The translations under genes and the position numbers were made by a program. From the NCBI RefSeq assembly GCF_030388245.1, contig NZ_CP098361.1, positions 495,001 to 559,000 of the forward strand: a stretch of DNA of 64,000 bases, written 5' to 3'. A model generated the notes under the pieces. The model made no database searches and was not told where the DNA came from. It was given only the letters and a program-made list of their open reading frames with translations. This DNA comes from Paracoccus sp. TOH. GTDB taxonomy: Bacteria > Pseudomonadota > Alphaproteobacteria > Rhodobacterales > Rhodobacteraceae. This document shows positions 1 to 64,000 of this stretch, one piece after another. Numbering within the stretch: position 1 is the first letter of the stretch; each line of letters opens with the position of its first letter.

Positions 1-495
<495 letters not shown>

Positions 496-589
496 TTGAT
501 TTGATCCGGAAGAAGACAGACCTGTCTCGCTTCCAAAAGCATCCTTGGACAACACTTCCCAAACGGGAAACGCCGATCGCTTCTTTTCC

Positions 590-706
590 GGTCTGGTGGC
601 CAAAGCACGAGCAAAACACCCGATCCCATCCCGAACTCGGCCGTTAAGTGCCGTCGCGCCAATGGTACTGCGTCAAAAGACGTGGGAGAGTAGGTCACCG
701 CCAGAC
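590..706 (+). rRNA. rrf: 5S ribosomal RNA
   Basis: The terminal complementary segments (GTCTGGTGGC at the 5' end and the complementary GCCAGAC at the 3' end) enclose the conserved CCCGATCCCATCCCGAACTC block and the GTGGGAGAGTAGGTC segment, which is the usual 5S core. It follows 23S by about 95 nt, as in an rRNA operon. Ends are approximate to a few bases. Confidence 0.96.
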
Positions 707-759
707 CTGAAAAGAAGCGATACATCCCTCAAAACGATCAACGACAGAACATGCCCTGC

Positions 760-2478
<1,719 letters not shown>

Positions 2479-2621
2479 GGGTGGGGCTCCGATGGGGCAG
2501 GCCGCAGCTTGGCGGTGATGGAACGATGGGGGAAGCGTGGATGCAAACGCCGCTATGGTGCAAGGGGCAGGGCGGATGCGGTGTCGGCACCCTGCAGCCG
2601 GATCGCACGGGCGGCGCTCGC

Positions 2622-2804
2622 TCAGCCCTGTTGCTCGGCGGCATGATCGGCGCGGGCGGCGTCGCGGGCCATGGCGCGGACCAGGGCCAACAGCTGCTCT
2701 TTCTGCAGGGGCGGCAGTACAGGCGACGCGGCGAGCGCGGGAGCGGTCGCTCCCGTCCTGCCCTTGCGCCTTGCGCCCTGTTGCCCTGCCTGTGCCAAAA
2801 GCAA
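2622..2804 (-). CDS. Small hypothetical protein upstream of the integrase
   Basis: About 60 aa starting from TTG; no ATG is available in frame and an upstream stop limits extension. The C-terminal half (LQKEQLLALVRAMARDAARA) looks like a real amphipathic helix, while the N-terminal half is low-complexity. It is read in the same direction as the integrase, 144 bp ahead of it. No family is recognised, and it may be a chance frame in GC-rich DNA. Confidence 0.3.
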   Translation of the reverse strand: MLLAQAGQQGARRKGRTGATAPALAASPVLPPLQKEQLLALVRAMARDAARADHAAEQQG

Positions 2805-2896
2805 ATCTCTCCCGTGCCGCGCAGAGCCAGGCTCCCGCGGGTCATCTCACCCATCAATCCGGTATCCATCCGGGTCATGAGATTATTATAGGACAT

Positions 2897-3239
2897 GGAG
2901 AGAAACTCCGAAGACGTTTATGGCCGCATGAATGCCGGAATATGTGGATAACCAGGTCAGCGCATTGAAAATAATTGAAAAACAGAATGTCAAAAGCGCC
3001 TAAAGGGAAAAGACTGAAGGATAAAATATAACCGTCGCAGGTCTAGTTAAATTAAAAATATCCGGAGAGCAGAAAATCGACCCTGCAAGGAAGAAAAGAG
3101 AGAAAACCCTTGTCGCATATGAAGCAGGTGGAAAAAGAAAAAAGTAGAAACCTGCAAGAGAGGAAAGCAGACGCGCGGCATCGGCGCCGCGCCTGGGAAA
3201 AGACAAAACACCCTGGCCCGGACCAACCTACCACGCGGG
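2897..3239. other. AT-rich gap without a recognised gene
   Basis: The 340 bp between the integrase block and the protease gene are clearly richer in A+T than both neighbours. Short frames here show no recognisable protein character. It may hold the promoter for the integrase side; no clear -35/-10 pair was singled out. Confidence 0.5.
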
Positions 3240-5363
3240 TTATCCAGGTTCAGGGGCGGCGGGATAGAGGCCGGACAGGTGCCGGTGCAGGTCCTCTCCG
3301 CTCAGATGCCGGTGCTGTTGCAGATCGCGGGCGATGGCGTCCAGCCGGTCCCGCTGTGCGCCAAGTATCCGGGTGGCCCGCGCTTCGGCATGCTGCAGCC
3401 GTGCCCGGACCCGCTGTTGCAGCGCGGGGGCGAGGCGGCCGATGGCGGTCTTGCCGGTCCAGAGCGGGCCGTCGGATCCGAGACCATAGCTGGTCTCGAT
3501 AGCGACGGCGATGCGGGTGGCGAGCGCGAGATCAGACTCTTCGCCGCCGCCGGCGCCGGCCGAGACATGGCCCAGCATCAGGCGCTCGGCGCAGCGCCCC
3601 GCCAGCGTGTGGGCGATCTCGGCCTCGTAATCCGCGAGCAGCATCTGGTGATGCGGCAGGTTGCGGGCGATCTCGCCGCCGCGCGGGGTCAGCGTGATGC
3701 GGGTGATCTGGCCCAGGTCGAGCGCGGCGCAGACGACCGTATGGCCGGCCTCGTGCAGGGCGATGCGCCAGTCGAGCGCATCCTGCGGCGGCGGCAGGGC
3801 AAGGGCGTCACGGACGTCGTCGAGCTGCAATGTCCGACGTTCCGATCGGCAGATCGACCGCGCCATGCGGACGGCGGCGTCGATCTGTGCCGGGGTGCAG
3901 CCCGAGGCCGTCCGGGCCAGTGCGGCGACGGCCTCGGGATCGAAGCCGGCGCCGAGTTTGTCGCGCAGGATTTGCGCCAGCGCTGCGGGGCCTGGCGCCC
4001 CGATCTCGATATGAAGATCGAAACGACCGGCGCGCAGGATCGCCGGATCGATGCGTCCGGGATGGTTGCAGGTGCCGACGACAATGACGCCTTCCTTGCG
4101 GCTGATCATGTCCATCTGTTCGAGGAACGCGTTGATGACCTGGGTGCGATAGCTGCGGGCGTGGCTGTCGCTGCCGTCGCGCGCGCCGGCGGCATCGATC
4201 TCGTCGATGGTCAGGATCGCGGGGGCTTGTGCAAACGCCTGGGCGAAGCATCGGCGCATTGCGTCGAGCATATTGCCGAGATGGCCAGCGGCTTGCCATT
4301 GCGCAAAACTGCCGCTGACATGCGTGATGCCGGCGCTGGCAGCCATGGCCTGTGCCAGCCAGGTCTTGCCAGTGCCGGGCGGGCCGTAGAGCAAGAGCGA
4401 GCGGGGCAGGTCCGACCATGCGATCTTGCCCGCCTGCCAATCCTTGAGATCGGCGACGATGCGGCGCGCGGCGGGCAGGGCCGGGTTGTCGTCAGCGATC
4501 CGGTCGAGATGCGGACCGGATGTGAGCGGCTTGGGCGCCGGTTGCGCCAGCCGTGCGACGGCCTCCTCGACACCCGGGGCCGCGAATGCGAGGCGCAGCG
4601 CCAGCGGGGTCAGCCCGGCGATGGCCGCGTCATCGGGCAGCCGATTCGCCAGCGATGCGTCGGCCATGACGCCGGCATCCGGATGCCATGCGTCCAGCGC
4701 CGCGCGCAGGATCTCGCGCGACAGCGGCGCCAGCAGGATCGGCTCGGGCAGGGCGGGGCGTAGCTCTTCGGGCAGGATCACTTCATCCGGCACCGGCAAG
4801 ACCAGCGGCAGGCCGGTTTCCATCGCCTCGGCGATGCGCTCGGCATATGTGGCGATGCTGATGGCATCGATCTTGTCCATGTGGACATCGGGCCGGAGCA
4901 CGACGGCCGCCGGCGGCGTAAAGCTCACGATATCGCTGCGGTAGAGATACTCCCAGCCCTCCGGCAGCATGAGCTTGCCGATGGTCCGGGCGACATGCAG
5001 CAGGTCCGGGATGGCGAAGCCGCGCAACAGCATCAGCCGGTGATCGGTCAGTTGCGCCTCGAAGGCCGGGGCGGATCCGAAGGTGCGCGCCAGGCGCATG
5101 AGCAGCAGAAGCTGCGCGGCCGGCAGCGGCCGGCGGGCGACGGCGACGGACGCGGTGCCGGGGGCATCGTCATCCTCCTTGCCGCGCGTCTTGCTATCCG
5201 GCGGCCAGTCGGGATGCACGACCCGGGCCGCCTGCTGTGCCGGGAGGGTCGAGGCGAAGGCGGTCTCATCGACCAGGACCGCATTCTGGCGGGACAGCAG
5301 ATCCCGGGCATAGCGGATCCAGGAAGGACAGTCCTGTGAGGGCAGGGGGAGGCTTTGAAGCAT
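3240..5363 (-). CDS. Soluble FtsH-like AAA ATPase / M41 zinc peptidase
   Basis: 707 aa. An unrecognised N-terminal domain of about 280 residues replaces the membrane anchor of FtsH. The AAA module follows, with Walker A GPPGTGKT near residue 327 and Walker B ILTIDEIDAAG, then an arginine-finger region with GRFD. The C-terminal peptidase M41 domain carries the zinc motif HEAGH near residue 536 and a later EESDLALATRIA stretch that matches the third-ligand region of FtsH. It probably unfolds and degrades proteins in the cytoplasm. No transmembrane segment is visible. A Shine-Dalgarno AAGGAA precedes the ATG. It is the largest cargo gene of the integrase island; whether the role is regulatory or defensive cannot be told from sequence. 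Confidence 0.88.
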   Translation of the reverse strand: MLQSLPLPSQDCPSWIRYARDLLSRQNAVLVDETAFASTLPAQQAARVVHPDWPPDSKTRGKEDDDAPGTASVAVARRPLPAAQLLLLMRLARTFGSAPAFEAQLTDHRLMLLRGFAIPDLLHVARTIGKLMLPEGWEYLYRSDIVSFTPPAAVVLRPDVHMDKIDAISIATYAERIAEAMETGLPLVLPVPDEVILPEELRPALPEPILLAPLSREILRAALDAWHPDAGVMADASLANRLPDDAAIAGLTPLALRLAFAAPGVEEAVARLAQPAPKPLTSGPHLDRIADDNPALPAARRIVADLKDWQAGKIAWSDLPRSLLLYGPPGTGKTWLAQAMAASAGITHVSGSFAQWQAAGHLGNMLDAMRRCFAQAFAQAPAILTIDEIDAAGARDGSDSHARSYRTQVINAFLEQMDMISRKEGVIVVGTCNHPGRIDPAILRAGRFDLHIEIGAPGPAALAQILRDKLGAGFDPEAVAALARTASGCTPAQIDAAVRMARSICRSERRTLQLDDVRDALALPPPQDALDWRIALHEAGHTVVCAALDLGQITRITLTPRGGEIARNLPHHQMLLADYEAEIAHTLAGRCAERLMLGHVSAGAGGGEESDLALATRIAVAIETSYGLGSDGPLWTGKTAIGRLAPALQQRVRARLQHAEARATRILGAQRDRLDAIARDLQQHRHLSGEDLHRHLSGLYPAAPEPG

Positions 5364-5586
5364 GGGGAGGTTCCTTGCAGGAAAAGGGGGATCTGTTCCG
5401 GACGAGGCAGGCCTGCTTCGGTCTGGGCATGGCTGGTCGTTGCCCGGGCTGGGCTCCGCCTTGCGCGCGCTCGATGGCGGCTCGGGCGCGTGACTGGTCC
5501 ACGTCTGCGGTCAGGGGCGGCGGGCGTTGGATGCGGGGCGCTGGTAATCGCGCGCAGGACGGGTTGGGGCGAAGCCCCGGCCCGGA

Positions 5587-6525
5587 CTATGAGGCCGGCG
5601 TTCTGGCGATCCGTTCCAGTTCGGTCCGGATCACCGGCTCCAGGGCGGCGTCGTAGATCTCGCTGACGAGATTGAGATGGCGGGCGATCGCCTCCCGCGG
5701 CAGCACCGCCTCGGGGTAGCGGCGCCGAAGCTTCCGGTGCAGGCGTTTCTCCATCTTGAGCGCGTCATGGCCGGTCGCCATCGGGATGCTGACGACCAGA
5801 GCGCAGCCCAGTTCGGCAGTCATGCCGAGTTGGTGCCGCATGCGCGACTGCGGATTGCGGCTGTAGCCCAGCTTGACCACCGGCCCGTGGCCCGGCAGGT
5901 GCAAGCGCAGCAGGTAGAGCCAGCTCGGCGCCGCCGACCAGCATTCGCCGCAGCAGCCGCAGGAAAATCTGCCGGTCTGCAGATTCCCGCGCGCGATGCG
6001 CTGCTGGTGGCCGCAGCCGTGCTGATACAGCCGGTAGTTGGCGTCGCCTTCCGGATCGGACCCGATCAGCACCCAGCCGCAACTTTCCGCCTCGGCGGCT
6101 TCGCGCGCGGCATGGCAGGTCTCGCAGCGCAGCCCGTTCCGCCCGGCGCCGATCTGGCGCATGCGGTCGGGCTGGCGCCGGACCTCGTGGCCGCAAGGCG
6201 CGCGATACCAGGCATACATCATGTCCTCGGGATCGCGGCGCAGGTATTCCAGCCCGGCCTGTTCGGCAGCAGCGCGCCATTGTGCCTCGAGGCAATGCGG
6301 ACATTGCGGCTGACAGGCGCGCAGCGCGGAGATCTTGTGCTTGCTGGGCCGGCCGCAGGTGCCGCAGGCCAGCGCGAGGTGGTAGCGATCCTGCACCCGG
6401 GCGATGATGGTCATGCCTTTCTGGTGCGCGAGGTCATGCCAGGCCTCGGGGATCGGCAGGTCGATGGCGGGCATGTCCGGTTGCGACGGGTCCAGCCTGG
6501 TGTTTTTGCGATGGGCTTTATGCAT
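5587..6525 (-). CDS. Zinc-ribbon protein with GIY-YIG-like nuclease domain
   Basis: 312 aa from the ATG at 6525, chosen because GGGAGGA stands just upstream; the frame could extend 33 codons further. Three cysteine-rich repeats resembling zinc ribbons come first (CGTCGRP with PQCPHC; CGHEV with CETC; CGHQQ with CGCCG). Then comes a C-terminal segment SWLYLLRL followed by VVKLGYSRNPQSRMRHQL, which has the shape of the T5orf172/Mug113 branch of GIY-YIG nucleases. The canonical GIY tyrosines are replaced here by WLYLLRL. The protein may bind nucleic acid and cut or nick it. It is read in the same direction as the M41 protease with a 224-bp gap. The family call rests on motif shape only. Confidence 0.7.
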   Translation of the reverse strand: MHKAHRKNTRLDPSQPDMPAIDLPIPEAWHDLAHQKGMTIIARVQDRYHLALACGTCGRPSKHKISALRACQPQCPHCLEAQWRAAAEQAGLEYLRRDPEDMMYAWYRAPCGHEVRRQPDRMRQIGAGRNGLRCETCHAAREAAEAESCGWVLIGSDPEGDANYRLYQHGCGHQQRIARGNLQTGRFSCGCCGECWSAAPSWLYLLRLHLPGHGPVVKLGYSRNPQSRMRHQLGMTAELGCALVVSIPMATGHDALKMEKRLHRKLRRRYPEAVLPREAIARHLNLVSEIYDAALEPVIRTELERIARTPAS

Positions 6526-6667
6526 GGGGTATCCTCCCGAGTGTGGGGTTCTGGGAATGGAAAGGGAGAGGGCGTCCTGACGCGGCGCAGCCGCAGCCGC
6601 ATGGCGCGCGCCAGGGCGCGCCATGATCAGGCGACAGGCTCAGGATGGGGTGGAGATCCGCGCCGGC

Positions 6668-7183
6668 TCAGCAGCCGAGGCCGGGCCAGTCGTTGAAGCC
6701 GTCCGGATCCCCTGCGCTGGGGATCATCTCCAGGCTGCCGATCTCGGCCAGCCGCGCCTCCGCGCTGCGCAGCATCTCGCGCAGGCGCCAGGCGACGGCA
6801 TTATCGCCCCGCAAGGTCAGAGCCTCGCCGCAGCCGGCCAGATCCGCCACTGCGGCGTCATATTCCGCCGGATGCTCGCAGCCCAAGGCGAAGTGCAGGA
6901 TCCGCGCGGCCCGGATCAGCACCCGGTCGGCGGCGCGCAGGGCCGGGCTGTCGGAGAGATCGCTGGCCTCGGCCGCAGCCCGCTGCCAGAGCAGTTCCGA
7001 CTCGCGCAGCCAGTGCGAAAAGGCCGGGTCGCGCGACCAGCCGTGCTGGATGTCGCGCTCCGCTTCGATGGCATGCGCCAGCGTGCCCAGAAGCTCGGAA
7101 AAGCGGCGTGAAACACTGGTGTGGGTGAAAGCGCAGGTGGCTTTCTGCGCCCCGAAGGGCGTGGTAGGACTGGCGTCAGCCAT
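6668..7183 (-). CDS. Hypothetical helical protein
   Basis: 171 aa with a good Shine-Dalgarno (AAGGAG) before the ATG. It is predicted largely helical and rich in Ala, Arg and Glu, with a C-terminal GDPDGFNDWPGLGC tail. No family was recognised and no signal peptide or membrane segment is visible. It is first in the leftward set 7183, 6525, 5363, and it diverges from the ribbon-helix-helix gene at 7307. Being first in the set suggests it works with the GIY-YIG and M41 proteins, but this is inference. Confidence 0.7.
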   Translation of the reverse strand: MADASPTTPFGAQKATCAFTHTSVSRRFSELLGTLAHAIEAERDIQHGWSRDPAFSHWLRESELLWQRAAAEASDLSDSPALRAADRVLIRAARILHFALGCEHPAEYDAAVADLAGCGEALTLRGDNAVAWRLREMLRSAEARLAEIGSLEMIPSAGDPDGFNDWPGLGC

Positions 7184-7306
7184 GGTCGGTCTCCTTATCC
7201 GAGATCGTTGTGGTCAGGGCCAGGGAAGAGTTGCCGCTCTTGCCCTGGCTCGCCCATTCTGTTACCTTGTTGGCATAAAGTCAAGTAAGTACGGAACGGA
7301 TTCTGC

Positions 7307-7495
7307 ATGACAGAGAAGAAAATGGGCCGGCCCGAAGTCGATACCATGCCCGTCACCATCCGCATGGAGCGCGACATGGTCCGCCAGATCGACGATTATC
7401 GCAGGACCCTCGACGACCTCCCGACACGGCCCGAGGTGATCAGAAGGGTCATGGCCGAGTTTTTGGCGCGTGAACTGCAGAAAAAGACTGACTGA
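7307..7495 (+). CDS. Ribbon-helix-helix (CopG/Arc-type) DNA-binding protein
   Basis: 62 aa. The strand segment MPVTIRMERDMVRQIDDYRR is followed by two helices with TRPEVIRRVMAEFLARELQKK, the standard ribbon-helix-helix layout of small repressors and antitoxins. It is divergent from the gene at 7183 with 123 bp between. This spacer contains CTTGTTGGCATAAAGTCAAG, whose ends are inverted repeats, so it could autoregulate and control the leftward set. No partner toxin is seen next to it on its own strand. Confidence 0.75.
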   Translation: MTEKKMGRPEVDTMPVTIRMERDMVRQIDDYRRTLDDLPTRPEVIRRVMAEFLARELQKKTD

Positions 7496-8990
7496 GGACT
7501 TTTGGGGCATTTCCTAACGGATCGAGGATCACGGCTGTTATGGGGTGTTGCTGAGTGCTGAAAACGGCCTTGGTTACGATCAAGTCTGCCGTGTAATCAG
7601 GCTGACCCTGTTCGGTTTTGCTGTTCCTTTTATGGTGTATCCGCTCTGGTAGAACTTATCCGGTGTTACCCGATACGCCGTTAGGCACTCATAGAAATGA
7701 TGTCCGGCAGGCTTGCGAGGCAACGATGACCGCGCGCTGTACTTGGCCGTTCAGACTTCATGCCTGGTGGTCGTGGCGGTCGTGCCGGGGGTCAGCCAAT
7801 TGATCGCCCATGACGATAGTAAGCTGATCAGCCCGCAATAGCCTTTGCTATCCGCTTGTCTCGTGCATAATCGGGCGAATCCGATCCGAGCGTGCTGACG
7901 CTCGGTGTGGTGTCATGCCGACTGAAGCATGTGGCAATGTCCAGGAGGTCGGGGCCTTTCTGACGACGCAGTAAGCGAGGTCTTGGAGATGTTCGACCTC
8001 CTCTGTTCTGATCAGCTTTTGGGACCTGTCCGTCCTTTGTCAGGGGTATTGCCTGTTGAGAGAGAAATCCTGGAATTCCCATGTGCTCGGATCTGTGACA
8101 TTGGCTTCTCCATATGTTCCGGAATTTCCGCCAATGATGTCCGACGTTCCATCTGTTCATGACGTTCTGGTGGCCAGCGGAAGATGCAGTCTGCGGGGCA
8201 GGGCAGCCGAAATCCCATCAGCAAGTAGCAGGACCTCTTGGAAGGAAATCCATATTATCAGACCAATTGGCATCTGGTCGAAAAATCGCTAATAGCTGGA
8301 CTCTGTGTCATGGAGGCAGCAGATCCCGAACTTCATACAGCACAAAGCACACAGATAAAAATTAACGGCACCGTCTTCAAGCAAGTGTCAGTGGGAAAGC
8401 TGCTTTGTAACTATTGGTCTATGCCTGGAGCCTCTTCCGGACATCATCGCGATGGCAAATAGTCGGGATTGGTGTTCACAGGAAAACCGCTCGCCTGTGG
8501 CATTGCCGTGATGTTGATGGAGAACCGGCGGATCGGGTTCATCTTCTGGACTGATTACCGTGTCCGCACCATGGCAAGGTGAGGAGCTGGGGCAGAACCT
8601 TGGATAAGCTCCGAGAAACGGACGTTGCCGGTGCGGTCATCCCTATTCAAGGACCAGGGAGCCTGACTTATTTTTCAAAAATCTCGAGAAAGACTTGAAC
8701 TGCATCAAAGGACGGATTATAAAGTAAGCGTCGCACCAAGAAATTGGCAGGCCAAGGCAGTCTTCCCCGCCGGGTAGGCGGCTGAAAAAAGATAGACGCC
8801 TTGATTTTTCCGCCGGGTAGGTGGTCCGAATGGGGTGGGGCTTTGGCCTCGCCCCATTCTTTTTCTGAATCTATTCGTCTATAATGTGTCGGCCATGCAC
8901 TGCGTCGGGCGCTTTGGCTTCGTGTAGTGATCTCATTGTGTTTTTGGCTATGGATCGCAGGGGTTCGTGGCCTGGTTGCTGATTTCCACC
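7496..8990. other. 1.5-kb stretch without a recognisable gene
   Basis: No open reading frame here has convincing codon use or a known domain, and the short ones on both strands are under 115 codons. A repeated CCGCCGGGTAGG occurs at 8767-8778 and 8810-8821, the first copy able to fold as CCGCC/GGCGG. A strong terminator-like hairpin lies at 8828-8865. The rest may be decayed coding sequence at the edge of the island. Confidence 0.5.
8828..8865 (+). terminator. Terminator-like hairpin
   Basis: GAATGGGG pairs with CCCCATTC around a GC-rich loop and is followed by a T run (8860-8864). This is a good intrinsic terminator on the + strand, though no gene directly upstream was recognised. Confidence 0.6.
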
Positions 8991-9008
8991 TGAATAGCCC
9001 CGAGTTTC

Positions 9009-9890
9009 TTAGACGCCTTCACGTCTCATCACCTCCCGCCGTTCGAACTCGGCGGGCGACAGCATCCCGTTCCTCGCATGCTTGCGCTTCGGGTTGTAGA
9101 ACATCTCGATATAATCGAACACGTCCTGCCTTGCGTCTTCGCGGGTCCTGTAGGTTCTGCGCCTGATCCGCTCGCGCTTGAGCAGGTTGAAGAAGCTCTC
9201 GGCGACTGCGTTGTCGTGGCAGTTGCCGCGGCGGCTCATGGAATGCTCCAGATTGTGGGCGCGCAGAAACGCAGCCCAATCCATGCTGGTGAACTGACTT
9301 CCCTGATCCGAGTGGATCAGCACCTTGGTCTTCGGTTTTCGCCGCCAGACCGCCATGAGCAGGGCCTGAAGGACGACATCTGTCGTCTGCCTGCTTTGCA
9401 TCGACCAACCGACCACGCGCCGGGAATAGAGGTCAATGATCACCGCGAGGTAAGCGAAGCCCTCCTGCGTCCGGATGTAGGTGATATCGGTCACCCAGAC
9501 CTTATCCGGGGCCTCGACATCGAACTGCCGGTCGAGGGTGTTGTCGACCACGACCGACGGCTTGCCACCATAACTTCCGGGGCGGCGCTTGTAGCCGATC
9601 TGTGCCTTGATCCCCGCAAGCTGCGTCAATGTCAATCGGGCGACCCGGTTCGGACAGATGCTTTCACCCTGTTCCACCAGATCATCATGCAGCTTGCGGT
9701 AACCGTAGACCTTGCCGCTCTCAACCCAGGCCTCCTGCAGCAACTCGGTCTGGCGCCTGTCTTCCTGGGCTCGCGCGCTCACCGGCGCCTGCAGCCAGGC
9801 ATAGAACCCGCTCGGCTGGATGCGCAGGCACCGGCACATCGCACGGATGGAAAACTGACCCCGATGCTCGGCCACGAACGCGTATCTCAC
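9009..9890 (-). CDS. IS3-family transposase OrfB (DDE)
   Basis: 293 aa. It has the IS3 rve integrase core: VWVTDITYIRTQEGFAYLAV with the first Asp, SDQGSQFTS with the second, and NAVAESFFNLLKRE with the catalytic Glu. The helical N-terminal HTH_21-like region contains YGYRKLHDDL. It begins at GTG overlapping the end of orfA and would normally be made as an OrfAB fusion by -1 frameshifting. In this copy the mutated terminal repeat creates a TAA stop at the end. Confidence 0.9.
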   Translation of the reverse strand: MRYAFVAEHRGQFSIRAMCRCLRIQPSGFYAWLQAPVSARAQEDRRQTELLQEAWVESGKVYGYRKLHDDLVEQGESICPNRVARLTLTQLAGIKAQIGYKRRPGSYGGKPSVVVDNTLDRQFDVEAPDKVWVTDITYIRTQEGFAYLAVIIDLYSRRVVGWSMQSRQTTDVVLQALLMAVWRRKPKTKVLIHSDQGSQFTSMDWAAFLRAHNLEHSMSRRGNCHDNAVAESFFNLLKRERIRRRTYRTREDARQDVFDYIEMFYNPKRKHARNGMLSPAEFERREVMRREGV

Positions 9891-10158
9891 TTTGCATCCC
9901 TGGCGAAATACGCGGTGGCTTTTTTAGGATGTCACGTTCCTCCGACACCCGGACCAGCTCTCGCTTCAGTCGTCGGATCTCGGCATCCTTTGCCGTCTCA
10001 CCCGACACCGCCTTCGCGAACTTGCGCTTCCAGGCATAGAGCGAGTGCGTGCTCACCCCGAGCCGCTCAGAGACCTCCTTGGCCGGGTAGCCCCGCTCCG
10101 TGATCTGCGCCACCGCATCGCGCTTGAAATCGTCAGTGAAATTACCTGTGCCCATCAT
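9891..10158 (-). pseudogene. IS3-family OrfA, frameshifted
   Basis: Encodes the HTH protein beginning MMGTGNFTDDFKRD with the SERLGVSTHSLYAWKRKFAK helix-turn-helix and a leucine-zipper-like end. The slippery A run has six A where the other two copies have seven. The reading frame therefore leaves the normal end (ATAYFARDAK) and runs on into about 60 foreign residues to 9721. OrfAB fusion by the usual -1 slip is also lost, so this copy is probably inactive. Confidence 0.8.
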
Positions 10159-10214
10159 GGCCTCCTTGCCTCAAAGTTAGCGAAGAAGGCGTCCACGAAA
10201 CATGGGGCTATTCA

Positions 10215-11225
10215 GGTCCAGCAATAGACCAGTTGCCACGGGCCATTGTCGCGCGCGATCTCGGTCATCGCGTTGTAGGACTGGTAGGCGTCGCATTGCA
10301 GGAAGCGGCCGTGGTATCCGGCGAGGAAGTTCAGCGGATGCGCCTTGCCCCGGCCGGGGGCATAGTGGAACAGCACGATGGGTGGGCCAGCCCCGCCATG
10401 ACCACGCTCGTCAGTGACGACGGCCCAGAAGAAGCCGCTCTTGGTGCGTTTCAGGCCCGGTTCCAGCACCGGCGCGCGGGTTTCATCCACGAAGATGCGG
10501 TCTGCGCCACGCAGATGGGCACGCATATGGTTGATGACGGGCATCAGGTGGAAACAGGCGCGCCCGACCCAGTTGCCGAGTGTGCCGCGGTCCAGATCGA
10601 TCCCTTGCCGCTTGAAGATCTCGGCCTGCCGATAAAACGGCAGGTGGTTACCGAACTTCGAGACGATAATCCAAGCGATGAAGAGTTCCGTGGGCAGCCC
10701 GCCGGGCACGACATGCTCGGGGGCATGGGCCTGCGCGACAGCTTGCGAGTAACGGCGGCAGGCGTATTTCGGGCGCCGCGTGACCAGCACCCGGAACTGG
10801 GCGGGGATCACGTCGAGCCGTTCGGACACGTCTTCCCCGATCCTGGACATCTCGCCGCAACCGCAGGGACAGAGCGTGCTGGCAGGCTCGATCACGCGCT
10901 CAACCCGAGGCAGATGGGACGGCAGATGCCCGCGGTTGCGCTTGGGCTTGCGGGGTGTTTCCCCGCGCGCCCGCTGCATCGCCGCTTCGGCCTTTTCTTG
11001 TGCTGCCTCAAGCACACCTTGAGCAAACTCGGCATCTTCCAGGGGCAGGTTGAACTGGTCGGGCGAAAGCTTTTCGGAGCGCTTGCCGAATTTCTCGCGC
11101 TGCGCCGCGTGCAGGATATCCTGCAGCCGCCGATTGGCCTCTTGCGTCTCGGCCAGCGTCGCCTCCACCTCGGCGAGGCGGGCCTTCAGCAAGGCGTTTT
11201 CGCGCGCAAGATCAGCTGTTTCCAT
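10215..11225 (-). pseudogene. IS66-family transposase TnpC, 3' end cut off by IS3
   Basis: About 337 codons from ATG 11225. It shows the coiled N-terminus (AREKFGKRSEKL region), the zinc-like CPCGCGEMSRIGEDVSERLD segment, the DDE start FVDETRAPVLEPG, and YHGRFLQCDAYQSYN with the second Asp. The gene stops at YCWT because the IS3 element begins there, so the catalytic Glu part is missing. It matches the copy at 56277-57290, with the same interruption. Confidence 0.88.
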
Positions 11226-11293
11226 GGCGGGAAGTGAAACACAGGATGCCCTTTCCGGCCAGCAAAAACAGGCGTTTCGACGCAGCCTGCCAG

Positions 11294-11496
11294 TCACCCC
11301 GCCGCCAGCGGGCGCCGCGTCCGTTCGGGGCGGACCATCCGCCAATCCACGCCCTCAAACAGCGCTGCAAACTGCGCGCCGGACATGCGCATGACCCCGT
11401 CGCGCAACTGTGGCCAGACGAATTTGCCGCCTTCCAGCCGCTTGTGAACTAGCACCATGCCGGTCTGATCCCAGAGCAGCAGTTTGATCCTGTCCG
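11294..11496 (-). pseudogene. IS66-family TnpB fragment
   Basis: Only the C-terminal 67 residues remain (LLLWDQTGMVLVHKRLEGG onward). The N-terminal half, present in the intact copy at 55855-56208, is replaced at 11496/11497 by a different IS66 element on the other strand. Confidence 0.85.
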
Positions 11497-12562
11497 ACAT
11501 CGAGGAGAAAGACAAACCGAAGCGCCGCCCCATCCCCGACCATGTCCCCCGGATGGAGGTTGAGCTCAGCCCCGGCACCGATGCCTGTGCCGATTGCGGT
11601 GGCCGCCTGCGTCGGATCGGCGAGGACGTCACGGAAGAGCTGGAGTATGTTCCTGGGCGCTTCATCGTGAACCGGATTGTCCGCCCCCGGCTGACATGCG
11701 CCTGCTGTGAACGCTTCGTCCAGGCCCCGCTGCCCTCTCGCCCCATCGAACGCGGGCGCCCTGGGCCGGGCTTACTGGCCCATGTGCTGGTCAGCAAGTA
11801 TGCTGATCACCTGCCACTTTACCGCCAGAGCCAGATCTTCGACCGCGAGGGACTCGACCTCGACAGATCGACCCTTGCCGACTGGGTTGGCAAGACCACC
11901 GCCCTGCTGGAACCTCTGGCCGACGCCATTGGCCGCCATGTCCTGTCGGCCGACGCGATATTTGCCGATGACACGCCGGTCAGCATGTTGGCGCCCGGCT
12001 CCGGCAAGACCCAGACTGCCCGGCTCTGGACCTATGCTCGCGACGAACGGCCCTGGGGCGGCGAAGCACCGCCCGCAGCCTGGTATCGCTTCTCGGGCGA
12101 CCGAAAGGGGCAGCACCCGTAGGACCATCTCGCCCGCTTCCGCGGCTGGATGCATGCCGACGGCTATGCCGGGCTCAACGATCTCTACCGTTCCGGCGCC
12201 ATTCGCGAGGTCGCCTGCATGGCCCATGTCAGGCGCAAGTTTGTCGACATCCACCGGTCGCAGGGCTCGCCCATCGCCGAAGAGGCCATCGGACGGATCG
12301 CCCGGCTCTATGCCGTCGAGCAGGTGGCACGAGGCTCCCCTCCCGACCGCCGCGCCGAACTGCGAAGGTCCCACGCTGCCCCGGTCTTCGACGACCTCGA
12401 GGTCTGGCTGGCCATGCAACTCACTACGATCTCGGGCAAATCCCCGCTCGCGGCGGCCATCCGCTATGCCCTGACCCGCATGGAACGCCTGCGCCCCTAC
12501 CTCGACCATGGCATCCTGGAGTTGGACAACAACGTTGCCGAACGCGGCATGCGCGCTATCGC
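11497..12562 (+). pseudogene. Second IS66-family TnpC, proximal part (nonsense mutation, 5' truncated)
   Basis: A different IS66 type from the one at 10215. It starts inside the gene (KDKPKRRPIPDHVPRMEVEL), keeps CADCGGRL, the first Asp in FADDTPVSMLAPG, the second Asp in HADGYAGLNDLY, and the Glu motif LDNNVAERGMRAIA. An in-frame TAG at 12120-12122 (expected CAG) splits it. After the codons for AIA it is interrupted by the 2,581-bp recombinase element. The distal part resumes at 15144. Confidence 0.85.
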
Positions 12563-12590
12563 GAGTGGTGAGTCATTATGCCCCTCTTTT

Positions 12591-14663
12591 TCAAGTGTCT
12601 GGAAATATTGGAAGTTGGTTCTGGTCGGCCGCGTGACGCGGGCGTCCTTTCTGTCTAAGTGCCTCGACGACGCATTCGCTCTCGAGTTCTTCGGCCCGGA
12701 TTTGCCAAGGCGCGCCCGGAACGACCTGCTCGGCAGGCAAAATCCCGTCCTGGATCATCCGCCGCACGACATGGCTGGTCACCCCGAGTTTTGCCGCGGC
12801 CTCGCGCATGGTGAGCCAAGCGCCGTCCTTCTCGGCCGAGCGAAAGGCGTGGATACCGCGCACCCTGCGGATGGAGGCCACCCGGTGCGCCGTCCAAGTC
12901 TTGTCCTGGCCGGTGCGCACGCCCATCCGGTTCAAGGTGGCCGCGATATCGGTGTCGGAAAAGCGCGTTGCCATCCGCTCCATCACGGCCAGAGCCTGCT
13001 CGGGCGTCTGGCAACCATGCTCCCCCGTCCTTGGCTTACGCACCCGCAATTGCGAATGCTGACCGCCTTGCCAGTGGATCGTCAGCACGACCTCCCGTGT
13101 CACGTCGTCAATATCGGCGATGATGTCCGAGATCAGCGCCCGGATCAGTTGCTGGCGGCTTCGGGTCGTGACACCCGGCGCCAACCAGGCTGCGGAAAGG
13201 TCCGCCGCCAAGCTCTCGAAGTTGGGCATCGGCGCGGTCGGGTCCAAGGTATCCGTTGCGGCAAGGCGCGCCCGGCAAGCCTCGACACGCCGCAACGCAG
13301 CTTCCCAATGCTTCTCGAGCTGGGCTGCGATAAGCCGGTTCTCCGGGTCGCAGGCGGCATAGCGCCGTTCTGCCAGCGAAGCATCGTATTCTGACTGCTG
13401 CAGATCGAGTTCGGCCACGCGCCGACGCTCGGCCTCTCCTTCCCTGTGCATCCGCTCCGCCTCCAGTGCGGCCTCGATCGCCATCGGCTCGACCACACGC
13501 AGTATCTCCGATGCGATCGCGGCGTCCACACGGGAACCGCCGAAGCTGAGACAACGTGGCAGGCCGAGCATGAGATTGGGCCGGTCGCAGCGATAGGTCG
13601 GGCGCCCCGGCGGGGCGCCGGCATAGGCGACCGCCAGGCCGCGGCCACAGCGCCCGCAGGTCAGCATGCCGGCAAGAAGGGCACGACCGCCCCGCCCGGA
13701 CTTCTGTCCTCCCGTACGTCCATAGGCGTTGGCTGCGAGCAGCATCTGGTTCCGCTCGTATTCCGCCCAATCAATATAGGCGGCATGATGATCATGGATA
13801 AGCACGTCCCACGCTTCCGGTGGTTTGCCATGGCCGTAGGACTTGCGCGCGCGCCCGTCGACCAATTCGATCCGCTTCTCGCTCTTTCCATAAACATAGG
13901 TTCCTGCGTAGAAGGGGTTCTTCAGCAGGCCGATGACATTGCGGTAGCGGATTGCTGTCCAGTCGAAGGATGTCAGGCGCTTCCCGTCCGAAGGCCGCGG
14001 AAAGAACACCCCCTCCGCCGCCAGCGACAGATGCGTCTGCCGCGCGCTGCCGAGTTGGCGGAACCGTTCGAAGACCAACCGGATCACTTGCTGGAGCCGG
14101 AAGTCGGGATCGAGGCCGAGCCCGATATCGCGATGCCAGATATAGCCGATCGGCACGCTGATCCGAAGTTCGCCGCGGCGGGCCTTCGCCCGGGCGGCGT
14201 CAATCATGCGTGCTCGGATCACCCCGAGTTCAAACTCGCTGATGCTGCCCTTCATGCCGAGCAGCAGGCGGTCGTTCGGCAGGCAGGGATCGTAGATGCC
14301 ATCGAGGTCGATGACACGCGCCTCGACAAGCCCGCACAGTTCGAGCAGGTGGTGCCAGTCCCTGCCATTGCGTGCCAGCCGCGAAGCGTCAAAGCAGAGC
14401 ACGGCGCCGACTTCCCCGGCGCACAAGGCGGCGACGAGCTTCTCGAAGCCGGGCCGGGCCACCATGCCGCTGGCGGAGCGGCCAAGATCGTCGTCGATCA
14501 CATCCACGGTCCGGAAACCACGACGACGCGCGACCTCGACCAGCTCATATTGCCGTCGCCGGCTCTCGGTGTTGAGTTCGACTTGGGCTTGGGTTGATTG
14601 ACGCACATAGACCACCGCCTTGCGCTGCAGGATGGCCGGCGGAAGGAGATCACCGTCCATCAT
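12591..14663 (-). CDS. 690-aa large serine recombinase of the IS66-targeting element
   Basis: Resolvase N-terminal domain with VVYVRQST (Ser23 likely nucleophile), then SASGMVARPGFEKLVAAL and DASRLARNGRDWHHLL. The recombinase domain follows (VPIGYIW, then LKNPFYAGTYVYGKS), then a zinc ribbon CGRCGRG with CDRPNLMLGLPRC near residues 345-380 and a coiled segment. Unusually, the C-terminus adds an excisionase/MerR-like HTH (LTMREAAAKLGVTSHVVRRM) near residues 620-660. It presumably cuts, exchanges and joins DNA at the IS66 tnpC site. The ATG overlaps the end of the 58-aa gene by 14 bp, implying coupled translation. The protein looks identical in the three copies. Confidence 0.92.
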   Translation of the reverse strand: MMDGDLLPPAILQRKAVVYVRQSTQAQVELNTESRRRQYELVEVARRRGFRTVDVIDDDLGRSASGMVARPGFEKLVAALCAGEVGAVLCFDASRLARNGRDWHHLLELCGLVEARVIDLDGIYDPCLPNDRLLLGMKGSISEFELGVIRARMIDAARAKARRGELRISVPIGYIWHRDIGLGLDPDFRLQQVIRLVFERFRQLGSARQTHLSLAAEGVFFPRPSDGKRLTSFDWTAIRYRNVIGLLKNPFYAGTYVYGKSEKRIELVDGRARKSYGHGKPPEAWDVLIHDHHAAYIDWAEYERNQMLLAANAYGRTGGQKSGRGGRALLAGMLTCGRCGRGLAVAYAGAPPGRPTYRCDRPNLMLGLPRCLSFGGSRVDAAIASEILRVVEPMAIEAALEAERMHREGEAERRRVAELDLQQSEYDASLAERRYAACDPENRLIAAQLEKHWEAALRRVEACRARLAATDTLDPTAPMPNFESLAADLSAAWLAPGVTTRSRQQLIRALISDIIADIDDVTREVVLTIHWQGGQHSQLRVRKPRTGEHGCQTPEQALAVMERMATRFSDTDIAATLNRMGVRTGQDKTWTAHRVASIRRVRGIHAFRSAEKDGAWLTMREAAAKLGVTSHVVRRMIQDGILPAEQVVPGAPWQIRAEELESECVVEALRQKGRPRHAADQNQLPIFPDT

Positions 14664-14826
14664 CGCTTCCCTCCGGTTCGCTTTCTCCCGCCGCTTCGGC
14701 CAGGAGGATGGCCAGGCACGTCACCACCTGCTGGCGCTCCTGGAGACTCATCCCGCGCAACCGCTTCGAGTCGAACTGCATCTGTAGTTGCCTGGGGCAT
14801 GAAGGCTTGATGGGCAGGTCTTGCAT
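14650..14826 (-). CDS. Small protein of the recombinase element (58 aa)
   Basis: Start at ATG 14826 is chosen for the AAAGGAA upstream. The protein begins MQDLPIKPSCPRQLQ and contains MSLQERQQVVTCLAILLAEA, a helix that could contact DNA or the recombinase. It overlaps both neighbours: its start lies inside the DUF5372-like gene, and its stop lies inside the recombinase start. No known family recognised. Its conservation in three copies and its tight packing argue it is real. Confidence 0.7.
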   Translation of the reverse strand: MQDLPIKPSCPRQLQMQFDSKRLRGMSLQERQQVVTCLAILLAEAAGESEPEGSDDGR

Positions 14827-15100
14827 CGGTCTGTTCCTTTCCGGCGATGAGATCACCGGAAGAGCTTCGCCGAAGACCGCGCCGACTCAGAAGGTCATCG
14901 AGATCTGACAGGGCCGCGAGCGACACGCGCGGTGTGCCAAGGTCCATGCCGGTGCAAGCCGCCGGATCGAGCATCCACGCGGTCACGACCATGAACACTC
15001 CAGGCAGCACCTCGATATGGACGAACTGGCCGGACTTGCGTCGGTCGACACGCTCCACCCGAAACTGTCGGCCGAAAAGCGCGTGCCAGCGATAATGCAC
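14660..15100 (-). CDS. DUF5372-like protein of the recombinase element
   Basis: 146 aa from a GTG start, although the frame is open further toward the element end. The core VHYRWHALFGRQFRVERVDR, then FVHIEVLPGVFMVVTAWMLD and a leucine-rich end (SLAALSDLDDLLSRRGLR), resembles DUF5372 proteins, which are commonly found beside recombinases of this type. The last 60 residues are low-complexity and overlap the 58-aa gene, so the functional part is probably the first 90 residues. Role unknown; possibly an accessory or directionality factor. Confidence 0.65.
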   Translation of the reverse strand: MHYRWHALFGRQFRVERVDRRKSGQFVHIEVLPGVFMVVTAWMLDPAACTGMDLGTPRVSLAALSDLDDLLSRRGLRRSSSGDLIAGKEQTDARPAHQAFMPQATTDAVRLEAVARDESPGAPAGGDVPGHPPGRSGGRKRTGGKR

Positions 15101-15143
15101 CTCAACAAATTGCCCGACATGGGCAGAATGAACGGGTGATGGC

Positions 15144-15358
15144 TCTCGGGCGGAAGAATTACCTCTTCGTCGGATCCGAGGCAGGTGGAAAGGTCGCCGC
15201 CATCGCCTACACCCTGATCGAAACCGCCAAGTTCAATGCCGTCGATCCCCACGCTTGGCTCGCCGACACCATCGCCCGTATCCCCGACTACAGGATTACC
15301 AAGGTCGACGACCTGCTGCCGTGGCGCTGGACGGATAGCAGTCAGGCCGGACGCTTAC
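15144..15358 (+). pseudogene. Distal end of the second IS66 TnpC with right IS66 terminus
   Basis: Continues the gene interrupted at 12562: LGRKNYLFVGSEAGGKVAAI, then LIETAKFNAVDPHAWLAD and DDLLPWRW, typical IS66 TnpC end. No stop occurs before the IS66 terminal sequence CCGGACGCTTAC at 15347-15358 (inward GTAAGCGTCCGG), which marks the right end of the element. The frame happens to remain open to 15645. Confidence 0.82.
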
Positions 15359-15655
15359 AGTTATCGGGGGTCACAGCAGCCATAGCCAGCAAGGAAGTCG
15401 CCGCGCCCAATCTTGTACCTGATCATCGTCAAGTCGTCGCGCCCGCGGTCGTTGTCCTGGCGGGTCCTTGCGATCAACGTGCGCCTTGCGAGGCCCTTGT
15501 GGAGAGTGGGACGCGACCGGCTCCTGGCCGTTCACGATCCTGTGAGCGGCATTTCGCGGCGGCAGGGCGTCGCGACCGGGTTGACCGCCTGGTCTCACTT
15601 ATCTTTGCACCGACTACGGCAGCCGAACAAAAAGCCCATTATTGAAACAGCTACT
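15359..15655. other. Short unassigned stretch between IS66 and the Hint gene
   Basis: On the minus strand one frame ends MIRYKIGRGDFLAGYGCCDP followed by a stop, which looks like the tail of a truncated gene cut by the IS66 end. No family was recognised. Confidence 0.35.
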
Positions 15656-16444
15656 TTAGCTTACAAGCATTGCGTTTTTTTGAATGTGCCGAATCACGAG
15701 CTTGCGGGCTTGGCGGCCAGAAGCCAGCATACGGGCTGCCACGACGGGCTGTTTCTGGTCTCGGAGTTGAGGGAACAGAGAGAAGATCTCTTCCTGTGCG
15801 GCAGGCCCCATAACTTTTAGTGCCTCTTGTCCGTGACGGAGCGACTCGGTTCCAGCACCGTTCGAGATCACGATCTCATGCGCATCCAACAAAATGTGGA
15901 AATATTCGACCTCGTTTATGTCATCTGCAATATCGATGCCGTCTACCTGAAGAAGCTGCTTCGCGGGCGCCAGCAACTCTTGCGTACCAAACAAACGCAA
16001 AGCGTATCGCGAGCGCAAGAGGATCCGATGCTGAGGGGAAACCAGCAGGTCGGTGGTAGGCGTCTTCTGGCTCAACGCCCCGGCCCGAATACGAACGGGG
16101 CGTAGGTTGGGGCTACGCGCCAGTTCAGTGGAGGAAAACTTGCACGAGCCAACCCAGCGCACTTGCTGCAAGCCATTGTCAAGAGTGCGAATGCGATCGC
16201 CAATGTTCAAATTCTCAATAGAGACCAGGCCTCTCTCGGTTTCCAACTTCGTTCCAGCTACGAAACTGGGTACCAGAGCCCCATATGGCTCTTGGGATGC
16301 CAGATAATTATCAGCTGTTTCGCTGCAGTCTTCACTTGATTGAACAACCAGTGGAGTATTAGCCGGTGGAATCTCACTGATGCAGCTCAACCCCGCAACC
16401 TGCCCACCTGTTTTGATGGCGATGCCGTCATTCAATTTTGACAC
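15656..16444 (-). CDS. Hint-domain protein
   Basis: 262 aa. After a 60-residue N-terminus comes the Hint (hedgehog/intein) domain typical of Rhodobacteraceae surface and secreted proteins. It opens with SFVAGTKLETERGLVSIENL and GDRIRTLDNG, followed by VRIRAGAL, then LLVSPQHRILLRS (block with SPQHR), then VEYFHILLDAHEIVISNGAG. The usual Cys at the start of the Hint domain (C-F-x-x-G-T) is replaced by V (SFVAGT), so self-splicing activity is doubtful. The rest (ELLAPAKQLL) is also canonical. It follows the gene at 17044 with a 24-bp gap, suggesting an operon. Confidence 0.85.
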   Translation of the reverse strand: MSKLNDGIAIKTGGQVAGLSCISEIPPANTPLVVQSSEDCSETADNYLASQEPYGALVPSFVAGTKLETERGLVSIENLNIGDRIRTLDNGLQQVRWVGSCKFSSTELARSPNLRPVRIRAGALSQKTPTTDLLVSPQHRILLRSRYALRLFGTQELLAPAKQLLQVDGIDIADDINEVEYFHILLDAHEIVISNGAGTESLRHGQEALKVMGPAAQEEIFSLFPQLRDQKQPVVAARMLASGRQARKLVIRHIQKNAMLVS

Positions 16445-16468
16445 TCCTTTTGCATCGATGGCGCAACG

Positions 16469-17044
16469 TCAACCTACATTCGGATTCCATGATCGTCCCG
16501 GTAGGTCTGTAGTAAAAGAAAAGCGGCGGAACAATGCCCAAGTATTGTCGTTCGCAGCTCGACCGAGAATCCGGGTTACCAAAATTAGATCGCATGAATC
16601 GCCGGGTATGGGTACTGGTACACTCGCTTGAGCAACACCCCAAGCACCCGGCGCAAGATTGATCACAGATCCTACGAACTTTCCCCAATTCGTGAATGTA
16701 ACTGCACCGTTCGGGGCAACTCCGATAGAAAACCCTATCCCAGGACCATCCGTACGCGCTGCTTGCACGGCCGCCGCCACATGTACGACTCCTGATAAAG
16801 GTACGCCACGGCAGACAGCGCAGACAGCTTTCAGCCTTGGAGGGTGGATGAGATAGGCGTCCTCACGCTCCCAATAATCAGCGGCGACATACCCTGATAA
16901 ATCACTGATATCTCCAAGAATTTCTGGCCTTGGCAAGTCTCGGGGACGCAGCCGAGGGCGAGATTCGAAACCGATCTCGCCCAAGTCCGGCTGCACAGAT
17001 TCGGCGGCCTCTCTACGATCATTGAATTTCGTATTCACGAACAC
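16469..17044 (-). CDS. Hypothetical protein upstream of the Hint gene
   Basis: 191 aa, beginning MFVNTKFNDRREAAESVQPD. The second half is predicted beta-rich (VVHVAAAVQAAR, GIGFSIGVAPNGAVTFTNWG, CDLILVTRILG). No family, signal peptide or membrane segment was recognised. It is the first gene of a two-gene leftward operon with the Hint protein, so it may be a partner or substrate at the cell surface. The ISL3 remnant begins about 180 bp upstream and may have removed its original promoter. Confidence 0.65.
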   Translation of the reverse strand: MFVNTKFNDRREAAESVQPDLGEIGFESRPRLRPRDLPRPEILGDISDLSGYVAADYWEREDAYLIHPPRLKAVCAVCRGVPLSGVVHVAAAVQAARTDGPGIGFSIGVAPNGAVTFTNWGKFVGSVINLAPGAWGVAQASVPVPIPGDSCDLILVTRILGRAANDNTWALFRRFSFTTDLPGRSWNPNVG

Positions 17045-17219
17045 TCTCTCACCTGTTCTTGGTGTAGTCGCTTATAGTCGCTAAATGATAGAATAGTATC
17101 CTCAAGAATACAACGTCCGGGAGCATAAAGGTGCGCCACTCAGGGAACTCGCTAAAATCGCTAGATTAAATCGCGTATTCGGCTCGTGCGCCACTTCCAG
17201 CCTCTGAGTGTGCGGATGC

Positions 17220-17525
17220 CGCGTGCGTCGCATATGCGGTCGGGTGACGCCGGACGGAAACCGTTCGGCGAAAATCCGGGCCGGACAGCCGGGCGCGCGG
17301 CAGCGAAAGCGACGAACCTGCAAGACGATTTCCACGGCTCGCCCATGCGCAGGAACATCGGCCGGGCGACGTCGATACCGACTGTGGACATGCTCCGAAA
17401 TGCTCCCGCAGTGTGGACAGGCGGCCGCGGCCGCCGAAGAGCGGGCATGGATAGCCATCGAGCTCGATCTGATCGGCCGTAAGCCCTGCCGGCAGAAAAT
17501 CTCGGCGTGAAAACCATGACGCCAT
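17220..17525 (-). pseudogene. ISL3-family transposase, N-terminal fragment
   Basis: The first ~100 codons of an ISL3 transposase with the zinc-finger segment CPHCGSISEHVHSRY and the HTH-proximal region [20 protein letters not shown]. Compared with the related copy at 35090, 11 bp are missing just after the codons for QIELDG, so the frame shifts. The gene ends abruptly near 17225 after RPHMRR, where unrelated sequence begins. Confidence 0.8.
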
Positions 17526-17639
17526 CGCGGTAACCTCCCTGGAAGAAGGCCAAAATGTAGCGAGGTTGAAGCTCAACTGCACCAAATCTGCGTCAGACCC
17601 CAATATTGGGTCTGACTCAAAGTTGGTGCATTTTCCGGT

Positions 17640-17815
17640 TTACGCCGGGGCGAGGAGCCGTGCCCTGAGCAGATCGATGTTGGCGCGGCCATACATCTGG
17701 CGTTTGAGGGTCTTCAGCCGATTGATCTGCCCCTCTGTCTGCCCGTTCGACCAAGGTTCGCGCAGGGCGGCGGCAACGGCGGCGCAGTCGCTGCGGAGGC
17801 CACGGGCAAAGGAAG
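17640..17815 (-). pseudogene. ISL3-family transposase, C-terminal fragment
   Basis: The last ~60 codons of another ISL3 transposase: ALREPWSNGQTEGQINRLKT then KRQMYGRANIDLLRARLLAP and stop. Its terminal repeat (GGGTCTGACTCAAAGTTGG, from 17607) abuts the terminal repeat of the N-terminal fragment across AATATT. It is cut at about 17815 by the IS3-type gene on the other strand. Confidence 0.8.
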
Positions 17816-18482
17816 GCCGCGTATGACCGAGGAGTTGAACGAGCTGGGCCTGCGGGTCGGACAGCGCCGGGTAGGCCGTCTGATGCGCCAGAATGGCATT
17901 CGCATCATCCGCAGCCGGAAGTTCAGGCGCACCACCGACAGCGATCACGCCTTCAACATCGCGCCGAACCTCTTGCAACAGGACTTTTCGGCGAGTGCCC
18001 CGAACCAGAAGTGGGCGGGCGACATCACCTACATCTGGACGCGTGAGGGCTGGGTTTATCTGGCCGTCATCATCGACCTGTTCTCAAGGCGCGTGATTGG
18101 CTGGGCGATCAGCAACCGGATGAAACAGGATCTGGCGATCAGAGCGCTGAACATGGCTGTTGCCCTGCGCCGCCCGCCACCAGGCTGTATTCACCACACG
18201 GATCGCGGCGCGCAATACTGCGCCCATGACTACCAGAAACTTCTGCGCAAAAACGGGTTCAAGGTATCAATGAGCGGCAAGGGAAATTGCTATGATAACT
18301 CGGCCGTCGAGAGCTTCTTCAAGTCCCTGAAGGCCGAACTGGTCTGGAGACGCGAATGGCACACCCGACGCGATGTCGAGATCGCCCTCTTCGAATACAT
18401 CAACGGCTTCTACAACCCGCGCCGCAAACACTCAGCCCTCGGCTGGAAATCACCCGTGGCCTTCGAGCAGAGGGCCGCTTAA
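17812..18482 (+). pseudogene. IS3-family OrfB, 5' truncated (second IS3 type)
   Basis: 219 aa open from ATG 17823, but homology begins at GRPRMTEELNELGL, so roughly the first 50 codons of OrfB are missing. The catalytic core is complete: WAGDITYIWTREGWVYLAVI, HTDRGAQYC and NSAVESFFKSLKAEL supply D, D and E. The end SALGWKSPVAFEQRAA is typical. It differs in sequence from the IS3 copies at 8991, 46787 and 57288. Without OrfA and its left end it is not autonomous. Confidence 0.82.
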
Positions 18483-18519
18483 CATGAGCACCTGACCGGA
18501 ACGAAACCGGGACAGGTCC

Positions 18520-19092
18520 ATGGCCGCCATCCTGGCGCATCGCGAGGTGGCGCCGCTGCTCTCGGACGAGCATTTCTCGGTCGATGGCACCCTGGTAAAG
18601 GCTTGGGCGTCCATGAAGAGCTTCCAGCCGAAGGAAAGAGCGACGTCCGACGGGGACGACAATCCTGGCGATCCGCCAGATACCAGTGTGCTGCCCGCAT
18701 CCTCCTCTAACCAGTCCACCGCCGAGCCCGACCCGATGATCCGCCCCACACGCCGCAACCGCAACGCCGAAGTCGACTTCCGTGGCGAACAACGGTCAAA
18801 CGCGACCCATGCTTCGAGAACTGATCCGGAGGCCCGGCTGCCCTTCGGCGAATGGCCGGCCGTGTTCAACGATCCGAAGATGACGACGGCGCTACTCGAT
18901 CGCCTCACCGGCCATGTCTCGCGTTGGGGTGGTGGCGGTCGCACATGGGCGACTATCGCGACGCTCTTGCAGACCTGCAAGATGAACAACGTTGACCCCG
19001 TCGCGTGGCTAACCCAGACCTTGGAGCGCATCGCCAACAAGTGGCCGAGCGCAGAGATCGACGCTCTCATGCCCTGGAATTACAAAGCCTGA
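18520..19092 (+). pseudogene. Chimeric ORF: IS5, IS21 and IS66 transposase pieces in one frame
   Basis: 190 codons stitched from three sources. Residues 1-105 are an IS5-family piece (REVAPLLSDEHFSVDGTLVK, then AEVDFRGEQRSNATHASRTD). Residues 106-128 match the IstB end ([20 protein letters not shown]). Residues 129-190 are the end of an IS66 TnpC (GGGGRTWATIATLLQTC, then IDALMPWNYK and stop). The open frame is an accident of deletions between elements. No function is expected. Confidence 0.75.
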
Positions 19093-19412
19093 ACGGCCTC
19101 AGCTGCCCGCTTACGGAAAGCCGCACAAGTCATCATCATCGCCGTCGCCAGCACGCTCGCCACCTGCGCGAACGCTTTCTGAAAAAGGCGTAGAAATATG
19201 CCACCATGATCGCCCGATAGTTGTGCTATGGGACAAGAGTGTGCGAGATAGCACATGAGGCGGAAGCGGAAGCGCGCACTAGCTACGGGATCAGATCTAC
19301 GCGTTGAAGCCTAGCAGTGTAGTAAAGGCCACGCCGTCGTGTTGGCCTTGACCTATGTGGCGTGAGTTTCTATCGCTCTTTTGACAGGATATTGGTGGGC
19401 TAAAGCACAACG
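19093..19412. other. Gap upstream of the 1361-aa glycosyltransferase
   Basis: 320 bp between the IS wreckage and the glycan gene. A TTGACA at 19382-19387 could be a -35 box but lies too near the start codon to be used with a normal spacer. Nothing else is recognised. Confidence 0.4.
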
Positions 19413-22400
19413 ATGGAACGACGGAATCTGAAAGACTGCACGGAGCTGTGGTGCACACTAGATTGGCAACATGCCGACGAATGTGATATCGTCCTTCACA
19501 ATGCGGGCGTCACAGTGCTTCCAATTGTGATAAGCTACGAGGCTAGCACCATCACAGTCTTCATGGAAGATCAGCAATCCGTGATCATCCCGCTGCCTCG
19601 CTTGGGGAAGCAAACTCACTTCGCTATCCGCTTTGACGGTCCCTGCGGTGTCCAACACACTCGTGCGATCACCCTGGAGATCGACAGCGAGCCCTTGGCC
19701 TCCCTCTTGCTCACTGGAGCCTTTGAACCGACGGTTTTAACCGAGGTAACCTTCGGAGAACCTGTTGTCCCCACCTCTTTTGGTCTCTGGATCGAGCAGG
19801 AAGCAATCGGAAACTTCTCTCTGCTACTTGATCGACATCTTGCAATGTCTGGTGTTTTGACCGCTCGGCATCGCCCTGCGCTTTCTCTGAATATTTCCGG
19901 TTGTCCTGATCGTATCCCGGTAGCCGCAGCGTCTATAGACAATAGTACAAAAAGGGAGCAGAAAGATAATGCCCAATGGCAGATCGATGCCCCTCTTCCG
20001 GGCTGGATCTGGCGCACAGCACACCCTGGCGCTGAGATAGTTGAAATGACAGTCATGGATAATGACAGGCCACTAGGGAATATTTCGATAGGCCGGAACG
20101 ACGTTGTGACAATTATCGACGAGATGGCCTGTCAGGTTGTTCCTGGCACAGCTTCTATCAGTGAACTATGCGCGCTAGAGCACGTCGTCTACGGCGAGCT
20201 AATCAATCGCATCACACCTGAAGCCAAAAGTTTTGTAAAGCAGATTGCACAGACCTACGGTGTCGAAAGCTTTCTAGCTATTTCCTCAACCGAAACCAGC
20301 GCAGTGTCAAAATCCTCTCTCTTCCCGGTCGAGGGTGAGATGATGACCCGGGCGATAGCTGAGGGAGCTGCCTTAGTACTCTCACCTTCATCTGACAGAA
20401 TTGCCGCACTTCAAGGAACCATGCGAGATTTTGGTTTTCTAGGCAATCCTGAACGGATACGTGATTTTGTGTTGCAACTAACGGAACGTTACATTCTTTC
20501 CGGCAGTTTTGATAACCTTGCAAGATTAGCGCAACTTCACGGCGGTATTAAGATACCTGAAAATGCCGACAACTGGGCAATTTCTGTTTCATTACCTTAC
20601 CTAATCCGACAAGGTAACTTAGAACAGGCTAGCGAGGCGATTTGGTCAATCGACCCAGACAGGGGCTGGATCGTAACCCCCGCAATTGCCCACGCTGTTT
20701 CTGAAGCAATGATGCTGCAAATCAGCAAGCCGTCGAGCGTAGAAGCATTGAGTAGGCTCACCTACGGCTATATGAACCTGCTTAGAAAGATGAAAGTAAA
20801 TTATTGGGGACGTGCGCAGTGCTCTGCATTGCTTGAATGCTCGAGCAACCTCGTACAGCAGGCAGTAAGAAAATCTCTGTCATTTCGAAACGACATCGAG
20901 AGCTTCGCCTTGGAGGTACACGGTCTCAGCGAAGAGTTTTGGGACAGAGTGGCCCGCCACAGTGAACATAGTCTGCGGGTAGCCACGGCTGCACGGTACT
21001 TCGAACATCTTCGGGAAGCACAGAACAACCTGGCCCTAGCCGACAAAACCCAGGTGATCGACGCACTACGACATTTTATGGAATATGCTCCCGCCGATAC
21101 ATTGAGATTCGCGCGCGAGCTCTTGCCACAAGAGCTCTTGGCTGATTGTCTGAGCGGAGCAATCTCCGGCTTACGCCCGAAGGTCGGCGCAGATTTGGAT
21201 GAATTCATTCGCGTGGCCGCTCACCCAGCATTCGCCGGAAAGGCCATACCGTTTCGCAATGAATTGCGTCAAGCACTTTTTAGCGCAATTGAGTGCCAAT
21301 CACTCGCGCCAGATTTAACTAGACGCGCAGCACGTGAGCTTTTTTTCTTAGCCGAAACCCATAACAAGAACTATTCCTCTCACGACACGCTGCTGCGTGA
21401 AATTACCTCTTTATCTGCATGTGGCGAGGGCGCTAAAGCTGCCGAGTTCACGGTTTTGCTTACCGCATTACTCGCTTCATGGGGAAGATCAGAAGATGCG
21501 GCTCGGATCGTATCTCATGCCCAAAAGCTTGTTGAGGCCGTCAACACGCAATCGGAGAGTGGTGTAACTCCGGGAATAAAAGCAGCACTGCAGAACCTTG
21601 AATGCGCAGGCGAAACCGGTCTTAGTTATGCTGCATTTATATCTCAGCAGCTACCGGATAGTATATCAAGAAATCAAACTAAAAAAACGAGTGCGCCAGC
21701 CGATCTTGTATTCGGCACAATCGTCACGATCATCTCATGCCGAAAATATCTAAACGAAAGAAAACTTCTAATCGAGGAAACATATGCCAGCCGCCTGGAG
21801 GAACTAGGCATTCCATATCTATTTGTAGTTGGCGGTGATAGCACCAGATTAGAGGGCGATATTCTACAACTTGATTGCTCCGACGATTATGAGGGTTTAC
21901 CAGAAAAAATTCTTTCTGCCGTGGAATGGGTTCAGCAGAACACTGATCACGCGTTCATGTTCAAGATCGACGATGACTGCTTTTTAAATGTAGACGAGTT
22001 CTTTTTCGGTCATTCCTGGAGATCTGCGGATTACTACGGTCGCTGCATAAATAGGCCAGTCGGAAGTATGGATCGGATGTGGCATATGCCCAAATCATCC
22101 ACAATCCGCGCTAAGCTTGAGTTGGATAAGTCTCCGGAACCTTCGGTTTATGCTGATGGTGGATCGGGGTACTCCTTGAGTCGCCGTGCTATGGAGGTGA
22201 TCCTCGATGAATTGCAGACTAGCCGGGGCGCCCTTCTGAAAAATAGCTGTTACATGGAGGATAAGCTTGTTGGAGATCTTCTGGCAGCAGCCGGAATTAC
22301 CCTTTCCTCCGCGGACTATCATGTTTCTGTGTTTCGTAAGCTACCGCTAACCTCGACTCCTGTCAGCATGTACGCTAATTCCTTTCTACCTAGCCGAGTT

Positions 22401-23498
22401 TGGCCAGCAAAATTGGCTCATTTAGATCACCCAAAGCTATTCAAGACGGCCCAAGAGCAAGCTAGCACTGAAACACTTTGGCCGTCCAAAATTTGGCCCA
22501 GCTATTCCCATGCTCATGTCGGCGGAAACTCGAATGCCCTAGATCTAATTACGGCCCCTGAGAAAGCTTGGGCAATACTCGAGCAGCCTCTATCCGTTGT
22601 GGCCTGCATGCGCAATGAAATGACCATATTGCCGCAATTCTTGAACCATTATCGCCGACTTGGGGTCGCATCCTTTTTAATTTCCGACAACTGCTCTACT
22701 GATGGTTCTGCATCCTATCTGGCTGAGCAACCGGATGTTGTCCTATTTTCCTGCGACACTGCATATCGAGAATCAAACTTTGGTGTCGCGTGGCAGCAAG
22801 CTCTCTTGTCTTCGTTCCGTTGTGGTCGGTGGTCCATCGTCGCAGATGCGGACGAGTTTTTAGTTCCACCAGGAGCTGATGGACGGCCTATCGCAGACTT
22901 TCTTGCAGAGGTCGACGCCGAAGGTGCAAACGCTGTTTTAGGACTGCTGCTTGACATGTATCCAGCGGGTGACCTATCCGCTTGTGATCTATCTACAGGA
23001 AGCCCGTTCAAGCTCGCGTCCTATACTGACCAAGTTCCGCTTCAACCTGTTTGGTTTCATGGTCCGTATTCCAACTCACCGGCTTGGATAAGTTCAGTTC
23101 GTCATCGCCTAGCCCCAAACTCTAGCCCAAGTGATTTTACCGCACAAAAGGTATGCATCCTGAAGTATGCTCCTTGGATGCAATTGTCTGCCGGCTTGCA
23201 TTATGTAGGCGATTGCCAAATTTCCGAAACTCCAGCCGTTCTGTGTCATTTCAAATATCATGCTGAGTTTCATGCTAAAGTAATCGAAGAGGTTCAGCGC
23301 AAACAGCACTTTGCAGGCGCCTCCGAATATATAAAATACCTTGATGCGATTAATGCCAATAGCACTATATATGATCCAAGCATCTCCGTACCCTGGCGTG
23401 AAGCACCGATGGTTCGAGAAGCTCTAACTGGACAACTTCACATTTCATGGCCCAACACCCGCACGAGGACAAAGAGGAAAGAGCTACCTCCGGAATAA
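19413..23498 (+). CDS. Giant fused glycosyltransferase (GT31-like plus GT2-like)
   Basis: 1361 aa. Residues 1-200 are beta-rich and lectin-like. A region with LPGWIWRTAHPGAE near 195 and ALEHVVYG near 250 is shared with the 1203-aa protein at 29893. Residues 270-760 are helical. A fringe/GT31-like domain starts near 767 (TIVTIISCRKYLNER, VVGGDSTRLEGDILQLDC, FKIDDDCFLNVDEFF with the metal-binding DDD near 850, DGGSGYSLSRRAM). A Glyco_tranf_2_4-type domain starts near 1056 (VVACMRNEMTILPQFLNHYR, DNCSTDGSASYL, IVADADEFLVPPG). It probably adds two different sugars to a surface glycan. Base composition is more AT-rich than in the paralogue, suggesting separate transfer. No good Shine-Dalgarno is visible. 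Confidence 0.82.
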   Translation: MERRNLKDCTELWCTLDWQHADECDIVLHNAGVTVLPIVISYEASTITVFMEDQQSVIIPLPRLGKQTHFAIRFDGPCGVQHTRAITLEIDSEPLASLLLTGAFEPTVLTEVTFGEPVVPTSFGLWIEQEAIGNFSLLLDRHLAMSGVLTARHRPALSLNISGCPDRIPVAAASIDNSTKREQKDNAQWQIDAPLPGWIWRTAHPGAEIVEMTVMDNDRPLGNISIGRNDVVTIIDEMACQVVPGTASISELCALEHVVYGELINRITPEAKSFVKQIAQTYGVESFLAISSTETSAVSKSSLFPVEGEMMTRAIAEGAALVLSPSSDRIAALQGTMRDFGFLGNPERIRDFVLQLTERYILSGSFDNLARLAQLHGGIKIPENADNWAISVSLPYLIRQGNLEQASEAIWSIDPDRGWIVTPAIAHAVSEAMMLQISKPSSVEALSRLTYGYMNLLRKMKVNYWGRAQCSALLECSSNLVQQAVRKSLSFRNDIESFALEVHGLSEEFWDRVARHSEHSLRVATAARYFEHLREAQNNLALADKTQVIDALRHFMEYAPADTLRFARELLPQELLADCLSGAISGLRPKVGADLDEFIRVAAHPAFAGKAIPFRNELRQALFSAIECQSLAPDLTRRAARELFFLAETHNKNYSSHDTLLREITSLSACGEGAKAAEFTVLLTALLASWGRSEDAARIVSHAQKLVEAVNTQSESGVTPGIKAALQNLECAGETGLSYAAFISQQLPDSISRNQTKKTSAPADLVFGTIVTIISCRKYLNERKLLIEETYASRLEELGIPYLFVVGGDSTRLEGDILQLDCSDDYEGLPEKILSAVEWVQQNTDHAFMFKIDDDCFLNVDEFFFGHSWRSADYYGRCINRPVGSMDRMWHMPKSSTIRAKLELDKSPEPSVYADGGSGYSLSRRAMEVILDELQTSRGALLKNSCYMEDKLVGDLLAAAGITLSSADYHVSVFRKLPLTSTPVSMYANSFLPSRVWPAKLAHLDHPKLFKTAQEQASTETLWPSKIWPSYSHAHVGGNSNALDLITAPEKAWAILEQPLSVVACMRNEMTILPQFLNHYRRLGVASFLISDNCSTDGSASYLAEQPDVVLFSCDTAYRESNFGVAWQQALLSSFRCGRWSIVADADEFLVPPGADGRPIADFLAEVDAEGANAVLGLLLDMYPAGDLSACDLSTGSPFKLASYTDQVPLQPVWFHGPYSNSPAWISSVRHRLAPNSSPSDFTAQKVCILKYAPWMQLSAGLHYVGDCQISETPAVLCHFKYHAEFHAKVIEEVQRKQHFAGASEYIKYLDAINANSTIYDPSISVPWREAPMVREALTGQLHISWPNTRTRTKRKELPPE

Positions 23499-23659
23499 GA
23501 GGATCTTGAAATGGCAGCGCCGAGATCTGCCCCCTTTTTTGTAGCAACAATCCTCCAGCACACAGTAAGACTTCCGCGAAGTATTGGCTTCCTGAACGGT
23601 TGGTGGTAAGGGAATCGAGATGCTAGCAATGAGTCCTTAAGACTTTCGTCAGAGACACC

Positions 23660-24409
23660 TTGGACCAAATGACATTAGAGCATGCCATGACCCACATGAA
23701 CGTAATTCTTACTTCCTCACGCTTCGGAGGACGCTATCTCCTCAAAACGCTTAGCCAGTGCCGCCCAGATTTCATTATTCTACAGGAGGTAATGCGCAAG
23801 GAGACGGATTCTCATCGCACGCTCAGCGATATGACTGGGCTGTCGGTCGATAGACTGAAAGCAATGGCCTCGTCCGAACCCGAGATGCTATGGACGATGA
23901 TCGCAGACTCGGCGAAGGCGAGCGGGAGGAATATCGCAATGCTTGTCTACTATTATCATCAGCCTCGCATATCTGCGCTCTGGGACCGAATTCATCAAGG
24001 AGCCCGCATCGTTCATTTGGTGCGCCGAAATCTCTTCGAAGCTTTCCTATCCCGCCAAGCCGCTCTTCAGAGCAATATTTGGCGACCGAATGAAGATCAT
24101 GATAGCCGCACCGAAAGACCCATTGTATTAAATGAGAAGGATCTACATTCCTATATCAGCGAGCGGACGAGGGATATCGCATGGGCGCGCCGAAGATTCA
24201 CTGCGGGAGATTATCACGAGATATTCTTTGAAGACATTACCCGTACTGCGGGTGTCTGCCTTGATGCAGTCAATCGGTTATTTCCCGCAAATGGGGAGAT
24301 CATACCTCCTGTTTGTTTGACGCCACCATCTCGGAGGACTCGTTCTAACGCCGATCGCGTTGCCAACTATGCCTTTGTTGCGAAATTTGATCGCGAGTAC
24401 TCGTCATGA
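23660..24409 (+). CDS. Sulfotransferase-like protein
   Basis: Up to 249 aa; ATGs at 23660, 23687 and 23696 are possible, and the domain begins NVILTSSRFGGRYLLKTL. That segment replaces the usual PAPS loop (TxxRSGSxxL) with SSRFGGRYLL, keeping the R-x-G-G core. A 3'-phosphate loop-like IVHLVRRNLFEAFLSRQAA lies in the middle, and YHEIFFEDI with a following loop resembles the end of the fold. It would transfer sulfate from PAPS to a glycan. It lies 160 bp after the large glycosyltransferase on the same strand. Confidence 0.72.
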   Translation: MDQMTLEHAMTHMNVILTSSRFGGRYLLKTLSQCRPDFIILQEVMRKETDSHRTLSDMTGLSVDRLKAMASSEPEMLWTMIADSAKASGRNIAMLVYYYHQPRISALWDRIHQGARIVHLVRRNLFEAFLSRQAALQSNIWRPNEDHDSRTERPIVLNEKDLHSYISERTRDIAWARRRFTAGDYHEIFFEDITRTAGVCLDAVNRLFPANGEIIPPVCLTPPSRRTRSNADRVANYAFVAKFDREYSS

Positions 24410-24468
24410 AGGGACGGCCTGGCAGGAATCTGTACGAACTGATGAAGTTCGCCTGACCCCGCATAAGA

Positions 24469-24655
24469 GTAAGCGTTTCCTGGCCCCCACCTTCCCGCCT
24501 TTGTCCTGATCGGCGCATTGGATGTTTGTGATGATCAGGACGGAGTTTCTCCATGGAGGCTGCATTGGAGGTTCTTCCGGCTGGTGGCCGAAGCCGCCGG
24601 AACCGGAAGTGGCCAAATGAGATGAAGGCACGGGTTGTGGCGGCAACGCTGCTGC
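24469..24655 (+). mobile_element. IS66-family left end with start of TnpA
   Basis: The terminal GTAAGCGTTTCCTGGCC at 24469 is followed at 24553 by the first ~30 codons of TnpA (MEAALEVLPAGGRSRRNRKW). The gene breaks near 24650 and joins, head to head, the end of an IS66 tnpC on the other strand. Confidence 0.7.
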
Positions 24656-24699
24656 CACCGCCGTCCGAGCCAGCGAAGAGGCTGTTCTTGCGGTTGAGG
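24655..24699 (-). pseudogene. IS66 TnpC, short distal piece
   Basis: Codes for LNRKNSLFAGSDGGG, the segment right after the recombinase-element insertion point, then ends at the junction with the TnpA fragment. The proximal part is at 27281-28671. Confidence 0.75.
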
Positions 24700-24742
24700 G
24701 CCATCACCCGTTCATTCTGCCCATGTCGGGCAATTTGTTGAG

Positions 24743-25183
24743 GTGCATTATCGCTGGCACGCGCTTTTCGGCCGACAGTTTCGGGTGGAGCGTGTCGACC
24801 GACGCAAGTCCGGCCAGTTCGTCCATATCGAGGTGCTGCCTGGAGTGTTCATGGTCGTGACCGCGTGGATGCTCGATCCGGCGGCTTGCACCGGCATGGA
24901 CCTTGGCACACCGCGCGTGTCGCTCGCGGCCCTGTCAGATCTCGATGACCTTCTGAGTCGGCGCGGTCTTCGGCGAAGCTCTTCCGGTGATCTCATCGCC
25001 GGAAAGGAACAGACCGATGCAAGACCTGCCCATCAAGCCTTCATGCCCCAGGCAACTACAGATGCAGTTCGACTCGAAGCGGTTGCGCGGGATGAGTCTC
25101 CAGGAGCGCCAGCAGGTGGTGACGTGCCTGGCCATCCTCCTGGCCGAAGCGGCGGGAGAAAGCGAACCGGAGGGAAGCGATGA
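24743..25183 (+). CDS. DUF5372-like protein, copy 2
   Basis: Same sequence as the gene at 14660-15100: GTG start, core VHYRWHALFGRQFRVERVDR, low-complexity tail overlapping the 58-aa gene. First gene of the element, reading toward the recombinase. Confidence 0.65.
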   Translation: MHYRWHALFGRQFRVERVDRRKSGQFVHIEVLPGVFMVVTAWMLDPAACTGMDLGTPRVSLAALSDLDDLLSRRGLRRSSSGDLIAGKEQTDARPAHQAFMPQATTDAVRLEAVARDESPGAPAGGDVPGHPPGRSGGRKRTGGKR

Positions 25184-25193
25184 TGGACGGTGA
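25017..25193 (+). CDS. Small element protein (58 aa), copy 2
   Basis: Same as 14650-14826. It starts inside the DUF5372-like gene after AAAGGAA and ends 14 bp inside the recombinase gene. Confidence 0.7.
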   Translation: MQDLPIKPSCPRQLQMQFDSKRLRGMSLQERQQVVTCLAILLAEAAGESEPEGSDDGR

Positions 25194-27252
25194 TCTCCTT
25201 CCGCCGGCCATCCTGCAGCGCAAGGCGGTGGTCTATGTGCGTCAATCAACCCAAGCCCAAGTCGAACTCAACACCGAGAGCCGGCGACGGCAATATGAGC
25301 TGGTCGAGGTCGCGCGTCGTCGTGGTTTCCGGACCGTGGATGTGATCGACGACGATCTTGGCCGCTCCGCCAGCGGCATGGTGGCCCGGCCCGGCTTCGA
25401 GAAGCTCGTCGCCGCCTTGTGCGCCGGGGAAGTCGGCGCCGTGCTCTGCTTTGACGCTTCGCGGCTGGCACGCAATGGCAGGGACTGGCACCACCTGCTC
25501 GAACTGTGCGGGCTTGTCGAGGCGCGTGTCATCGACCTCGATGGCATCTACGATCCCTGCCTGCCGAACGACCGCCTGCTGCTCGGCATGAAGGGCAGCA
25601 TCAGCGAGTTTGAACTCGGGGTGATCCGAGCACGCATGATTGACGCCGCCCGGGCGAAGGCCCGCCGCGGCGAACTTCGGATCAGCGTGCCGATCGGCTA
25701 TATCTGGCATCGCGATATCGGGCTCGGCCTCGATCCCGACTTCCGGCTCCAGCAAGTGATCCGGTTGGTCTTCGAACGGTTCCGCCAACTCGGCAGCGCG
25801 CGGCAGACGCATCTGTCGCTGGCGGCGGAGGGGGTGTTCTTTCCGCGGCCTTCGGACGGGAAGCGCCTGACATCCTTCGACTGGACAGCAATCCGCTACC
25901 GCAATGTCATCGGCCTGCTGAAGAACCCCTTCTACGCAGGAACCTATGTTTATGGAAAGAGCGAGAAGCGGATCGAATTGGTCGACGGGCGCGCGCGCAA
26001 GTCCTACGGCCATGGCAAACCACCGGAAGCGTGGGACGTGCTTATCCATGATCATCATGCCGCCTATATTGATTGGGCGGAATACGAGCGGAACCAGATG
26101 CTGCTCGCAGCCAACGCCTATGGACGTACGGGAGGACAGAAGTCCGGGCGGGGCGGTCGTGCCCTTCTTGCCGGCATGCTGACCTGCGGGCGCTGTGGCC
26201 GCGGCCTGGCGGTCGCCTATGCCGGCGCCCCGCCGGGGCGCCCGACCTATCGCTGCGACCGGCCCAATCTCATGCTCGGCCTGCCACGTTGTCTCAGCTT
26301 CGGCGGTTCCCGTGTGGACGCCGCGATCGCATCGGAGATACTGCGTGTGGTCGAGCCGATGGCGATCGAGGCCGCACTGGAGGCGGAGCGGATGCACAGG
26401 GAAGGAGAGGCCGAGCGTCGGCGCGTGGCCGAACTCGATCTGCAGCAGTCAGAATACGATGCTTCGCTGGCAGAACGGCGCTATGCCGCCTGCGACCCGG
26501 AGAACCGGCTTATCGCAGCCCAGCTCGAGAAGCATTGGGAAGCTGCGTTGCGGCGTGTCGAGGCTTGCCGGGCGCGCCTTGCCGCAACGGATACCTTGGA
26601 CCCGACCGCGCCGATGCCCAACTTCGAGAGCTTGGCGGCGGACCTTTCCGCAGCCTGGTTGGCGCCGGGTGTCACGACCCGAAGCCGCCAGCAACTGATC
26701 CGGGCGCTGATCTCGGACATCATCGCCGATATTGACGACGTGACACGGGAGGTCGTGCTGACGATCCACTGGCAAGGCGGTCAGCATTCGCAATTGCGGG
26801 TGCGTAAGCCAAGGACGGGGGAGCATGGTTGCCAGACGCCCGAGCAGGCTCTGGCCGTGATGGAGCGGATGGCAACGCGCTTTTCCGACACCGATATCGC
26901 GGCCACCTTGAACCGGATGGGCGTGCGCACCGGCCAGGACAAGACTTGGACGGCGCACCGGGTGGCCTCCATCCGCAGGGTGCGCGGTATCCACGCCTTT
27001 CGCTCGGCCGAGAAGGACGGCGCTTGGCTCACCATGCGCGAGGCCGCGGCAAAACTCGGGGTGACCAGCCATGTCGTGCGGCGGATGATCCAGGACGGGA
27101 TTTTGCCTGCCGAGCAGGTCGTTCCGGGCGCGCCTTGGCAAATCCGGGCCGAAGAACTCGAGAGCGAATGCGTCGTCGAGGCACTTAGACAGAAAGGACG
27201 CCCGCGTCACGCGGCCGACCAGAACCAACTTCCAATATTTCCAGACACTTGA
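25180..27252 (+). CDS. 690-aa large serine recombinase, copy 2
   Basis: Protein apparently identical to the one at 12591-14663: catalytic VRQST, recombinase domain, zinc ribbon and C-terminal HTH. Two adjacent ATG codons begin the gene. The stop lies 28 bp before the element end. Confidence 0.92.
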   Translation: MMDGDLLPPAILQRKAVVYVRQSTQAQVELNTESRRRQYELVEVARRRGFRTVDVIDDDLGRSASGMVARPGFEKLVAALCAGEVGAVLCFDASRLARNGRDWHHLLELCGLVEARVIDLDGIYDPCLPNDRLLLGMKGSISEFELGVIRARMIDAARAKARRGELRISVPIGYIWHRDIGLGLDPDFRLQQVIRLVFERFRQLGSARQTHLSLAAEGVFFPRPSDGKRLTSFDWTAIRYRNVIGLLKNPFYAGTYVYGKSEKRIELVDGRARKSYGHGKPPEAWDVLIHDHHAAYIDWAEYERNQMLLAANAYGRTGGQKSGRGGRALLAGMLTCGRCGRGLAVAYAGAPPGRPTYRCDRPNLMLGLPRCLSFGGSRVDAAIASEILRVVEPMAIEAALEAERMHREGEAERRRVAELDLQQSEYDASLAERRYAACDPENRLIAAQLEKHWEAALRRVEACRARLAATDTLDPTAPMPNFESLAADLSAAWLAPGVTTRSRQQLIRALISDIIADIDDVTREVVLTIHWQGGQHSQLRVRKPRTGEHGCQTPEQALAVMERMATRFSDTDIAATLNRMGVRTGQDKTWTAHRVASIRRVRGIHAFRSAEKDGAWLTMREAAAKLGVTSHVVRRMIQDGILPAEQVVPGAPWQIRAEELESECVVEALRQKGRPRHAADQNQLPIFPDT

Positions 27253-27280
27253 AAAAGAGGGGCATAATGACTCACCACTC

Positions 27281-28671
27281 GTCTGGGGCCTGATAGCCCG
27301 CTCGACGATGGCGGAGTCGAGTTCAATCAGGCCGTCGGTCAGGAAGCGCTCGAAGATGTCGCGCCGGGCGATGGCATAGCGGATGGCCTCGGCCAGCTTC
27401 GATTTGCCCGAGATGCGGGGCAGTGTCTGCTGCCAGAGGGCGAACAACTCGGCGACGATGGGCGCGGAGATGGCCTGCCGCGCGGCGGCGCGGGCCTCGG
27501 GGCTCTGGCCGCGCACCTGGGCCTCGAGCTTCCACAGATCGGCCATGCGCTCGACCGTGGTGGTGGCGACCTGGCTGTCCCCCGCGGTGTGGAGCTCAAA
27601 GAACCGCCGCCGGCTATGGGCCCAACATCCAGCGAGGCGCGGGCCATCATTGCCCCCATCCTTGCGGACAAGCTGGTTGTAGGCGGCATAGCCGTCCACC
27701 TGGAGGATGCCGCCGTAGCCGCCGAGATGTCGGCGCACACATTCTCCGGATCGGCTGTCCTCGAAGCGATAGGCCACCATGGGTGGCCCGCTGCCGCCGA
27801 AGGTGCTGTCGTCGCGGGCATAGGCCCAGAGCCAGGCCTTTTTCACCGCGCCGGTGCCGGGCGCGAGGGTCGGCAGGCTGGTTTCATCGGCGAAGACGCG
27901 CGGGCCCTTCAGGATTTCGCCCAGCACATGCGCAGCGAGGATCTCCAGCTCGAAGCCGACCCGGCCCATCCATTGCGCCATCAGACGCCGGTCGATCTCC
28001 ACCCGGTCGCGGGCATAGATCCCTTCCTGCCGGAACAGCGGCAGGCCATCGGCATATTTGGAGACCGCGATCTGGGCCAGCAATGCCTCGGTCGGCAGGC
28101 CGCTTTCGATGATGTGGGCCGGGGCGAGCGCCTGGACGACGCCATCCGCGTCCTTGAACGCATATTTCGGGCGGCGGGTGACGATGACACGGAACCTGGC
28201 CGGAATGACATCCAGCCGCTCCGAGATGTCTTCGCCGATCAGCACTTTCTTTCGGCCCGCGTGTTCCGGCAGGTTCTCGGGTTCGATCACCACCTCGACC
28301 CGCTCGAGATGGGGCGCAAAGCCCTTGCGCGGCCGCGGAGCCTGCTTCTCGCCCGAGGTCCGGCCTTGACCTGTCTGCGACCTCAGCGCCGAGATGCCGG
28401 TTTCGATCTCCTCGAAGACGAAGGTCTGCTGCGCCTCTTCGTCAGCACCAGCCCCAGCAGTGCCAAGCTTCTCGGAGCGCCGCCCGAACCGGGCCCGGTC
28501 ATAGGCCTTCAGGATCTGCATCAGCCGCTTGATCCGCGCGTCGGCATCGAGGCTGCGGGCCTTCAGGGCCGCATTCTCGTCCTCCAGCACGGCCGTCTTC
28601 TCCGCCATGGCGCGGACCATGGCCTTGAGCAGGTCCATGTCATCGGGCAGGGAAAGATCGTCGGTGCGCAT
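27281..28671 (-). pseudogene. IS66 TnpC, proximal part interrupted by the recombinase element
   Basis: About 464 codons from ATG 28671 (MRTDDLSLPDDMDLLK). It has the coiled N-terminus with RFGRRSEKLG, the ISERLDVIPARFRVIVTRRP block, the first Asp in VFADETSLPTLAPG, the second in LQVDGYAAYNQLV, and the Glu motif LDSAIVERAIRPQT right before the insertion. Only 15 bp upstream of the start lies an ISL3-type terminal repeat, so tnpA and tnpB of this element are gone. Confidence 0.85.
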
Positions 28672-28685
28672 GCCGCTGAGGATAA

Positions 28686-28740
28686 ACCAGAAAATGCACC
28701 AACTTTGAGTCAGACCCAAAATTGCATGCCGAAACACAAA
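28686..28740 (-). repeat. ISL3-type terminal repeat remnant
   Basis: Reading leftwards, GGGTCTGACTCAAAGTTGG followed by TGCATTTTC repeats the end at 17607. The 25 bp outside it (GTGTTTCGGCATGCAAT) recur outside the ISL3 end at 35022, so the true terminus may extend to about 28740. No ISL3 transposase remains here. Confidence 0.6.
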
Positions 28741-28741
28741 C

Positions 28742-28942
28742 AATCTGACCTATGGCTCCATCATCAGCGTCTACACCGGGCCGGACGAGGCCATCACGGC
28801 CCTGACCGACGACGGCATCGACGAGCTAACGGACATGCTCAGAGACGCACGCCTCACAGCGGAAACCTGGCACCAGTTCCTCGACGACTTCGTCATCGAT
28901 CCTGAACTCGTGCAACGCTTCAAGGCTCAACCGCCGCGGTAA
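28742..28942 (+). pseudogene. 3' remnant of an unidentified gene
   Basis: 66 codons in one open frame: NLTYGSIISVYTGPDEAIT, then DDGIDELTDMLRDARLTAET, then WHQFLDDFVIDPELVQRFK and stop. Codon use looks genuine, and the acidic helical character suggests a small cytoplasmic protein. The 5' part was removed by the ISL3 end, so no start codon remains. No family recognised. Confidence 0.55.
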
Positions 28943-29030
28943 CAATCGGCCGGTTACAGGCGACGGGGGGGCAGGTCAGGTCGCATCGATGATTCTTGCG
29001 GCCAACTCTTTTCCGGGGCGCGGGGCCCTC

Positions 29031-29711
29031 TCAGATCTGATTGAATGGGTAGCCGAGGCGTGGCTTGGCGCGATAGCGCGCCGGTTTGTGCGTGTCGTCG
29101 GCGACGTCCCCCATTAGCTCGTTGAACAGGTCGTGTACCCACATCGGTCGTTCGCCGGGGATCAGGACGAATTCGGCCATTCGGCCATGAAATCTAGCCG
29201 GTTTTACGAGCTTTTCGACCACGTGATAGGCGGCCCGGTTGGTGTAATCGTCGAACAGGAGGGTTGTGGGCTTGGTGATCCTTAAGAAGGATGCGACGAA
29301 GCAGCTGGCGCGGAACCGGCCGTCGATCAGGATCAGATCCGGGACACGAAAGAAGGATTCCGTCCAAACCCGCGTAGGGTAACGATAAAAACTGGACCAA
29401 TGTTCGGAGCTCTGGGGGCGACCCCACGAGCCAGTAGGACCGATGTCTACATGGTAAACGACGGTTGGAGAAGGTAGGTTCGCGGCGTTGATCTGGGCTT
29501 GTAGGACGGTGGCCCAATCCAGTGAACTTTCGACCGACATGACGAATTTTCCGGGCAGCGAAGCCGCAAGATAGGTGGATCCGCCGGAACCGTATTCCAA
29601 GATCACTTGTGCCTCTCGGTAGTACCTTCTGATGATGGCAGCCTCTTCAGCGGGGAAGGTCAGAACGGGAGCGGTCCGCGTAGCTGACAACTGCAAGTCT
29701 TCTGTTGACAT
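29031..29711 (-). CDS. SAM-dependent methyltransferase-like protein
   Basis: 226 aa. A Rossmann-type motif I, VILEYGSGGSTYLAASL, lies near residue 37. SVESSLDWATVLQAQI, the acidic end of strand 2, follows, then DLILIDGRFRASCFVASFLR and TTLLFDDYTNRAAYHVVEKL. This matches class I methyltransferase-like proteins found in polysaccharide loci. It could methylate a sugar or act on a related small substrate. It is read in the same direction as the 1203-aa glycosyltransferase, 181 bp downstream of it. Confidence 0.72.
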   Translation of the reverse strand: MSTEDLQLSATRTAPVLTFPAEEAAIIRRYYREAQVILEYGSGGSTYLAASLPGKFVMSVESSLDWATVLQAQINAANLPSPTVVYHVDIGPTGSWGRPQSSEHWSSFYRYPTRVWTESFFRVPDLILIDGRFRASCFVASFLRITKPTTLLFDDYTNRAAYHVVEKLVKPARFHGRMAEFVLIPGERPMWVHDLFNELMGDVADDTHKPARYRAKPRLGYPFNQI

Positions 29712-29892
29712 CTTTCTTTCTTATTCAGTTTCGGCAGGGATGGCAGCGCAACCAGAGTGGGCTCGCCGCCAAGAATGGCAAGAAAGTGGGACGCAAGTAC
29801 TTGCCCGTAACCCGACTATTCATGCAGGGCCTGCCAGGAACAAGAGTGGATCAGCCGGCGGCAAGGATTTTCCGCGAGACTGGTCAGTTGGC

Positions 29893-32800
29893 TCAGCCGG
29901 TTTCGGCAATGCTGGCGAAGCCGGTGTCCCGGTAGGCCCGGTATTCCTCAGCCTCGTTCCAGTATTGGCCTCGCGCCACTTCGGTCTTGGCCTTGGCAGC
30001 GAAGCCGGCGTGGTATTTGAAATGTGCGAAGATCAAATCCTCCGCCGCGTGATTGACCTCGGTGGCATAATGCAGGCTGGTCGAGAAACGCATCCACGGC
30101 AGGTAGCGGATCAAGGCCGTCTTCTGGGCTACGAAGGAATCTGTGCGCGCGCTAGGCATCAGGCGGTGACGCAAAGCACTGGTCAGGGTCTCGCTGTTCG
30201 AGAACGGCCCGCGCCAGATCGAGTTGCGCAAGAACGGCTCGTTGTCGAACAGCGGAGCGGCCTCGAAAGGGGAATGGCGGCTGAAATCGGCCAGCGCGAA
30301 ATTGCCCTTGGGATACATGTCACGCATCAGAACTCGCTGGGCGTCGACGTCTTTCGGCAGGCCCGCTACATGTTCTCCCAAAGTTGACCCCGGGGGTAGT
30401 ATCAGGAATTCGTCGGCATCCGCGACCAGCGACCAGCATCCCCCGCGCAACTGGCTCATCAGCGCTAGTTTCCAGTCGGTCCCTTGGTTGGTAGTCCTGA
30501 ACTGGCCGGAGGCGCTGAATAGGCCTACGTCGGTCTGCGCCGCCAGATAATCCAGCGAGCCGTCATCCGATAAGTTGTCTGCGATCAAAAAGCCACCGAC
30601 ACCGAGGCGTCGGTAATGATCGAGGAAATGCGGCAGGATGATCCTTTCGTTGCGAACCACCGCGATCACCACGACCTCTGCACCAGTTGCTTGGGCCAGC
30701 CGCTCGGGGGGGGAGATTAGACACAGGGCACCATTGTCGTAGCCTGTACCGGGCTGCCGGTTTGAGGGCCAGAGGCGGGCCGGTGATGGATGGTGTGCGC
30801 TCCGCGCCGCTTCGACCGCCGCGCCGGGAACAACGCCGTCGAAATGCACGACCTTGCAATGGCGCAGCCGGTCGTTGGCCATCACTCCCTCGGCCCATTG
30901 CGGCACCGCTATCCCGTTGCGGTGGGACTTGCGGAGGATCAGGCTGTAATAATTGGCGCTTTCAGGAACGAAACCCGCCTTGGTTAGGAGCGTGCCTATC
31001 ATCCGGTCCTCCGAGAAGGCGCCGGCGATCAGCCGGCGTCCCTCGATCTGTTGGGTCGCCGCCATGATGGAGGACATGGCTGCCCGGCTCAGCGCATAGC
31101 CCGTCGAGCCGTCGGTATAAACGCCTTCCAGCGGCAGGGTCTCGAAGCTCAGCCGTGCGGCCTCGTCCGTGGCGCGCCCTTGGTGCCAGCCGCGCTCCGC
31201 TAGGCCACCGGATTTGTCCAAGCGCCGGCCGTACCAGTCGGCCAGACGCCAGAGCGCATCACCAAACCACGCAACGGGATCGACATGGCAATCGTCGTCG
31301 ATCTTCAGAACATGTGCGAAGCCAGTATACGTCATAACCCAGTCGAGCATGGCGACGATCTTCTGCGGCAGGCCTTCGTAGGTATCTGGGGCGGCGACCT
31401 GCAGTATATCCCCTTCCAGTTGGGTCTCCGTGCCGCCGACTACGATGAGATACGGGATTTGCATCTGGTTGAGATCGGCCAGCCAACCCCGCCTCAGGGC
31501 GTCGGCCCGAGTGTCGAGATTGGCATGACATGAGACCACCAAGACCAACGTATCGATCAGGGCTGGTCCAAGCGGCACCGTAGCGGGACGGCGCAAGGGG
31601 GAATCCCCGGGAGGGGAAGGGGGCAGGATATCGGTTACGGGTGCCAGTTCGGGTCTCGTCGCGGCACAGGCGCGTAGCCGCGCCAAGGCGCTGCGAGGGA
31701 AGGGCGCGCGGGCCATCAGTAAGCGCTCGGACCCGCTTAGTTCGCGGAGCAGCGCGGTGATGCCTGGGACTAGCGCTAAGAGGGCGGCCCGGGCCTCAGG
31801 GGCGGGGTTAGGTGCCAAATCGGCTAGCAGGGCCGCACCGATACCGATGCCAGCATAACGTGCCTCAGGACTGGCCAGTTGCTCAAGCAAGGCCAGAAGC
31901 TGTGTCACGGCGTCCCCAGGCTTTGGAGGGAGTGCGGACAGAGCATCCGGCGCCCAAGGGGCTGAAATGGAGCGGGCAAGCGCCATGGCGTGGCGTTGGA
32001 GATCAGCTCGGGGGTCGGCCGGGACATCCCAACTCGCCTCACGCAGGGCCCGCCTGAGGAAGGCGTCGGGCAGCGGCTGCCCGGGCTTGGGGGCGAGATC
32101 AGCGCGTAGAAGTGTGGCGGTGCCGTTCGGTGCCTCTGTCAGGGTGCGGCTGACTGCGGCGCCGCCAGCTATTTGGGGGCCTAAGAACTCGACTTGCAGG
32201 CGTTCGATATCGGCAACCCCCAGGTTGCGCAGCCGCCGCAGGCCAGTTTCCGCCAGGACTGCCGAAGCGTAGTTTTTTCGCCCGGAACTGGCCCCTGCCT
32301 GCAGAAGACGAAAGGCTTGCAGCCCCGCGACCAGTTCTGCGGGGAGGTCGCGCCCGGTCTTGGCCTGCGCGGCAATACCATCCCAGAACGTCGGCGAGGT
32401 TCCGAAGGCCCGCAGCGACCGCCAGACTACGAAGTTGCTTAGCTCGCTGTCGAGCAGGCCGAGATCGCGCGCCAGCAGGGACAGGGTGCTGCGGATCATC
32501 TCGGCGCAGGAAAGCGGCGCTCGGGCTTCCGCGGCGCGCAGGAGGGCGTGAATCAGCGTGGTACGCAAGCTGGTGGCGAGCCGATGGCCCGCGGAGGGGG
32601 CGGCATAGCGCAGAACCCAGGCCAGGACCGGGGTCGACACCCAGTTGCAGGGGGTCTCAGCGATCTCCCTTGCAATCAGATGTGCGCTCGGCTCATCGCC
32701 AGAAAGGAGGTGGAAAGCGAGGGCCTGCGCTCGATTCCAGGGCTCGGCTGCCGCCGGCAACTCGAACCCCTGTGCCCGCAGTAGGGGTTCGAGCTGCGAC

Positions 32801-33504
32801 AGGCTGTCGGCTCGGCAAAACTCGACACTGGCGGAGAGGACCAGCGCCCGCCTGTCGTCCGAAGTGGTCGCCAGTGTCAGGGCCTGAGTGAAGGCAGATC
32901 CGAGCTGTGCGGACAGTTCTACTGCTCCTTGGGGTTGGCGGAGTGCCGCTCCGAAGGCGGCGATGGCGGCCTGCCCCGGGGGCGGGGCGACCGGCCTGAC
33001 GGGATCGGGGACCAACTGCCGCAGACCGGTTAGCGCTGCCGCCTGTCGCAACCACTCGGTCAATTCCTCTCCGGCCGCCGAGGGGGCGAGGGCGCCATAG
33101 TGAACATGCTCAAGGGCGCCAACCAAGATGGCCGCTTCCCAGTTCTCGGCGGGCTGCTCGGCCAATTGCGCCAGCCTCTCGCGGATTGCCTCGCGGGGAA
33201 TCGTAACGCCGCCGCCCGGCCAGTGGAGTTCAGCCGACTTGCCGGGCGGAGTGTTGCGCCAGATCCAGCCCGGCACTGGAACCTCGATATGCCCACAGCG
33301 GGCAGGATCGCACAGAGTCTTAAGTGAAATTTCGCCGCACCGGACCTCTGTCGCTTCGTCTGCGGAGATTTCCAGGCTAAGAAAGCCAGCGGGAGTGAGC
33401 ATGCTCATTGACGTCATGGGGATCGCCGGTTGCGTTGTCTGTTCAGGCCAATAACCTGTTTGTTGCCATATGAATCGACTCTTCCCGGAAAGTCTATCAG
33501 ACAA
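29893..33504 (-). CDS. Giant fused glycosyltransferase (paralogue of the 1361-aa protein)
   Basis: 1203 aa from 33504, though an ATG at 33417 (MTSMSMLTPAG) avoids overlapping the divergent gene and may be the true start. Residues 90-150 contain VPVPGWIWRNTPPGK and ALEHVHYG, as in the paralogue. A helical region follows. The GT31-like domain starts near 648 (LVVSCHANLDTR, VVGGTETQLEGDILQV, LKIDDDCHVDPVAWF). A Glyco_tranf_2_4 domain starts near 941 (VIAVVRNERIILPHFLDHYR, DNLSDDGSLDYL, LVADADEFLILPPG). A C8 tract inside the GT2-like domain (30706-30713) could slip. The N-terminal lectin-like part of the 1361-aa protein is mostly missing. Confidence 0.82.
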   Translation of the reverse strand: MSDRLSGKSRFIWQQTGYWPEQTTQPAIPMTSMSMLTPAGFLSLEISADEATEVRCGEISLKTLCDPARCGHIEVPVPGWIWRNTPPGKSAELHWPGGGVTIPREAIRERLAQLAEQPAENWEAAILVGALEHVHYGALAPSAAGEELTEWLRQAAALTGLRQLVPDPVRPVAPPPGQAAIAAFGAALRQPQGAVELSAQLGSAFTQALTLATTSDDRRALVLSASVEFCRADSLSQLEPLLRAQGFELPAAAEPWNRAQALAFHLLSGDEPSAHLIAREIAETPCNWVSTPVLAWVLRYAAPSAGHRLATSLRTTLIHALLRAAEARAPLSCAEMIRSTLSLLARDLGLLDSELSNFVVWRSLRAFGTSPTFWDGIAAQAKTGRDLPAELVAGLQAFRLLQAGASSGRKNYASAVLAETGLRRLRNLGVADIERLQVEFLGPQIAGGAAVSRTLTEAPNGTATLLRADLAPKPGQPLPDAFLRRALREASWDVPADPRADLQRHAMALARSISAPWAPDALSALPPKPGDAVTQLLALLEQLASPEARYAGIGIGAALLADLAPNPAPEARAALLALVPGITALLRELSGSERLLMARAPFPRSALARLRACAATRPELAPVTDILPPSPPGDSPLRRPATVPLGPALIDTLVLVVSCHANLDTRADALRRGWLADLNQMQIPYLIVVGGTETQLEGDILQVAAPDTYEGLPQKIVAMLDWVMTYTGFAHVLKIDDDCHVDPVAWFGDALWRLADWYGRRLDKSGGLAERGWHQGRATDEAARLSFETLPLEGVYTDGSTGYALSRAAMSSIMAATQQIEGRRLIAGAFSEDRMIGTLLTKAGFVPESANYYSLILRKSHRNGIAVPQWAEGVMANDRLRHCKVVHFDGVVPGAAVEAARSAHHPSPARLWPSNRQPGTGYDNGALCLISPPERLAQATGAEVVVIAVVRNERIILPHFLDHYRRLGVGGFLIADNLSDDGSLDYLAAQTDVGLFSASGQFRTTNQGTDWKLALMSQLRGGCWSLVADADEFLILPPGSTLGEHVAGLPKDVDAQRVLMRDMYPKGNFALADFSRHSPFEAAPLFDNEPFLRNSIWRGPFSNSETLTSALRHRLMPSARTDSFVAQKTALIRYLPWMRFSTSLHYATEVNHAAEDLIFAHFKYHAGFAAKAKTEVARGQYWNEAEEYRAYRDTGFASIAETG

Positions 33505-34717
33505 ACTTCATGATGAACCCCTGCTCGACGAGACGTACATGACCTATGAACCTTCGCTTCTCGATCTGCTCCGACACGCACAGCCGCCTTTCGACGCGGC
33601 CTGGTATGCCGGCCGTTACCAAGAGGCGTCGCAGGGCGTAATCGATCCCGAAACCCATTTCTTAACTGTGGGCCAAAGGCTGGGCCGGGGGGGCTGTGCG
33701 ATCCAGCCCGAGCTCGATCCCGACTCGGGTTTGGCTCAGGCATTGGCCCGACGGCAGGTAGAGGCCCGGGATCCGGATCGCATCGTCCTATCCTATTGCA
33801 TCCCCGTCATGAACCGTCTCGCCGATCTGCAACTGACCTTGGCCGAGAACTTGTCCGCCAATCTCCCTTACCGCGGCCGCATTGAGTTCTTGGTGATTGC
33901 ATTCGAGGATCAGCCCGAGATCTTGCCTTGGCTGCGGCAGAGCTTCGCCTCTCAAATGGCGGACGGATACCTGCGGACAATCGCGCTTCCCTCCCTGCCG
34001 GTATGGCATTTCGGACGGGCGAAGAACAGGTTTCGACCCTACCTGGCGGGGCGGCTCTACTCCTCGCTCGACGCCGACAATTTCGTGACTGGCGACGAGA
34101 CCGAATTGCTCCTCGACCTGTTCGATCACGAAGGCGCGACATTCATGGTCCATCACTTTTCCGGCACTTGGGGGGATGGCAGCTCGGGCCGGCTGACGAT
34201 GCCTCGCTGGGCCTATCGTCAGGTCGGCTACGATGAGGATCTCCTGCCTCGGCAATTCGACGAGGTGGATGCCATTCTGTCCACGCTCGTGCGTTTTCCC
34301 GGTCTTACGCTGTGCCATTACAACACCGAAGATACGGTGCTTGACACCGACAACATCCGTGCCTTCCTGCGCGGCGTGGGTTTGAAGCCTCACATGCGCC
34401 GGCTGCCGACGCCTGACCGGCGCCCGGCGGCGAACCCCCGGCCTGCCACCTATGTAACCGATGATCCGAAGATCGCGGCCATGCAATCGATCAACGAGGG
34501 ACTATGCTTCCTTAAGCACCTAGTCGACTACGGAGAGCGCGAACGCTGGCTGCAGCGCTTGGAGCAAGATGTCGACCGTCTCGTAAAAGAGACGGGTCCG
34601 GACAGTGCTTTGAATCTGATATTCGCCCCCAAGCTCCTGGACTTACTGGACACCGTAATCTGCGCCCACCACCATGCGGCAGGCGCAAGCAGTCGAGGAT
34701 CGGATCTGCCAAGGTAG
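33470..34717 (+). CDS. GT-A-type glycosyltransferase, 3' end altered by IS66
   Basis: 415 aa; ATG 33539 (MTYEPSLLDLLRHAQPP) is an alternative start that would separate it from the divergent gene. The segment IVLSYCIPVMNRLADLQLTL opens the domain. VWHFGRAKNRF and YSSLDADNFVTGDE (metal-binding DAD near residue 200) follow, with HHFSGTWGDGSSGRLTMPRW and GYDEDLLPRQFDEVDAI. These match the N-terminal half of the 677-aa protein at 38430 closely in order and wording. The last ~20 residues (HHHAAGASSRGSDLPR) come from sequence fused to an IS66 fragment, so the original C-terminus, perhaps a second domain, was lost. A G7 tract lies at 33687-33693. Confidence 0.78.
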   Translation: MNRLFPESLSDKLHDEPLLDETYMTYEPSLLDLLRHAQPPFDAAWYAGRYQEASQGVIDPETHFLTVGQRLGRGGCAIQPELDPDSGLAQALARRQVEARDPDRIVLSYCIPVMNRLADLQLTLAENLSANLPYRGRIEFLVIAFEDQPEILPWLRQSFASQMADGYLRTIALPSLPVWHFGRAKNRFRPYLAGRLYSSLDADNFVTGDETELLLDLFDHEGATFMVHHFSGTWGDGSSGRLTMPRWAYRQVGYDEDLLPRQFDEVDAILSTLVRFPGLTLCHYNTEDTVLDTDNIRAFLRGVGLKPHMRRLPTPDRRPAANPRPATYVTDDPKIAAMQSINEGLCFLKHLVDYGERERWLQRLEQDVDRLVKETGPDSALNLIFAPKLLDLLDTVICAHHHAAGASSRGSDLPR

Positions 34718-35021
34718 ACGCGGCGAAGAAGGATAAACGCAGGCGCCATCCGATCCCGGACCACATTCCTCGGATGGAGATGGAACTGACCCTTCTGTAT
34801 CTGGGTTTTGCTAGACTTGCCCCGTCACCAGCCCAGGCCAGGGTCAGTGACGGGGTGGTGCGCGACGTCTGACCCTTGTGGCATGACCACGCTTCTTAGC
34901 CTGTCGGCGCCGCCTCTCTTCATCGTCTCGAACAGTTGATTGCGGCCTTGATGCTGACCGAACTTCTCGAACAGCACCATGGCCAGCAGATTGGGTGTGT
35001 TTCGGCATGCAATCTTGGGTC
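34718..35021. other. IS66 scraps and a hairpin
   Basis: The + strand at 34718-34790 codes for DKRRRHPIPDHIPRMEMELT, an IS66 TnpC piece. The minus strand at 34943-35003 codes for PNLLAMVLFEKFGQHQ, a piece of a different IS66 TnpC. Between them CCCCGTCAC and GTGACGGGG (34820-34855) form a 9-bp hairpin with a 18-nt loop and no T run. Confidence 0.6.
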
Positions 35022-35600
35022 TGACGCAGATTTGGTGCAGTTGAGCTTCAACCTCGCTACATTTTGGCTTTCTTTCAGGGAGTTTACCGATGGCGTCATG
35101 GTTTTCGCGCCGAGATTTTCTGCCGGCAGGGCTTACGGCCGATCAGATCGAGCTCGATGGCAATACGATCCGTATCCATGCCCGCTCTTCGGAGGCCGCG
35201 GCCGGCTGTCCACGCTACGGGAGCATTTCGGGCCATGTCCACAGTCGGTATCGACGTCGCCCGGCTGATGTTCCCGCGCATGGGCGAGCCGTGGAAATCG
35301 TCTTGCAGGTTCGTCGCTTTCGCTGCCGCGCGCCCGGCTGTCCGGCCCGGATCTTCGCCGAACGGTTCCCGTCCGGCGTCACCCGACCGCATATGCGACG
35401 CACCTCGCGCTTGCAGGATCTTGTGCGTCACCTCGGTCTTGCCCTCGGCGGACGACCTGCTCAGGCGCTCGCCCGGCGCCTTCTGGTGCCGGCAAGCAAA
35501 GACACGTTCTTGCGTGGGGCGCGGAACCTGATGGGCCCCGCTCCGAACCCACGCGTGTGATCGGCATTGATGACTGGGCATGGCGCAACCATCCTCCCTG
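35022..35600 (+). pseudogene. ISL3-family element, left end and N-terminal transposase part
   Basis: The terminal repeat GGGTCTGACGCAGATTTGG at 35020 is followed by a transposase starting [19 protein letters not shown] at 35090. The zinc-finger region ([15 protein letters not shown]; one Cys of the CxxC pair is replaced by Tyr) and [20 protein letters not shown] are present. The frame is lost near 35560, but the expected VIGIDDWAW is still coded at 35559-35588. After that, coding continues on the opposite strand. Confidence 0.8.
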
Positions 35601-36010
35601 AGGCGGCGCCAAAGCTCGGTGCCATTCCGGCAGCCGCCGTTCCATTCCCGCTCCAGCCGTGGCAGCCAGGGTGTCAGACTGCTTTCGCGGATGCGGAAGA
35701 CATCTTCGCGCTCGCCACGCAGGATCTGGCGAACGAGCTTGCGGCTGAGACCGGTCGAGCGGACGATACGCTTGATGGGCAGGCCCTCATCGGCCATCGT
35801 CCTCACCATCCGATTGGTTTGCTGGCGACGCCGAAAGCCTTCGTATTGCAGCCTTTCCGCTGCCGTCAGCAGCGCGGGATCGAGCGTCTTCGCGCCGATC
35901 GCCTTGCGGATGACAGGCATGCTGCGCTGCACGGCCGCCAGGAATGCGGCACTCGCGTTCTCAAGCAGATGCCAACGATCGGCGACCTGAACCGCCTGTG
36001 GCAAGGCACG
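35600..36010 (-). pseudogene. ISL3-family transposase, inverted internal part
   Basis: Reading leftwards from about 36010, [20 protein letters not shown], then [40 protein letters not shown] and [20 protein letters not shown] are the middle of an ISL3 transposase. It should follow the + strand part ending at about 35590 but is turned around and joined tail to tail. The C-terminal third is missing. Confidence 0.8.
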
Positions 36011-36039
36011 GGTGGTCACCATCGCCAACGCGCTGTGCA

Positions 36040-36165
36040 AGAACCGTCAAAAATGGACCGCCGCGACAGCCTAACAGATACAGTTGCTAAGAATGCTCTG
36101 TGTGAGAACCGTCAGAAATGAAACGGCACGAATGGTCTGGCAGATACAATTTCTAGCAAACTCCT
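36040..36165 (+). repeat. Two imperfect 52-bp direct repeats
   Basis: AGAACCGTCAAAAATGGACC at 36040 and AGAACCGTCAGAAATGAAAC at 36105 begin two units that both end in AGATACA.TT.CTA, with a period of 65 bp. Multiple terminal repeats of this type are found at IS21-family ends, so this may be an orphan IS terminus. Confidence 0.5.
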
Positions 36166-36247
36166 TGTTGCGCGGCACAGCCAGAAGTGTCAGAGACGTG
36201 GGCGAGCTCGCCCGATCTTTGTACTAAAAAAGGCCCTTCTAATCCCC

Positions 36248-37042
36248 ATGAGCCGAGTGAAAATCAAACGTGGCAAGCACCACGACGACCACAGGCTGGT
36301 GGTGCGCTTCCGGGAACTGGTTGTCCTTCAAGCGCTCATCCTGGAACAGCAGTCGGAAATCGAGGCATTGCGGGCGCAGAACCGTCGGGCGGCGCTAGCC
36401 TCGCCCCCGCCCCCGAGCGCGTCGGATGGCTCGGCTGAAGGCGAACTAGCTGTGGCCCGTGACCGGATAGCCGAATTGGAGCGGGTACAGTCAGATTTGG
36501 TGAGCGCGGTCAACGAAAAGGAGCGTCAGCGTTTCGCCCTGGCGCTCGAGCTGCAAAGCGCTCTGATCCGGGTGGAAGAGGTCGAAAACGCCCTGATCAG
36601 CGTCGATCCGGCCGATCTCCCCGGCGAGGTCCCCTCGGAAGATACCCGGCTGCGAGAAACCCTGCGCCTGCAGGAGAAATTGCTGCAGGAACGCGAAGAG
36701 GCCATTGTTGAATTGCAGGATGCCCTCGTCCAAGCTCAGGAAGAGCGGATACAAGCTGGGACTGCTCTGCTACCCACGCCTTCTGAGGATATCACCCGGC
36801 TGGGAGAACTCCTTCGGATCCAGGGCATCCAGTTGCGCGAGTATGAGGACAACATTGCTGAACTGACCACCGCGATGCGGGACCGCCCCGCGACCGCTCC
36901 GTTGCAGAGCCTCGATCCGCTCGTGCGTGCTCTCATGTTGGAGTATCATGCGACGATAACCGCCGCCTTAGCGGAGCGGGATCATGCCATCTTGACCATG
37001 ACCGCCGATTCTAGCGCTGGAATGCAGCGCGCTACAGAGTAG
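36248..37042 (+). CDS. Coiled-coil protein of the glycan operon
   Basis: 264 aa. Long heptad-like segments run from residue 25 to the end: ALILEQQSEIEALRAQNRR, a Pro/Ser linker, ELAVARDRIAELERVQSDLV, then two similar repeats starting SEDTRLRETLRLQEKLLQER and SEDITRLGELLRIQGIQLRE. The N-terminus is basic (MSRVKIKRGKHHDDHR). No membrane segment or signal is visible. It leads a tight operon with the genes at 37049, 37762 and 38430, so it may scaffold the glycan enzymes or sense chain length. No family is recognised. Confidence 0.72.
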   Translation: MSRVKIKRGKHHDDHRLVVRFRELVVLQALILEQQSEIEALRAQNRRAALASPPPPSASDGSAEGELAVARDRIAELERVQSDLVSAVNEKERQRFALALELQSALIRVEEVENALISVDPADLPGEVPSEDTRLRETLRLQEKLLQEREEAIVELQDALVQAQEERIQAGTALLPTPSEDITRLGELLRIQGIQLREYEDNIAELTTAMRDRPATAPLQSLDPLVRALMLEYHATITAALAERDHAILTMTADSSAGMQRATE

Positions 37043-37048
37043 AGCAGC

Positions 37049-37768
37049 ATGAGTAAACCTGACAAGATTACGCCCGAGAGCGCGGTACCTCTGTTCCCCG
37101 CCTTGGGAACTCCGGAAAGCTTTGTCTTCATTTTCGCTGTAGGTTTTGCCGGGGATCTGTTCGTCCAGCGACTGCTGAACGCGCAGCCCGGAGTCTGTAT
37201 CCGTGGCGAGAATGGCGACGTGTTGGGCAAGATCATGCAGGCTTGGCTCGATGCAGAGGCGCGAGCTCACCAGCAGATGCATGTATCGGGGGCGGATGTT
37301 GCGGAGCTTTTGCGCGGGCTCGATGTCTTCGGCCGGCAGTTAGCGGCGGCCTTTGCCGAGGCTGTGCTGGCGCCGCCAGCGGGGGTTCGGTTTTCGGGGT
37401 TCCGGGAGGTTCGCTATGTTCTGCCCGAGGTACCGATTGCCGATCAGTTGCGGTTCCTCTATGCTTTTTTTCCGGGCGCGCGCTTCGTGTTCTGTCTTCG
37501 CGATGCGTCGGCCATTGCGCAGACCGGCTGGTGGCGGGATCGCCCCGATGACGATCTCGTGGAGCGCCTAGCAGAGGCTCAGGCGGCTCTTCGCAACGGG
37601 GCCACAGAATGGCCGTCCCGGAGTTGCGTCGTGCAGCTTGAAGAGGTGGTGAGAGCCCCCGAGAGTCTAGAATCCCTCTTCCGGCTTTTGGACCTACCGT
37701 TCGACCGGGAGTGCGTCGAAGCGTTGGTGAACCAGATCGATCTGGACAATCCGGAGGAACAATGGTGA
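37049..37768 (+). CDS. Sulfotransferase-fold protein with degenerate PAPS loop
   Basis: 239 aa. It aligns by eye with the intact protein at 54063: FVFIFAVGFAGDLFVQRLLN stands where that one has FIFIVTYGRSGSTLLQSVLN. CIRGENGDVLGKI, FSGFREVRYVL, FFPGARFVFCLRDASAIAQT and GWWRD are shared landmarks. The 5'-phosphosulfate loop residues (R-S-G-S/T) are replaced by FAGD, so PAPS binding is doubtful. The 3' loop (FVFCLRD) is kept. It starts 6 bp after the previous stop, and its own last codons overlap the next gene by 7 bp. A regulatory or altered donor role is possible. Confidence 0.75.
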   Translation: MSKPDKITPESAVPLFPALGTPESFVFIFAVGFAGDLFVQRLLNAQPGVCIRGENGDVLGKIMQAWLDAEARAHQQMHVSGADVAELLRGLDVFGRQLAAAFAEAVLAPPAGVRFSGFREVRYVLPEVPIADQLRFLYAFFPGARFVFCLRDASAIAQTGWWRDRPDDDLVERLAEAQAALRNGATEWPSRSCVVQLEEVVRAPESLESLFRLLDLPFDRECVEALVNQIDLDNPEEQW

Positions 37769-38430
37769 TAAATACTTTGGTACCTCCTTCTGCCTCGTGG
37801 CGCTATCAAGGCCGTGAGGATGTCACAACAGCCCTACTCTTTATGCATGCGGGCAGCAACACCGATGCGATCGCAGCCGAGCTGACGGCGCGGGATGTCG
37901 AAGTGATCCAAGGCGTTGAGCGCGCACTTCTGGCGCTTTGTGCGGCCAATGCAACACTGCGCGATTTCGAGCCGTTGAACAACGAACGACGGAATCAGGG
38001 TACCGGCACGAATCCGGGCCTGCCTTGGTTCGGGGCAGCACTCACGGATCCCAACCGCTTTTCCCGCGATCTTGCCGGGATTGTGCGGGCGCATTTCATC
38101 AGTCCTGCGACCGCACGCCGCCGCCGGGCGCTCTTCGTGACTGAACCGTTCTGGGAACGTCAGAATTTGCACGAATTCGCCCGTTTCATGACCTTTGATT
38201 CCCCCAGAACCTTGTTGGTGCCGGTCCTTGAGCCGCGTGCTGATGCGGTCATGTGCTTCGCCAAGGGGACGGGCTGGAGCCCAGACGCATGCCGCCAATC
38301 TATTGAGATCCTCGAGGATAAGATGCTCTACTTGCTCGATGCGTTCCCCGAACAGACCCTTGTCTGGGATCGCGGCATTGATCCCGAAGGGCTCGGTGCG
38401 GTATTTCCTGCCCAGTTCGAGGTGCTGTGA
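37762..38430 (+). CDS. Conserved-looking hypothetical protein of the glycan operon
   Basis: 222 aa from ATG 37762, which overlaps the previous stop region (ATGGTGA). Visible landmarks are TALLFMHAGSNTDAIAAELT, a NERRNQGTGTNPGLPWFGAA loop, FVTEPFWERQNLHEFARFM and LVWDRGIDPEGLGAVFPAQF. No P-loop, signal or membrane segment is visible. LLFMHAGSNTD could be a relic of a sulfotransferase-type LHxGxxKTGT start, but this is a guess. Its stop TGA overlaps the ATG of the next gene (TGATG), implying translational coupling to the 677-aa glycosyltransferase. Confidence 0.65.
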   Translation: MVINTLVPPSASWRYQGREDVTTALLFMHAGSNTDAIAAELTARDVEVIQGVERALLALCAANATLRDFEPLNNERRNQGTGTNPGLPWFGAALTDPNRFSRDLAGIVRAHFISPATARRRRALFVTEPFWERQNLHEFARFMTFDSPRTLLVPVLEPRADAVMCFAKGTGWSPDACRQSIEILEDKMLYLLDAFPEQTLVWDRGIDPEGLGAVFPAQFEVL

Positions 38431-40460
38431 TGGAACCCCTCCGCGCCATCGATATTATCGAGAACACCGTCGGTTTCGATGCTGAATGGTATGCTGCAAC
38501 CTATCCGGATGCCGGACTGCTCGGTATGCCACCGCATCGTCACTACGCGTATTTTGGGCGTCTGCTCGGCCGCGGCATCCAGGCGGATTTCGGCGATCCG
38601 ATGGAGGATGCGGCGCTGGCGGCGGCGCTGTTGCGTAAGCCGCGGATTTCGTATTGTACGCCGATCATGAACCGCCCCGATGATATCCGCGGCACCCTTG
38701 CGGCCAATCTCGAGGCAAATAGGCCACTAGCCGATCAGGTCGAATTCATTGTGGTCTTCCTCGACGAAGACCGCGAAACGCAGGGTTGGGTCCGCGAGAA
38801 CTTCCCCGAGGATTTAGCCAGCGGCTATCTGCGCATGGTCGTTGAGACACCGCTGGATAGCTGGCATTTCGGCCGGGCTAAGAACAGCCACCGCTTTCCG
38901 GCACGAGGCGAGATCTATTCTTCGCTCGATGGCGACAATTTCGTCACTCTTGAGGAGACCCGACTGCTGCTCGATATTCACGAGGTACATCCCAAGGGTT
39001 TTGTTTTCCATCACTTTACCGGCACTTGGGGAGACGGATCAAGTGGTCGCATCTCGATGCCGATCCATTTCTATCGCGAGATCGGCTACGATGAGTCCTT
39101 CCTGCCCCGGCAATACGACGAGATGGATGTGCTGCTGACGGTGATGAACGCCTATCCGATGGTCCCCCTCGTGCGAATCAAGGCCGAGAACCATGGCTTC
39201 GCCTCTAAACGTTCGCGCGAGTTCTTTAAGGAAGCGGGGATCGACAACCCGGTAATCGAAGTTGCGGCGGTAGCCAACCGACTGCCCTTGAATCCGAAGA
39301 CCGACGGCTATGTTGAGGAAGACGCGTCGATGCAGGCTATGACCACCTTCAATCAAGGTGTGTGCTTCATGAAGAATGCCCGCACCACCGCGGCACGCGA
39401 TAAGTACCTACAGCTAGCGGTGCATGGTCGTCATCAAGTTGTGGATACGGTGCCGCGTGAGAAGATCCTCGGCACTCTATTTCGTGCAACTGGTTACCCG
39501 GCGCCCGGTAGCTTGGATATTGGCGCCGACGATGTCTGCATCTTCGCCTGCATGAAGAATGACGAGAATTTCCTCCGGCCTTTTTACGAGCACCATAAGG
39601 CGTTGGGAGTGAAGTATTTCTTCATCGTCGACGATGGCTCAAAAAGGCCGATTTCCGAATTATTGCCCTACGATGACGTGCATGTTTATCAGCCCAAAGT
39701 CGGCCGCTTCCTGACGGCTAAGGGCATGTGGATAGAGGGCATGATGAAGGGTTATCTCGACGAAGGGCAATGGGCGTTGACGCTCGATGCCGACGAATTC
39801 GTCGATCTCCCCCAAGGGTTCTCGAGCTTTCAGGAACTGGTGCACAGCTTGCGGATGCGCGGACAGGAGACTATGGCCGGGCTTCTCGTTGATATGGTGC
39901 CCAAACCAGGAACGTCTGTTGACCTCTTGATTGAAGCCGAGACGCGCTTTCTCGAGGTATTCAATCACCACGTCTGGATTGAAGAGCCAGCCTCTCCGGG
40001 TTACACGCAGCATCGGCCCGTCCAATGGGCTTTCGGGCCTTATTCCGAGCTCTCCTGGCGACTTGACGCCCGTTTCCATGCTTTTGGGACATTCGATAGT
40101 TTGAGGAAGATCCCGCTGGCACAATTCAGGAAGGGGAGGCATGTTAATCAAGGCTTTCATACCCTACATTACAATGACGGAACCTCGCAGCCTGGAAGCG
40201 AGATATGGGATGTTGATGCCGTCCTTGCAATCCGTCATTTCAAACTCATCAAACTCTTCTCGGCGGAATCGCGCAAGAGAATGGCGGCTATGGTCGCCCA
40301 ATCCAACGCCTCTGAATATCACACGAGGACCACAGAGAACATTGCTAAGATCTTTGGTGACGATAGCGAGCTGGCGACACAGAAAATTATGGAACTACCT
40401 TGCCTGCCTGCCTCGATAGGTGTTCTGCAAGGGATGGATCCGAGGATGTACAAGAAGTAA
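38430..40460 (+). CDS. Two-domain glycosyltransferase
   Basis: 676 aa from ATG 38430; a GTG one codon earlier is also possible. The N-terminal half (ISYCTPIMNRPDDIRGTLAA, WHFGRAKNSHRF, YSSLDGDNFVTLEE with DGD near 168, HHFTGTWGDGSSGRISMPIH) is the same domain as in the 415-aa protein at 33470. The C-terminal half from about 369 is a Glyco_tranf_2_4 domain (VCIFACMKNDENFLRPFYEH, FFIVDDGSKRPISEL, LTLDADEFVDLP near 452), as in the two giant proteins. It should make two glycosidic bonds in the surface polymer. It is the last gene of the 36.2-40.5 kb operon. Confidence 0.83.
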   Translation: MEPLRAIDIIENTVGFDAEWYAATYPDAGLLGMPPHRHYAYFGRLLGRGIQADFGDPMEDAALAAALLRKPRISYCTPIMNRPDDIRGTLAANLEANRPLADQVEFIVVFLDEDRETQGWVRENFPEDLASGYLRMVVETPLDSWHFGRAKNSHRFPARGEIYSSLDGDNFVTLEETRLLLDIHEVHPKGFVFHHFTGTWGDGSSGRISMPIHFYREIGYDESFLPRQYDEMDVLLTVMNAYPMVPLVRIKAENHGFASKRSREFFKEAGIDNPVIEVAAVANRLPLNPKTDGYVEEDASMQAMTTFNQGVCFMKNARTTAARDKYLQLAVHGRHQVVDTVPREKILGTLFRATGYPAPGSLDIGADDVCIFACMKNDENFLRPFYEHHKALGVKYFFIVDDGSKRPISELLPYDDVHVYQPKVGRFLTAKGMWIEGMMKGYLDEGQWALTLDADEFVDLPQGFSSFQELVHSLRMRGQETMAGLLVDMVPKPGTSVDLLIEAETRFLEVFNHHVWIEEPASPGYTQHRPVQWAFGPYSELSWRLDARFHAFGTFDSLRKIPLAQFRKGRHVNQGFHTLHYNDGTSQPGSEIWDVDAVLAIRHFKLIKLFSAESRKRMAAMVAQSNASEYHTRTTENIAKIFGDDSELATQKIMELPCLPASIGVLQGMDPRMYKK

Positions 40461-40583
40461 TCGCTCGATGATTGGATATTTGTGCTTCCAATCGTTATCA
40501 ATGTGCAGAGTAATTTCGATATATGAGCCCCTCCTCGTTTTCTTTATGCCCCCCTGAATGTGCACAAAACGGATAGAGTTAGG

Positions 40584-41612
40584 ATGACAACAATTCTACA
40601 CTTTGGGTTCCCAAAAACAGGAACTACGTACCTGCAGCAGATCTTTAACAAGAGCGCCGGGCCCCTAGCAGCTGCCGGCTTGACCTATCCAGCGCCAGGC
40701 TCCGACTTCAAGCCGCGAGCTCTTAAGCACCTAACAGCAAAGAGTCTGAAACCGGTAGCAGCTGGAGAGTTGGAAATGCTGCGCAATATCATTGATGACG
40801 CAAAATCGAAAAATCCTGATGTGAACATTCTGCTCTCCATAGAGGAAATAGCTGCCAGTGTCATGTCAACTATTACTCTCGACACGATTGCCGCACTGCG
40901 GGATTTCATCCACCGGTGGGGAAAGGATGTCCGACTTTTGGTGTATGTAAGAAAGCCGGAAGATTACTATCTGTCGATGACGCAGGAAAAGCTCAAGCGG
41001 AGTGGGGGTGTTATTCCGCCTCACGAATTTCGCACAAACTTTTCTGAAATTATTCAGATCTATGAAGATGTCTTTGGAACGAACGCCACCGTTCGTCCCT
41101 TTGAATCTGGCCAATGGCGTAATGGTGATTTGCTGGCGGACTTTCTCGATCAGATTAAGGACATCGCCGATGTGGATCCTAAGATATTGTACACGGATGT
41201 ACTGCACAGCAACGAAACGCTCAGCGGGGAAACAATGTTCGCTCTCGATCTAATGCGACGGTTCCCCGACAACATGGCCCAGAGCTCAGCCTATACTTTC
41301 ATGCAATCCGAGAGGCTGTGGCGAAAATTTCGTGACATTGCCGAGAAAGCCGGCTACACTCGCAAACCTCGCCTGTTTGAGAGCGTAGCGGCGACGGTGG
41401 CGGCCGTCAACCAAGACGATTCGCGCGCACTATTCGAGCGGCATGGTATCGAGTTCTATAAATGCTCGAAGTTCAGCCCCGGAGAGCCTCTACCGGAAAG
41501 TGAACGGTTGTCCGATGTTGAAAGTCTGGTCCCCGTAAACAGAGATCAGGCATTGCGTATCATCAGCGTTCTTTGCGCCGGTGATAATGCTTTCAGGGCA
41601 AAGAAGACATAG
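40584..41612 (+). CDS. Sulfotransferase-like protein
   Basis: 342 aa from ATG 40584 (a GTG at 40560 is possible but puts extra residues before the loop). The PAPS-binding loop is intact: ILHFGFPKTGTTYLQQIF. LLVYVRKPEDYYLSMTQEKL supplies the 3'-phosphate region with Arg and Ser. The rest of the protein is the long helical tail common in this branch. It should sulfate a sugar of the locus polymer. It is followed 30 bp later by the hydrolase gene, probably the same transcript. Confidence 0.82.
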   Translation: MTTILHFGFPKTGTTYLQQIFNKSAGPLAAAGLTYPAPGSDFKPRALKHLTAKSLKPVAAGELEMLRNIIDDAKSKNPDVNILLSIEEIAASVMSTITLDTIAALRDFIHRWGKDVRLLVYVRKPEDYYLSMTQEKLKRSGGVIPPHEFRTNFSEIIQIYEDVFGTNATVRPFESGQWRNGDLLADFLDQIKDIADVDPKILYTDVLHSNETLSGETMFALDLMRRFPDNMAQSSAYTFMQSERLWRKFRDIAEKAGYTRKPRLFESVAATVAAVNQDDSRALFERHGIEFYKCSKFSPGEPLPESERLSDVESLVPVNRDQALRIISVLCAGDNAFRAKKT

Positions 41613-41642
41613 GATGTTGTATCGTTCCTCGGGAAGGGAAAA

Positions 41643-42593
41643 ATGACCGCAACAACCATTTTTGAAGACAATCATGTTTCTGTCTATTTTTCCCCAGCGG
41701 CGGAAGGAAAGCGCAGTGACGTGGCTGTGCTTTCTTATAGCCCGATGAATCACGACTTCGCGGCAAGGGGAATTCCTGCGCTAGCCGCCCTGAGGAGCCA
41801 TGGTTTCGATGTCTTCGGCATTATCGCGCGGCAGAACAATTGGTATCCTAAAACCTCTCTTACGCAAGCAGCCGAGGCTCTAGGGAATTTTCTGCAAGGC
41901 TACTCTCGTAAAGTGGGTTACGGTAGCAGCATGGGCGGATATGCTGCAATCAAGTACAGCGCTCTCATGGGTTGCGATTGCGTTCTGTCTCTCGCACCGC
42001 AGGTCTCAATCGATCCGAGCGACGTCCCATGGGATGGGCGGTTCGCGAAGTATTTCTCTCCTAATCTCCACCAGGACATGAATATATCTTCAGACGATGT
42101 GGCAGGAACGATATACGTCGTCGCAGATCCGATGCTCGCCGTCGATCTGCGCCATTTTTGTGAGGTCGAGACGCTCCAATCCGGTCAAGCCTTTCTGGTG
42201 CCTGCTTATTTTTGCGATCATTACGTCGTTAATCCTATTGCCTCTCGGACAATTCTCGCAGCCATGTTTTCGGCTGTTCTAGATAGCGATATAGAAAAGG
42301 TCCGGGGCGTCTATAGGAAGGCGCGTAAGGAATCGTCTTATTATCGCGGCGCACTTATGCATGCTCTAGCTCTGCGACGTATGAAGCAGGGTCATTTAGA
42401 TGCGGCCTTGGCTGCGTGTGAGGTCGCTGTTGAAAGCATGCCGATGTTCGCAGAATTTCTCTTGACGAAAAGCAAGATACACATGGTTCGCAAGGAGCGA
42501 GAAGCTGCAATTACGGCAGCGCGCCAAGCTGTCGATCTTGATCCGATGCGCGAATGGTACCGCCGTGTCTTGAGCGAGGCTGAGGCTAGCTGA
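41643..42593 (+). CDS. Alpha/beta hydrolase fold protein with C-terminal repeats
   Basis: 316 aa. The nucleophile elbow is YGSSMGGYAAIKYS near residue 98, preceded by VLSYSPMNHDFAARG and FDVFGIIARQNNWYP. A DPM-containing strand and FCDHYVVNPIA, which could hold the catalytic His, follow. Residues 225-316 form helical hairpins like tetratricopeptide repeats (GALMHALALRRMKQGHLDAA, AITAARQAVDLDPMREWYRR). Such hydrolases recur beside sulfotransferases and glycosyltransferases in Rhodobacteraceae; deacylation or pyruvyl/acetyl removal is possible. The Shine-Dalgarno GGGAAGGG is close to the ATG. Confidence 0.75.
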   Translation: MTATTIFEDNHVSVYFSPAAEGKRSDVAVLSYSPMNHDFAARGIPALAALRSHGFDVFGIIARQNNWYPKTSLTQAAEALGNFLQGYSRKVGYGSSMGGYAAIKYSALMGCDCVLSLAPQVSIDPSDVPWDGRFAKYFSPNLHQDMNISSDDVAGTIYVVADPMLAVDLRHFCEVETLQSGQAFLVPAYFCDHYVVNPIASRTILAAMFSAVLDSDIEKVRGVYRKARKESSYYRGALMHALALRRMKQGHLDAALAACEVAVESMPMFAEFLLTKSKIHMVRKEREAAITAARQAVDLDPMREWYRRVLSEAEAS

Positions 42594-42856
42594 GCTGCTA
42601 CTGGTCCAAAGGGGCATGCGTGGCGATCTTCCGTACCATGAATATCGAGCTTAGCGTATAGTTTCTCTGTTTTCGGTGGTAGTCGCTCTGCGACAGGACT
42701 ATTTTAACGGCTTAAGTGGTGGACAATCTGGGATATGATGTTGCAAGCTCAGGGCGGCAATGTTAATTTCTCCTCAAATTCAGACTAATCACGCGCTGCA
42801 CTATGCAAAGAATGAACTTTGTGCGTGGCAAATCTTGCTGATGGAGGCCCCTCTTC

Positions 42857-44467
42857 ATGGATTTCTTTCTGTTTAGCCAAGATAGCCTTCCTCAAGAATT
42901 CTACTTTGATGGATATTGCTTCCTAGGTTCGGACTATATCTCAGGAAGAGAAGGGGTCATTGAGTATGAGCGAGAAAATTGCAGGCTAATAGAATTCGAT
43001 GAAGATGGATGCTATTTTTTGGGGCGTCCTACGGATGGTGGATTCAAATTTGGCGCTGATTTCCAAGGAAATGCTCGAATCTTTTTGTACCGGAGTGAGA
43101 AAAGATGGGCACTTTCCAATTCTTTTGCGCGATTGCTGGATCACATAAGGGCGAACGACCTCCCCTTTAGTGTCTGCTCTCATCAGCTCGACAGTTGGAG
43201 GATTCGCGCGCCATTTGGGCAGCAACCAAATTCGTTTAAAACAGCAATAAATGAAATCGTACTAGTACCTTCATGGTGTGAAGTCATTGTTGGCGGTGAT
43301 GGCGCAAAGCTCAATCCTCGCAAAGACCGAAATAACGGCGCTATATACCAAGAAGCAATTTCAAATTTTGTACGGGTTTGGGCTAACAGGATTGCGTCAC
43401 TTGTAGATAGAAGTGATATTTCTGTGACCGTCGATGTTTCGGGCGGCGTAGATTCTCGCGCAAATTTGGCGCTTTTGCTTGCAATGCGCAGCAAGGGCTT
43501 TGGAAACAATGTTCACTTCAACTCGTCGAAGACGGGGGGTGTGAAAGGAGATTTCGAAGTCGCATCCAAACTTGCCGAAAAGTATCATTTTTCTCTTAAT
43601 CAGCCGAGACTGCAGACGGATCTGTATCTATCAACCGACACTGCCTTGCGGTATACGGAAGACTTCCTTCTTGGTTCCTACGCTTCGCTCAGACCGTTTA
43701 GAACAAAGCCAAATCCTTTTAACGTGAAGATTGGAGGAGGGGCAGGAGAAATCTTCCGCCCATTCTTTGCTGACAGATATTCTTCGGATTTTCTCGATTC
43801 GCTTAAGCTTGCTTTCTCGTCTGACACCGCTTTCCAAAATTGGAAGGCGGATGTGCTAGAAACCCTTGAGATTCTACGTGCACGCGATATGCAGCAGACA
43901 GATCCACTGGTTCTTCATTATCGAGAGTTCCGCAGTAGATTCCATACAGGAGGTGCTACGAATATGATTACCGCTGCGATGCCATTTCAAAGCCGCGCTG
44001 CGTATCAGATTGCATGGTCAGCTTCTAATAATAAAATCCAAGATGGTCAAATAGGTTACGATCTCATTGGTTCGGTGTTCCCTGAACTGCTGAATGACGA
44101 TTACGACAATCCGAGCAAGAAGCCTACAGAAAACAACATCCGGAACTTGGTTGCTCCCGTCGATTTTGATGTCATACCAGGAAAGGTATACGTTAGTATT
44201 GATGCTGGAAATGTACCGAGTCAAGAGAGCGTTGCGCAGTTTTTGAAGCAGTATTATAAGAAATTTTGCACTGATTTGAGTAGCTGGCCAATCGTGGAGA
44301 AGCTTACGGCTGATGAAATAGTTCGTTCTTCTTTGACTTCAGGGCGGTTCCCCCGGCCTCCCGAAGGTGCGTCTCTGCACCGGATGATGCTTGCGGCAAA
44401 AATAGAGACACTTTACGCTTCAAGAAGGTCAAACAGTGTGGGGTTTATGTGGGATGTCCTTGTATAA
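42857..44467 (+). CDS. Asparagine-synthase-like protein without glutaminase
   Basis: 536 aa, Shine-Dalgarno GGAGG before ATG. The ATP pyrophosphatase P-loop SVTVDVSGGVDSRANLALLL lies near residue 190, and later IGGGAGEIFRPFF and SRFHTGGATNMITAAMPFQS are in line with the asparagine-synthetase C-terminal domain. The N-terminal ~160 residues have the general length of the class II glutaminase but start MDFFLF, with no Cys2, so ammonia from glutamine is not expected. It probably forms an amide or adenylates a carboxylate of a sugar or amino acid in the glycan. It is AT-rich compared with the operon at 36-40 kb. Confidence 0.75.
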   Translation: MDFFLFSQDSLPQEFYFDGYCFLGSDYISGREGVIEYERENCRLIEFDEDGCYFLGRPTDGGFKFGADFQGNARIFLYRSEKRWALSNSFARLLDHIRANDLPFSVCSHQLDSWRIRAPFGQQPNSFKTAINEIVLVPSWCEVIVGGDGAKLNPRKDRNNGAIYQEAISNFVRVWANRIASLVDRSDISVTVDVSGGVDSRANLALLLAMRSKGFGNNVHFNSSKTGGVKGDFEVASKLAEKYHFSLNQPRLQTDLYLSTDTALRYTEDFLLGSYASLRPFRTKPNPFNVKIGGGAGEIFRPFFADRYSSDFLDSLKLAFSSDTAFQNWKADVLETLEILRARDMQQTDPLVLHYREFRSRFHTGGATNMITAAMPFQSRAAYQIAWSASNNKIQDGQIGYDLIGSVFPELLNDDYDNPSKKPTENNIRNLVAPVDFDVIPGKVYVSIDAGNVPSQESVAQFLKQYYKKFCTDLSSWPIVEKLTADEIVRSSLTSGRFPRPPEGASLHRMMLAAKIETLYASRRSNSVGFMWDVLV

Positions 44468-45042
44468 GATGTTCTACTGTTTTCGAAAAATCTAGTGATG
44501 TAATCGCTCGACCCAGAAGGAATCAATCTGTCAGGCTGGTTTCTTGAGAGCGGCCATGTCGGAGATTGCCGAAGGCGATATGATCTGGCGAAAAATGTGG
44601 CAGTGCGTATTTCCCTAACCGGGGGTTCTATGAACCGACCCACGAGGTGCGGCTCATACCAGACGCCCTTATCGCTAGGTCAACCTGCACCACCGTATCT
44701 GTATGGTCGGGTTGCCGGCTGGGCTTGCCAGTCGGCTTCGTCACCCAGGACATCGCGGTATCAGACGAGATTGTTAGTGCTCCGTGCTACCCTAGAGTTT
44801 GATTGTAATCAGGTCATTTCCCTGGAGGGAAGGTTCGCGGTGGCGGACCGCTGATTTGGCCTGACTGCCCCTCTGGTCTCTAACGGCCAGTGCCATTACA
44901 CGATTGTGCAACAGAGCCGTTGTCGTTTCTTAATGAGTGAACTCGGATCGCAATAGCTCGAAGCGTTAGTAATCCGGGGAACAAGACAGTAAATTACACA
45001 GACGGGCCCATGCTGGGCCGTCGATATGTTAGAAAGATATCC
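44468..45042. other. Gap before the UDP-glucose dehydrogenase gene
   Basis: 575 bp without a convincing frame. A segment near 44895-44925 (ATTACACGATTGTGCAACAG) looks like a transposon terminus on the minus strand, but no transposase piece was identified. The rest is unassigned. Confidence 0.4.
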
Positions 45043-46212
45043 ATGCCTAAAATTGCCGTCGCCGGATTGGGTTATGTCGGCCTTTCCAACGCCATCCTAC
45101 TGGCCCAGCACAACGAAGTGGTGGCGATCGATCTTTCGACGCCGCGGGTTGAGATGGTCAACAATGGCTGCTCGCCGATTGTCGATGCCGATTGCGAGGA
45201 CTACCTAGCAAACCGCGCCTTGAACCTGCGCGCCACGCTCGATCCGGGGGAGGCCTACAAAGACGCCGAGTTTGTCATCGTCGCCACACCGACTAACTAC
45301 GATACGGTTACCAACCGTTTTGACACCTCGAGTGTTGAAGCCGTCATCACACAGGTCTCCACCGTCGCCCCCAAGGCAGTGATAGTTATCAAGTCGACTA
45401 TCCCCGTGGGTTTTACAGCAGCGATCAAGCAGAAAAGCGGTTGCCCTAACATCATCTTCAGCCCCGAGTTTCTGCGCGAGGGCAAAGCACTCTACGACAA
45501 CCTTCACCCTTCGCGTATAATCGTGGGCGAGCGTAGCGAGCGGGCCGAGCGGTTCGCTGCGCTGCTCAAACAGGGCGCGATCCGACAGGATATGCCGTTG
45601 CTTTTCACCAACCCGACCGAGGCCGAGGCGATCAAGCTGTTCGCCAATACCTACCTCGCCTTACGCGTGGCCTATTTCAACGAGCTTGACAGCTACGCGC
45701 TGGTGCACGGCCTCGATACTCGACAAATTGTCGAAGGTATCGGCCACGATCCGCGCATCGGCGCACATTACAATAACCCTTCTTTTGGCTATGGCGGTTA
45801 CTGCTTGCCCAAGGATACGCGCCAGCTTTTGGCCAATTATCAAGCGGTGCCGCAAAGCCTGATCCAAGCTATCGTCGCCGCAAATAGCACGCGTAAGGAT
45901 TTCATCGCTGAGCAGGTTCTTGCCCGTAAGCCTGACGTGGTCGGCGTCTACCGGCTAGTGATGAAGGAGGGATCCGATAACTTCCGCGAGAGCGCGGTGC
46001 AGGGGATCATGAAGCGGATCAAGGCAAAGGGGATAGAGGTGATCGTCTACGAACCAGCTTTGACCGAAGATTATTATTTCAATTCGCGAGTGATCCGGGA
46101 TCTGGCTGCGTTCAAGGAGGAAGCCGATCTAATCCTGTCGAACCGACTGTCGACCGAGCTCGACGATGTCGTAGGGAAGGTCTTCACAAGGGACCTATTC
46201 GGGAAAGATTGA
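45043..46212 (+). CDS. ugd: UDP-glucose 6-dehydrogenase
   Basis: 389 aa from ATG 45043 ([19 protein letters not shown]); a longer frame from 45010 is less likely because the Rossmann motif GxGYVGL should be near the N-terminus. The catalytic cysteine sits in [16 protein letters not shown], and [20 protein letters not shown] is the diagnostic substrate-loop block. The enzyme oxidises UDP-glucose twice with NAD+ to UDP-glucuronate, the precursor for acidic polysaccharides. The length fits the short form of the family, as in streptococcal capsule loci. It stands alone on its strand, flanked by IS wreckage on the right. Confidence 0.93.
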
Positions 46213-46461
46213 GGCTCTGATGATACGCTTTAGCGTGCGAGGTCCTAATCGTGTGTAACGACTTCAGTCGCTCTAGTTGGCGGTTTATACTAATCCAAAC
46301 ATCCCTGATCATGGTCTGCGTGAGGAATGGGATAGACCAAAAACACGCTATTTAACGCCCGGCCTGCCCCTTCGGTAAGCCCGCATGTCTTTTTCACCGG
46401 CCCGGACCTGACGGATCAGCCTGTATTCTGATCGCGGGGCGGCGGGTGCCGTCCGTTTGCG

Positions 46462-46786
46462 ATGGAGAAAGACATGCGGAACGCCCATGGAACGATCTAC
46501 GTCGGAATTGATGTTTCCAAGGACAAGCTTGCGGTCGCGATCGCGGGTGGAGAGCGCGGGGACGATGTGCTGAGCTTGGGCACGTTCGAGAACACCCCCG
46601 CCAGCGTCGACAAGCTGCTGAGAAATCTTGCCGGGCGGGGTGACATCTCGGCCTGCTACGAGGCTGGTCCGACGGGCTACGGCCTTTACCGGCAGATGCG
46701 CGCAGCCGGTTGCGATTGCTGCGTGGTTGCGCCGTCCTTGATCCCGGTCAGAACCGGGGAGCGGGTCAAAACCGATCGACTTGATG
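46462..46786 (+). pseudogene. IS110-family transposase, N-terminal fragment
   Basis: Starts MEKDMRNAHGTIYVGIDVSK, with the DEDD-type first Asp in GIDVSKDKLAV, then CYEAGPTGYGLYRQMRAAGC with the Glu and VVAPSLIPVRTGERVKTDRL. The gene is cut after LD by the left end of IS3 copy 2. The rest of the element is absent, as sequence from IS21 follows the IS3. Confidence 0.87.
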
Positions 46787-46842
46787 TGAATAGCCCCATG
46801 TTTCGTGAACGCCTTCTTCGCTAACTTTGAGGCAAGGAGGCC

Positions 46843-47115
46843 ATGATGGGCACAGGTAATTTCACTGACGATTTCAAGCGCGATGCGGTGGCGCAGATCA
46901 CGGAGCGGGGCTACCCGGCCAAGGAGGTCTCTGAGCGGCTCGGGGTGAGCACGCACTCGCTCTATGCCTGGAAGCGCAAGTTCGCGAAGGCGGTGTCGGG
47001 TGAGACGGCAGAGGATGCCGAGATCCGACGACTGAAGCGAGAGCTGGTCCGGGTGTCGGAGGAACGTGACATCCTAAAAAAAGCCACCGCGTATTTCGCC
47101 AGGGATGCAAAGTGA
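46843..47115 (+). CDS. IS3-family OrfA
   Basis: 90 aa, HTH protein (SERLGVSTHSLYAWKRKFAK) ending in ATAYFARDAK, with AGGAGG before the ATG. The end holds the A7G slippery site (codons CTA AAA AAA GCC) for -1 frameshifting into orfB. Here it could still be made, but its partner gene is truncated. Confidence 0.85.
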   Translation: MMGTGNFTDDFKRDAVAQITERGYPAKEVSERLGVSTHSLYAWKRKFAKAVSGETAEDAEIRRLKRELVRVSEERDILKKATAYFARDAK

Positions 47116-47295
47116 GATACGCGTTCGTGGCCGAGCATCGGGGTCAGTTTTCCATCCGTGCGATGTGCCGGTGCCTGCGCATCCAGCCGAGCGGGTTCTA
47201 TGCCTGGCTGCAGGCGCCGGTGAGCGCGCGAGCCCAGGAAGACAGGCGCCAGACCGAGTTGCTGCAGGAGGCCTGGGTTGAGAGCGGCAAGGTCT
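47112..47295 (+). pseudogene. IS3-family OrfB, N-terminal fragment
   Basis: The first 61 codons (RYAFVAEHRGQFSIRAMCRC to VESGKV). It lacks the whole DDE domain and is cut by IS21 sequence. Confidence 0.85.
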
Positions 47296-47382
47296 CCTGC
47301 TGACCTCTCCGGCCTTGCGCCTGACCCATGAACCGGTGGCGGACTGCGCCCGTTATGACCTGCTGCGGAGGGCCAGCTGATG
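47296..47382 (+). pseudogene. IS21-family IstA, last codons
   Basis: [20 protein letters not shown] followed by RRAS and a stop at the istB start is the usual IstA end. Everything upstream was lost at the junction with IS3 copy 2. Confidence 0.7.
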
Positions 47383-48108
47383 GATCGTGCTGACATCATG
47401 GCCGCAATGGGCGAGTTGAAGCTCTACGGGATGCGCGCCGCTTATGACGAACTCATGGCGGTCGCTGTGCGCCGCCAGCACGAACCCCGCCAGATCGTTG
47501 GAGATCTTCTGGCCGCCGAGATCAACGAGAAGAAAGCGCGGTCGGTCAAATACCAGATCACAACCGCCAAGCTGCCCTATGCCCGGGAGATCGAGGAGTT
47601 CACCTTCGATGACACCCCGATCAACGAGACCCTGGTGCGCGATCTGGCCAGTGGAGAGTTCCTCAGCCAACAGCGCAACGTCGTGCTGGTTGGCGGCACG
47701 GGGACCGGCAAGACCCATATCTCCGTGGCGATCGCGCGTGCGGTTATCCGCAATGGTGCCCGGGGCAGGTTCTTCAATGTCGTCGACCTGGTGAACAGGC
47801 TGGAGGCCGAGGCCCGTGCTGGACGGGCGGGCCGGCTTGCGGAACATCTGATGCGGCTCGACTTCGTCATCCTCGATGAACTCGGATACCTCCCATTCGC
47901 GCAGTCCGGCGGCCAGTTTCTGTTCCATCTGATCAGCAAGCTCTACGAGCAGACTTCCGTCATCGTCACCACCAACCTCGCATTCGGCGAGTGGCCGACC
48001 GTCTTCGGGGACGCGAAGATGACCACCGCGCTGCTCGATCGCCTCACCCACCACTGCGATATTGTCGAGACCGGCAACGACAGCTGGCGCATCAAAACCC
48101 GAGCCTGA
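47380..48108 (+). CDS. istB: IS21-family helper ATPase IstB
   Basis: 242 aa, complete. Walker [16 protein letters not shown] near residue 105, Walker [20 protein letters not shown], and the sensor-region [20 protein letters not shown] with [20 protein letters not shown] are all present. IstB is the AAA+ partner that loads the IstA transposase on target DNA. Its IstA gene is truncated, so it could only act in trans. The IS21 right end is at 48190-48240. Confidence 0.92.
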
Positions 48109-48240
48109 ACCCCTCCGAAACGCAGGCCCGCGTCGGCTGCGCCAGCTGGAAAGCTACGCCGCCACGGGCCTGCTCAACCGCGCGCCAAAGGGGTCACTTT
48201 TGGGCGCCGATCGGGGGGCCCGTTTGGATGCCGATTGACA
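48109..48240 (+). mobile_element. IS21-family right end
   Basis: The sequence ends GTTTGGATGCCGATTGACA, whose inward reading TGTCAATCGGCATCC is typical of IS21-family termini with multiple repeats. The left end of this element is absent. Confidence 0.7.
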
Positions 48241-48278
48241 AAAAGACATCAGAGCGGTCTCTGCGTCCCACTGAGGGC

Positions 48279-48483
48279 TTAGCTTGACGGGCTGAAGTTC
48301 CAGGGCAGCAGGTCGTTGATCTTTGCCTGTGGGTGGCTGGCGGCCACCGCTTCCAAGGTTGCCTTGAGGTAGGCGAAGGGTTCGACACTGTTGATCTTTG
48401 CGGTGGCGATCAGAGATGCGATGCGCGCCCACGATCGCCCTCCCACGTCATGGCCGGCGAAGAGCGCATTCTTGCGGGTCAGG
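48279..48483 (-). pseudogene. IS66 TnpC, distal part
   Basis: Codes for LTRKNALFAGHDVGGRSWAR, then LIATAKINSVEPFAYLKATL and INDLLPWNFSPSS with stop. The proximal part is at 51065; the recombinase element lies between. Confidence 0.83.
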
Positions 48484-48526
48484 GCCATCACCCGTTCATT
48501 CTGCCCATGTCGGGCAATTTGTTGAG

Positions 48527-48967
48527 GTGCATTATCGCTGGCACGCGCTTTTCGGCCGACAGTTTCGGGTGGAGCGTGTCGACCGACGCAAGTCCGGCCA
48601 GTTCGTCCATATCGAGGTGCTGCCTGGAGTGTTCATGGTCGTGACCGCGTGGATGCTCGATCCGGCGGCTTGCACCGGCATGGACCTTGGCACACCGCGC
48701 GTGTCGCTCGCGGCCCTGTCAGATCTCGATGACCTTCTGAGTCGGCGCGGTCTTCGGCGAAGCTCTTCCGGTGATCTCATCGCCGGAAAGGAACAGACCG
48801 ATGCAAGACCTGCCCATCAAGCCTTCATGCCCCAGGCAACTACAGATGCAGTTCGACTCGAAGCGGTTGCGCGGGATGAGTCTCCAGGAGCGCCAGCAGG
48901 TGGTGACGTGCCTGGCCATCCTCCTGGCCGAAGCGGCGGGAGAAAGCGAACCGGAGGGAAGCGATGA
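48527..48967 (+). CDS. DUF5372-like protein, copy 3
   Basis: Same protein as at 14660 and 24743. In this copy the frame stays open upstream into the IS66 flank, as far as 48398, so an extended fusion protein is possible but unlikely to matter. Confidence 0.65.
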   Translation: MHYRWHALFGRQFRVERVDRRKSGQFVHIEVLPGVFMVVTAWMLDPAACTGMDLGTPRVSLAALSDLDDLLSRRGLRRSSSGDLIAGKEQTDARPAHQAFMPQATTDAVRLEAVARDESPGAPAGGDVPGHPPGRSGGRKRTGGKR

Positions 48968-48977
48968 TGGACGGTGA
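48801..48977 (+). CDS. Small element protein (58 aa), copy 3
   Basis: Same as 14650-14826 and 25017-25193; overlaps the genes on both sides. Confidence 0.7.
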   Translation: MQDLPIKPSCPRQLQMQFDSKRLRGMSLQERQQVVTCLAILLAEAAGESEPEGSDDGR

Positions 48978-51036
48978 TCTCCTTCCGCCGGCCATCCTGC
49001 AGCGCAAGGCGGTGGTCTATGTGCGTCAATCAACCCAAGCCCAAGTCGAACTCAACACCGAGAGCCGGCGACGGCAATATGAGCTGGTCGAGGTCGCGCG
49101 TCGTCGTGGTTTCCGGACCGTGGATGTGATCGACGACGATCTTGGCCGCTCCGCCAGCGGCATGGTGGCCCGGCCCGGCTTCGAGAAGCTCGTCGCCGCC
49201 TTGTGCGCCGGGGAAGTCGGCGCCGTGCTCTGCTTTGACGCTTCGCGGCTGGCACGCAATGGCAGGGACTGGCACCACCTGCTCGAACTGTGCGGGCTTG
49301 TCGAGGCGCGTGTCATCGACCTCGATGGCATCTACGATCCCTGCCTGCCGAACGACCGCCTGCTGCTCGGCATGAAGGGCAGCATCAGCGAGTTTGAACT
49401 CGGGGTGATCCGAGCACGCATGATTGACGCCGCCCGGGCGAAGGCCCGCCGCGGCGAACTTCGGATCAGCGTGCCGATCGGCTATATCTGGCATCGCGAT
49501 ATCGGGCTCGGCCTCGATCCCGACTTCCGGCTCCAGCAAGTGATCCGGTTGGTCTTCGAACGGTTCCGCCAACTCGGCAGCGCGCGGCAGACGCATCTGT
49601 CGCTGGCGGCGGAGGGGGTGTTCTTTCCGCGGCCTTCGGACGGGAAGCGCCTGACATCCTTCGACTGGACAGCAATCCGCTACCGCAATGTCATCGGCCT
49701 GCTGAAGAACCCCTTCTACGCAGGAACCTATGTTTATGGAAAGAGCGAGAAGCGGATCGAATTGGTCGACGGGCGCGCGCGCAAGTCCTACGGCCATGGC
49801 AAACCACCGGAAGCGTGGGACGTGCTTATCCATGATCATCATGCCGCCTATATTGATTGGGCGGAATACGAGCGGAACCAGATGCTGCTCGCAGCCAACG
49901 CCTATGGACGTACGGGAGGACAGAAGTCCGGGCGGGGCGGTCGTGCCCTTCTTGCCGGCATGCTGACCTGCGGGCGCTGTGGCCGCGGCCTGGCGGTCGC
50001 CTATGCCGGCGCCCCGCCGGGGCGCCCGACCTATCGCTGCGACCGGCCCAATCTCATGCTCGGCCTGCCACGTTGTCTCAGCTTCGGCGGTTCCCGTGTG
50101 GACGCCGCGATCGCATCGGAGATACTGCGTGTGGTCGAGCCGATGGCGATCGAGGCCGCACTGGAGGCGGAGCGGATGCACAGGGAAGGAGAGGCCGAGC
50201 GTCGGCGCGTGGCCGAACTCGATCTGCAGCAGTCAGAATACGATGCTTCGCTGGCAGAACGGCGCTATGCCGCCTGCGACCCGGAGAACCGGCTTATCGC
50301 AGCCCAGCTCGAGAAGCATTGGGAAGCTGCGTTGCGGCGTGTCGAGGCTTGCCGGGCGCGCCTTGCCGCAACGGATACCTTGGACCCGACCGCGCCGATG
50401 CCCAACTTCGAGAGCTTGGCGGCGGACCTTTCCGCAGCCTGGTTGGCGCCGGGTGTCACGACCCGAAGCCGCCAGCAACTGATCCGGGCGCTGATCTCGG
50501 ACATCATCGCCGATATTGACGACGTGACACGGGAGGTCGTGCTGACGATCCACTGGCAAGGCGGTCAGCATTCGCAATTGCGGGTGCGTAAGCCAAGGAC
50601 GGGGGAGCATGGTTGCCAGACGCCCGAGCAGGCTCTGGCCGTGATGGAGCGGATGGCAACGCGCTTTTCCGACACCGATATCGCGGCCACCTTGAACCGG
50701 ATGGGCGTGCGCACCGGCCAGGACAAGACTTGGACGGCGCACCGGGTGGCCTCCATCCGCAGGGTGCGCGGTATCCACGCCTTTCGCTCGGCCGAGAAGG
50801 ACGGCGCTTGGCTCACCATGCGCGAGGCCGCGGCAAAACTCGGGGTGACCAGCCATGTCGTGCGGCGGATGATCCAGGACGGGATTTTGCCTGCCGAGCA
50901 GGTCGTTCCGGGCGCGCCTTGGCAAATCCGGGCCGAAGAACTCGAGAGCGAATGCGTCGTCGAGGCACTTAGACAGAAAGGACGCCCGCGTCACGCGGCC
51001 GACCAGAACCAACTTCCAATATTTCCAGACACTTGA
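48964..51036 (+). CDS. 690-aa large serine recombinase, copy 3
   Basis: Protein apparently identical to the two other copies, with catalytic VRQST, zinc ribbon CGRCGRG and C-terminal HTH intact. All three copies therefore look functional, implying recent spread. Confidence 0.92.
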   Translation: MMDGDLLPPAILQRKAVVYVRQSTQAQVELNTESRRRQYELVEVARRRGFRTVDVIDDDLGRSASGMVARPGFEKLVAALCAGEVGAVLCFDASRLARNGRDWHHLLELCGLVEARVIDLDGIYDPCLPNDRLLLGMKGSISEFELGVIRARMIDAARAKARRGELRISVPIGYIWHRDIGLGLDPDFRLQQVIRLVFERFRQLGSARQTHLSLAAEGVFFPRPSDGKRLTSFDWTAIRYRNVIGLLKNPFYAGTYVYGKSEKRIELVDGRARKSYGHGKPPEAWDVLIHDHHAAYIDWAEYERNQMLLAANAYGRTGGQKSGRGGRALLAGMLTCGRCGRGLAVAYAGAPPGRPTYRCDRPNLMLGLPRCLSFGGSRVDAAIASEILRVVEPMAIEAALEAERMHREGEAERRRVAELDLQQSEYDASLAERRYAACDPENRLIAAQLEKHWEAALRRVEACRARLAATDTLDPTAPMPNFESLAADLSAAWLAPGVTTRSRQQLIRALISDIIADIDDVTREVVLTIHWQGGQHSQLRVRKPRTGEHGCQTPEQALAVMERMATRFSDTDIAATLNRMGVRTGQDKTWTAHRVASIRRVRGIHAFRSAEKDGAWLTMREAAAKLGVTSHVVRRMIQDGILPAEQVVPGAPWQIRAEELESECVVEALRQKGRPRHAADQNQLPIFPDT

Positions 51037-51064
51037 AAAAGAGGGGCATAATGACTCACCACTC

Positions 51065-51200
51065 GCGATCGGGCGGATCAGGTTTTCCACACTGTTGGAG
51101 TCGATCTCGACACGGCCGTCGTGCAGGAAAGTCTGCAGTCCGTCCCAGTGGCGGTGGATGTAGGCCAGCTTTTCGCCGGAGCGTCTGCCATGCACGGCCT
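51065..51200 (-). pseudogene. IS66 TnpC, short proximal piece
   Basis: Codes for SGEKLAYIHRHWDGLQTFLH, then the Glu motif IDSNSVENLIRPIA, directly before the recombinase insertion. Everything upstream of about 51200 is unrelated, so this tnpC had already lost its N-terminal 400 codons or lost them later. Confidence 0.8.
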
Positions 51201-51601
51201 GGTTCGTAAGCCTGCGGTGAAGGCCGCCTGCTCTGATTGAGCAAATGGTCGTAAGGCATTGCCTTATGGTATGCGCTTCAGTTGTTTCACCAATCGAGAT
51301 CTTCGCTGCTGATGAGGTCGGCCCCATCAGCCGGTGGACAGGACCTCGCAGCACAGCGTCAGCCAAGGAATGTGGAGTTCAGCCGCCGCTTACCCCCTTC
51401 GCAGGCATGGAGGCGTTCAGTTAGTCACCAGAGGGCGATGTATGCCTGCCTCAACGGCTTCTTGCAAAAAGATTTGCATAAGATGTAATGCTAGAGGCGG
51501 CGCAGGCTAAGGTGCCGTAACCGCCGGACAGATATCAGCGCTCGACTAAGTGCCCGCCGCTTGATAGCTCTCTATACTTTCTGGGACGGCCATAGATGAG
51601 T
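51201..51601. other. Gap left of the GT90-like gene
   Basis: 400 bp. A minus-strand frame (GPTSSAAKISIGETTEAHTI) runs into the IS66 piece and may be another IS scrap; its family was not identified. No other feature seen. Confidence 0.4.
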
Positions 51602-52744
51602 CTAATATTTTGACAATGATAGCTCGTCAAGCGACCCAATGGCCTGAAAAGCTGACGCATAACGCTGCGCCACCTCAGCGTCAATTGTGTCTCGTATCTC
51701 TATATCTGATAAGTACTCGATGAAACTGTGAGCGTTGGCTATAATTTCCTCGCACATTGCATGATTACTTTCACAGTGTTCTATGGCTGCTTCAACCTCT
51801 TTCTGGCTTTCTCCGACCGGAATATAGTGAACACCTGCTTGAAGCCCGAAGTCTAGCGCTGTTTCCCACCTTCTGGCAGGGATCATTACAAGGCAATTAG
51901 ACGCAAGAGACCAATAAAGACTGGTCGGATAATCGTTTCCTTCCAAAGCGAGAAGATATCTACTTTCACATTGCTTCTGGCGAGGTGTCGGGGGCCTATA
52001 CCATTTTTTTATAGAGGGAGAGGGGTCCATTCCTGGGCGTATAACAAAACCCACATCCGCTATAGGGCTAGTGGCAAGGTTTTCGACTATGCGGATACGC
52101 AAAAAGGAACGCAGAACTGCTAACGCGGTTTGCTCAGCCATTGATCCAGGCGAAGTTTTCGTAAAGCTCTCCATTTCTCCAGATAACCAGCGAATATTAT
52201 TTCCCTCGATCTCCGTTCCGTTTGGCGCGCCTCTCCAAAATATTAGCGGCTGCTTTTCCTTGAAGGGGACCGGATCGAAACCAACGCGGGGCTGATTCTC
52301 CGACCTAGGACCCATAAAGCTTCGTTCAAGTGGCATTAAAAATACATTACGCTGCTCCCCCACCTTCCTCGCAAACTGCCACACAGGCACTTGATCCCAT
52401 ATTGGGTCGAGTGTCTCGTACTCCCATCCCTGACCATCGTTTGTGTTAAATGCAAAAATGCCGTGGATGCCATTTGAGGAAAGATAATTCGCCCATCGTA
52501 CGGCCCTAATGGCCCGCTTGTGGCTGGCTTTAAATCGAAGTCCGTCGTGATTCGTTATTTTGTCATAGCTGTTCAGTTTCAGGAAGCGGTTTCTTCGCGT
52601 AGAGAAAGCCCCCATCGTTGGTATTGAGAACTGCTCGGGAAAGCTTTTTTCTGACAGATATAACTTTGCTTTGTTTCGAGGTATAGTAGCGCGAAAGTTT
52701 ATGCTTCCTTCTATATATTCTGAAACGCTTATAATGTTTCCCAT
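51602..52744 (-). CDS. GT90-like (CAP10-type) glycosyltransferase
   Basis: 380 aa. The C-terminal half shows the family landmarks: PLIFWRGAPNGTEIEGNNIR, VGFVIRPGMDPSPSIKKWYR, and CESRYLLALEGNDYPTSLYW followed by SLASNCLVMIPARRWETALD. GT90 enzymes transfer xylose, glucose or related sugars in capsule and O-glycan synthesis. No signal peptide is visible, so it acts in the cytoplasm. It is AT-rich and alone on its strand, with the sulfotransferases at 53146 and 54063 divergent from it across 400 bp. Confidence 0.8.
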   Translation of the reverse strand: MGNIISVSEYIEGSINFRATIPRNKAKLYLSEKSFPEQFSIPTMGAFSTRRNRFLKLNSYDKITNHDGLRFKASHKRAIRAVRWANYLSSNGIHGIFAFNTNDGQGWEYETLDPIWDQVPVWQFARKVGEQRNVFLMPLERSFMGPRSENQPRVGFDPVPFKEKQPLIFWRGAPNGTEIEGNNIRWLSGEMESFTKTSPGSMAEQTALAVLRSFLRIRIVENLATSPIADVGFVIRPGMDPSPSIKKWYRPPTPRQKQCESRYLLALEGNDYPTSLYWSLASNCLVMIPARRWETALDFGLQAGVHYIPVGESQKEVEAAIEHCESNHAMCEEIIANAHSFIEYLSDIEIRDTIDAEVAQRYASAFQAIGSLDELSLSKY

Positions 52745-53145
52745 CTATGGACCTATTTCTTATGCTGGCGTCGTGCGGCGGGGGCATAGTACCGTCACGG
52801 ATGTCTATTATCAACACTTCAATGATCGAGGATCGTATTTTTATTCTCAGTGCTGTTTGGGGGGGGGTGATTGTTGGGCGCGCGCATACTTTCTCTTTCT
52901 CGTGTAATGCGCCAAGAAGAGCAAGATTTCTGTTTAAGACTCTTGGCCATCGTGGCTCGCGCTATTATATCGGATAAGGAAGGCAATGCCCACCACGCTG
53001 TAATGCTTTGTATAAATGGCTTGCAACAACTCGAATGCCGTTGACAAAGTTTGTTGCGATGAGCGTCCCCACTTGACCTTGCGGTCCTCGAAAGGTAGGA
53101 GATCGTGACGAAGTCTAGGTAGGGGGGGGGGACGTGTCAAGAAGC
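52745..53145. promoter_or_regulatory. Divergent intergenic region with two poly-G tracts
   Basis: This 400-bp spacer separates the GT90-like gene from a sulfotransferase gene. It has a G9 run at 52859-52867 and a G10 run at 53122-53131. The second ends only 14 bp before the likely ATG (53146), in the position of the ribosome-binding site or spacer. No standard Shine-Dalgarno is otherwise present. Slippage in such tracts could switch expression; this is inference. Confidence 0.5.
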
Positions 53146-53934
53146 ATGGCGCCGGCCTTGTTATGTCTACATCTGGGCGTTCACAAAACCGCGACTACCT
53201 ATATCCAGTCAGTTTTGGAGCGATCTGATTGGAGGGAGGGCTACTTCTATATTGGACCTTGGGTCTCCCGTGAGAGCATTATTTCTCGCGATCCTGGGTT
53301 GGCAGACATCGTTCCAGATGTTATTCGCCGTGATGATATAGTTGTGCTTTCTGATGAAAATTTACTCGGAAATGCAGCTGCGGGTTTGGCATTCTACCCC
53401 CGCCCTGAGCGGCATCTTGCCTGGGCGAGGCAGTTGAAAGTGAGCATTTGTTTATGCGTGCGAGATTATGCGGATTTCTTGTCATCGGCATGGGTGGAAA
53501 GTTTGCGACATGGTGCCTTTAGGCCGCAAGCTAGGAAGGTTCGCAATGGAGGCTATGTTGGACTTCTTGAGCGGCTCGAGAGGTTGCTTCCTAATGCCGA
53601 TTTTTTTGTCTGGAATTACGCAAGTTTTAGAGATAGGCGTGATGAGATATTGGATAGAATATCATCCCATGGTCTTGCGAAGTTGGCAGTTGATGGTGTT
53701 GGAGATCAACGGCCGTCGCCTTCTTGTGGGGTTGTAACAACCTATTTGCAGTTGCGCAATTTGGTTGAGGGTCCGAAGCAAGCCGAACTGATGAAGAAGT
53801 TAATTTCCAATCAGAATATTAGAGGTAATGAGGGGAAGTTTAATGGCTATTCTGAGGAGGACCGCAGGGTTTTGTCGCAGCAGTTTGCGACTGATCTTGA
53901 AATCATAAAGTCTCGATATCGGATTTTGCGATGA
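53146..53934 (+). CDS. Sulfotransferase-like protein
   Basis: 262 aa from ATG 53146 (MAPALLCLHLGVHKTATTYI); a GTG at 53134 is also in frame. The loop LHLGVHKTATTYIQSVL is a good PAPS-binding site. VSICLCVRDYADFLSSAWVE supplies the Arg and Ser of the 3'-phosphate site. It should sulfate a glycan. The poly-G run sits just upstream. AT-rich codon use like the neighbouring genes at 51.6-54.8 kb suggests joint transfer. Confidence 0.8.
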   Translation: MAPALLCLHLGVHKTATTYIQSVLERSDWREGYFYIGPWVSRESIISRDPGLADIVPDVIRRDDIVVLSDENLLGNAAAGLAFYPRPERHLAWARQLKVSICLCVRDYADFLSSAWVESLRHGAFRPQARKVRNGGYVGLLERLERLLPNADFFVWNYASFRDRRDEILDRISSHGLAKLAVDGVGDQRPSPSCGVVTTYLQLRNLVEGPKQAELMKKLISNQNIRGNEGKFNGYSEEDRRVLSQQFATDLEIIKSRYRILR

Positions 53935-54062
53935 GTAGGGGCGATCAGCACGTCTTGACTACCGATCATCGGCAACGTAGCTTTAGAAAAGCACTCGATA
54001 ATGGTGCTCATCGGTGATTGCGTCTTCTTTATGAGCGATTATTCGGAAATTCGGAGGCGGTA

Positions 54063-54785
54063 ATGGGCTTGGAGAGGACTGACGGGGGGAACGGCGTCAT
54101 GTTTCGGCCTAATTCCTTTATTTTTATAGTGACTTACGGCCGATCCGGGTCGACATTACTGCAAAGTGTTTTGAATAGCATCGATGGGTATTGCATAAGA
54201 GGAGAGAATGGCGGAGTTCTTTCGCATATCTCACGTGCATATCATGACCTGCAAGATTCTTCTCCAATTTGGGGACTAAAGGCGTCCTCTAAGGCTTCTC
54301 CTGGCGATCACCCATGGTTTGGGGGTGAGCGTATAGATGCTACCGCCTTTGGGAAATCAATGTGCAAAGCTTTTGTGGATAATATTCTCTCTCTTCCAAG
54401 CGGCACGCGAGTTGGAGGCTTTAAAGAGATCCGTTATCACACTTTGGGAGAGTATTTGGATAGGCACTTGGAGTTCATATCGCATTTTTTTCCTAACTCC
54501 CGATTTATCTTTAATCGTAGAAACTTGGAGAGTGTCGCCAGATCTGGTTGGTGGAAGGAACAAGATACAAAAGAGGTTATTCGGAAGCTCGGCGCTGCAG
54601 ACCTGCGATTTGAGAGATATGTTTCGGCGCATAGAGGGTCGTCTATGCTAATGGAGTACGACGATTATAAGGATGATCCAGCTGCGTTAAAGCCGCTCTA
54701 CAACTTTATAGGGGAAAAATTTGAATACCAAACAGTTTCGGACGTGCTGAAGAAAAAGCTTACGCATCTTCAGTCCCCGCATTGA
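54063..54785 (+). CDS. Sulfotransferase family protein
   Basis: 240 aa from ATG 54063, preceded by GGAGGCGG; longer readings from a TTG at 54018 are less likely. The PAPS loop FIFIVTYGRSGSTLLQSVLN is complete. CIRGENGGVLSHI, VGGFKEIRYHTLGEYLDRHL, FFPNSRFIFNRRNLESVARS and GWWKEQ are the landmarks shared with the degenerate protein at 37049. It should transfer sulfate from PAPS to a surface sugar. Follows the gene at 53146 by 130 bp on the same strand. Confidence 0.83.
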   Translation: MGLERTDGGNGVMFRPNSFIFIVTYGRSGSTLLQSVLNSIDGYCIRGENGGVLSHISRAYHDLQDSSPIWGLKASSKASPGDHPWFGGERIDATAFGKSMCKAFVDNILSLPSGTRVGGFKEIRYHTLGEYLDRHLEFISHFFPNSRFIFNRRNLESVARSGWWKEQDTKEVIRKLGAADLRFERYVSAHRGSSMLMEYDDYKDDPAALKPLYNFIGEKFEYQTVSDVLKKKLTHLQSPH

Positions 54786-54954
54786 AGAGGTTGTAGCCGT
54801 TTAGGATGTTTTATCGTGCGGTTTGATGCTGTGATCCTTTCTGTGAAATGAGCGGAATCCATATGGGAAGCTTCATCAGGGGGCACCACCGCGCACTCCG
54901 TCCGAGTAGCTATACAGCGATTGGAACCTTCGACTGCGTCGCTGAGCCAGGACC

Positions 54955-55064
54955 GGGCATATCAACCCCATAGCCGCCTCGAAATGGCACAAGCGGGTCG
55001 CTACGGTGGATCTGAAGACCGATCCCGAGAAGCTTCGTTCGACGTTGCGAAGTGAAACGAAAAA
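54955..55064 (+). pseudogene. IS481-family transposase, N-terminal fragment
   Basis: HINPIAASKWHKRVATVDLK then TDPEKLRSTLRSE and a stop matches the HTH-to-linker region of IS481 transposases (KWKKR..VADLKTGPK..RSTVLS). The matching C-terminal piece is at 58513, beyond a stack of other IS elements. Confidence 0.55.
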
Positions 55065-55126
55065 TTAGCGACTCTGGCGTTCAGACTCTACATGTTGGTG
55101 AGCGTTCTCTGGGCAGCACGGTCTGC

Positions 55127-55230
55127 TTAGCTTGACGGCCTGAAGTTCCTGGGCAGCAGGACGTCGATGCGGCTTTGCGGGTGGCCGGTGGCGATGGCTG
55201 CGAGGGTTGCCTTGAGGTAGGCGAAGGGCC
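55127..55230 (-). pseudogene. IS66 TnpC, last codons
   Basis: PFAYLKATLAAIATGHPQSR then IDVLLPRNFRPSS and stop; close to the end of the TnpC at 48279. Upstream it is joined to an IS3-type OrfB piece. Confidence 0.7.
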
Positions 55231-55337
55231 GTCGATGTATCTGGCGACCGCGTTCTCGGCCTGCTGGCGGGATTGCCATGCGACCGGCCAGATCAGCTCT
55301 GACTTGATGGTCTTGAAGAACGTTTCCACCATCGAGT
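55231..55337 (-). pseudogene. IS3-family OrfB fragment (third type)
   Basis: Reading leftwards, MVETFFKTIKSELIWPVAWQ then SRQQAENAVARYID is the catalytic-Glu region of an IS3-type OrfB. It is cut on one side by the left end of the IS66 element at 55338 and on the other by the IS66 TnpC end. Confidence 0.75.
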
Positions 55338-55438
55338 GTAATCGCGACGCCGATCCCCTCCTGCCATTTTTGAGCTGATGCCTTCATTTTCCACGCACAT
55401 GTGCGGCGGAGGTTTTGGATTTGGAGAGGGACGGCAAA

Positions 55439-55855
55439 ATGGGCGTCCAATTGGACGGCTCTATGGGCGTCGGGGTCTCGCGGCTTGAGGTGATCGAGGG
55501 GCCAAGCGGTCGTCGGCGGCGGACGAAGGCAGAGCGGGCGCGGATCGCGGCGGAGAGCATGATGCCCGGGGTGACGGTCGCAGATACTGCGCGCAAGCAC
55601 GGTACGACCCGCTGGCAGATTTACGATTGGCGCAAGCAGATATGCAAAGGCAATTTGATGGTGCCCGAGAGCGTGGCGGCCTTGCCGTTCTTCGCGGAAC
55701 TGGTGGTTGATGACAGCGCGACCGAGGTTTCGGCGGCTGTCCCCGGGTCCGATCTCGAAATCGTGGTGGGCGACATCGTCATCCGCGCGGGTCCTGGTGT
55801 CGACGAGGGCCAACTGACCCGGGCAATCCGCGCGGCACGGGCAGCGGCGTCGTGA
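55439..55855 (+). CDS. tnpA: IS66-family TnpA
   Basis: 138 aa from ATG 55439, which has GAGAGGG upstream. The HTH region is RTKAERARIAAESMMPGVTV then ADTARKHGTTRWQIYDWRKQ. The C-terminal half is beta-rich (LEIVVGDIVIRAGPGVDEG). TnpA is one of the two accessory proteins needed for IS66 transposition. Its TGA overlaps the start of tnpB. Confidence 0.9.
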   Translation: MGVQLDGSMGVGVSRLEVIEGPSGRRRRTKAERARIAAESMMPGVTVADTARKHGTTRWQIYDWRKQICKGNLMVPESVAALPFFAELVVDDSATEVSAAVPGSDLEIVVGDIVIRAGPGVDEGQLTRAIRAARAAAS

Positions 55856-56208
55856 TGTTCGGCCAGGGCGGCCCGGTGAAGGTTTTCGTGGCGACCCGGC
55901 CTGTCGACTTTCGCAAGGGGATCGACGGATTGGCACTGGCGGTGCAGGAGATGTTCGGGATGGATCCGTTCTGTGGAGCCGCATTCGTCTTCCGGGCGAA
56001 ACGCGCGGACAGGATCAAACTGCTGCTCTGGGATCAGACCGGCATGGTGCTAGTTCACAAGCGGCTGGAAGGCGGCAAATTCGTCTGGCCACAGTTGCGC
56101 GACGGGGTCATGCGCATGTCCGGCGCGCAGTTTGCAGCGCTGTTTGAGGGCGTGGATTGGCGGATGGTCCGCCCCGAACGGACGCGGCGCCCGCTGGCGG
56201 CGGGGTGA
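55855..56208 (+). CDS. tnpB: IS66-family TnpB
   Basis: 117 aa from ATG 55855 (a GTG one codon earlier is possible). It has the classic TnpB features: VKVFVATRPVDFRKGIDGLA, then FVFRAKRADRIKLLLWDQTG and VLVHKRLEGGKFVWPQ. Accessory protein of unknown biochemical role. Complete here, truncated at 11294-11496. Confidence 0.92.
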   Translation: MFGQGGPVKVFVATRPVDFRKGIDGLALAVQEMFGMDPFCGAAFVFRAKRADRIKLLLWDQTGMVLVHKRLEGGKFVWPQLRDGVMRMSGAQFAALFEGVDWRMVRPERTRRPLAAG

Positions 56209-56276
56209 CTGGCAGGCTGCGTCGAAACGCCTGTTTTTGCTGGCCGGAAAGGGCATCCTGTGTTTCACTTCCCGCC

Positions 56277-57290
56277 ATGGAAACAGCTGATCTTGCGCGC
56301 GAAAACGCCTTGCTGAAGGCCCGCCTCGCCGAGGTGGAGGCGACGCTGGCCGAGACGCAAGAGGCCAATCGGCGGCTGCAGGATATCCTGCACGCGGCGC
56401 AGCGCGAGAAATTCGGCAAGCGCTCCGAAAAGCTTTCGCCCGACCAGTTCAACCTGCCCCTGGAAGATGCCGAGTTTGCTCAAGGTGTGCTTGAGGCAGC
56501 ACAAGAAAAGGCCGAAGCGGCGATGCAGCGGGCGCGCGGGGAAACACCCCGCAAGCCCAAGCGCAACCGCGGGCATCTGCCGTCCCATCTGCCTCGGGTT
56601 GAGCGCGTGATCGAGCCTGCCAGCACGCTCTGTCCCTGCGGTTGCGGCGAGATGTCCAGGATCGGGGAAGACGTGTCCGAACGGCTCGACGTGATCCCCG
56701 CCCAGTTCCGGGTGCTGGTCACGCGGCGCCCGAAATACGCCTGCCGCCGTTACTCGCAAGCTGTCGCGCAGGCCCATGCCCCCGAGCATGTCGTGCCCGG
56801 CGGGCTGCCCACGGAACTCTTCATCGCTTGGATTATCGTCTCGAAGTTCGGTAACCACCTGCCGTTTTATCGGCAGGCCGAGATCTTCAAGCGGCAAGGG
56901 ATCGATCTGGACCGCGGCACACTCGGCAACTGGGTCGGGCGCGCCTGTTTCCACCTGATGCCCGTCATCAACCATATGCGTGCCCATCTGCGTGGCGCAG
57001 ACCGCATCTTCGTGGATGAAACCCGCGCGCCGGTGCTGGAACCGGGCCTGAAACGCACCAAGAGCGGCTTCTTCTGGGCCGTCGTCACTGACGAGCGTGG
57101 TCATGGCGGGGCTGGCCCACCCATCGTGCTGTTCCACTATGCCCCCGGCCGGGGCAAGGCGCATCCGCTGAACTTCCTCGCCGGATACCACGGCCGCTTC
57201 CTGCAATGCGACGCCTACCAGTCCTACAACGCGATGACCGAGATCGCGCGCGACAATGGCCCGTGGCAACTGGTCTATTGCTGGACCTGA
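56277..57290 (+). pseudogene. tnpC: IS66-family TnpC, 3' end cut off by IS3
   Basis: 337 codons from ATG 56277, ending YCWT where IS3 begins (the stop TGA is the first codon of the IS3 end). It holds the first two Asp of the DDE triad (FVDETRAPVL, LQCDAYQSYN) but not the Glu. Same sequence as 10215-11225. Confidence 0.88.
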
Positions 57291-58187
57291 ATAGCCCCAT
57301 GTTTCGTGGACGCCTTCACGTCTCATCACCTCCCGCCGTTCGAACTCGGCGGGCGACAGCATCCCGTTCCTCGCATGCTTGCGCTTCGGGTTGTAGAACA
57401 TCTCGATATAATCGAACACGTCCTGCCTTGCGTCTTCGCGGGTCCTGTAGGTTCTGCGCCTGATCCGCTCGCGCTTGAGCAGGTTGAAGAAGCTCTCGGC
57501 GACTGCGTTGTCGTGGCAGTTGCCGCGGCGGCTCATGGAATGCTCCAGATTGTGGGCGCGCAGAAACGCAGCCCAATCCATGCTGGTGAACTGACTTCCC
57601 TGATCCGAGTGGATCAGCACCTTGGTCTTCGGTTTTCGCCGCCAGACCGCCATGAGCAGGGCCTGAAGGACGACATCTGTCGTCTGCCTGCTTTGCATCG
57701 ACCAACCGACCACGCGCCGGGAATAGAGGTCAATGATCACCGCGAGGTAAGCGAAGCCCTCCTGCGTCCGGATGTAGGTGATATCGGTCACCCAGACCTT
57801 ATCCGGGGCCTCGACATCGAACTGCCGGTCGAGGGTGTTGTCGACCACGACCGACGGCTTGCCACCATAACTTCCGGGGCGGCGCTTGTAGCCGATCTGT
57901 GCCTTGATCCCCGCAAGCTGCGTCAATGTCAATCGGGCGACCCGGTTCGGACAGATGCTTTCACCCTGTTCCACCAGATCATCATGCAGCTTGCGGTAAC
58001 CGTAGACCTTGCCGCTCTCAACCCAGGCCTCCTGCAGCAACTCGGTCTGGCGCCTGTCTTCCTGGGCTCGCGCGCTCACCGGCGCCTGCAGCCAGGCATA
58101 GAACCCGCTCGGCTGGATGCGCAGGCACCGGCACATCGCACGGATGGAAAACTGACCCCGATGCTCGGCCACGAACGCGTATCTCAC
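57288..58187 (-). CDS. IS3-family OrfB
   Basis: 300 codons lie inside the element, starting at GTG 58187 over the end of orfA. The DDE motifs are VWVTDITYIRTQEGFAYLAV, HSDQGSQFTS and NAVAESFFNLLKRE. No stop codon occurs within the IS: the frame passes through the terminal repeat (HETWGYS) and continues antisense through the IS66 tnpC to 56265. The functional protein is the first ~293 residues, expressed as a frameshift fusion with OrfA. Confidence 0.88.
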
Positions 58188-58456
58188 TTTGCATCCCTGG
58201 CGAAATACGCGGTGGCTTTTTTTAGGATGTCACGTTCCTCCGACACCCGGACCAGCTCTCGCTTCAGTCGTCGGATCTCGGCATCCTTTGCCGTCTCACC
58301 CGACACCGCCTTCGCGAACTTGCGCTTCCAGGCATAGAGCGAGTGCGTGCTCACCCCGAGCCGCTCAGAGACCTCCTTGGCCGGGTAGCCCCGCTCCGTG
58401 ATCTGCGCCACCGCATCGCGCTTGAAATCGTCAGTGAAATTACCTGTGCCCATCAT
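58184..58456 (-). CDS. IS3-family OrfA
   Basis: 90 aa, identical in type to 46843-47115: HTH SERLGVSTHSLYAWKRKFAK, then the helical leucine-zipper part EIRRLKRELVRVSEERDILK. The A7 run directly after it programs the -1 shift that makes OrfAB. Confidence 0.9.
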   Translation of the reverse strand: MMGTGNFTDDFKRDAVAQITERGYPAKEVSERLGVSTHSLYAWKRKFAKAVSGETAKDAEIRRLKRELVRVSEERDILKKATAYFARDAK

Positions 58457-58512
58457 GGCCTCCTTGCCTCAAAGTTAGCGAAGAAGGCGTCCACGAAACA
58501 TGGGGCTATTCA

Positions 58513-58790
58513 CAGGTCGAGCGGATGAACCGCACGATCAAGGAGGGTGAAGCGGACCAGAAAACGATCCGGGGGATCGATTTCCCGCCGAACGTCAAGC
58601 GCTTCCATTACACAATCACGATCAGCTGCGAACACACCTCGACGACTTCATCGCCGCCTATAACTTCGCTCTCCGGCTCAAGACGCTCAATGGCCTTACA
58701 CCCTACGAATACATCTGCAAGATCTGGACTTCAGAGTCCGACAGCTTCATCGTCAATCCGATCCACCAGATGCCGGGACTGAACACCTAA
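58513..58790 (+). pseudogene. IS481-family transposase, C-terminal fragment
   Basis: QVERMNRTIKEG and, in another frame after an insertion of unrelated bases, VKRFHYT, then HLDDFIAAYNFALRLKTLNG and LTPYEYICKIWTSESDSFIV to a stop at 58788. IS481 transposases end this way, and the terminal bases near 58760-58785 (CCAGATGCCGGGACTGAACA) look like the IS481 end. Frameshifted and truncated. Confidence 0.75.
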
Positions 58791-58795
58791 GCAAT

Positions 58796-60223
58796 TTACA
58801 AATCCTTCATCATGGATTTTATTCGCTTGACGTAATCCTGCTTCGCAAATGGCGTATTTCTGCCGGCTATGGATGATAGCCGTGCATAAACTGTGTCTCC
58901 CTCCATAGCACGTAATACCAATTCTTTCACGAACAACGCGGCAGGGCGATCTATTTCAAGAACCTTTTCGACACGACCCATAAGGTTCTTCATGGAGTCG
59001 CCGCCCTTCACCCAAAAAGTGAAGACACCATCGTAGATATTTTCTGCCTTACCAATCCTCCTTTGGGGGGGCCAAGGCCGTGGAGGATAATAAAATTTTC
59101 GTTCAGTTTCGGAAAATTTTATCGTATTTGCAAACAGCGTTCCAGTTAGGCCTAAAAGTCTATCCAGTTCATTATCTGCTATATCGGCAACCGTATCGCA
59201 AACCGAAGTTAACCACCGAGAGTTCATATTTCTGGATACAATGTCCGGGCATTCATTCAATATACGAAAAAAAAGCTTCTTCGCATCTTCATTGCCTGCG
59301 TCTCTACGCAGCACAACAATGGCAGATGCCATGAGATGTGCTATTCGTGACCGTCCGCCGAATTCGGGTTCTAGCATATGAAAGTGGTCTAACAGGCTGC
59401 GCTCGCGGCCCAACCAGTTTTTTTGACTGACGCCAGGAACCGTAGTTGTATAAAATACCTCAAGGTCAATGTCTGGCGAAGGCAACTCATTTGCGCCCGC
59501 TGGTTTATCAGGAGAGGAGTTTTCTACATTAAAATACCGAGGCCATGCAGCTGCTAGTCTTTCCATCTCCGTTTCGAGACGTAGCCTTTCCCGCCTGGAC
59601 AGGTGCAAAAGCTTCTTGCTAGACTGTTGCGGATCATAGCCTAGTATATCGAAATCGTCTGCATAGATTTTTCGAAGGCGATAATAGTCATTTGCAGTAA
59701 TATCGTTGAAGGTTAAGCGATGCTGGCTTTGCCTGCTATGCCTTACTTTCGGCAATGCAGTCGATATGCCTATATCGGCGCACAGCTTTTTAAAATCATT
59801 TTCTAGATTTTCATAACGAAGTATGTGATCTGCGTCACTCAAGCAATTGAACGGATGTGTTTGAGGCCAAAGATGGTGCTTGAGATTTGCCTGATCACTG
59901 CGAATTGATCTGTCGTATGGTATGCTGCCATCTTCGAGGATGTCGAGGGCTTGCGATATGTTTAGCTTTGGCATTCGGGGTAAGCTGTAATAATCGCTTC
60001 CCGGAGTGTTCTCGGCACCCACCCTAAACATGTTGACACCCGACAAGAATCGACCTAACGGCTCGCGAATTACGGCAAATGACGGGAACTGACGCCAATC
60101 CTTAGGGATTGATCCGCCCGCTGGCCCAGTGCAGTTCTTTCCCATTACGCTCCGTATTGAAGAGCCAGCGTTCTTGGGTAAGTGGATAAATACTACATTC
60201 AGATCAGGAAATAGAAAATTCAT
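58796..60223 (-). CDS. Sulfotransferase-like protein with long C-terminal extension
   Basis: 475 aa. The N-terminal third is a Sulfotransfer_2-type domain: VVFIHLPKNAGSSIRSVMGK at residues 10-29 is the PAPS loop and SFAVIREPLGRFLSGVNMF the 3'-phosphate site. LRYENLENDFKKLCADIGIS follows. From about residue 220 there is an extra, mostly helical domain of unknown nature. A C6 run near 59065-59071 lies in its coding sequence. It follows and overlaps the gene at 60950 by 20 bp, so both are co-translated. Acts on a glycan or protein at the cytoplasmic face. Confidence 0.78.
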   Translation of the reverse strand: MNFLFPDLNVVFIHLPKNAGSSIRSVMGKNCTGPAGGSIPKDWRQFPSFAVIREPLGRFLSGVNMFRVGAENTPGSDYYSLPRMPKLNISQALDILEDGSIPYDRSIRSDQANLKHHLWPQTHPFNCLSDADHILRYENLENDFKKLCADIGISTALPKVRHSRQSQHRLTFNDITANDYYRLRKIYADDFDILGYDPQQSSKKLLHLSRRERLRLETEMERLAAAWPRYFNVENSSPDKPAGANELPSPDIDLEVFYTTTVPGVSQKNWLGRERSLLDHFHMLEPEFGGRSRIAHLMASAIVVLRRDAGNEDAKKLFFRILNECPDIVSRNMNSRWLTSVCDTVADIADNELDRLLGLTGTLFANTIKFSETERKFYYPPRPWPPQRRIGKAENIYDGVFTFWVKGGDSMKNLMGRVEKVLEIDRPAALFVKELVLRAMEGDTVYARLSSIAGRNTPFAKQDYVKRIKSMMKDL

Positions 60224-60950
60224 CTCTGATCCTTTTTATCCCAATAGTCGCCTCTGAGGCCCATGCCAAGCTCTCCATATCCCGATGGAACATATAATCC
60301 ATGTAGGCAGAGACAATGTCCGTAGACTCTCGGACGACCTCTGGGCTTTGAATTCGCTGACTAATGGCTATTTTCTTGACACTCTGCTTTTTGCTTCCTG
60401 GAAGGGAAGTCCCACAAATCCCCTCCAAAAACTCCACCGAATCTTCTATGCTTTTTTCAATAGGCCAGACAACAAGTTTCATACTTGGGTTTTTCTCCTG
60501 AATTTCGTCGATAAAGGGAATCCAAGAGATATCTTGCGCGGCGCTCGATATCGAGTCTGCTACCGGCTGAAAGTCATGCTGGGGCACTATCGCCAAGTGG
60601 AGAGTGACATCCTCGGCCTCGAAGAGCCTCGCAACACTGCTTAAGAAGGGCTCATTGCTGGCGTATAGCCCCTTATCGGAAAAAATTTCTTTCTTTCCAC
60701 AGACTATTCCATGAGCCGATAAAACGACTCTTTCTAATGACTGGTCAATATTCAGTTCAGAAATATGGCGGATCGCTGATTGTGGCTTTCCTTGTAAAAG
60801 CGGCCGAATTTCTGACCTGAATAATATCGGATCGAGGACGCCAACTTTCGCATTAGACATTTCATTCGCCAATGCGCTAAAGGCGTCCGAAATTAGCGTT
60901 TGATAAATCTCGTGCGCTCCGATGTGGAAATGATAAGATCGCTTCGCCAT
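60204..60950 (-). CDS. Sulfotransferase-like protein without PAPS loop
   Basis: 248 aa from ATG 60950 (MAKRSYHFHIGAHEIYQTLI); a longer reading from 61007 is less likely. YHFHIGAHEIYQTLISDAF has the strand and first turn of LHxGxxKTGTTYLQ but lacks K, G and T residues, so PAPS binding should be lost. ERVVLSAHGIVCGKKEIF and VTLHLAIVPQHDFQPVADSI follow the order of the fold, with the 3'-site Arg replaced by PQH. It is likely a pseudoenzyme partner of the protein at 58796, with which its gene overlaps by 20 bp. Confidence 0.65.
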   Translation of the reverse strand: MAKRSYHFHIGAHEIYQTLISDAFSALANEMSNAKVGVLDPILFRSEIRPLLQGKPQSAIRHISELNIDQSLERVVLSAHGIVCGKKEIFSDKGLYASNEPFLSSVARLFEAEDVTLHLAIVPQHDFQPVADSISSAAQDISWIPFIDEIQEKNPSMKLVVWPIEKSIEDSVEFLEGICGTSLPGSKKQSVKKIAISQRIQSPEVVRESTDIVSAYMDYMFHRDMESLAWASEATIGIKRIRDEFSIS

Positions 60951-61097
60951 CTTTGCTCGTTTTCGTGTGTTCTGTATGTTAGCAAGCATGACCTTGCCGA
61001 GGGACACACTTACCCTTCGCAGTGCCGTGGCACAACCTGTAAGGGCGCAGTATGTTTGCTTACCCCACCTCTTCCGTGGGGCTTCACTGCATCTTGA

Positions 61098-61472
61098 TCA
61101 CTCAAGCTTCCCTAGAATCGCGACAAATGCACTCAGTAACCCCGGCATGTCGGCCTTGTCGGCGACAGCGGCAATTGCCCAAGCAATGTCGCTGGCATCC
61201 TGCAACAGCTCCCTACGACCCAGGGCGTAGTCACTAGGCCGGATCTCTCGATGGCTCAGATTGTGGCAGGTAGCCGACAAACCGTAAAGTAAGGTAGTAG
61301 AATTGACGTTTTTTGATATTGGCGCAATGGCACAGACAATCTTTTTAACCTCTGCAGCTCCACGCGCACGGCCACTGCCAAGATCGCTTAAGTAATTGAA
61401 ATTACTATCTACTACCTTCATGTTGCGGCACCCATAAACAAGCTTAACCTCATGTCTATCAATGGCATACAA
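61098..61472 (-). CDS. Hypothetical protein
   Basis: 124 aa, MYAIDRHEVKLVYGCRNMKV at the start and a helical C-terminal half (ELLQDASDIAWAIAAVADKA, then DMPGLLSAFVAILGKLE). No family, signal or clear membrane segment. It lies 150 bp upstream of the sulfotransferase-like pair on the same strand and may belong to the same transferred block. Confidence 0.5.
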   Translation of the reverse strand: MYAIDRHEVKLVYGCRNMKVVDSNFNYLSDLGSGRARGAAEVKKIVCAIAPISKNVNSTTLLYGLSATCHNLSHREIRPSDYALGRRELLQDASDIAWAIAAVADKADMPGLLSAFVAILGKLE

Positions 61473-61516
61473 TCTTGGATTGTCAACACTGTAGCTGAGC
61501 TGTCATAGATAAACTA

Positions 61517-61785
61517 GTGTTAATGATGCGTTACATCATCCAGGTGCACGAGTCACGTTCCGCGTTCCTGTTAGCGATCAATTGGCCCCAAGCGGGTTCA
61601 GCCATCGGCCAGCCGGTGTCAGGGTTCGACTTGGGGCGGAAGCCAGCGCGACGCGGGTCTCTTCTGATCTGGCTGGATGAACCAAAGCCGTCGCTGCACC
61701 AGCGGAGGTTCGAGCGCATGACAATGACCTTGCCGTCATGGATATACTGCGGCCGCTCAGAATACTTGCGCGCCAGGAGCAGGTT
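61517..61785 (-). pseudogene. IS3-family (IS2-type) OrfB scrap
   Basis: Reading leftwards from 61785, ARKYSERPQYIHDGKVIVMR then SNLRWCSDGF is the segment before the first Asp region of IS2-type OrfB proteins. It ends near 61690. The rest to 61517 is unassigned; a + strand frame there (KPARRGSLLIWLDEP) resembles the start of IS5 transposases. Confidence 0.55.
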
Positions 61786-61975
61786 ACTGGTCCAGATGCA
61801 CCACGCGCTGCCGGCTCAGGTCGTCGGGATAGACCGAACCGCTGAACACGCCCTCGGGCTTTTGCGGCAAGCCGACGGCATAGCCGCGATGCAGGCCCAG
61901 CCGGTCAAAGGCCGCGACCGCATCGTCCAGCGTGATCGGAGTGCCGTGCCCGACGCTTTCGGGGATATGAGCCTG
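61786..61975 (-). pseudogene. PepSY-type protein fragment
   Basis: Codes for AHIPESVGHGTPITLDDAVA, AAFDRLGLHRGYAVGLPQKP and GVFSGSVYPDDLSRQRVVHL ending DQ at the IS3 scrap. This resembles the periplasmic part of PepSY-associated membrane proteins. Both ends are broken. Confidence 0.6.
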
Positions 61976-62265
61976 CTCCCGCCTTCTCGAAGACCAGCGT
62001 CGTCTCGACGGTCTCGCCCTCGGCAAACGGTTCCGCGACCTGCAGGAACATCAGGAGATAGCTGCCGGGCTTCAGCTCGACCGAGCCGCCCGCCGGGACC
62101 GGCAGGCCATCGGGCAGTTCGCGCATCTTCATCACGTCGCCGTTCATGGTCATCTCGTGGATCTGCATCGCGCCCGCCCGCCGCGAACGGGCCGCGACCA
62201 AGCGGTCGTCCTGGCTGCCCTTGTTGGCGATGGTGACATAGCCGCCTGCCACCGGGGCACTGGAC
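61976..62265 (-). pseudogene. PCu(A)C-type copper chaperone fragment
   Basis: Codes for APVAGGYVTIANKGSQDDRL, AMQIHEMTMNGDVMKMREL, then VPAGGSVELKPGSYLLMFLQ and VETTLVFEKAG. This is the core of periplasmic PCu(A)C copper chaperones. The second metal site, normally HxM, reads YLLM here, so the His is missing. Signal peptide and N-terminus are absent. Next to PepSY, as in copper/heme operons, but both are remnants. Confidence 0.72.
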
Positions 62266-62304
62266 GCGGTGCTCCTCGAAGGTCTGCGCGGCATCGGCCT
62301 GTGG

Positions 62305-62365
62305 TCGAGCATGGTGCAGACGCTTGCCATGGCGCTGCATGAACTGGCAACGAACGCCGCCCGCT
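62305..62365 (+). pseudogene. Histidine-kinase (HWE-type) scrap
   Basis: MVQTLAMALHELATNAA matches the N-box of HWE/HisKA_2 kinases. Only about 20 codons remain between the chaperone fragment and the dehydrogenase fragment. Confidence 0.5.
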
Positions 62366-62734
62366 GGCTGAGGCGGTGGCCGAGGCCACTGACGGCTGGT
62401 GCGCCGACGTGGTCTTTGAATGCTCGGGCGTCGCGCCGGCGATCCTGTCGATGCACCAGCTTGCCCGGCCCGGCGGCGCCATCGTGCTGGTCGGCATGCC
62501 GGTCGATCCGGTGCCGGTCGATATCGTCGGGCTGCAAGCCAAGGAACTGCGGGTCGAGAGCGTGTTCCGCTATGCCAATGTCTACGACCGCGCCATCGCA
62601 CTGATCGCCTCGGGCACGGTGGACCTGAAGCCGCTGATCTCGGCCTCGATCCCCATCGAGGACAGCATCGCCGGCTTCGCGCCGCCCTGGCCCGCAAGAC
62701 CGACGTGAAGCTGCAGATCGTCATGCGCGAATAG
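62364..62734 (+). pseudogene. Zinc-type polyol/alcohol dehydrogenase, C-terminal fragment
   Basis: Codes for AVAEATDGWCADVVFECSGV, RPGGAIVLVGMPVDPVPVDI, then IASGTVDLKPLISASIPIED. This is the NAD-domain end of xylitol/sorbitol dehydrogenases of the MDR family. A frameshift near 62680 moves the end to another frame, finishing TDVKLQIVMRE at 62734. The N-terminal catalytic zinc domain is missing. Confidence 0.75.
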
Positions 62735-62878
62735 CTGCCGGCCGGTCTGGGGCGCGGCTTGGGCCTTTCCATGCCCGCCGCGTTTCCGCTCGGCGGATCG
62801 GCGCTGTCCTTGGCCGAAGCGATTGACAGGTTCCGGCGCGGCGGGCGTAGTGGAGTCTCATTCTTCTGGGGGTGCGAC

Positions 62879-64000
62879 ATGGCTCGGATAGAAGGAACCA
62901 ACAATTCGGAAGCCCTGGTAGGGACATTCCTGTCCGACGACATTTCCGGCCTTGGCGGCAACGATACGCTGCACGGGGGCTTCGGCGACGACTGGCTTTA
63001 CGGCGATGCCGGCAATGACGTGCTGTTCGGCGGCTATCAGGACGACCGGCTTTATGGCGGGGCCGGCGCCGACACGCTTTGGGGAGATACCGGGGACGAC
63101 CATTTCGTCGGCGGCGCGGGCGGCGATCTGATGCGCGGCGGCGCGGGCAACGACATCTTCGACCAGACCAACCTGATCGACGCCCCCGGCGACCGTATCT
63201 TCGGCGGTGATGGCATCGACCTGTTGCGGCTGGATTTCGGCGCCGTCGCCGGCCCGGTTCGCTTCACCCTCCAGGATCCCACGGTCACCGTGACGCTGCG
63301 GTTCGGCTCGGCCCCCGCCTTTACCTTCCGCGAGATCGAGGCCTTCGATATCGCGGGCAGCGACTATGCCGACCGGCTGGCCGGGTGGATTCATGACGAC
63401 ACGCTGGGCGGCGGCCTGGGCAACGATACGCTGCTGGGCGGCCTGGGATCGGATGCGCTGTCCGGCGAGGAAGGCAACGACCAGATCCGCGGCGGCGGCG
63501 ATGCCGATCGCCTCTATGGCGACGCCGGAAACGACTCCCTTTGGGGCGATGCCGGCGATGATGCGCTGCGGGGCGGCAGCGGCAACGACTGGATGGATGG
63601 CAGCGGTGGCAACGACGATCTGGAAGGCGGATCAGGCAGCGACCGCCTGATCGGCGGCGACGGCAATGACGAGTTGCGAAGCGATAGCTATCATTCGGAT
63701 ACCGGCCGCGAGCGCGATATCCTGATCGGCAATCTCGGCAATGACAGCCTGTCGATCGGGATCAATGACCATGCCGATGGCGGCTTGGGCTTCGACCGCA
63801 TTCATGTCGATTTCACGCAGGTCACGGCGCAGATCGTCTGGTCCTTCTCTGCGGCTGCGAAGCAATTCGCCAACGGCACCCGCGTCGCGAATACCGAGAT
63901 CCTGGATTACGAGGGCGGCAGCGCCCGCGATGTCATCACCGGCTGGAACCTTGCCGACCGCATCGAGGGCAATGGCGGCCATGACGTGCTGGCCGGCGCC
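62879..64000 (+). CDS. RTX (hemolysin-type) calcium-binding protein, 3' end outside window
   Basis: At least 374 codons, open from ATG 62879 (GGGGGTG upstream) to the end of the window. It starts MARIEGTNNSEALVGTFLSD and goes straight into nonapeptide repeats (GGNDTLHGG, GDAGNDVLFGG, GGAGADTLWGD, GGAGNDIFDQ). A beta-rich spacer follows around residues 110-175, then a second block (GGGLGNDTLLGGLGSDALSG, GGDADRLYGDAGNDSLWGD) and a third near the end. Such proteins bind Ca2+ outside the cell after type I secretion; the secretion signal would be at the missing C-terminus. There is no Sec signal. Adhesin, enzyme or surface-layer roles are all possible. Confidence 0.85.
   Translation, partial: MARIEGTNNSEALVGTFLSDDISGLGGNDTLHGGFGDDWLYGDAGNDVLFGGYQDDRLYGGAGADTLWGDTGDDHFVGGAGGDLMRGGAGNDIFDQTNLIDAPGDRIFGGDGIDLLRLDFGAVAGPVRFTLQDPTVTVTLRFGSAPAFTFREIEAFDIAGSDYADRLAGWIHDDTLGGGLGNDTLLGGLGSDALSGEEGNDQIRGGGDADRLYGDAGNDSLWGDAGDDALRGGSGNDWMDGSGGNDDLEGGSGSDRLIGGDGNDELRSDSYHSDTGRERDILIGNLGNDSLSIGINDHADGGLGFDRIHVDFTQVTAQIVWSFSAAAKQFANGTRVANTEILDYEGGSARDVITGWNLADRIEGNGGHDVLAGA

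Follow-up and report, generated by a model that had tools for sequence, protein, structure and literature searches.

The window analysed here, a stretch of 64,000 nucleotides from Paracoccus sp. TOH (contig NZ_CP098361.1, positions 495,001 to 559,000), carries three copies of a small element that encodes a 690-aa large serine recombinase (LSR), a DUF5372-like protein (ORF1) and a 58-aa ORF2. Each copy lies in a tnpC gene of an IS66-family insertion sequence. As the initial annotation had reported, they occupy 12563-15143, 24700-27280 and 48484-51064 and are 2,581 bp each; a three-way comparison of the oriented copies gave 0 differences. A genome search recovered no other full copy from the 4.5-Mb assembly, two further weak matches being other recombinases, while PF03050 (tnpC) matched the assembly at nine places. 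The features are listed below.

Copy 1
12563-15143, minus strand: element, 2,581 bp including one GC core; boundaries from the three-way comparison and the intact relative L064
12591-14663, minus strand: large serine recombinase, 690 aa (Resolvase, Recombinase, Zn_ribbon_recom, coiled coil, C-terminal HTH_17/excisionase-type domain)
14660-15100, minus strand: ORF1, 146 aa, GTG start, DUF5372-like
14650-14826, minus strand: ORF2, 58 aa, overlapping ORF1 and the recombinase start
11754-12562, plus strand: 5' part of host IS66 tnpC (PF03050 match, G000:C2:506754-507572)
15144-15333, plus strand: 3' part of host tnpC (PF13817 at 15211-15324; TnpC residues 435-501)
12561-12562, no strand: core dinucleotide GC, recombinase 3' side; bases 1-2 of the interrupted tnpC Ala codon
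15142-15143, no strand: core dinucleotide GC, ORF1 side
Copy 2
24700-27280, plus strand: element; boundaries from the three-way comparison and the intact relative L065
25180-27252, plus strand: recombinase
24743-25183, plus strand: ORF1
25017-25193, plus strand: ORF2
27281-28101, minus strand: 5' part of host IS66 tnpC (PF03050; 93.7% to intact L065 over 300 bp)
24650-24699, minus strand: 3' remnant of host tnpC (89.6% to L065 over 48 bp)
24700-24701, no strand: core GC, left end
27281-27282, no strand: core GT, right end (host Thr codon ACC on the other strand)
Copy 3
48484-51064, plus strand: element; boundaries from the three-way comparison
48964-51036, plus strand: recombinase
48527-48967, plus strand: ORF1
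48801-48977, plus strand: ORF2
51065-51204, minus strand: 5' remnant of host IS66 tnpC (PF03050 positions 221-270)
48300-48483, minus strand: 3' part of host tnpC (PF13817; TnpC residues 483-551)
48484-48485, no strand: core GC, left end
51065-51066, no strand: core GC, right end

Insertion sites and genes of the window element

The host junctions read ...ATC GC | T CTC GGG CGG AAG AAT (I-A-L-G-R-K-N) for copy 1, ...CAG AC | C CTC AAC CGC AAG AAC (Q-T-L-N-R-K-N) for copy 2 and ...ATC GC | C CTG ACC CGC AAG AAT (I-A-L-T-R-K-N) for copy 3. The homologous codon is thus interrupted in all three, as had been proposed; the motif given at that time, I-A/T followed by L-x-R-K-N, needs correction in its first residues, which are I-A, Q-T and I-A. 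Comparison of copy 1 with L064, an intact paralogue from the same genome, gave an upstream block ending at 2309 and a downstream block starting from 2311 at its base 2 (register 2310). For copy 2 and the intact same-genome paralogue L065, the upstream block ended at 2321 and the downstream block started from 2324 at its base 3 (register 2322). The flanks therefore rejoined without gain or loss of a base in the two window copies with which an intact relative could be aligned, the host of copy 3 matching neither L064 nor L065. The longest repeat at the window junctions was the 2-bp core, and the element ends are similar halves of an attP, which could be rebuilt as the pseudo-palindrome AATGA...-GC-N7-CGTTCATT. 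The window was also searched for a repeat of the final 24 bases of the tRNA at 760-833, and none with 20 or more matching bases was found.

When the upstream host flanks (300 bp each) were compared with one another, the best matches at the DNA level covered only 42, 13 and 34 bp, which indicates that the hosts are different IS66 elements, in agreement with the initial annotation. Exact insertion, its site and core, and the presence of identical copies in unrelated hosts can be read directly from the DNA. All three hosts are decayed: the 5' part of tnpC contains a TAG in the first, the gene is short at its C end in the second (48 bp recognised), and it is short at its N end in the third (profile positions 221-270 only). 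Exchange between tnpC genes, by gene conversion or homologous recombination, could also have moved the element, and would account for insertion at homologous codons; a Microvirga plasmid indeed carries two copies whose IS66 halves are exchanged, as would result from recombination between the two. We nevertheless consider it very unlikely, because the host sequences that adjoin the window copies have almost no relationship to one another, and similarity between the copies ends at the crossover dinucleotide.

A profile search of the recombinase identified PF00239, followed by PF07508 and PF13408, all above cut-offs. Residues Y18, R20 and S22 of its Y-x-R-x-S motif, the serine of which we take to be catalytic, were invariant in alignments of 28 and 20 relatives. 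Five PDB entries matched by sequence, including two YokA constructs and TnpX, and the AlphaFold model had a mean pLDDT of 69.5. By its domains, its Y-x-R-x-S motif and its exact integration at a dinucleotide core, the predicted protein is a large serine recombinase. The dN/dS ratios, which are rough since dS reached 2.0 in one comparison, were 0.07-0.15 for the recombinase and 0.18-0.46 for ORF1 (four comparisons each), and 0.29-0.36 for ORF2, a homologue of which was detected by tblastn in 59 of the 82 loci of at least 60% identity.

The initial annotation had mentioned that DUF5372-recombinase gene sets exist. ORF1 is DUF5372-like by alignment, with 17-23% identity to three DUF5372-annotated proteins encoded near related recombinases, but gave no Pfam match to DUF5372 up to E = 1. 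It had no PDB match at E <= 0.001 and its AlphaFold model was poor (mean pLDDT 57.5), and weak Tudor-like matches were set aside.

Two other classes of mobile element were considered and rejected. Neither the recombinase nor ORF1 matched a DDE transposase family at E values of 1 or below, and the window copies have no target repeat beyond the 2-bp core, which speaks against a DDE-type insertion sequence. An IS607-type serine transposon was discarded because NF033518 scored 20.6 bits against a cut-off of 110 and because a single target recurs.

Target sites of close and distant relatives

Relatives were taken from a non-random sample of loci, consisting of 58 from one scan of genome contigs, matches from genome searches, and 20 plasmid regions hand-picked across identities from 496 plasmid records with a match. 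Identity refers to the best tblastn segment, and fragments are present among both the 82 close loci (at least 60% identity) and the 81 distant ones. The 82 loci reduced to 77 distinct ones, 63 of which had at least one readable junction; merging relied on 18-base flanks, by which a small number of separate insertions may have been fused (for example L043, L166 and L177), and 30 loci added later (L187-L216) are outside the 63. The initial annotation had suggested asking how often the flanks of homologues rejoin to an IS66 tnpC. The same tnpC site was found in 58 of the 63 distinct insertions, L025 and L036 being assigned by eye from translations, and TnpC was recognised on both flanks in 37 of them. 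Most close homologues thus sit at tnpC, and the three window hosts differ, so that neither of the outcomes foreseen as contradicting a specialised element was observed for the window.

The other five insertions lie elsewhere: L013 in a small gene for a putative membrane protein, L029 and L038 both in one other gene of unknown family, and L014 and L030 with non-IS66 sequence on the left. No Pfam match was obtained for the ORFs that adjoin the right end of L013, L029 and L038, nor for the left ORF of L013. A DUF6088/AbiEi-like ORF to the left of L038 was rejected as the target, its frame differing from that of the interrupted gene. Peptide patterns searched against viral contigs gave no match.

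In a tree of 109 recombinases built with a quick method (a full open frame was present in 118 of 163 loci, and identical proteins were dropped), a clade of 47 rows had an SH-aLRT of 100. Forty-two of its rows were at tnpC (one or both flanks), 3 had another target and 2 were without a call. The labels tyr, tnpC2, other and that of L001 were set by hand; the label tnpC1 of L180 is wrong, reflecting a nearby IS66, and its junction fits tnpB.

Among 34 insertions read at both junctions, three of them not in tnpC (L013, L029, L038), the cores were GC/GC in 25, GC/GT in 3, GT/GT in 2, GT/GC in 2, GT/AC in 1 and GC/GA in 1, this last case (L029) being due to a mis-anchored script and GC by eye. The core differed between junctions in a few (GT/AC in L028; L008 by eye). 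The attP halves matched at 0.53 in register, compared with 0.21-0.33 out of register (49 and 38 sequences), while the attB half-sites were weakly alike (0.337 in register, 0.18-0.30 otherwise); L013, L014, L025, L029, L030, L038 and L008 were left out of this comparison.

The recombinase is antisense to tnpC in all three window copies, and a fixed orientation had been claimed on this basis. It does not extend to the relatives: the orientation, assigned by hand, was window-like in 46 of the 58 tnpC insertions and opposite in 12, and it also differed between close sisters. Both orientations can thus be read directly from the sequences. Since GC is its own complement, such a core sets no direction and would permit insertion either way, so that the opposite insertions are compatible with the mostly palindromic core; the palindromic core alone does not explain the bias.

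These data bear on two further explanations. If the module were no separate parasite but a structural component (passenger) carried by some IS66 elements, one would expect its close copies inside IS66, as found in 58 of 63, but not insertion in either orientation, a variety of IS66 hosts, intact tnpC genes free of the element in the same genome, or relatives in unrelated genes; we regard this as highly improbable. A serine transposase of low specificity might meet IS66 simply through its abundance, IS genes being common on these replicons. This appears the least probable reading of all, given that the identical codon was used in 58 of the 63 distinct insertions and that related recombinases tend to share a single position in a single gene.

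Copies in other genomes fit both independent insertion and hitch-hiking inside IS66. Plasmid pSF83666a contains three copies (100% over 2,579 bp) with nothing in common in the flanks of two of the three pairs, and 58- and 33-bp stretches in the third. In Mesorhizobium sp. AR02, a 5,172-bp composite of IS66 plus element is found at two places (99.87% identical) with the same inverted repeats at its ends in both. This hitch-hiking pattern is seen directly, and the element does seem to have been copied there together with its host. Could one insertion, copied with its IS66 by composite transposition or duplication, have given rise to the three window copies as well? The upstream flanks share only the short stretches mentioned above though the elements are identical, and the situation is much the same on pSF83666a. 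We take the different host flanks to rule this out for the window, and leave it a very small probability.

Relatives at 33-47% identity were in many cases found at recurring sites in other mobile genes, namely a second tnpC site, tnpB, istB, IS3, IS110, the group II intron RT and a tyrosine recombinase. Evidence for a mobile gene was obtained on two flanks for 19 of the 81 distant loci, on one flank for 33 (a weaker label), and on neither for 29; the target queries comprised mobile-element genes only, which inflates the proportion of mobile targets obtained for the wider family. The candidate sites, some of them one-flank, number two in IS66 tnpC, up to three in IS66 tnpB, up to two in IS21 istB and two in the group II intron RT, to which are added IS3 OrfB (YN|xxRPH), the IS110 transposase (PGVG|P) and the tyrosine recombinase (IQxLLG|H). 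The description of the element as specialised on IS66 hence applies to the clade of the window element and not to more distant relatives, which lie in other mobile-element genes. We are slightly inclined to think that the whole family may consist of tiny hyperparasites, its clades each locked on conserved motifs of a different mobile-element gene and its lineages diversifying through switches from one such gene to another, and that they act as reversible brakes on ISs.

Some neighbouring genes were also recorded among the loci. Upstream of L045 and L127 lie 157-aa HTH ORFs, which are candidates either as targets or as element genes, the ORFs abutting L097 and L106 resemble ordinary genes, and L112 adjoins ubiX.

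Proposed mechanism and comparison with known systems

Our main reading, to which we assign a probability of about 0.9 on sequence grounds, is that of a minimal integrative element run by its LSR. We infer that the recombinase is active and excises the element as a circle, in which the joined ends would form the pseudo-palindromic attP. The attB would lie in IS66 tnpC and consist of its conserved codons for I-R-P-I-A / L-x-R-K-N, with crossover at the GC of the Ala codon, or at GT where the host residue is Thr. TnpC is cut after its conserved E-R-x-I-R-P stretch, which presumably holds the catalytic Glu, and insertion would probably inactivate that IS66 in cis, i.e., silence it; the IS66 ends may still allow the composite to move in trans. 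The C-terminal HTH of the recombinase is perhaps a built-in directionality factor, and ORF1 and ORF2 presumably have roles as well. The target would follow the logic of homing elements: it is conserved and present in many copies, the cell can do without it, and it is mobile in its own right.

These findings point to an element that has a serine integrase but carries neither phage nor conjugative cargo, and that exploits insertion sequences by way of codons they can hardly change, a trick that the family seems to repeat on other mobile-element genes. They bear on what limits IS numbers in bacteria, and on how integrases acquire targets, for which sister clades that differ in their readable attB sites offer a natural series. 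As regards annotation, a single gene split by the element can appear as 'IS66 transposase' fragments next to a 'recombinase family protein'. Many of these recombinases now have inferred attP and attB sites and are a potential resource for targeted DNA insertion. The available literature on serine recombinases, DUF5372, Paracoccus mobilomes and phiRv1, partially covered, yielded no description of an IS66-targeting serine recombinase, which is weak evidence that the element is apparently undescribed.

The element resembles serine integrases (phiC31, Bxb1, TnpX, SPbeta YokA) in having Resolvase, Recombinase, zinc-ribbon and coiled-coil parts, attP and attB sites with a dinucleotide core, and one conserved gene that it disrupts. 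Unlike them, it has no phage or conjugative cargo, totals 2.6 kb, carries an excisionase-type HTH at the recombinase C-terminus and targets a transposase gene.

Homing introns and inteins also use conserved active-site codons as a lasting target; they splice, whereas the element, which does not, breaks the gene unless excised. Mobile DNA likewise aims at mobile DNA in the case of group II introns located in IS elements and of IS4321-type ISs that insert into transposon ends; these, like the res-site hunters, use enzymes and types of target site different from those of the element. The res-site hunters, of the Tn5053 family, are mobile DNA aiming at other mobile DNA according to the accessible part of the source (PMC7765201).

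The LSR survey of Durrant et al. 2022 described clusters each disrupting one gene, and the enriched targets named in its accessible part are competence genes and a Mg chelatase/protease (PMC10083194); IS66 has 0 occurrences in its main text. In the accessible part of PMC9317374 (citing Bibb and Hatfull 2002), phiRv1 is a serine recombinase element inserted in a repeated sequence, REP13E12, and is in this respect similar; unlike the element, it is prophage-like, and its repeat is not termed an IS there. Helper-embedded PICIs (Tommasini et al. 2023; PMC10111431, accessible part) have one integrase clade with 14 sites in prophage late genes. They differ from the element in being phage satellites that have many genes and use prophages as helpers, and their targets are not insertion-sequence genes. 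They resemble it in that integrase subclades each use a different site in the genes of another mobile element. For our element, insertion inside IS66 and a pattern of co-mobilisation (Mesorhizobium sp. AR02) were observed, and IS66 is a candidate helper.

Element copies and their genes

The three copies of the element were each exactly 2,581 bp long, with no differences among them.

12563-15143, minus strand: copy 1, splitting tnpC between I-A and L-G-R-K-N
24700-27280, plus strand: copy 2, splitting tnpC between Q-T and L-N-R-K-N
48484-51064, plus strand: copy 3, splitting tnpC between I-A and L-T-R-K-N

Copies 2 and 3 had the same orientation in the window and copy 1 was inverted relative to both. 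The hosts were three different IS66 transposase genes (tnpC), whose 300-bp upstream flanks had best DNA similarities of 42, 13 and 34 bp; this bore out the claim of the initial annotation that three exact copies sit at a homologous codon in different IS66 elements. Copies 1 and 2 had flanks in register with intact tnpC paralogues of the same genome (L064, L065), with no bases gained or lost, and those of copy 3 matched neither. A search of the Paracoccus assembly found no further full copy.

From left to right, the element contained one half of attP (its joined ends), ORF1 (146 aa, GTG start), ORF2 (58 aa), the recombinase (690 aa) and the other attP half. Resolvase, Recombinase, Zn-ribbon and C-terminal HTH_17 (excisionase-type) domains were found in the recombinase and, as judged from domain and junction tests on its sequence, this is a large-serine-recombinase (LSR) element. 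The AlphaFold model (mean pLDDT 69.5, pTM 0.34) placed in order a catalytic domain, a long helix, the zinc-ribbon region, long helices (375-469) and terminal helical segments; this predicted order fits the expected one, domain placement being unreliable. In four comparisons, dN/dS was 0.18-0.46 for ORF1 and 0.29-0.36 for ORF2, both figures being distorted by the partial overlap of the two frames, and 0.07-0.15 for the recombinase; constraint on the two small ORFs appears weaker than on the recombinase.

Relatives, target site and orientation

A contig scan of a genome collection gave 58 loci, and 20 plasmid regions were hand-picked out of 496 matching plasmid records. Genome searches gave matches in 12 of 385 genomes of the class and 12 of 398 of the phylum (E up to 1e-50, own genome included in both), and, for two families and one order searched at 1e-90, in 16 of 248, 2 of 300 and 20 of 247 genomes. 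The script analysed 163 loci, 82 with a recombinase at least 60% identical to the window copy and 81 below. By tblastn, an ORF1 homologue was present in 70 of the 82 and 14 of the 81; for ORF2 the numbers were 59 and none.

Merging by flank reduced the 82 loci to 77, of which 63 could be read at one junction or both and 14 at neither. The check proposed in the initial annotation, the share of homologues at the RKN codons of tnpC, came to 58 of these 63, with TnpC recognised on both flanks in 37. The script left one of the 58, L036, unlabelled, and its assignment came from reading the translation. The other five insertions were L013, in a small gene for a putative membrane protein; L014 and L030, with a non-IS66 left flank and the right end missing; and L029 and L038, in one shared non-tnpC gene of two genera (junction ...ALRDLA/RWLYRQLEAEYD...). 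In a recombinase tree (quick method, midpoint root), the close relatives formed one 47-row clade (SH-aLRT 100; 42 tnpC, 3 other and 2 unresolved labels), within which the L029/L038 side branch is a readable case of target switching.

In reading orientation, the left junction was host-GC-N7-NG..CATT and the right one AATGA-N10-GC-host. Since both carry GC, the joined ends have GC at their centre, and the halves around it were alike (identity 0.53 in register versus 0.21-0.33 shifted); the half-sites of attB, the target in the host gene, were weakly alike (0.337 versus 0.18-0.30). This core corresponds to bases 1-2 of a conserved tnpC Ala codon and, in a host with Thr at that codon, GT was read on the other strand. 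The two cores of an insertion may then differ, as in copy 2 (GC left, GT right); such a pair would arise if the two exchanged bases were mismatched and later replication resolved them. GC/GC was found in 25 of the 34 insertions with both cores read (26 with the mis-anchored L029 corrected by eye), three of the 34 being outside tnpC.

A self-complementary core such as GC should leave the orientation free. The claim that it is always the same relative to tnpC failed among the relatives: 12 of the 58 tnpC insertions were opposite to the window copies, and close relatives differed (L016/L020, L007/L033-L034, L159/L102, L046/L026-L031-L032, L100/L099). The residual bias (46/58) may come from asymmetric arms.

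At the sequence level, these data establish exact insertion, one preferred site, a dinucleotide core, both orientations and identical copies in unrelated hosts. As LSRs are known to do, the element would excise as a circle and integrate conservatively. As the cut lies directly behind E-R-x-I-R-P, the stretch with the catalytic Glu, and takes 60-70 residues off the C-terminus, TnpC would no longer function. The element would gain copies by leaving one of two replicated sisters, by being transferred, or by travelling with its IS66 in trans. The recombinase may carry its own directionality factor in the form of its C-terminal HTH; putative helpers are ORF1 and ORF2.

Multicopy replicons and other window features

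Three IS66 sites on Sinorhizobium fredii plasmid pSF83666a were occupied by copies with 100% identity over 2,579 bp. Between their 400-bp flanks, similarity was absent in two pairs and the third shared 58- and 33-bp stretches; this appears to be an independent repeat of the window situation. At L189, the best scripted left-flank match was another gene further out and the junction bases fitted tnpC by eye. Mesorhizobium sp. AR02 pMspAR02c had four near-identical copies (at most 2 substitutions and one gap) in two IS66 hosts, each present twice. In one pair, a 5,172-bp IS66 plus element occurred at two places (99.87% identical) with different outer flanks, bounded at both by inverted repeats CGTAAGCGC. 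There was no clean target duplication at one place and only six shared bases at the other; despite this, we take the pair as probably an IS66 moving together with its passenger. The second pair was 97.2% identical, with less clear ends. On Microvirga ossetica plasmid NZ_CP016617, two identical copies (L187, L190) had the halves of two IS66 genes swapped, which looks like the footprint of an inversion between element copies. In L017, a fragment of another resolvase gene adjoined the element's right end, so members of this family may recombine among themselves. Multicopy sets of distant recombinases (34-37% identity) were seen on the Microvirga and AR02 plasmids (e.g. L204, L206, L207), L206 adjoining tnpB near residue 69.

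Other features of the window were the following.

1-2478: at the window start, the last part of a large-subunit rRNA gene, followed by 5S rRNA, a tRNA at 760-833 (anticodon read as CAT by eye) and a second LSR gene (561 aa; 793-2478, minus strand) overlapping the tRNA
10185-11496 and 56006-57317: inverted repeats of 1,312 bp, 100% complementary
19413-60223: glycosyltransferase domains, UDP-glucose/GDP-mannose dehydrogenase and sulfotransferase amid insertion sequences (ten ORFs scanned)

The first region resembles a genomic island that entered at the tRNA, of whose end no second copy was found within the window. The inverted repeats overlapped matches to IS66 tnpC that were truncated, reaching 188 and 163 of 284 profile positions, and are two more IS66 remnants. 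The last region suggests a surface polysaccharide locus.

Wider family and known systems

Below 50% identity, targets differed from the tnpC site of the close clade. By script, the 81 loci below 60% had target evidence from two flanks (19), one flank (33) or none (29).

Targets in the wider family (two-flank evidence unless stated)
tnpC, a few codons downstream of the main site: L041, L083
tnpB near residue 50: L113, L114, L117
tnpB near residue 98: L094
tnpB near residue 70 (third place): one flank or Pfam ends
istB near residue 105: L082, L134
istB near residue 213 (second place): one flank or Pfam ends
IS3 OrfB at YN/xxRPH: L104, L119, L121, L148
IS110 transposase near residue 219: L145, L151, L176
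IS110 transposase near residue 86: L084
Group II intron RT: L105, L147; another place in L124
Tyrosine recombinase at IQxLLG/H: L116, L175 (both halves, from translations)

L104 and L119 supplied the joined IS3 OrfB queries and match by construction, their assignment resting on reading the halves. L105 supplied the query halves of the group II intron RT, both of which were found again at L200, L214 and L215. On one chromosome, four copies of one recombinase type (L135, L145, L151, L154) sat at four different IS110 genes. Eleven target labels needed 23 changes on the tree, against 61 on average after shuffling (none of 200 shuffles was as low), unassigned rows counting as one label; for istB taken alone, clustering was not clear (42 of 500 shuffles as low). 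A purely mobile-element tropism is opposed by L112, L097 and L106, beside or in genes outside the mobile-element set, and by the exceptions within the close clade; that the target queries were mobile-element genes only also counts against it.

A full-text literature search retrieved no passage describing an LSR inserted in IS66 or transposase genes. IS66 was absent from the main text, as retrieved, of the LSR survey of Durrant et al. 2022 (PMC10083194), and nothing on the element stood in the passages that term searches turned up in PMC6209633, PMC3925955, PMC3281130 (Paracoccus) and PMC9203015. According to the passage retrieved from PMC9317374, phiRv1 sits in the REP13E12 repeat. The closest parallel in the retrieved text is the integrase clade of PMC10111431, whose subclades likewise differ in site, using 14 sites, the targets there being prophage late genes.
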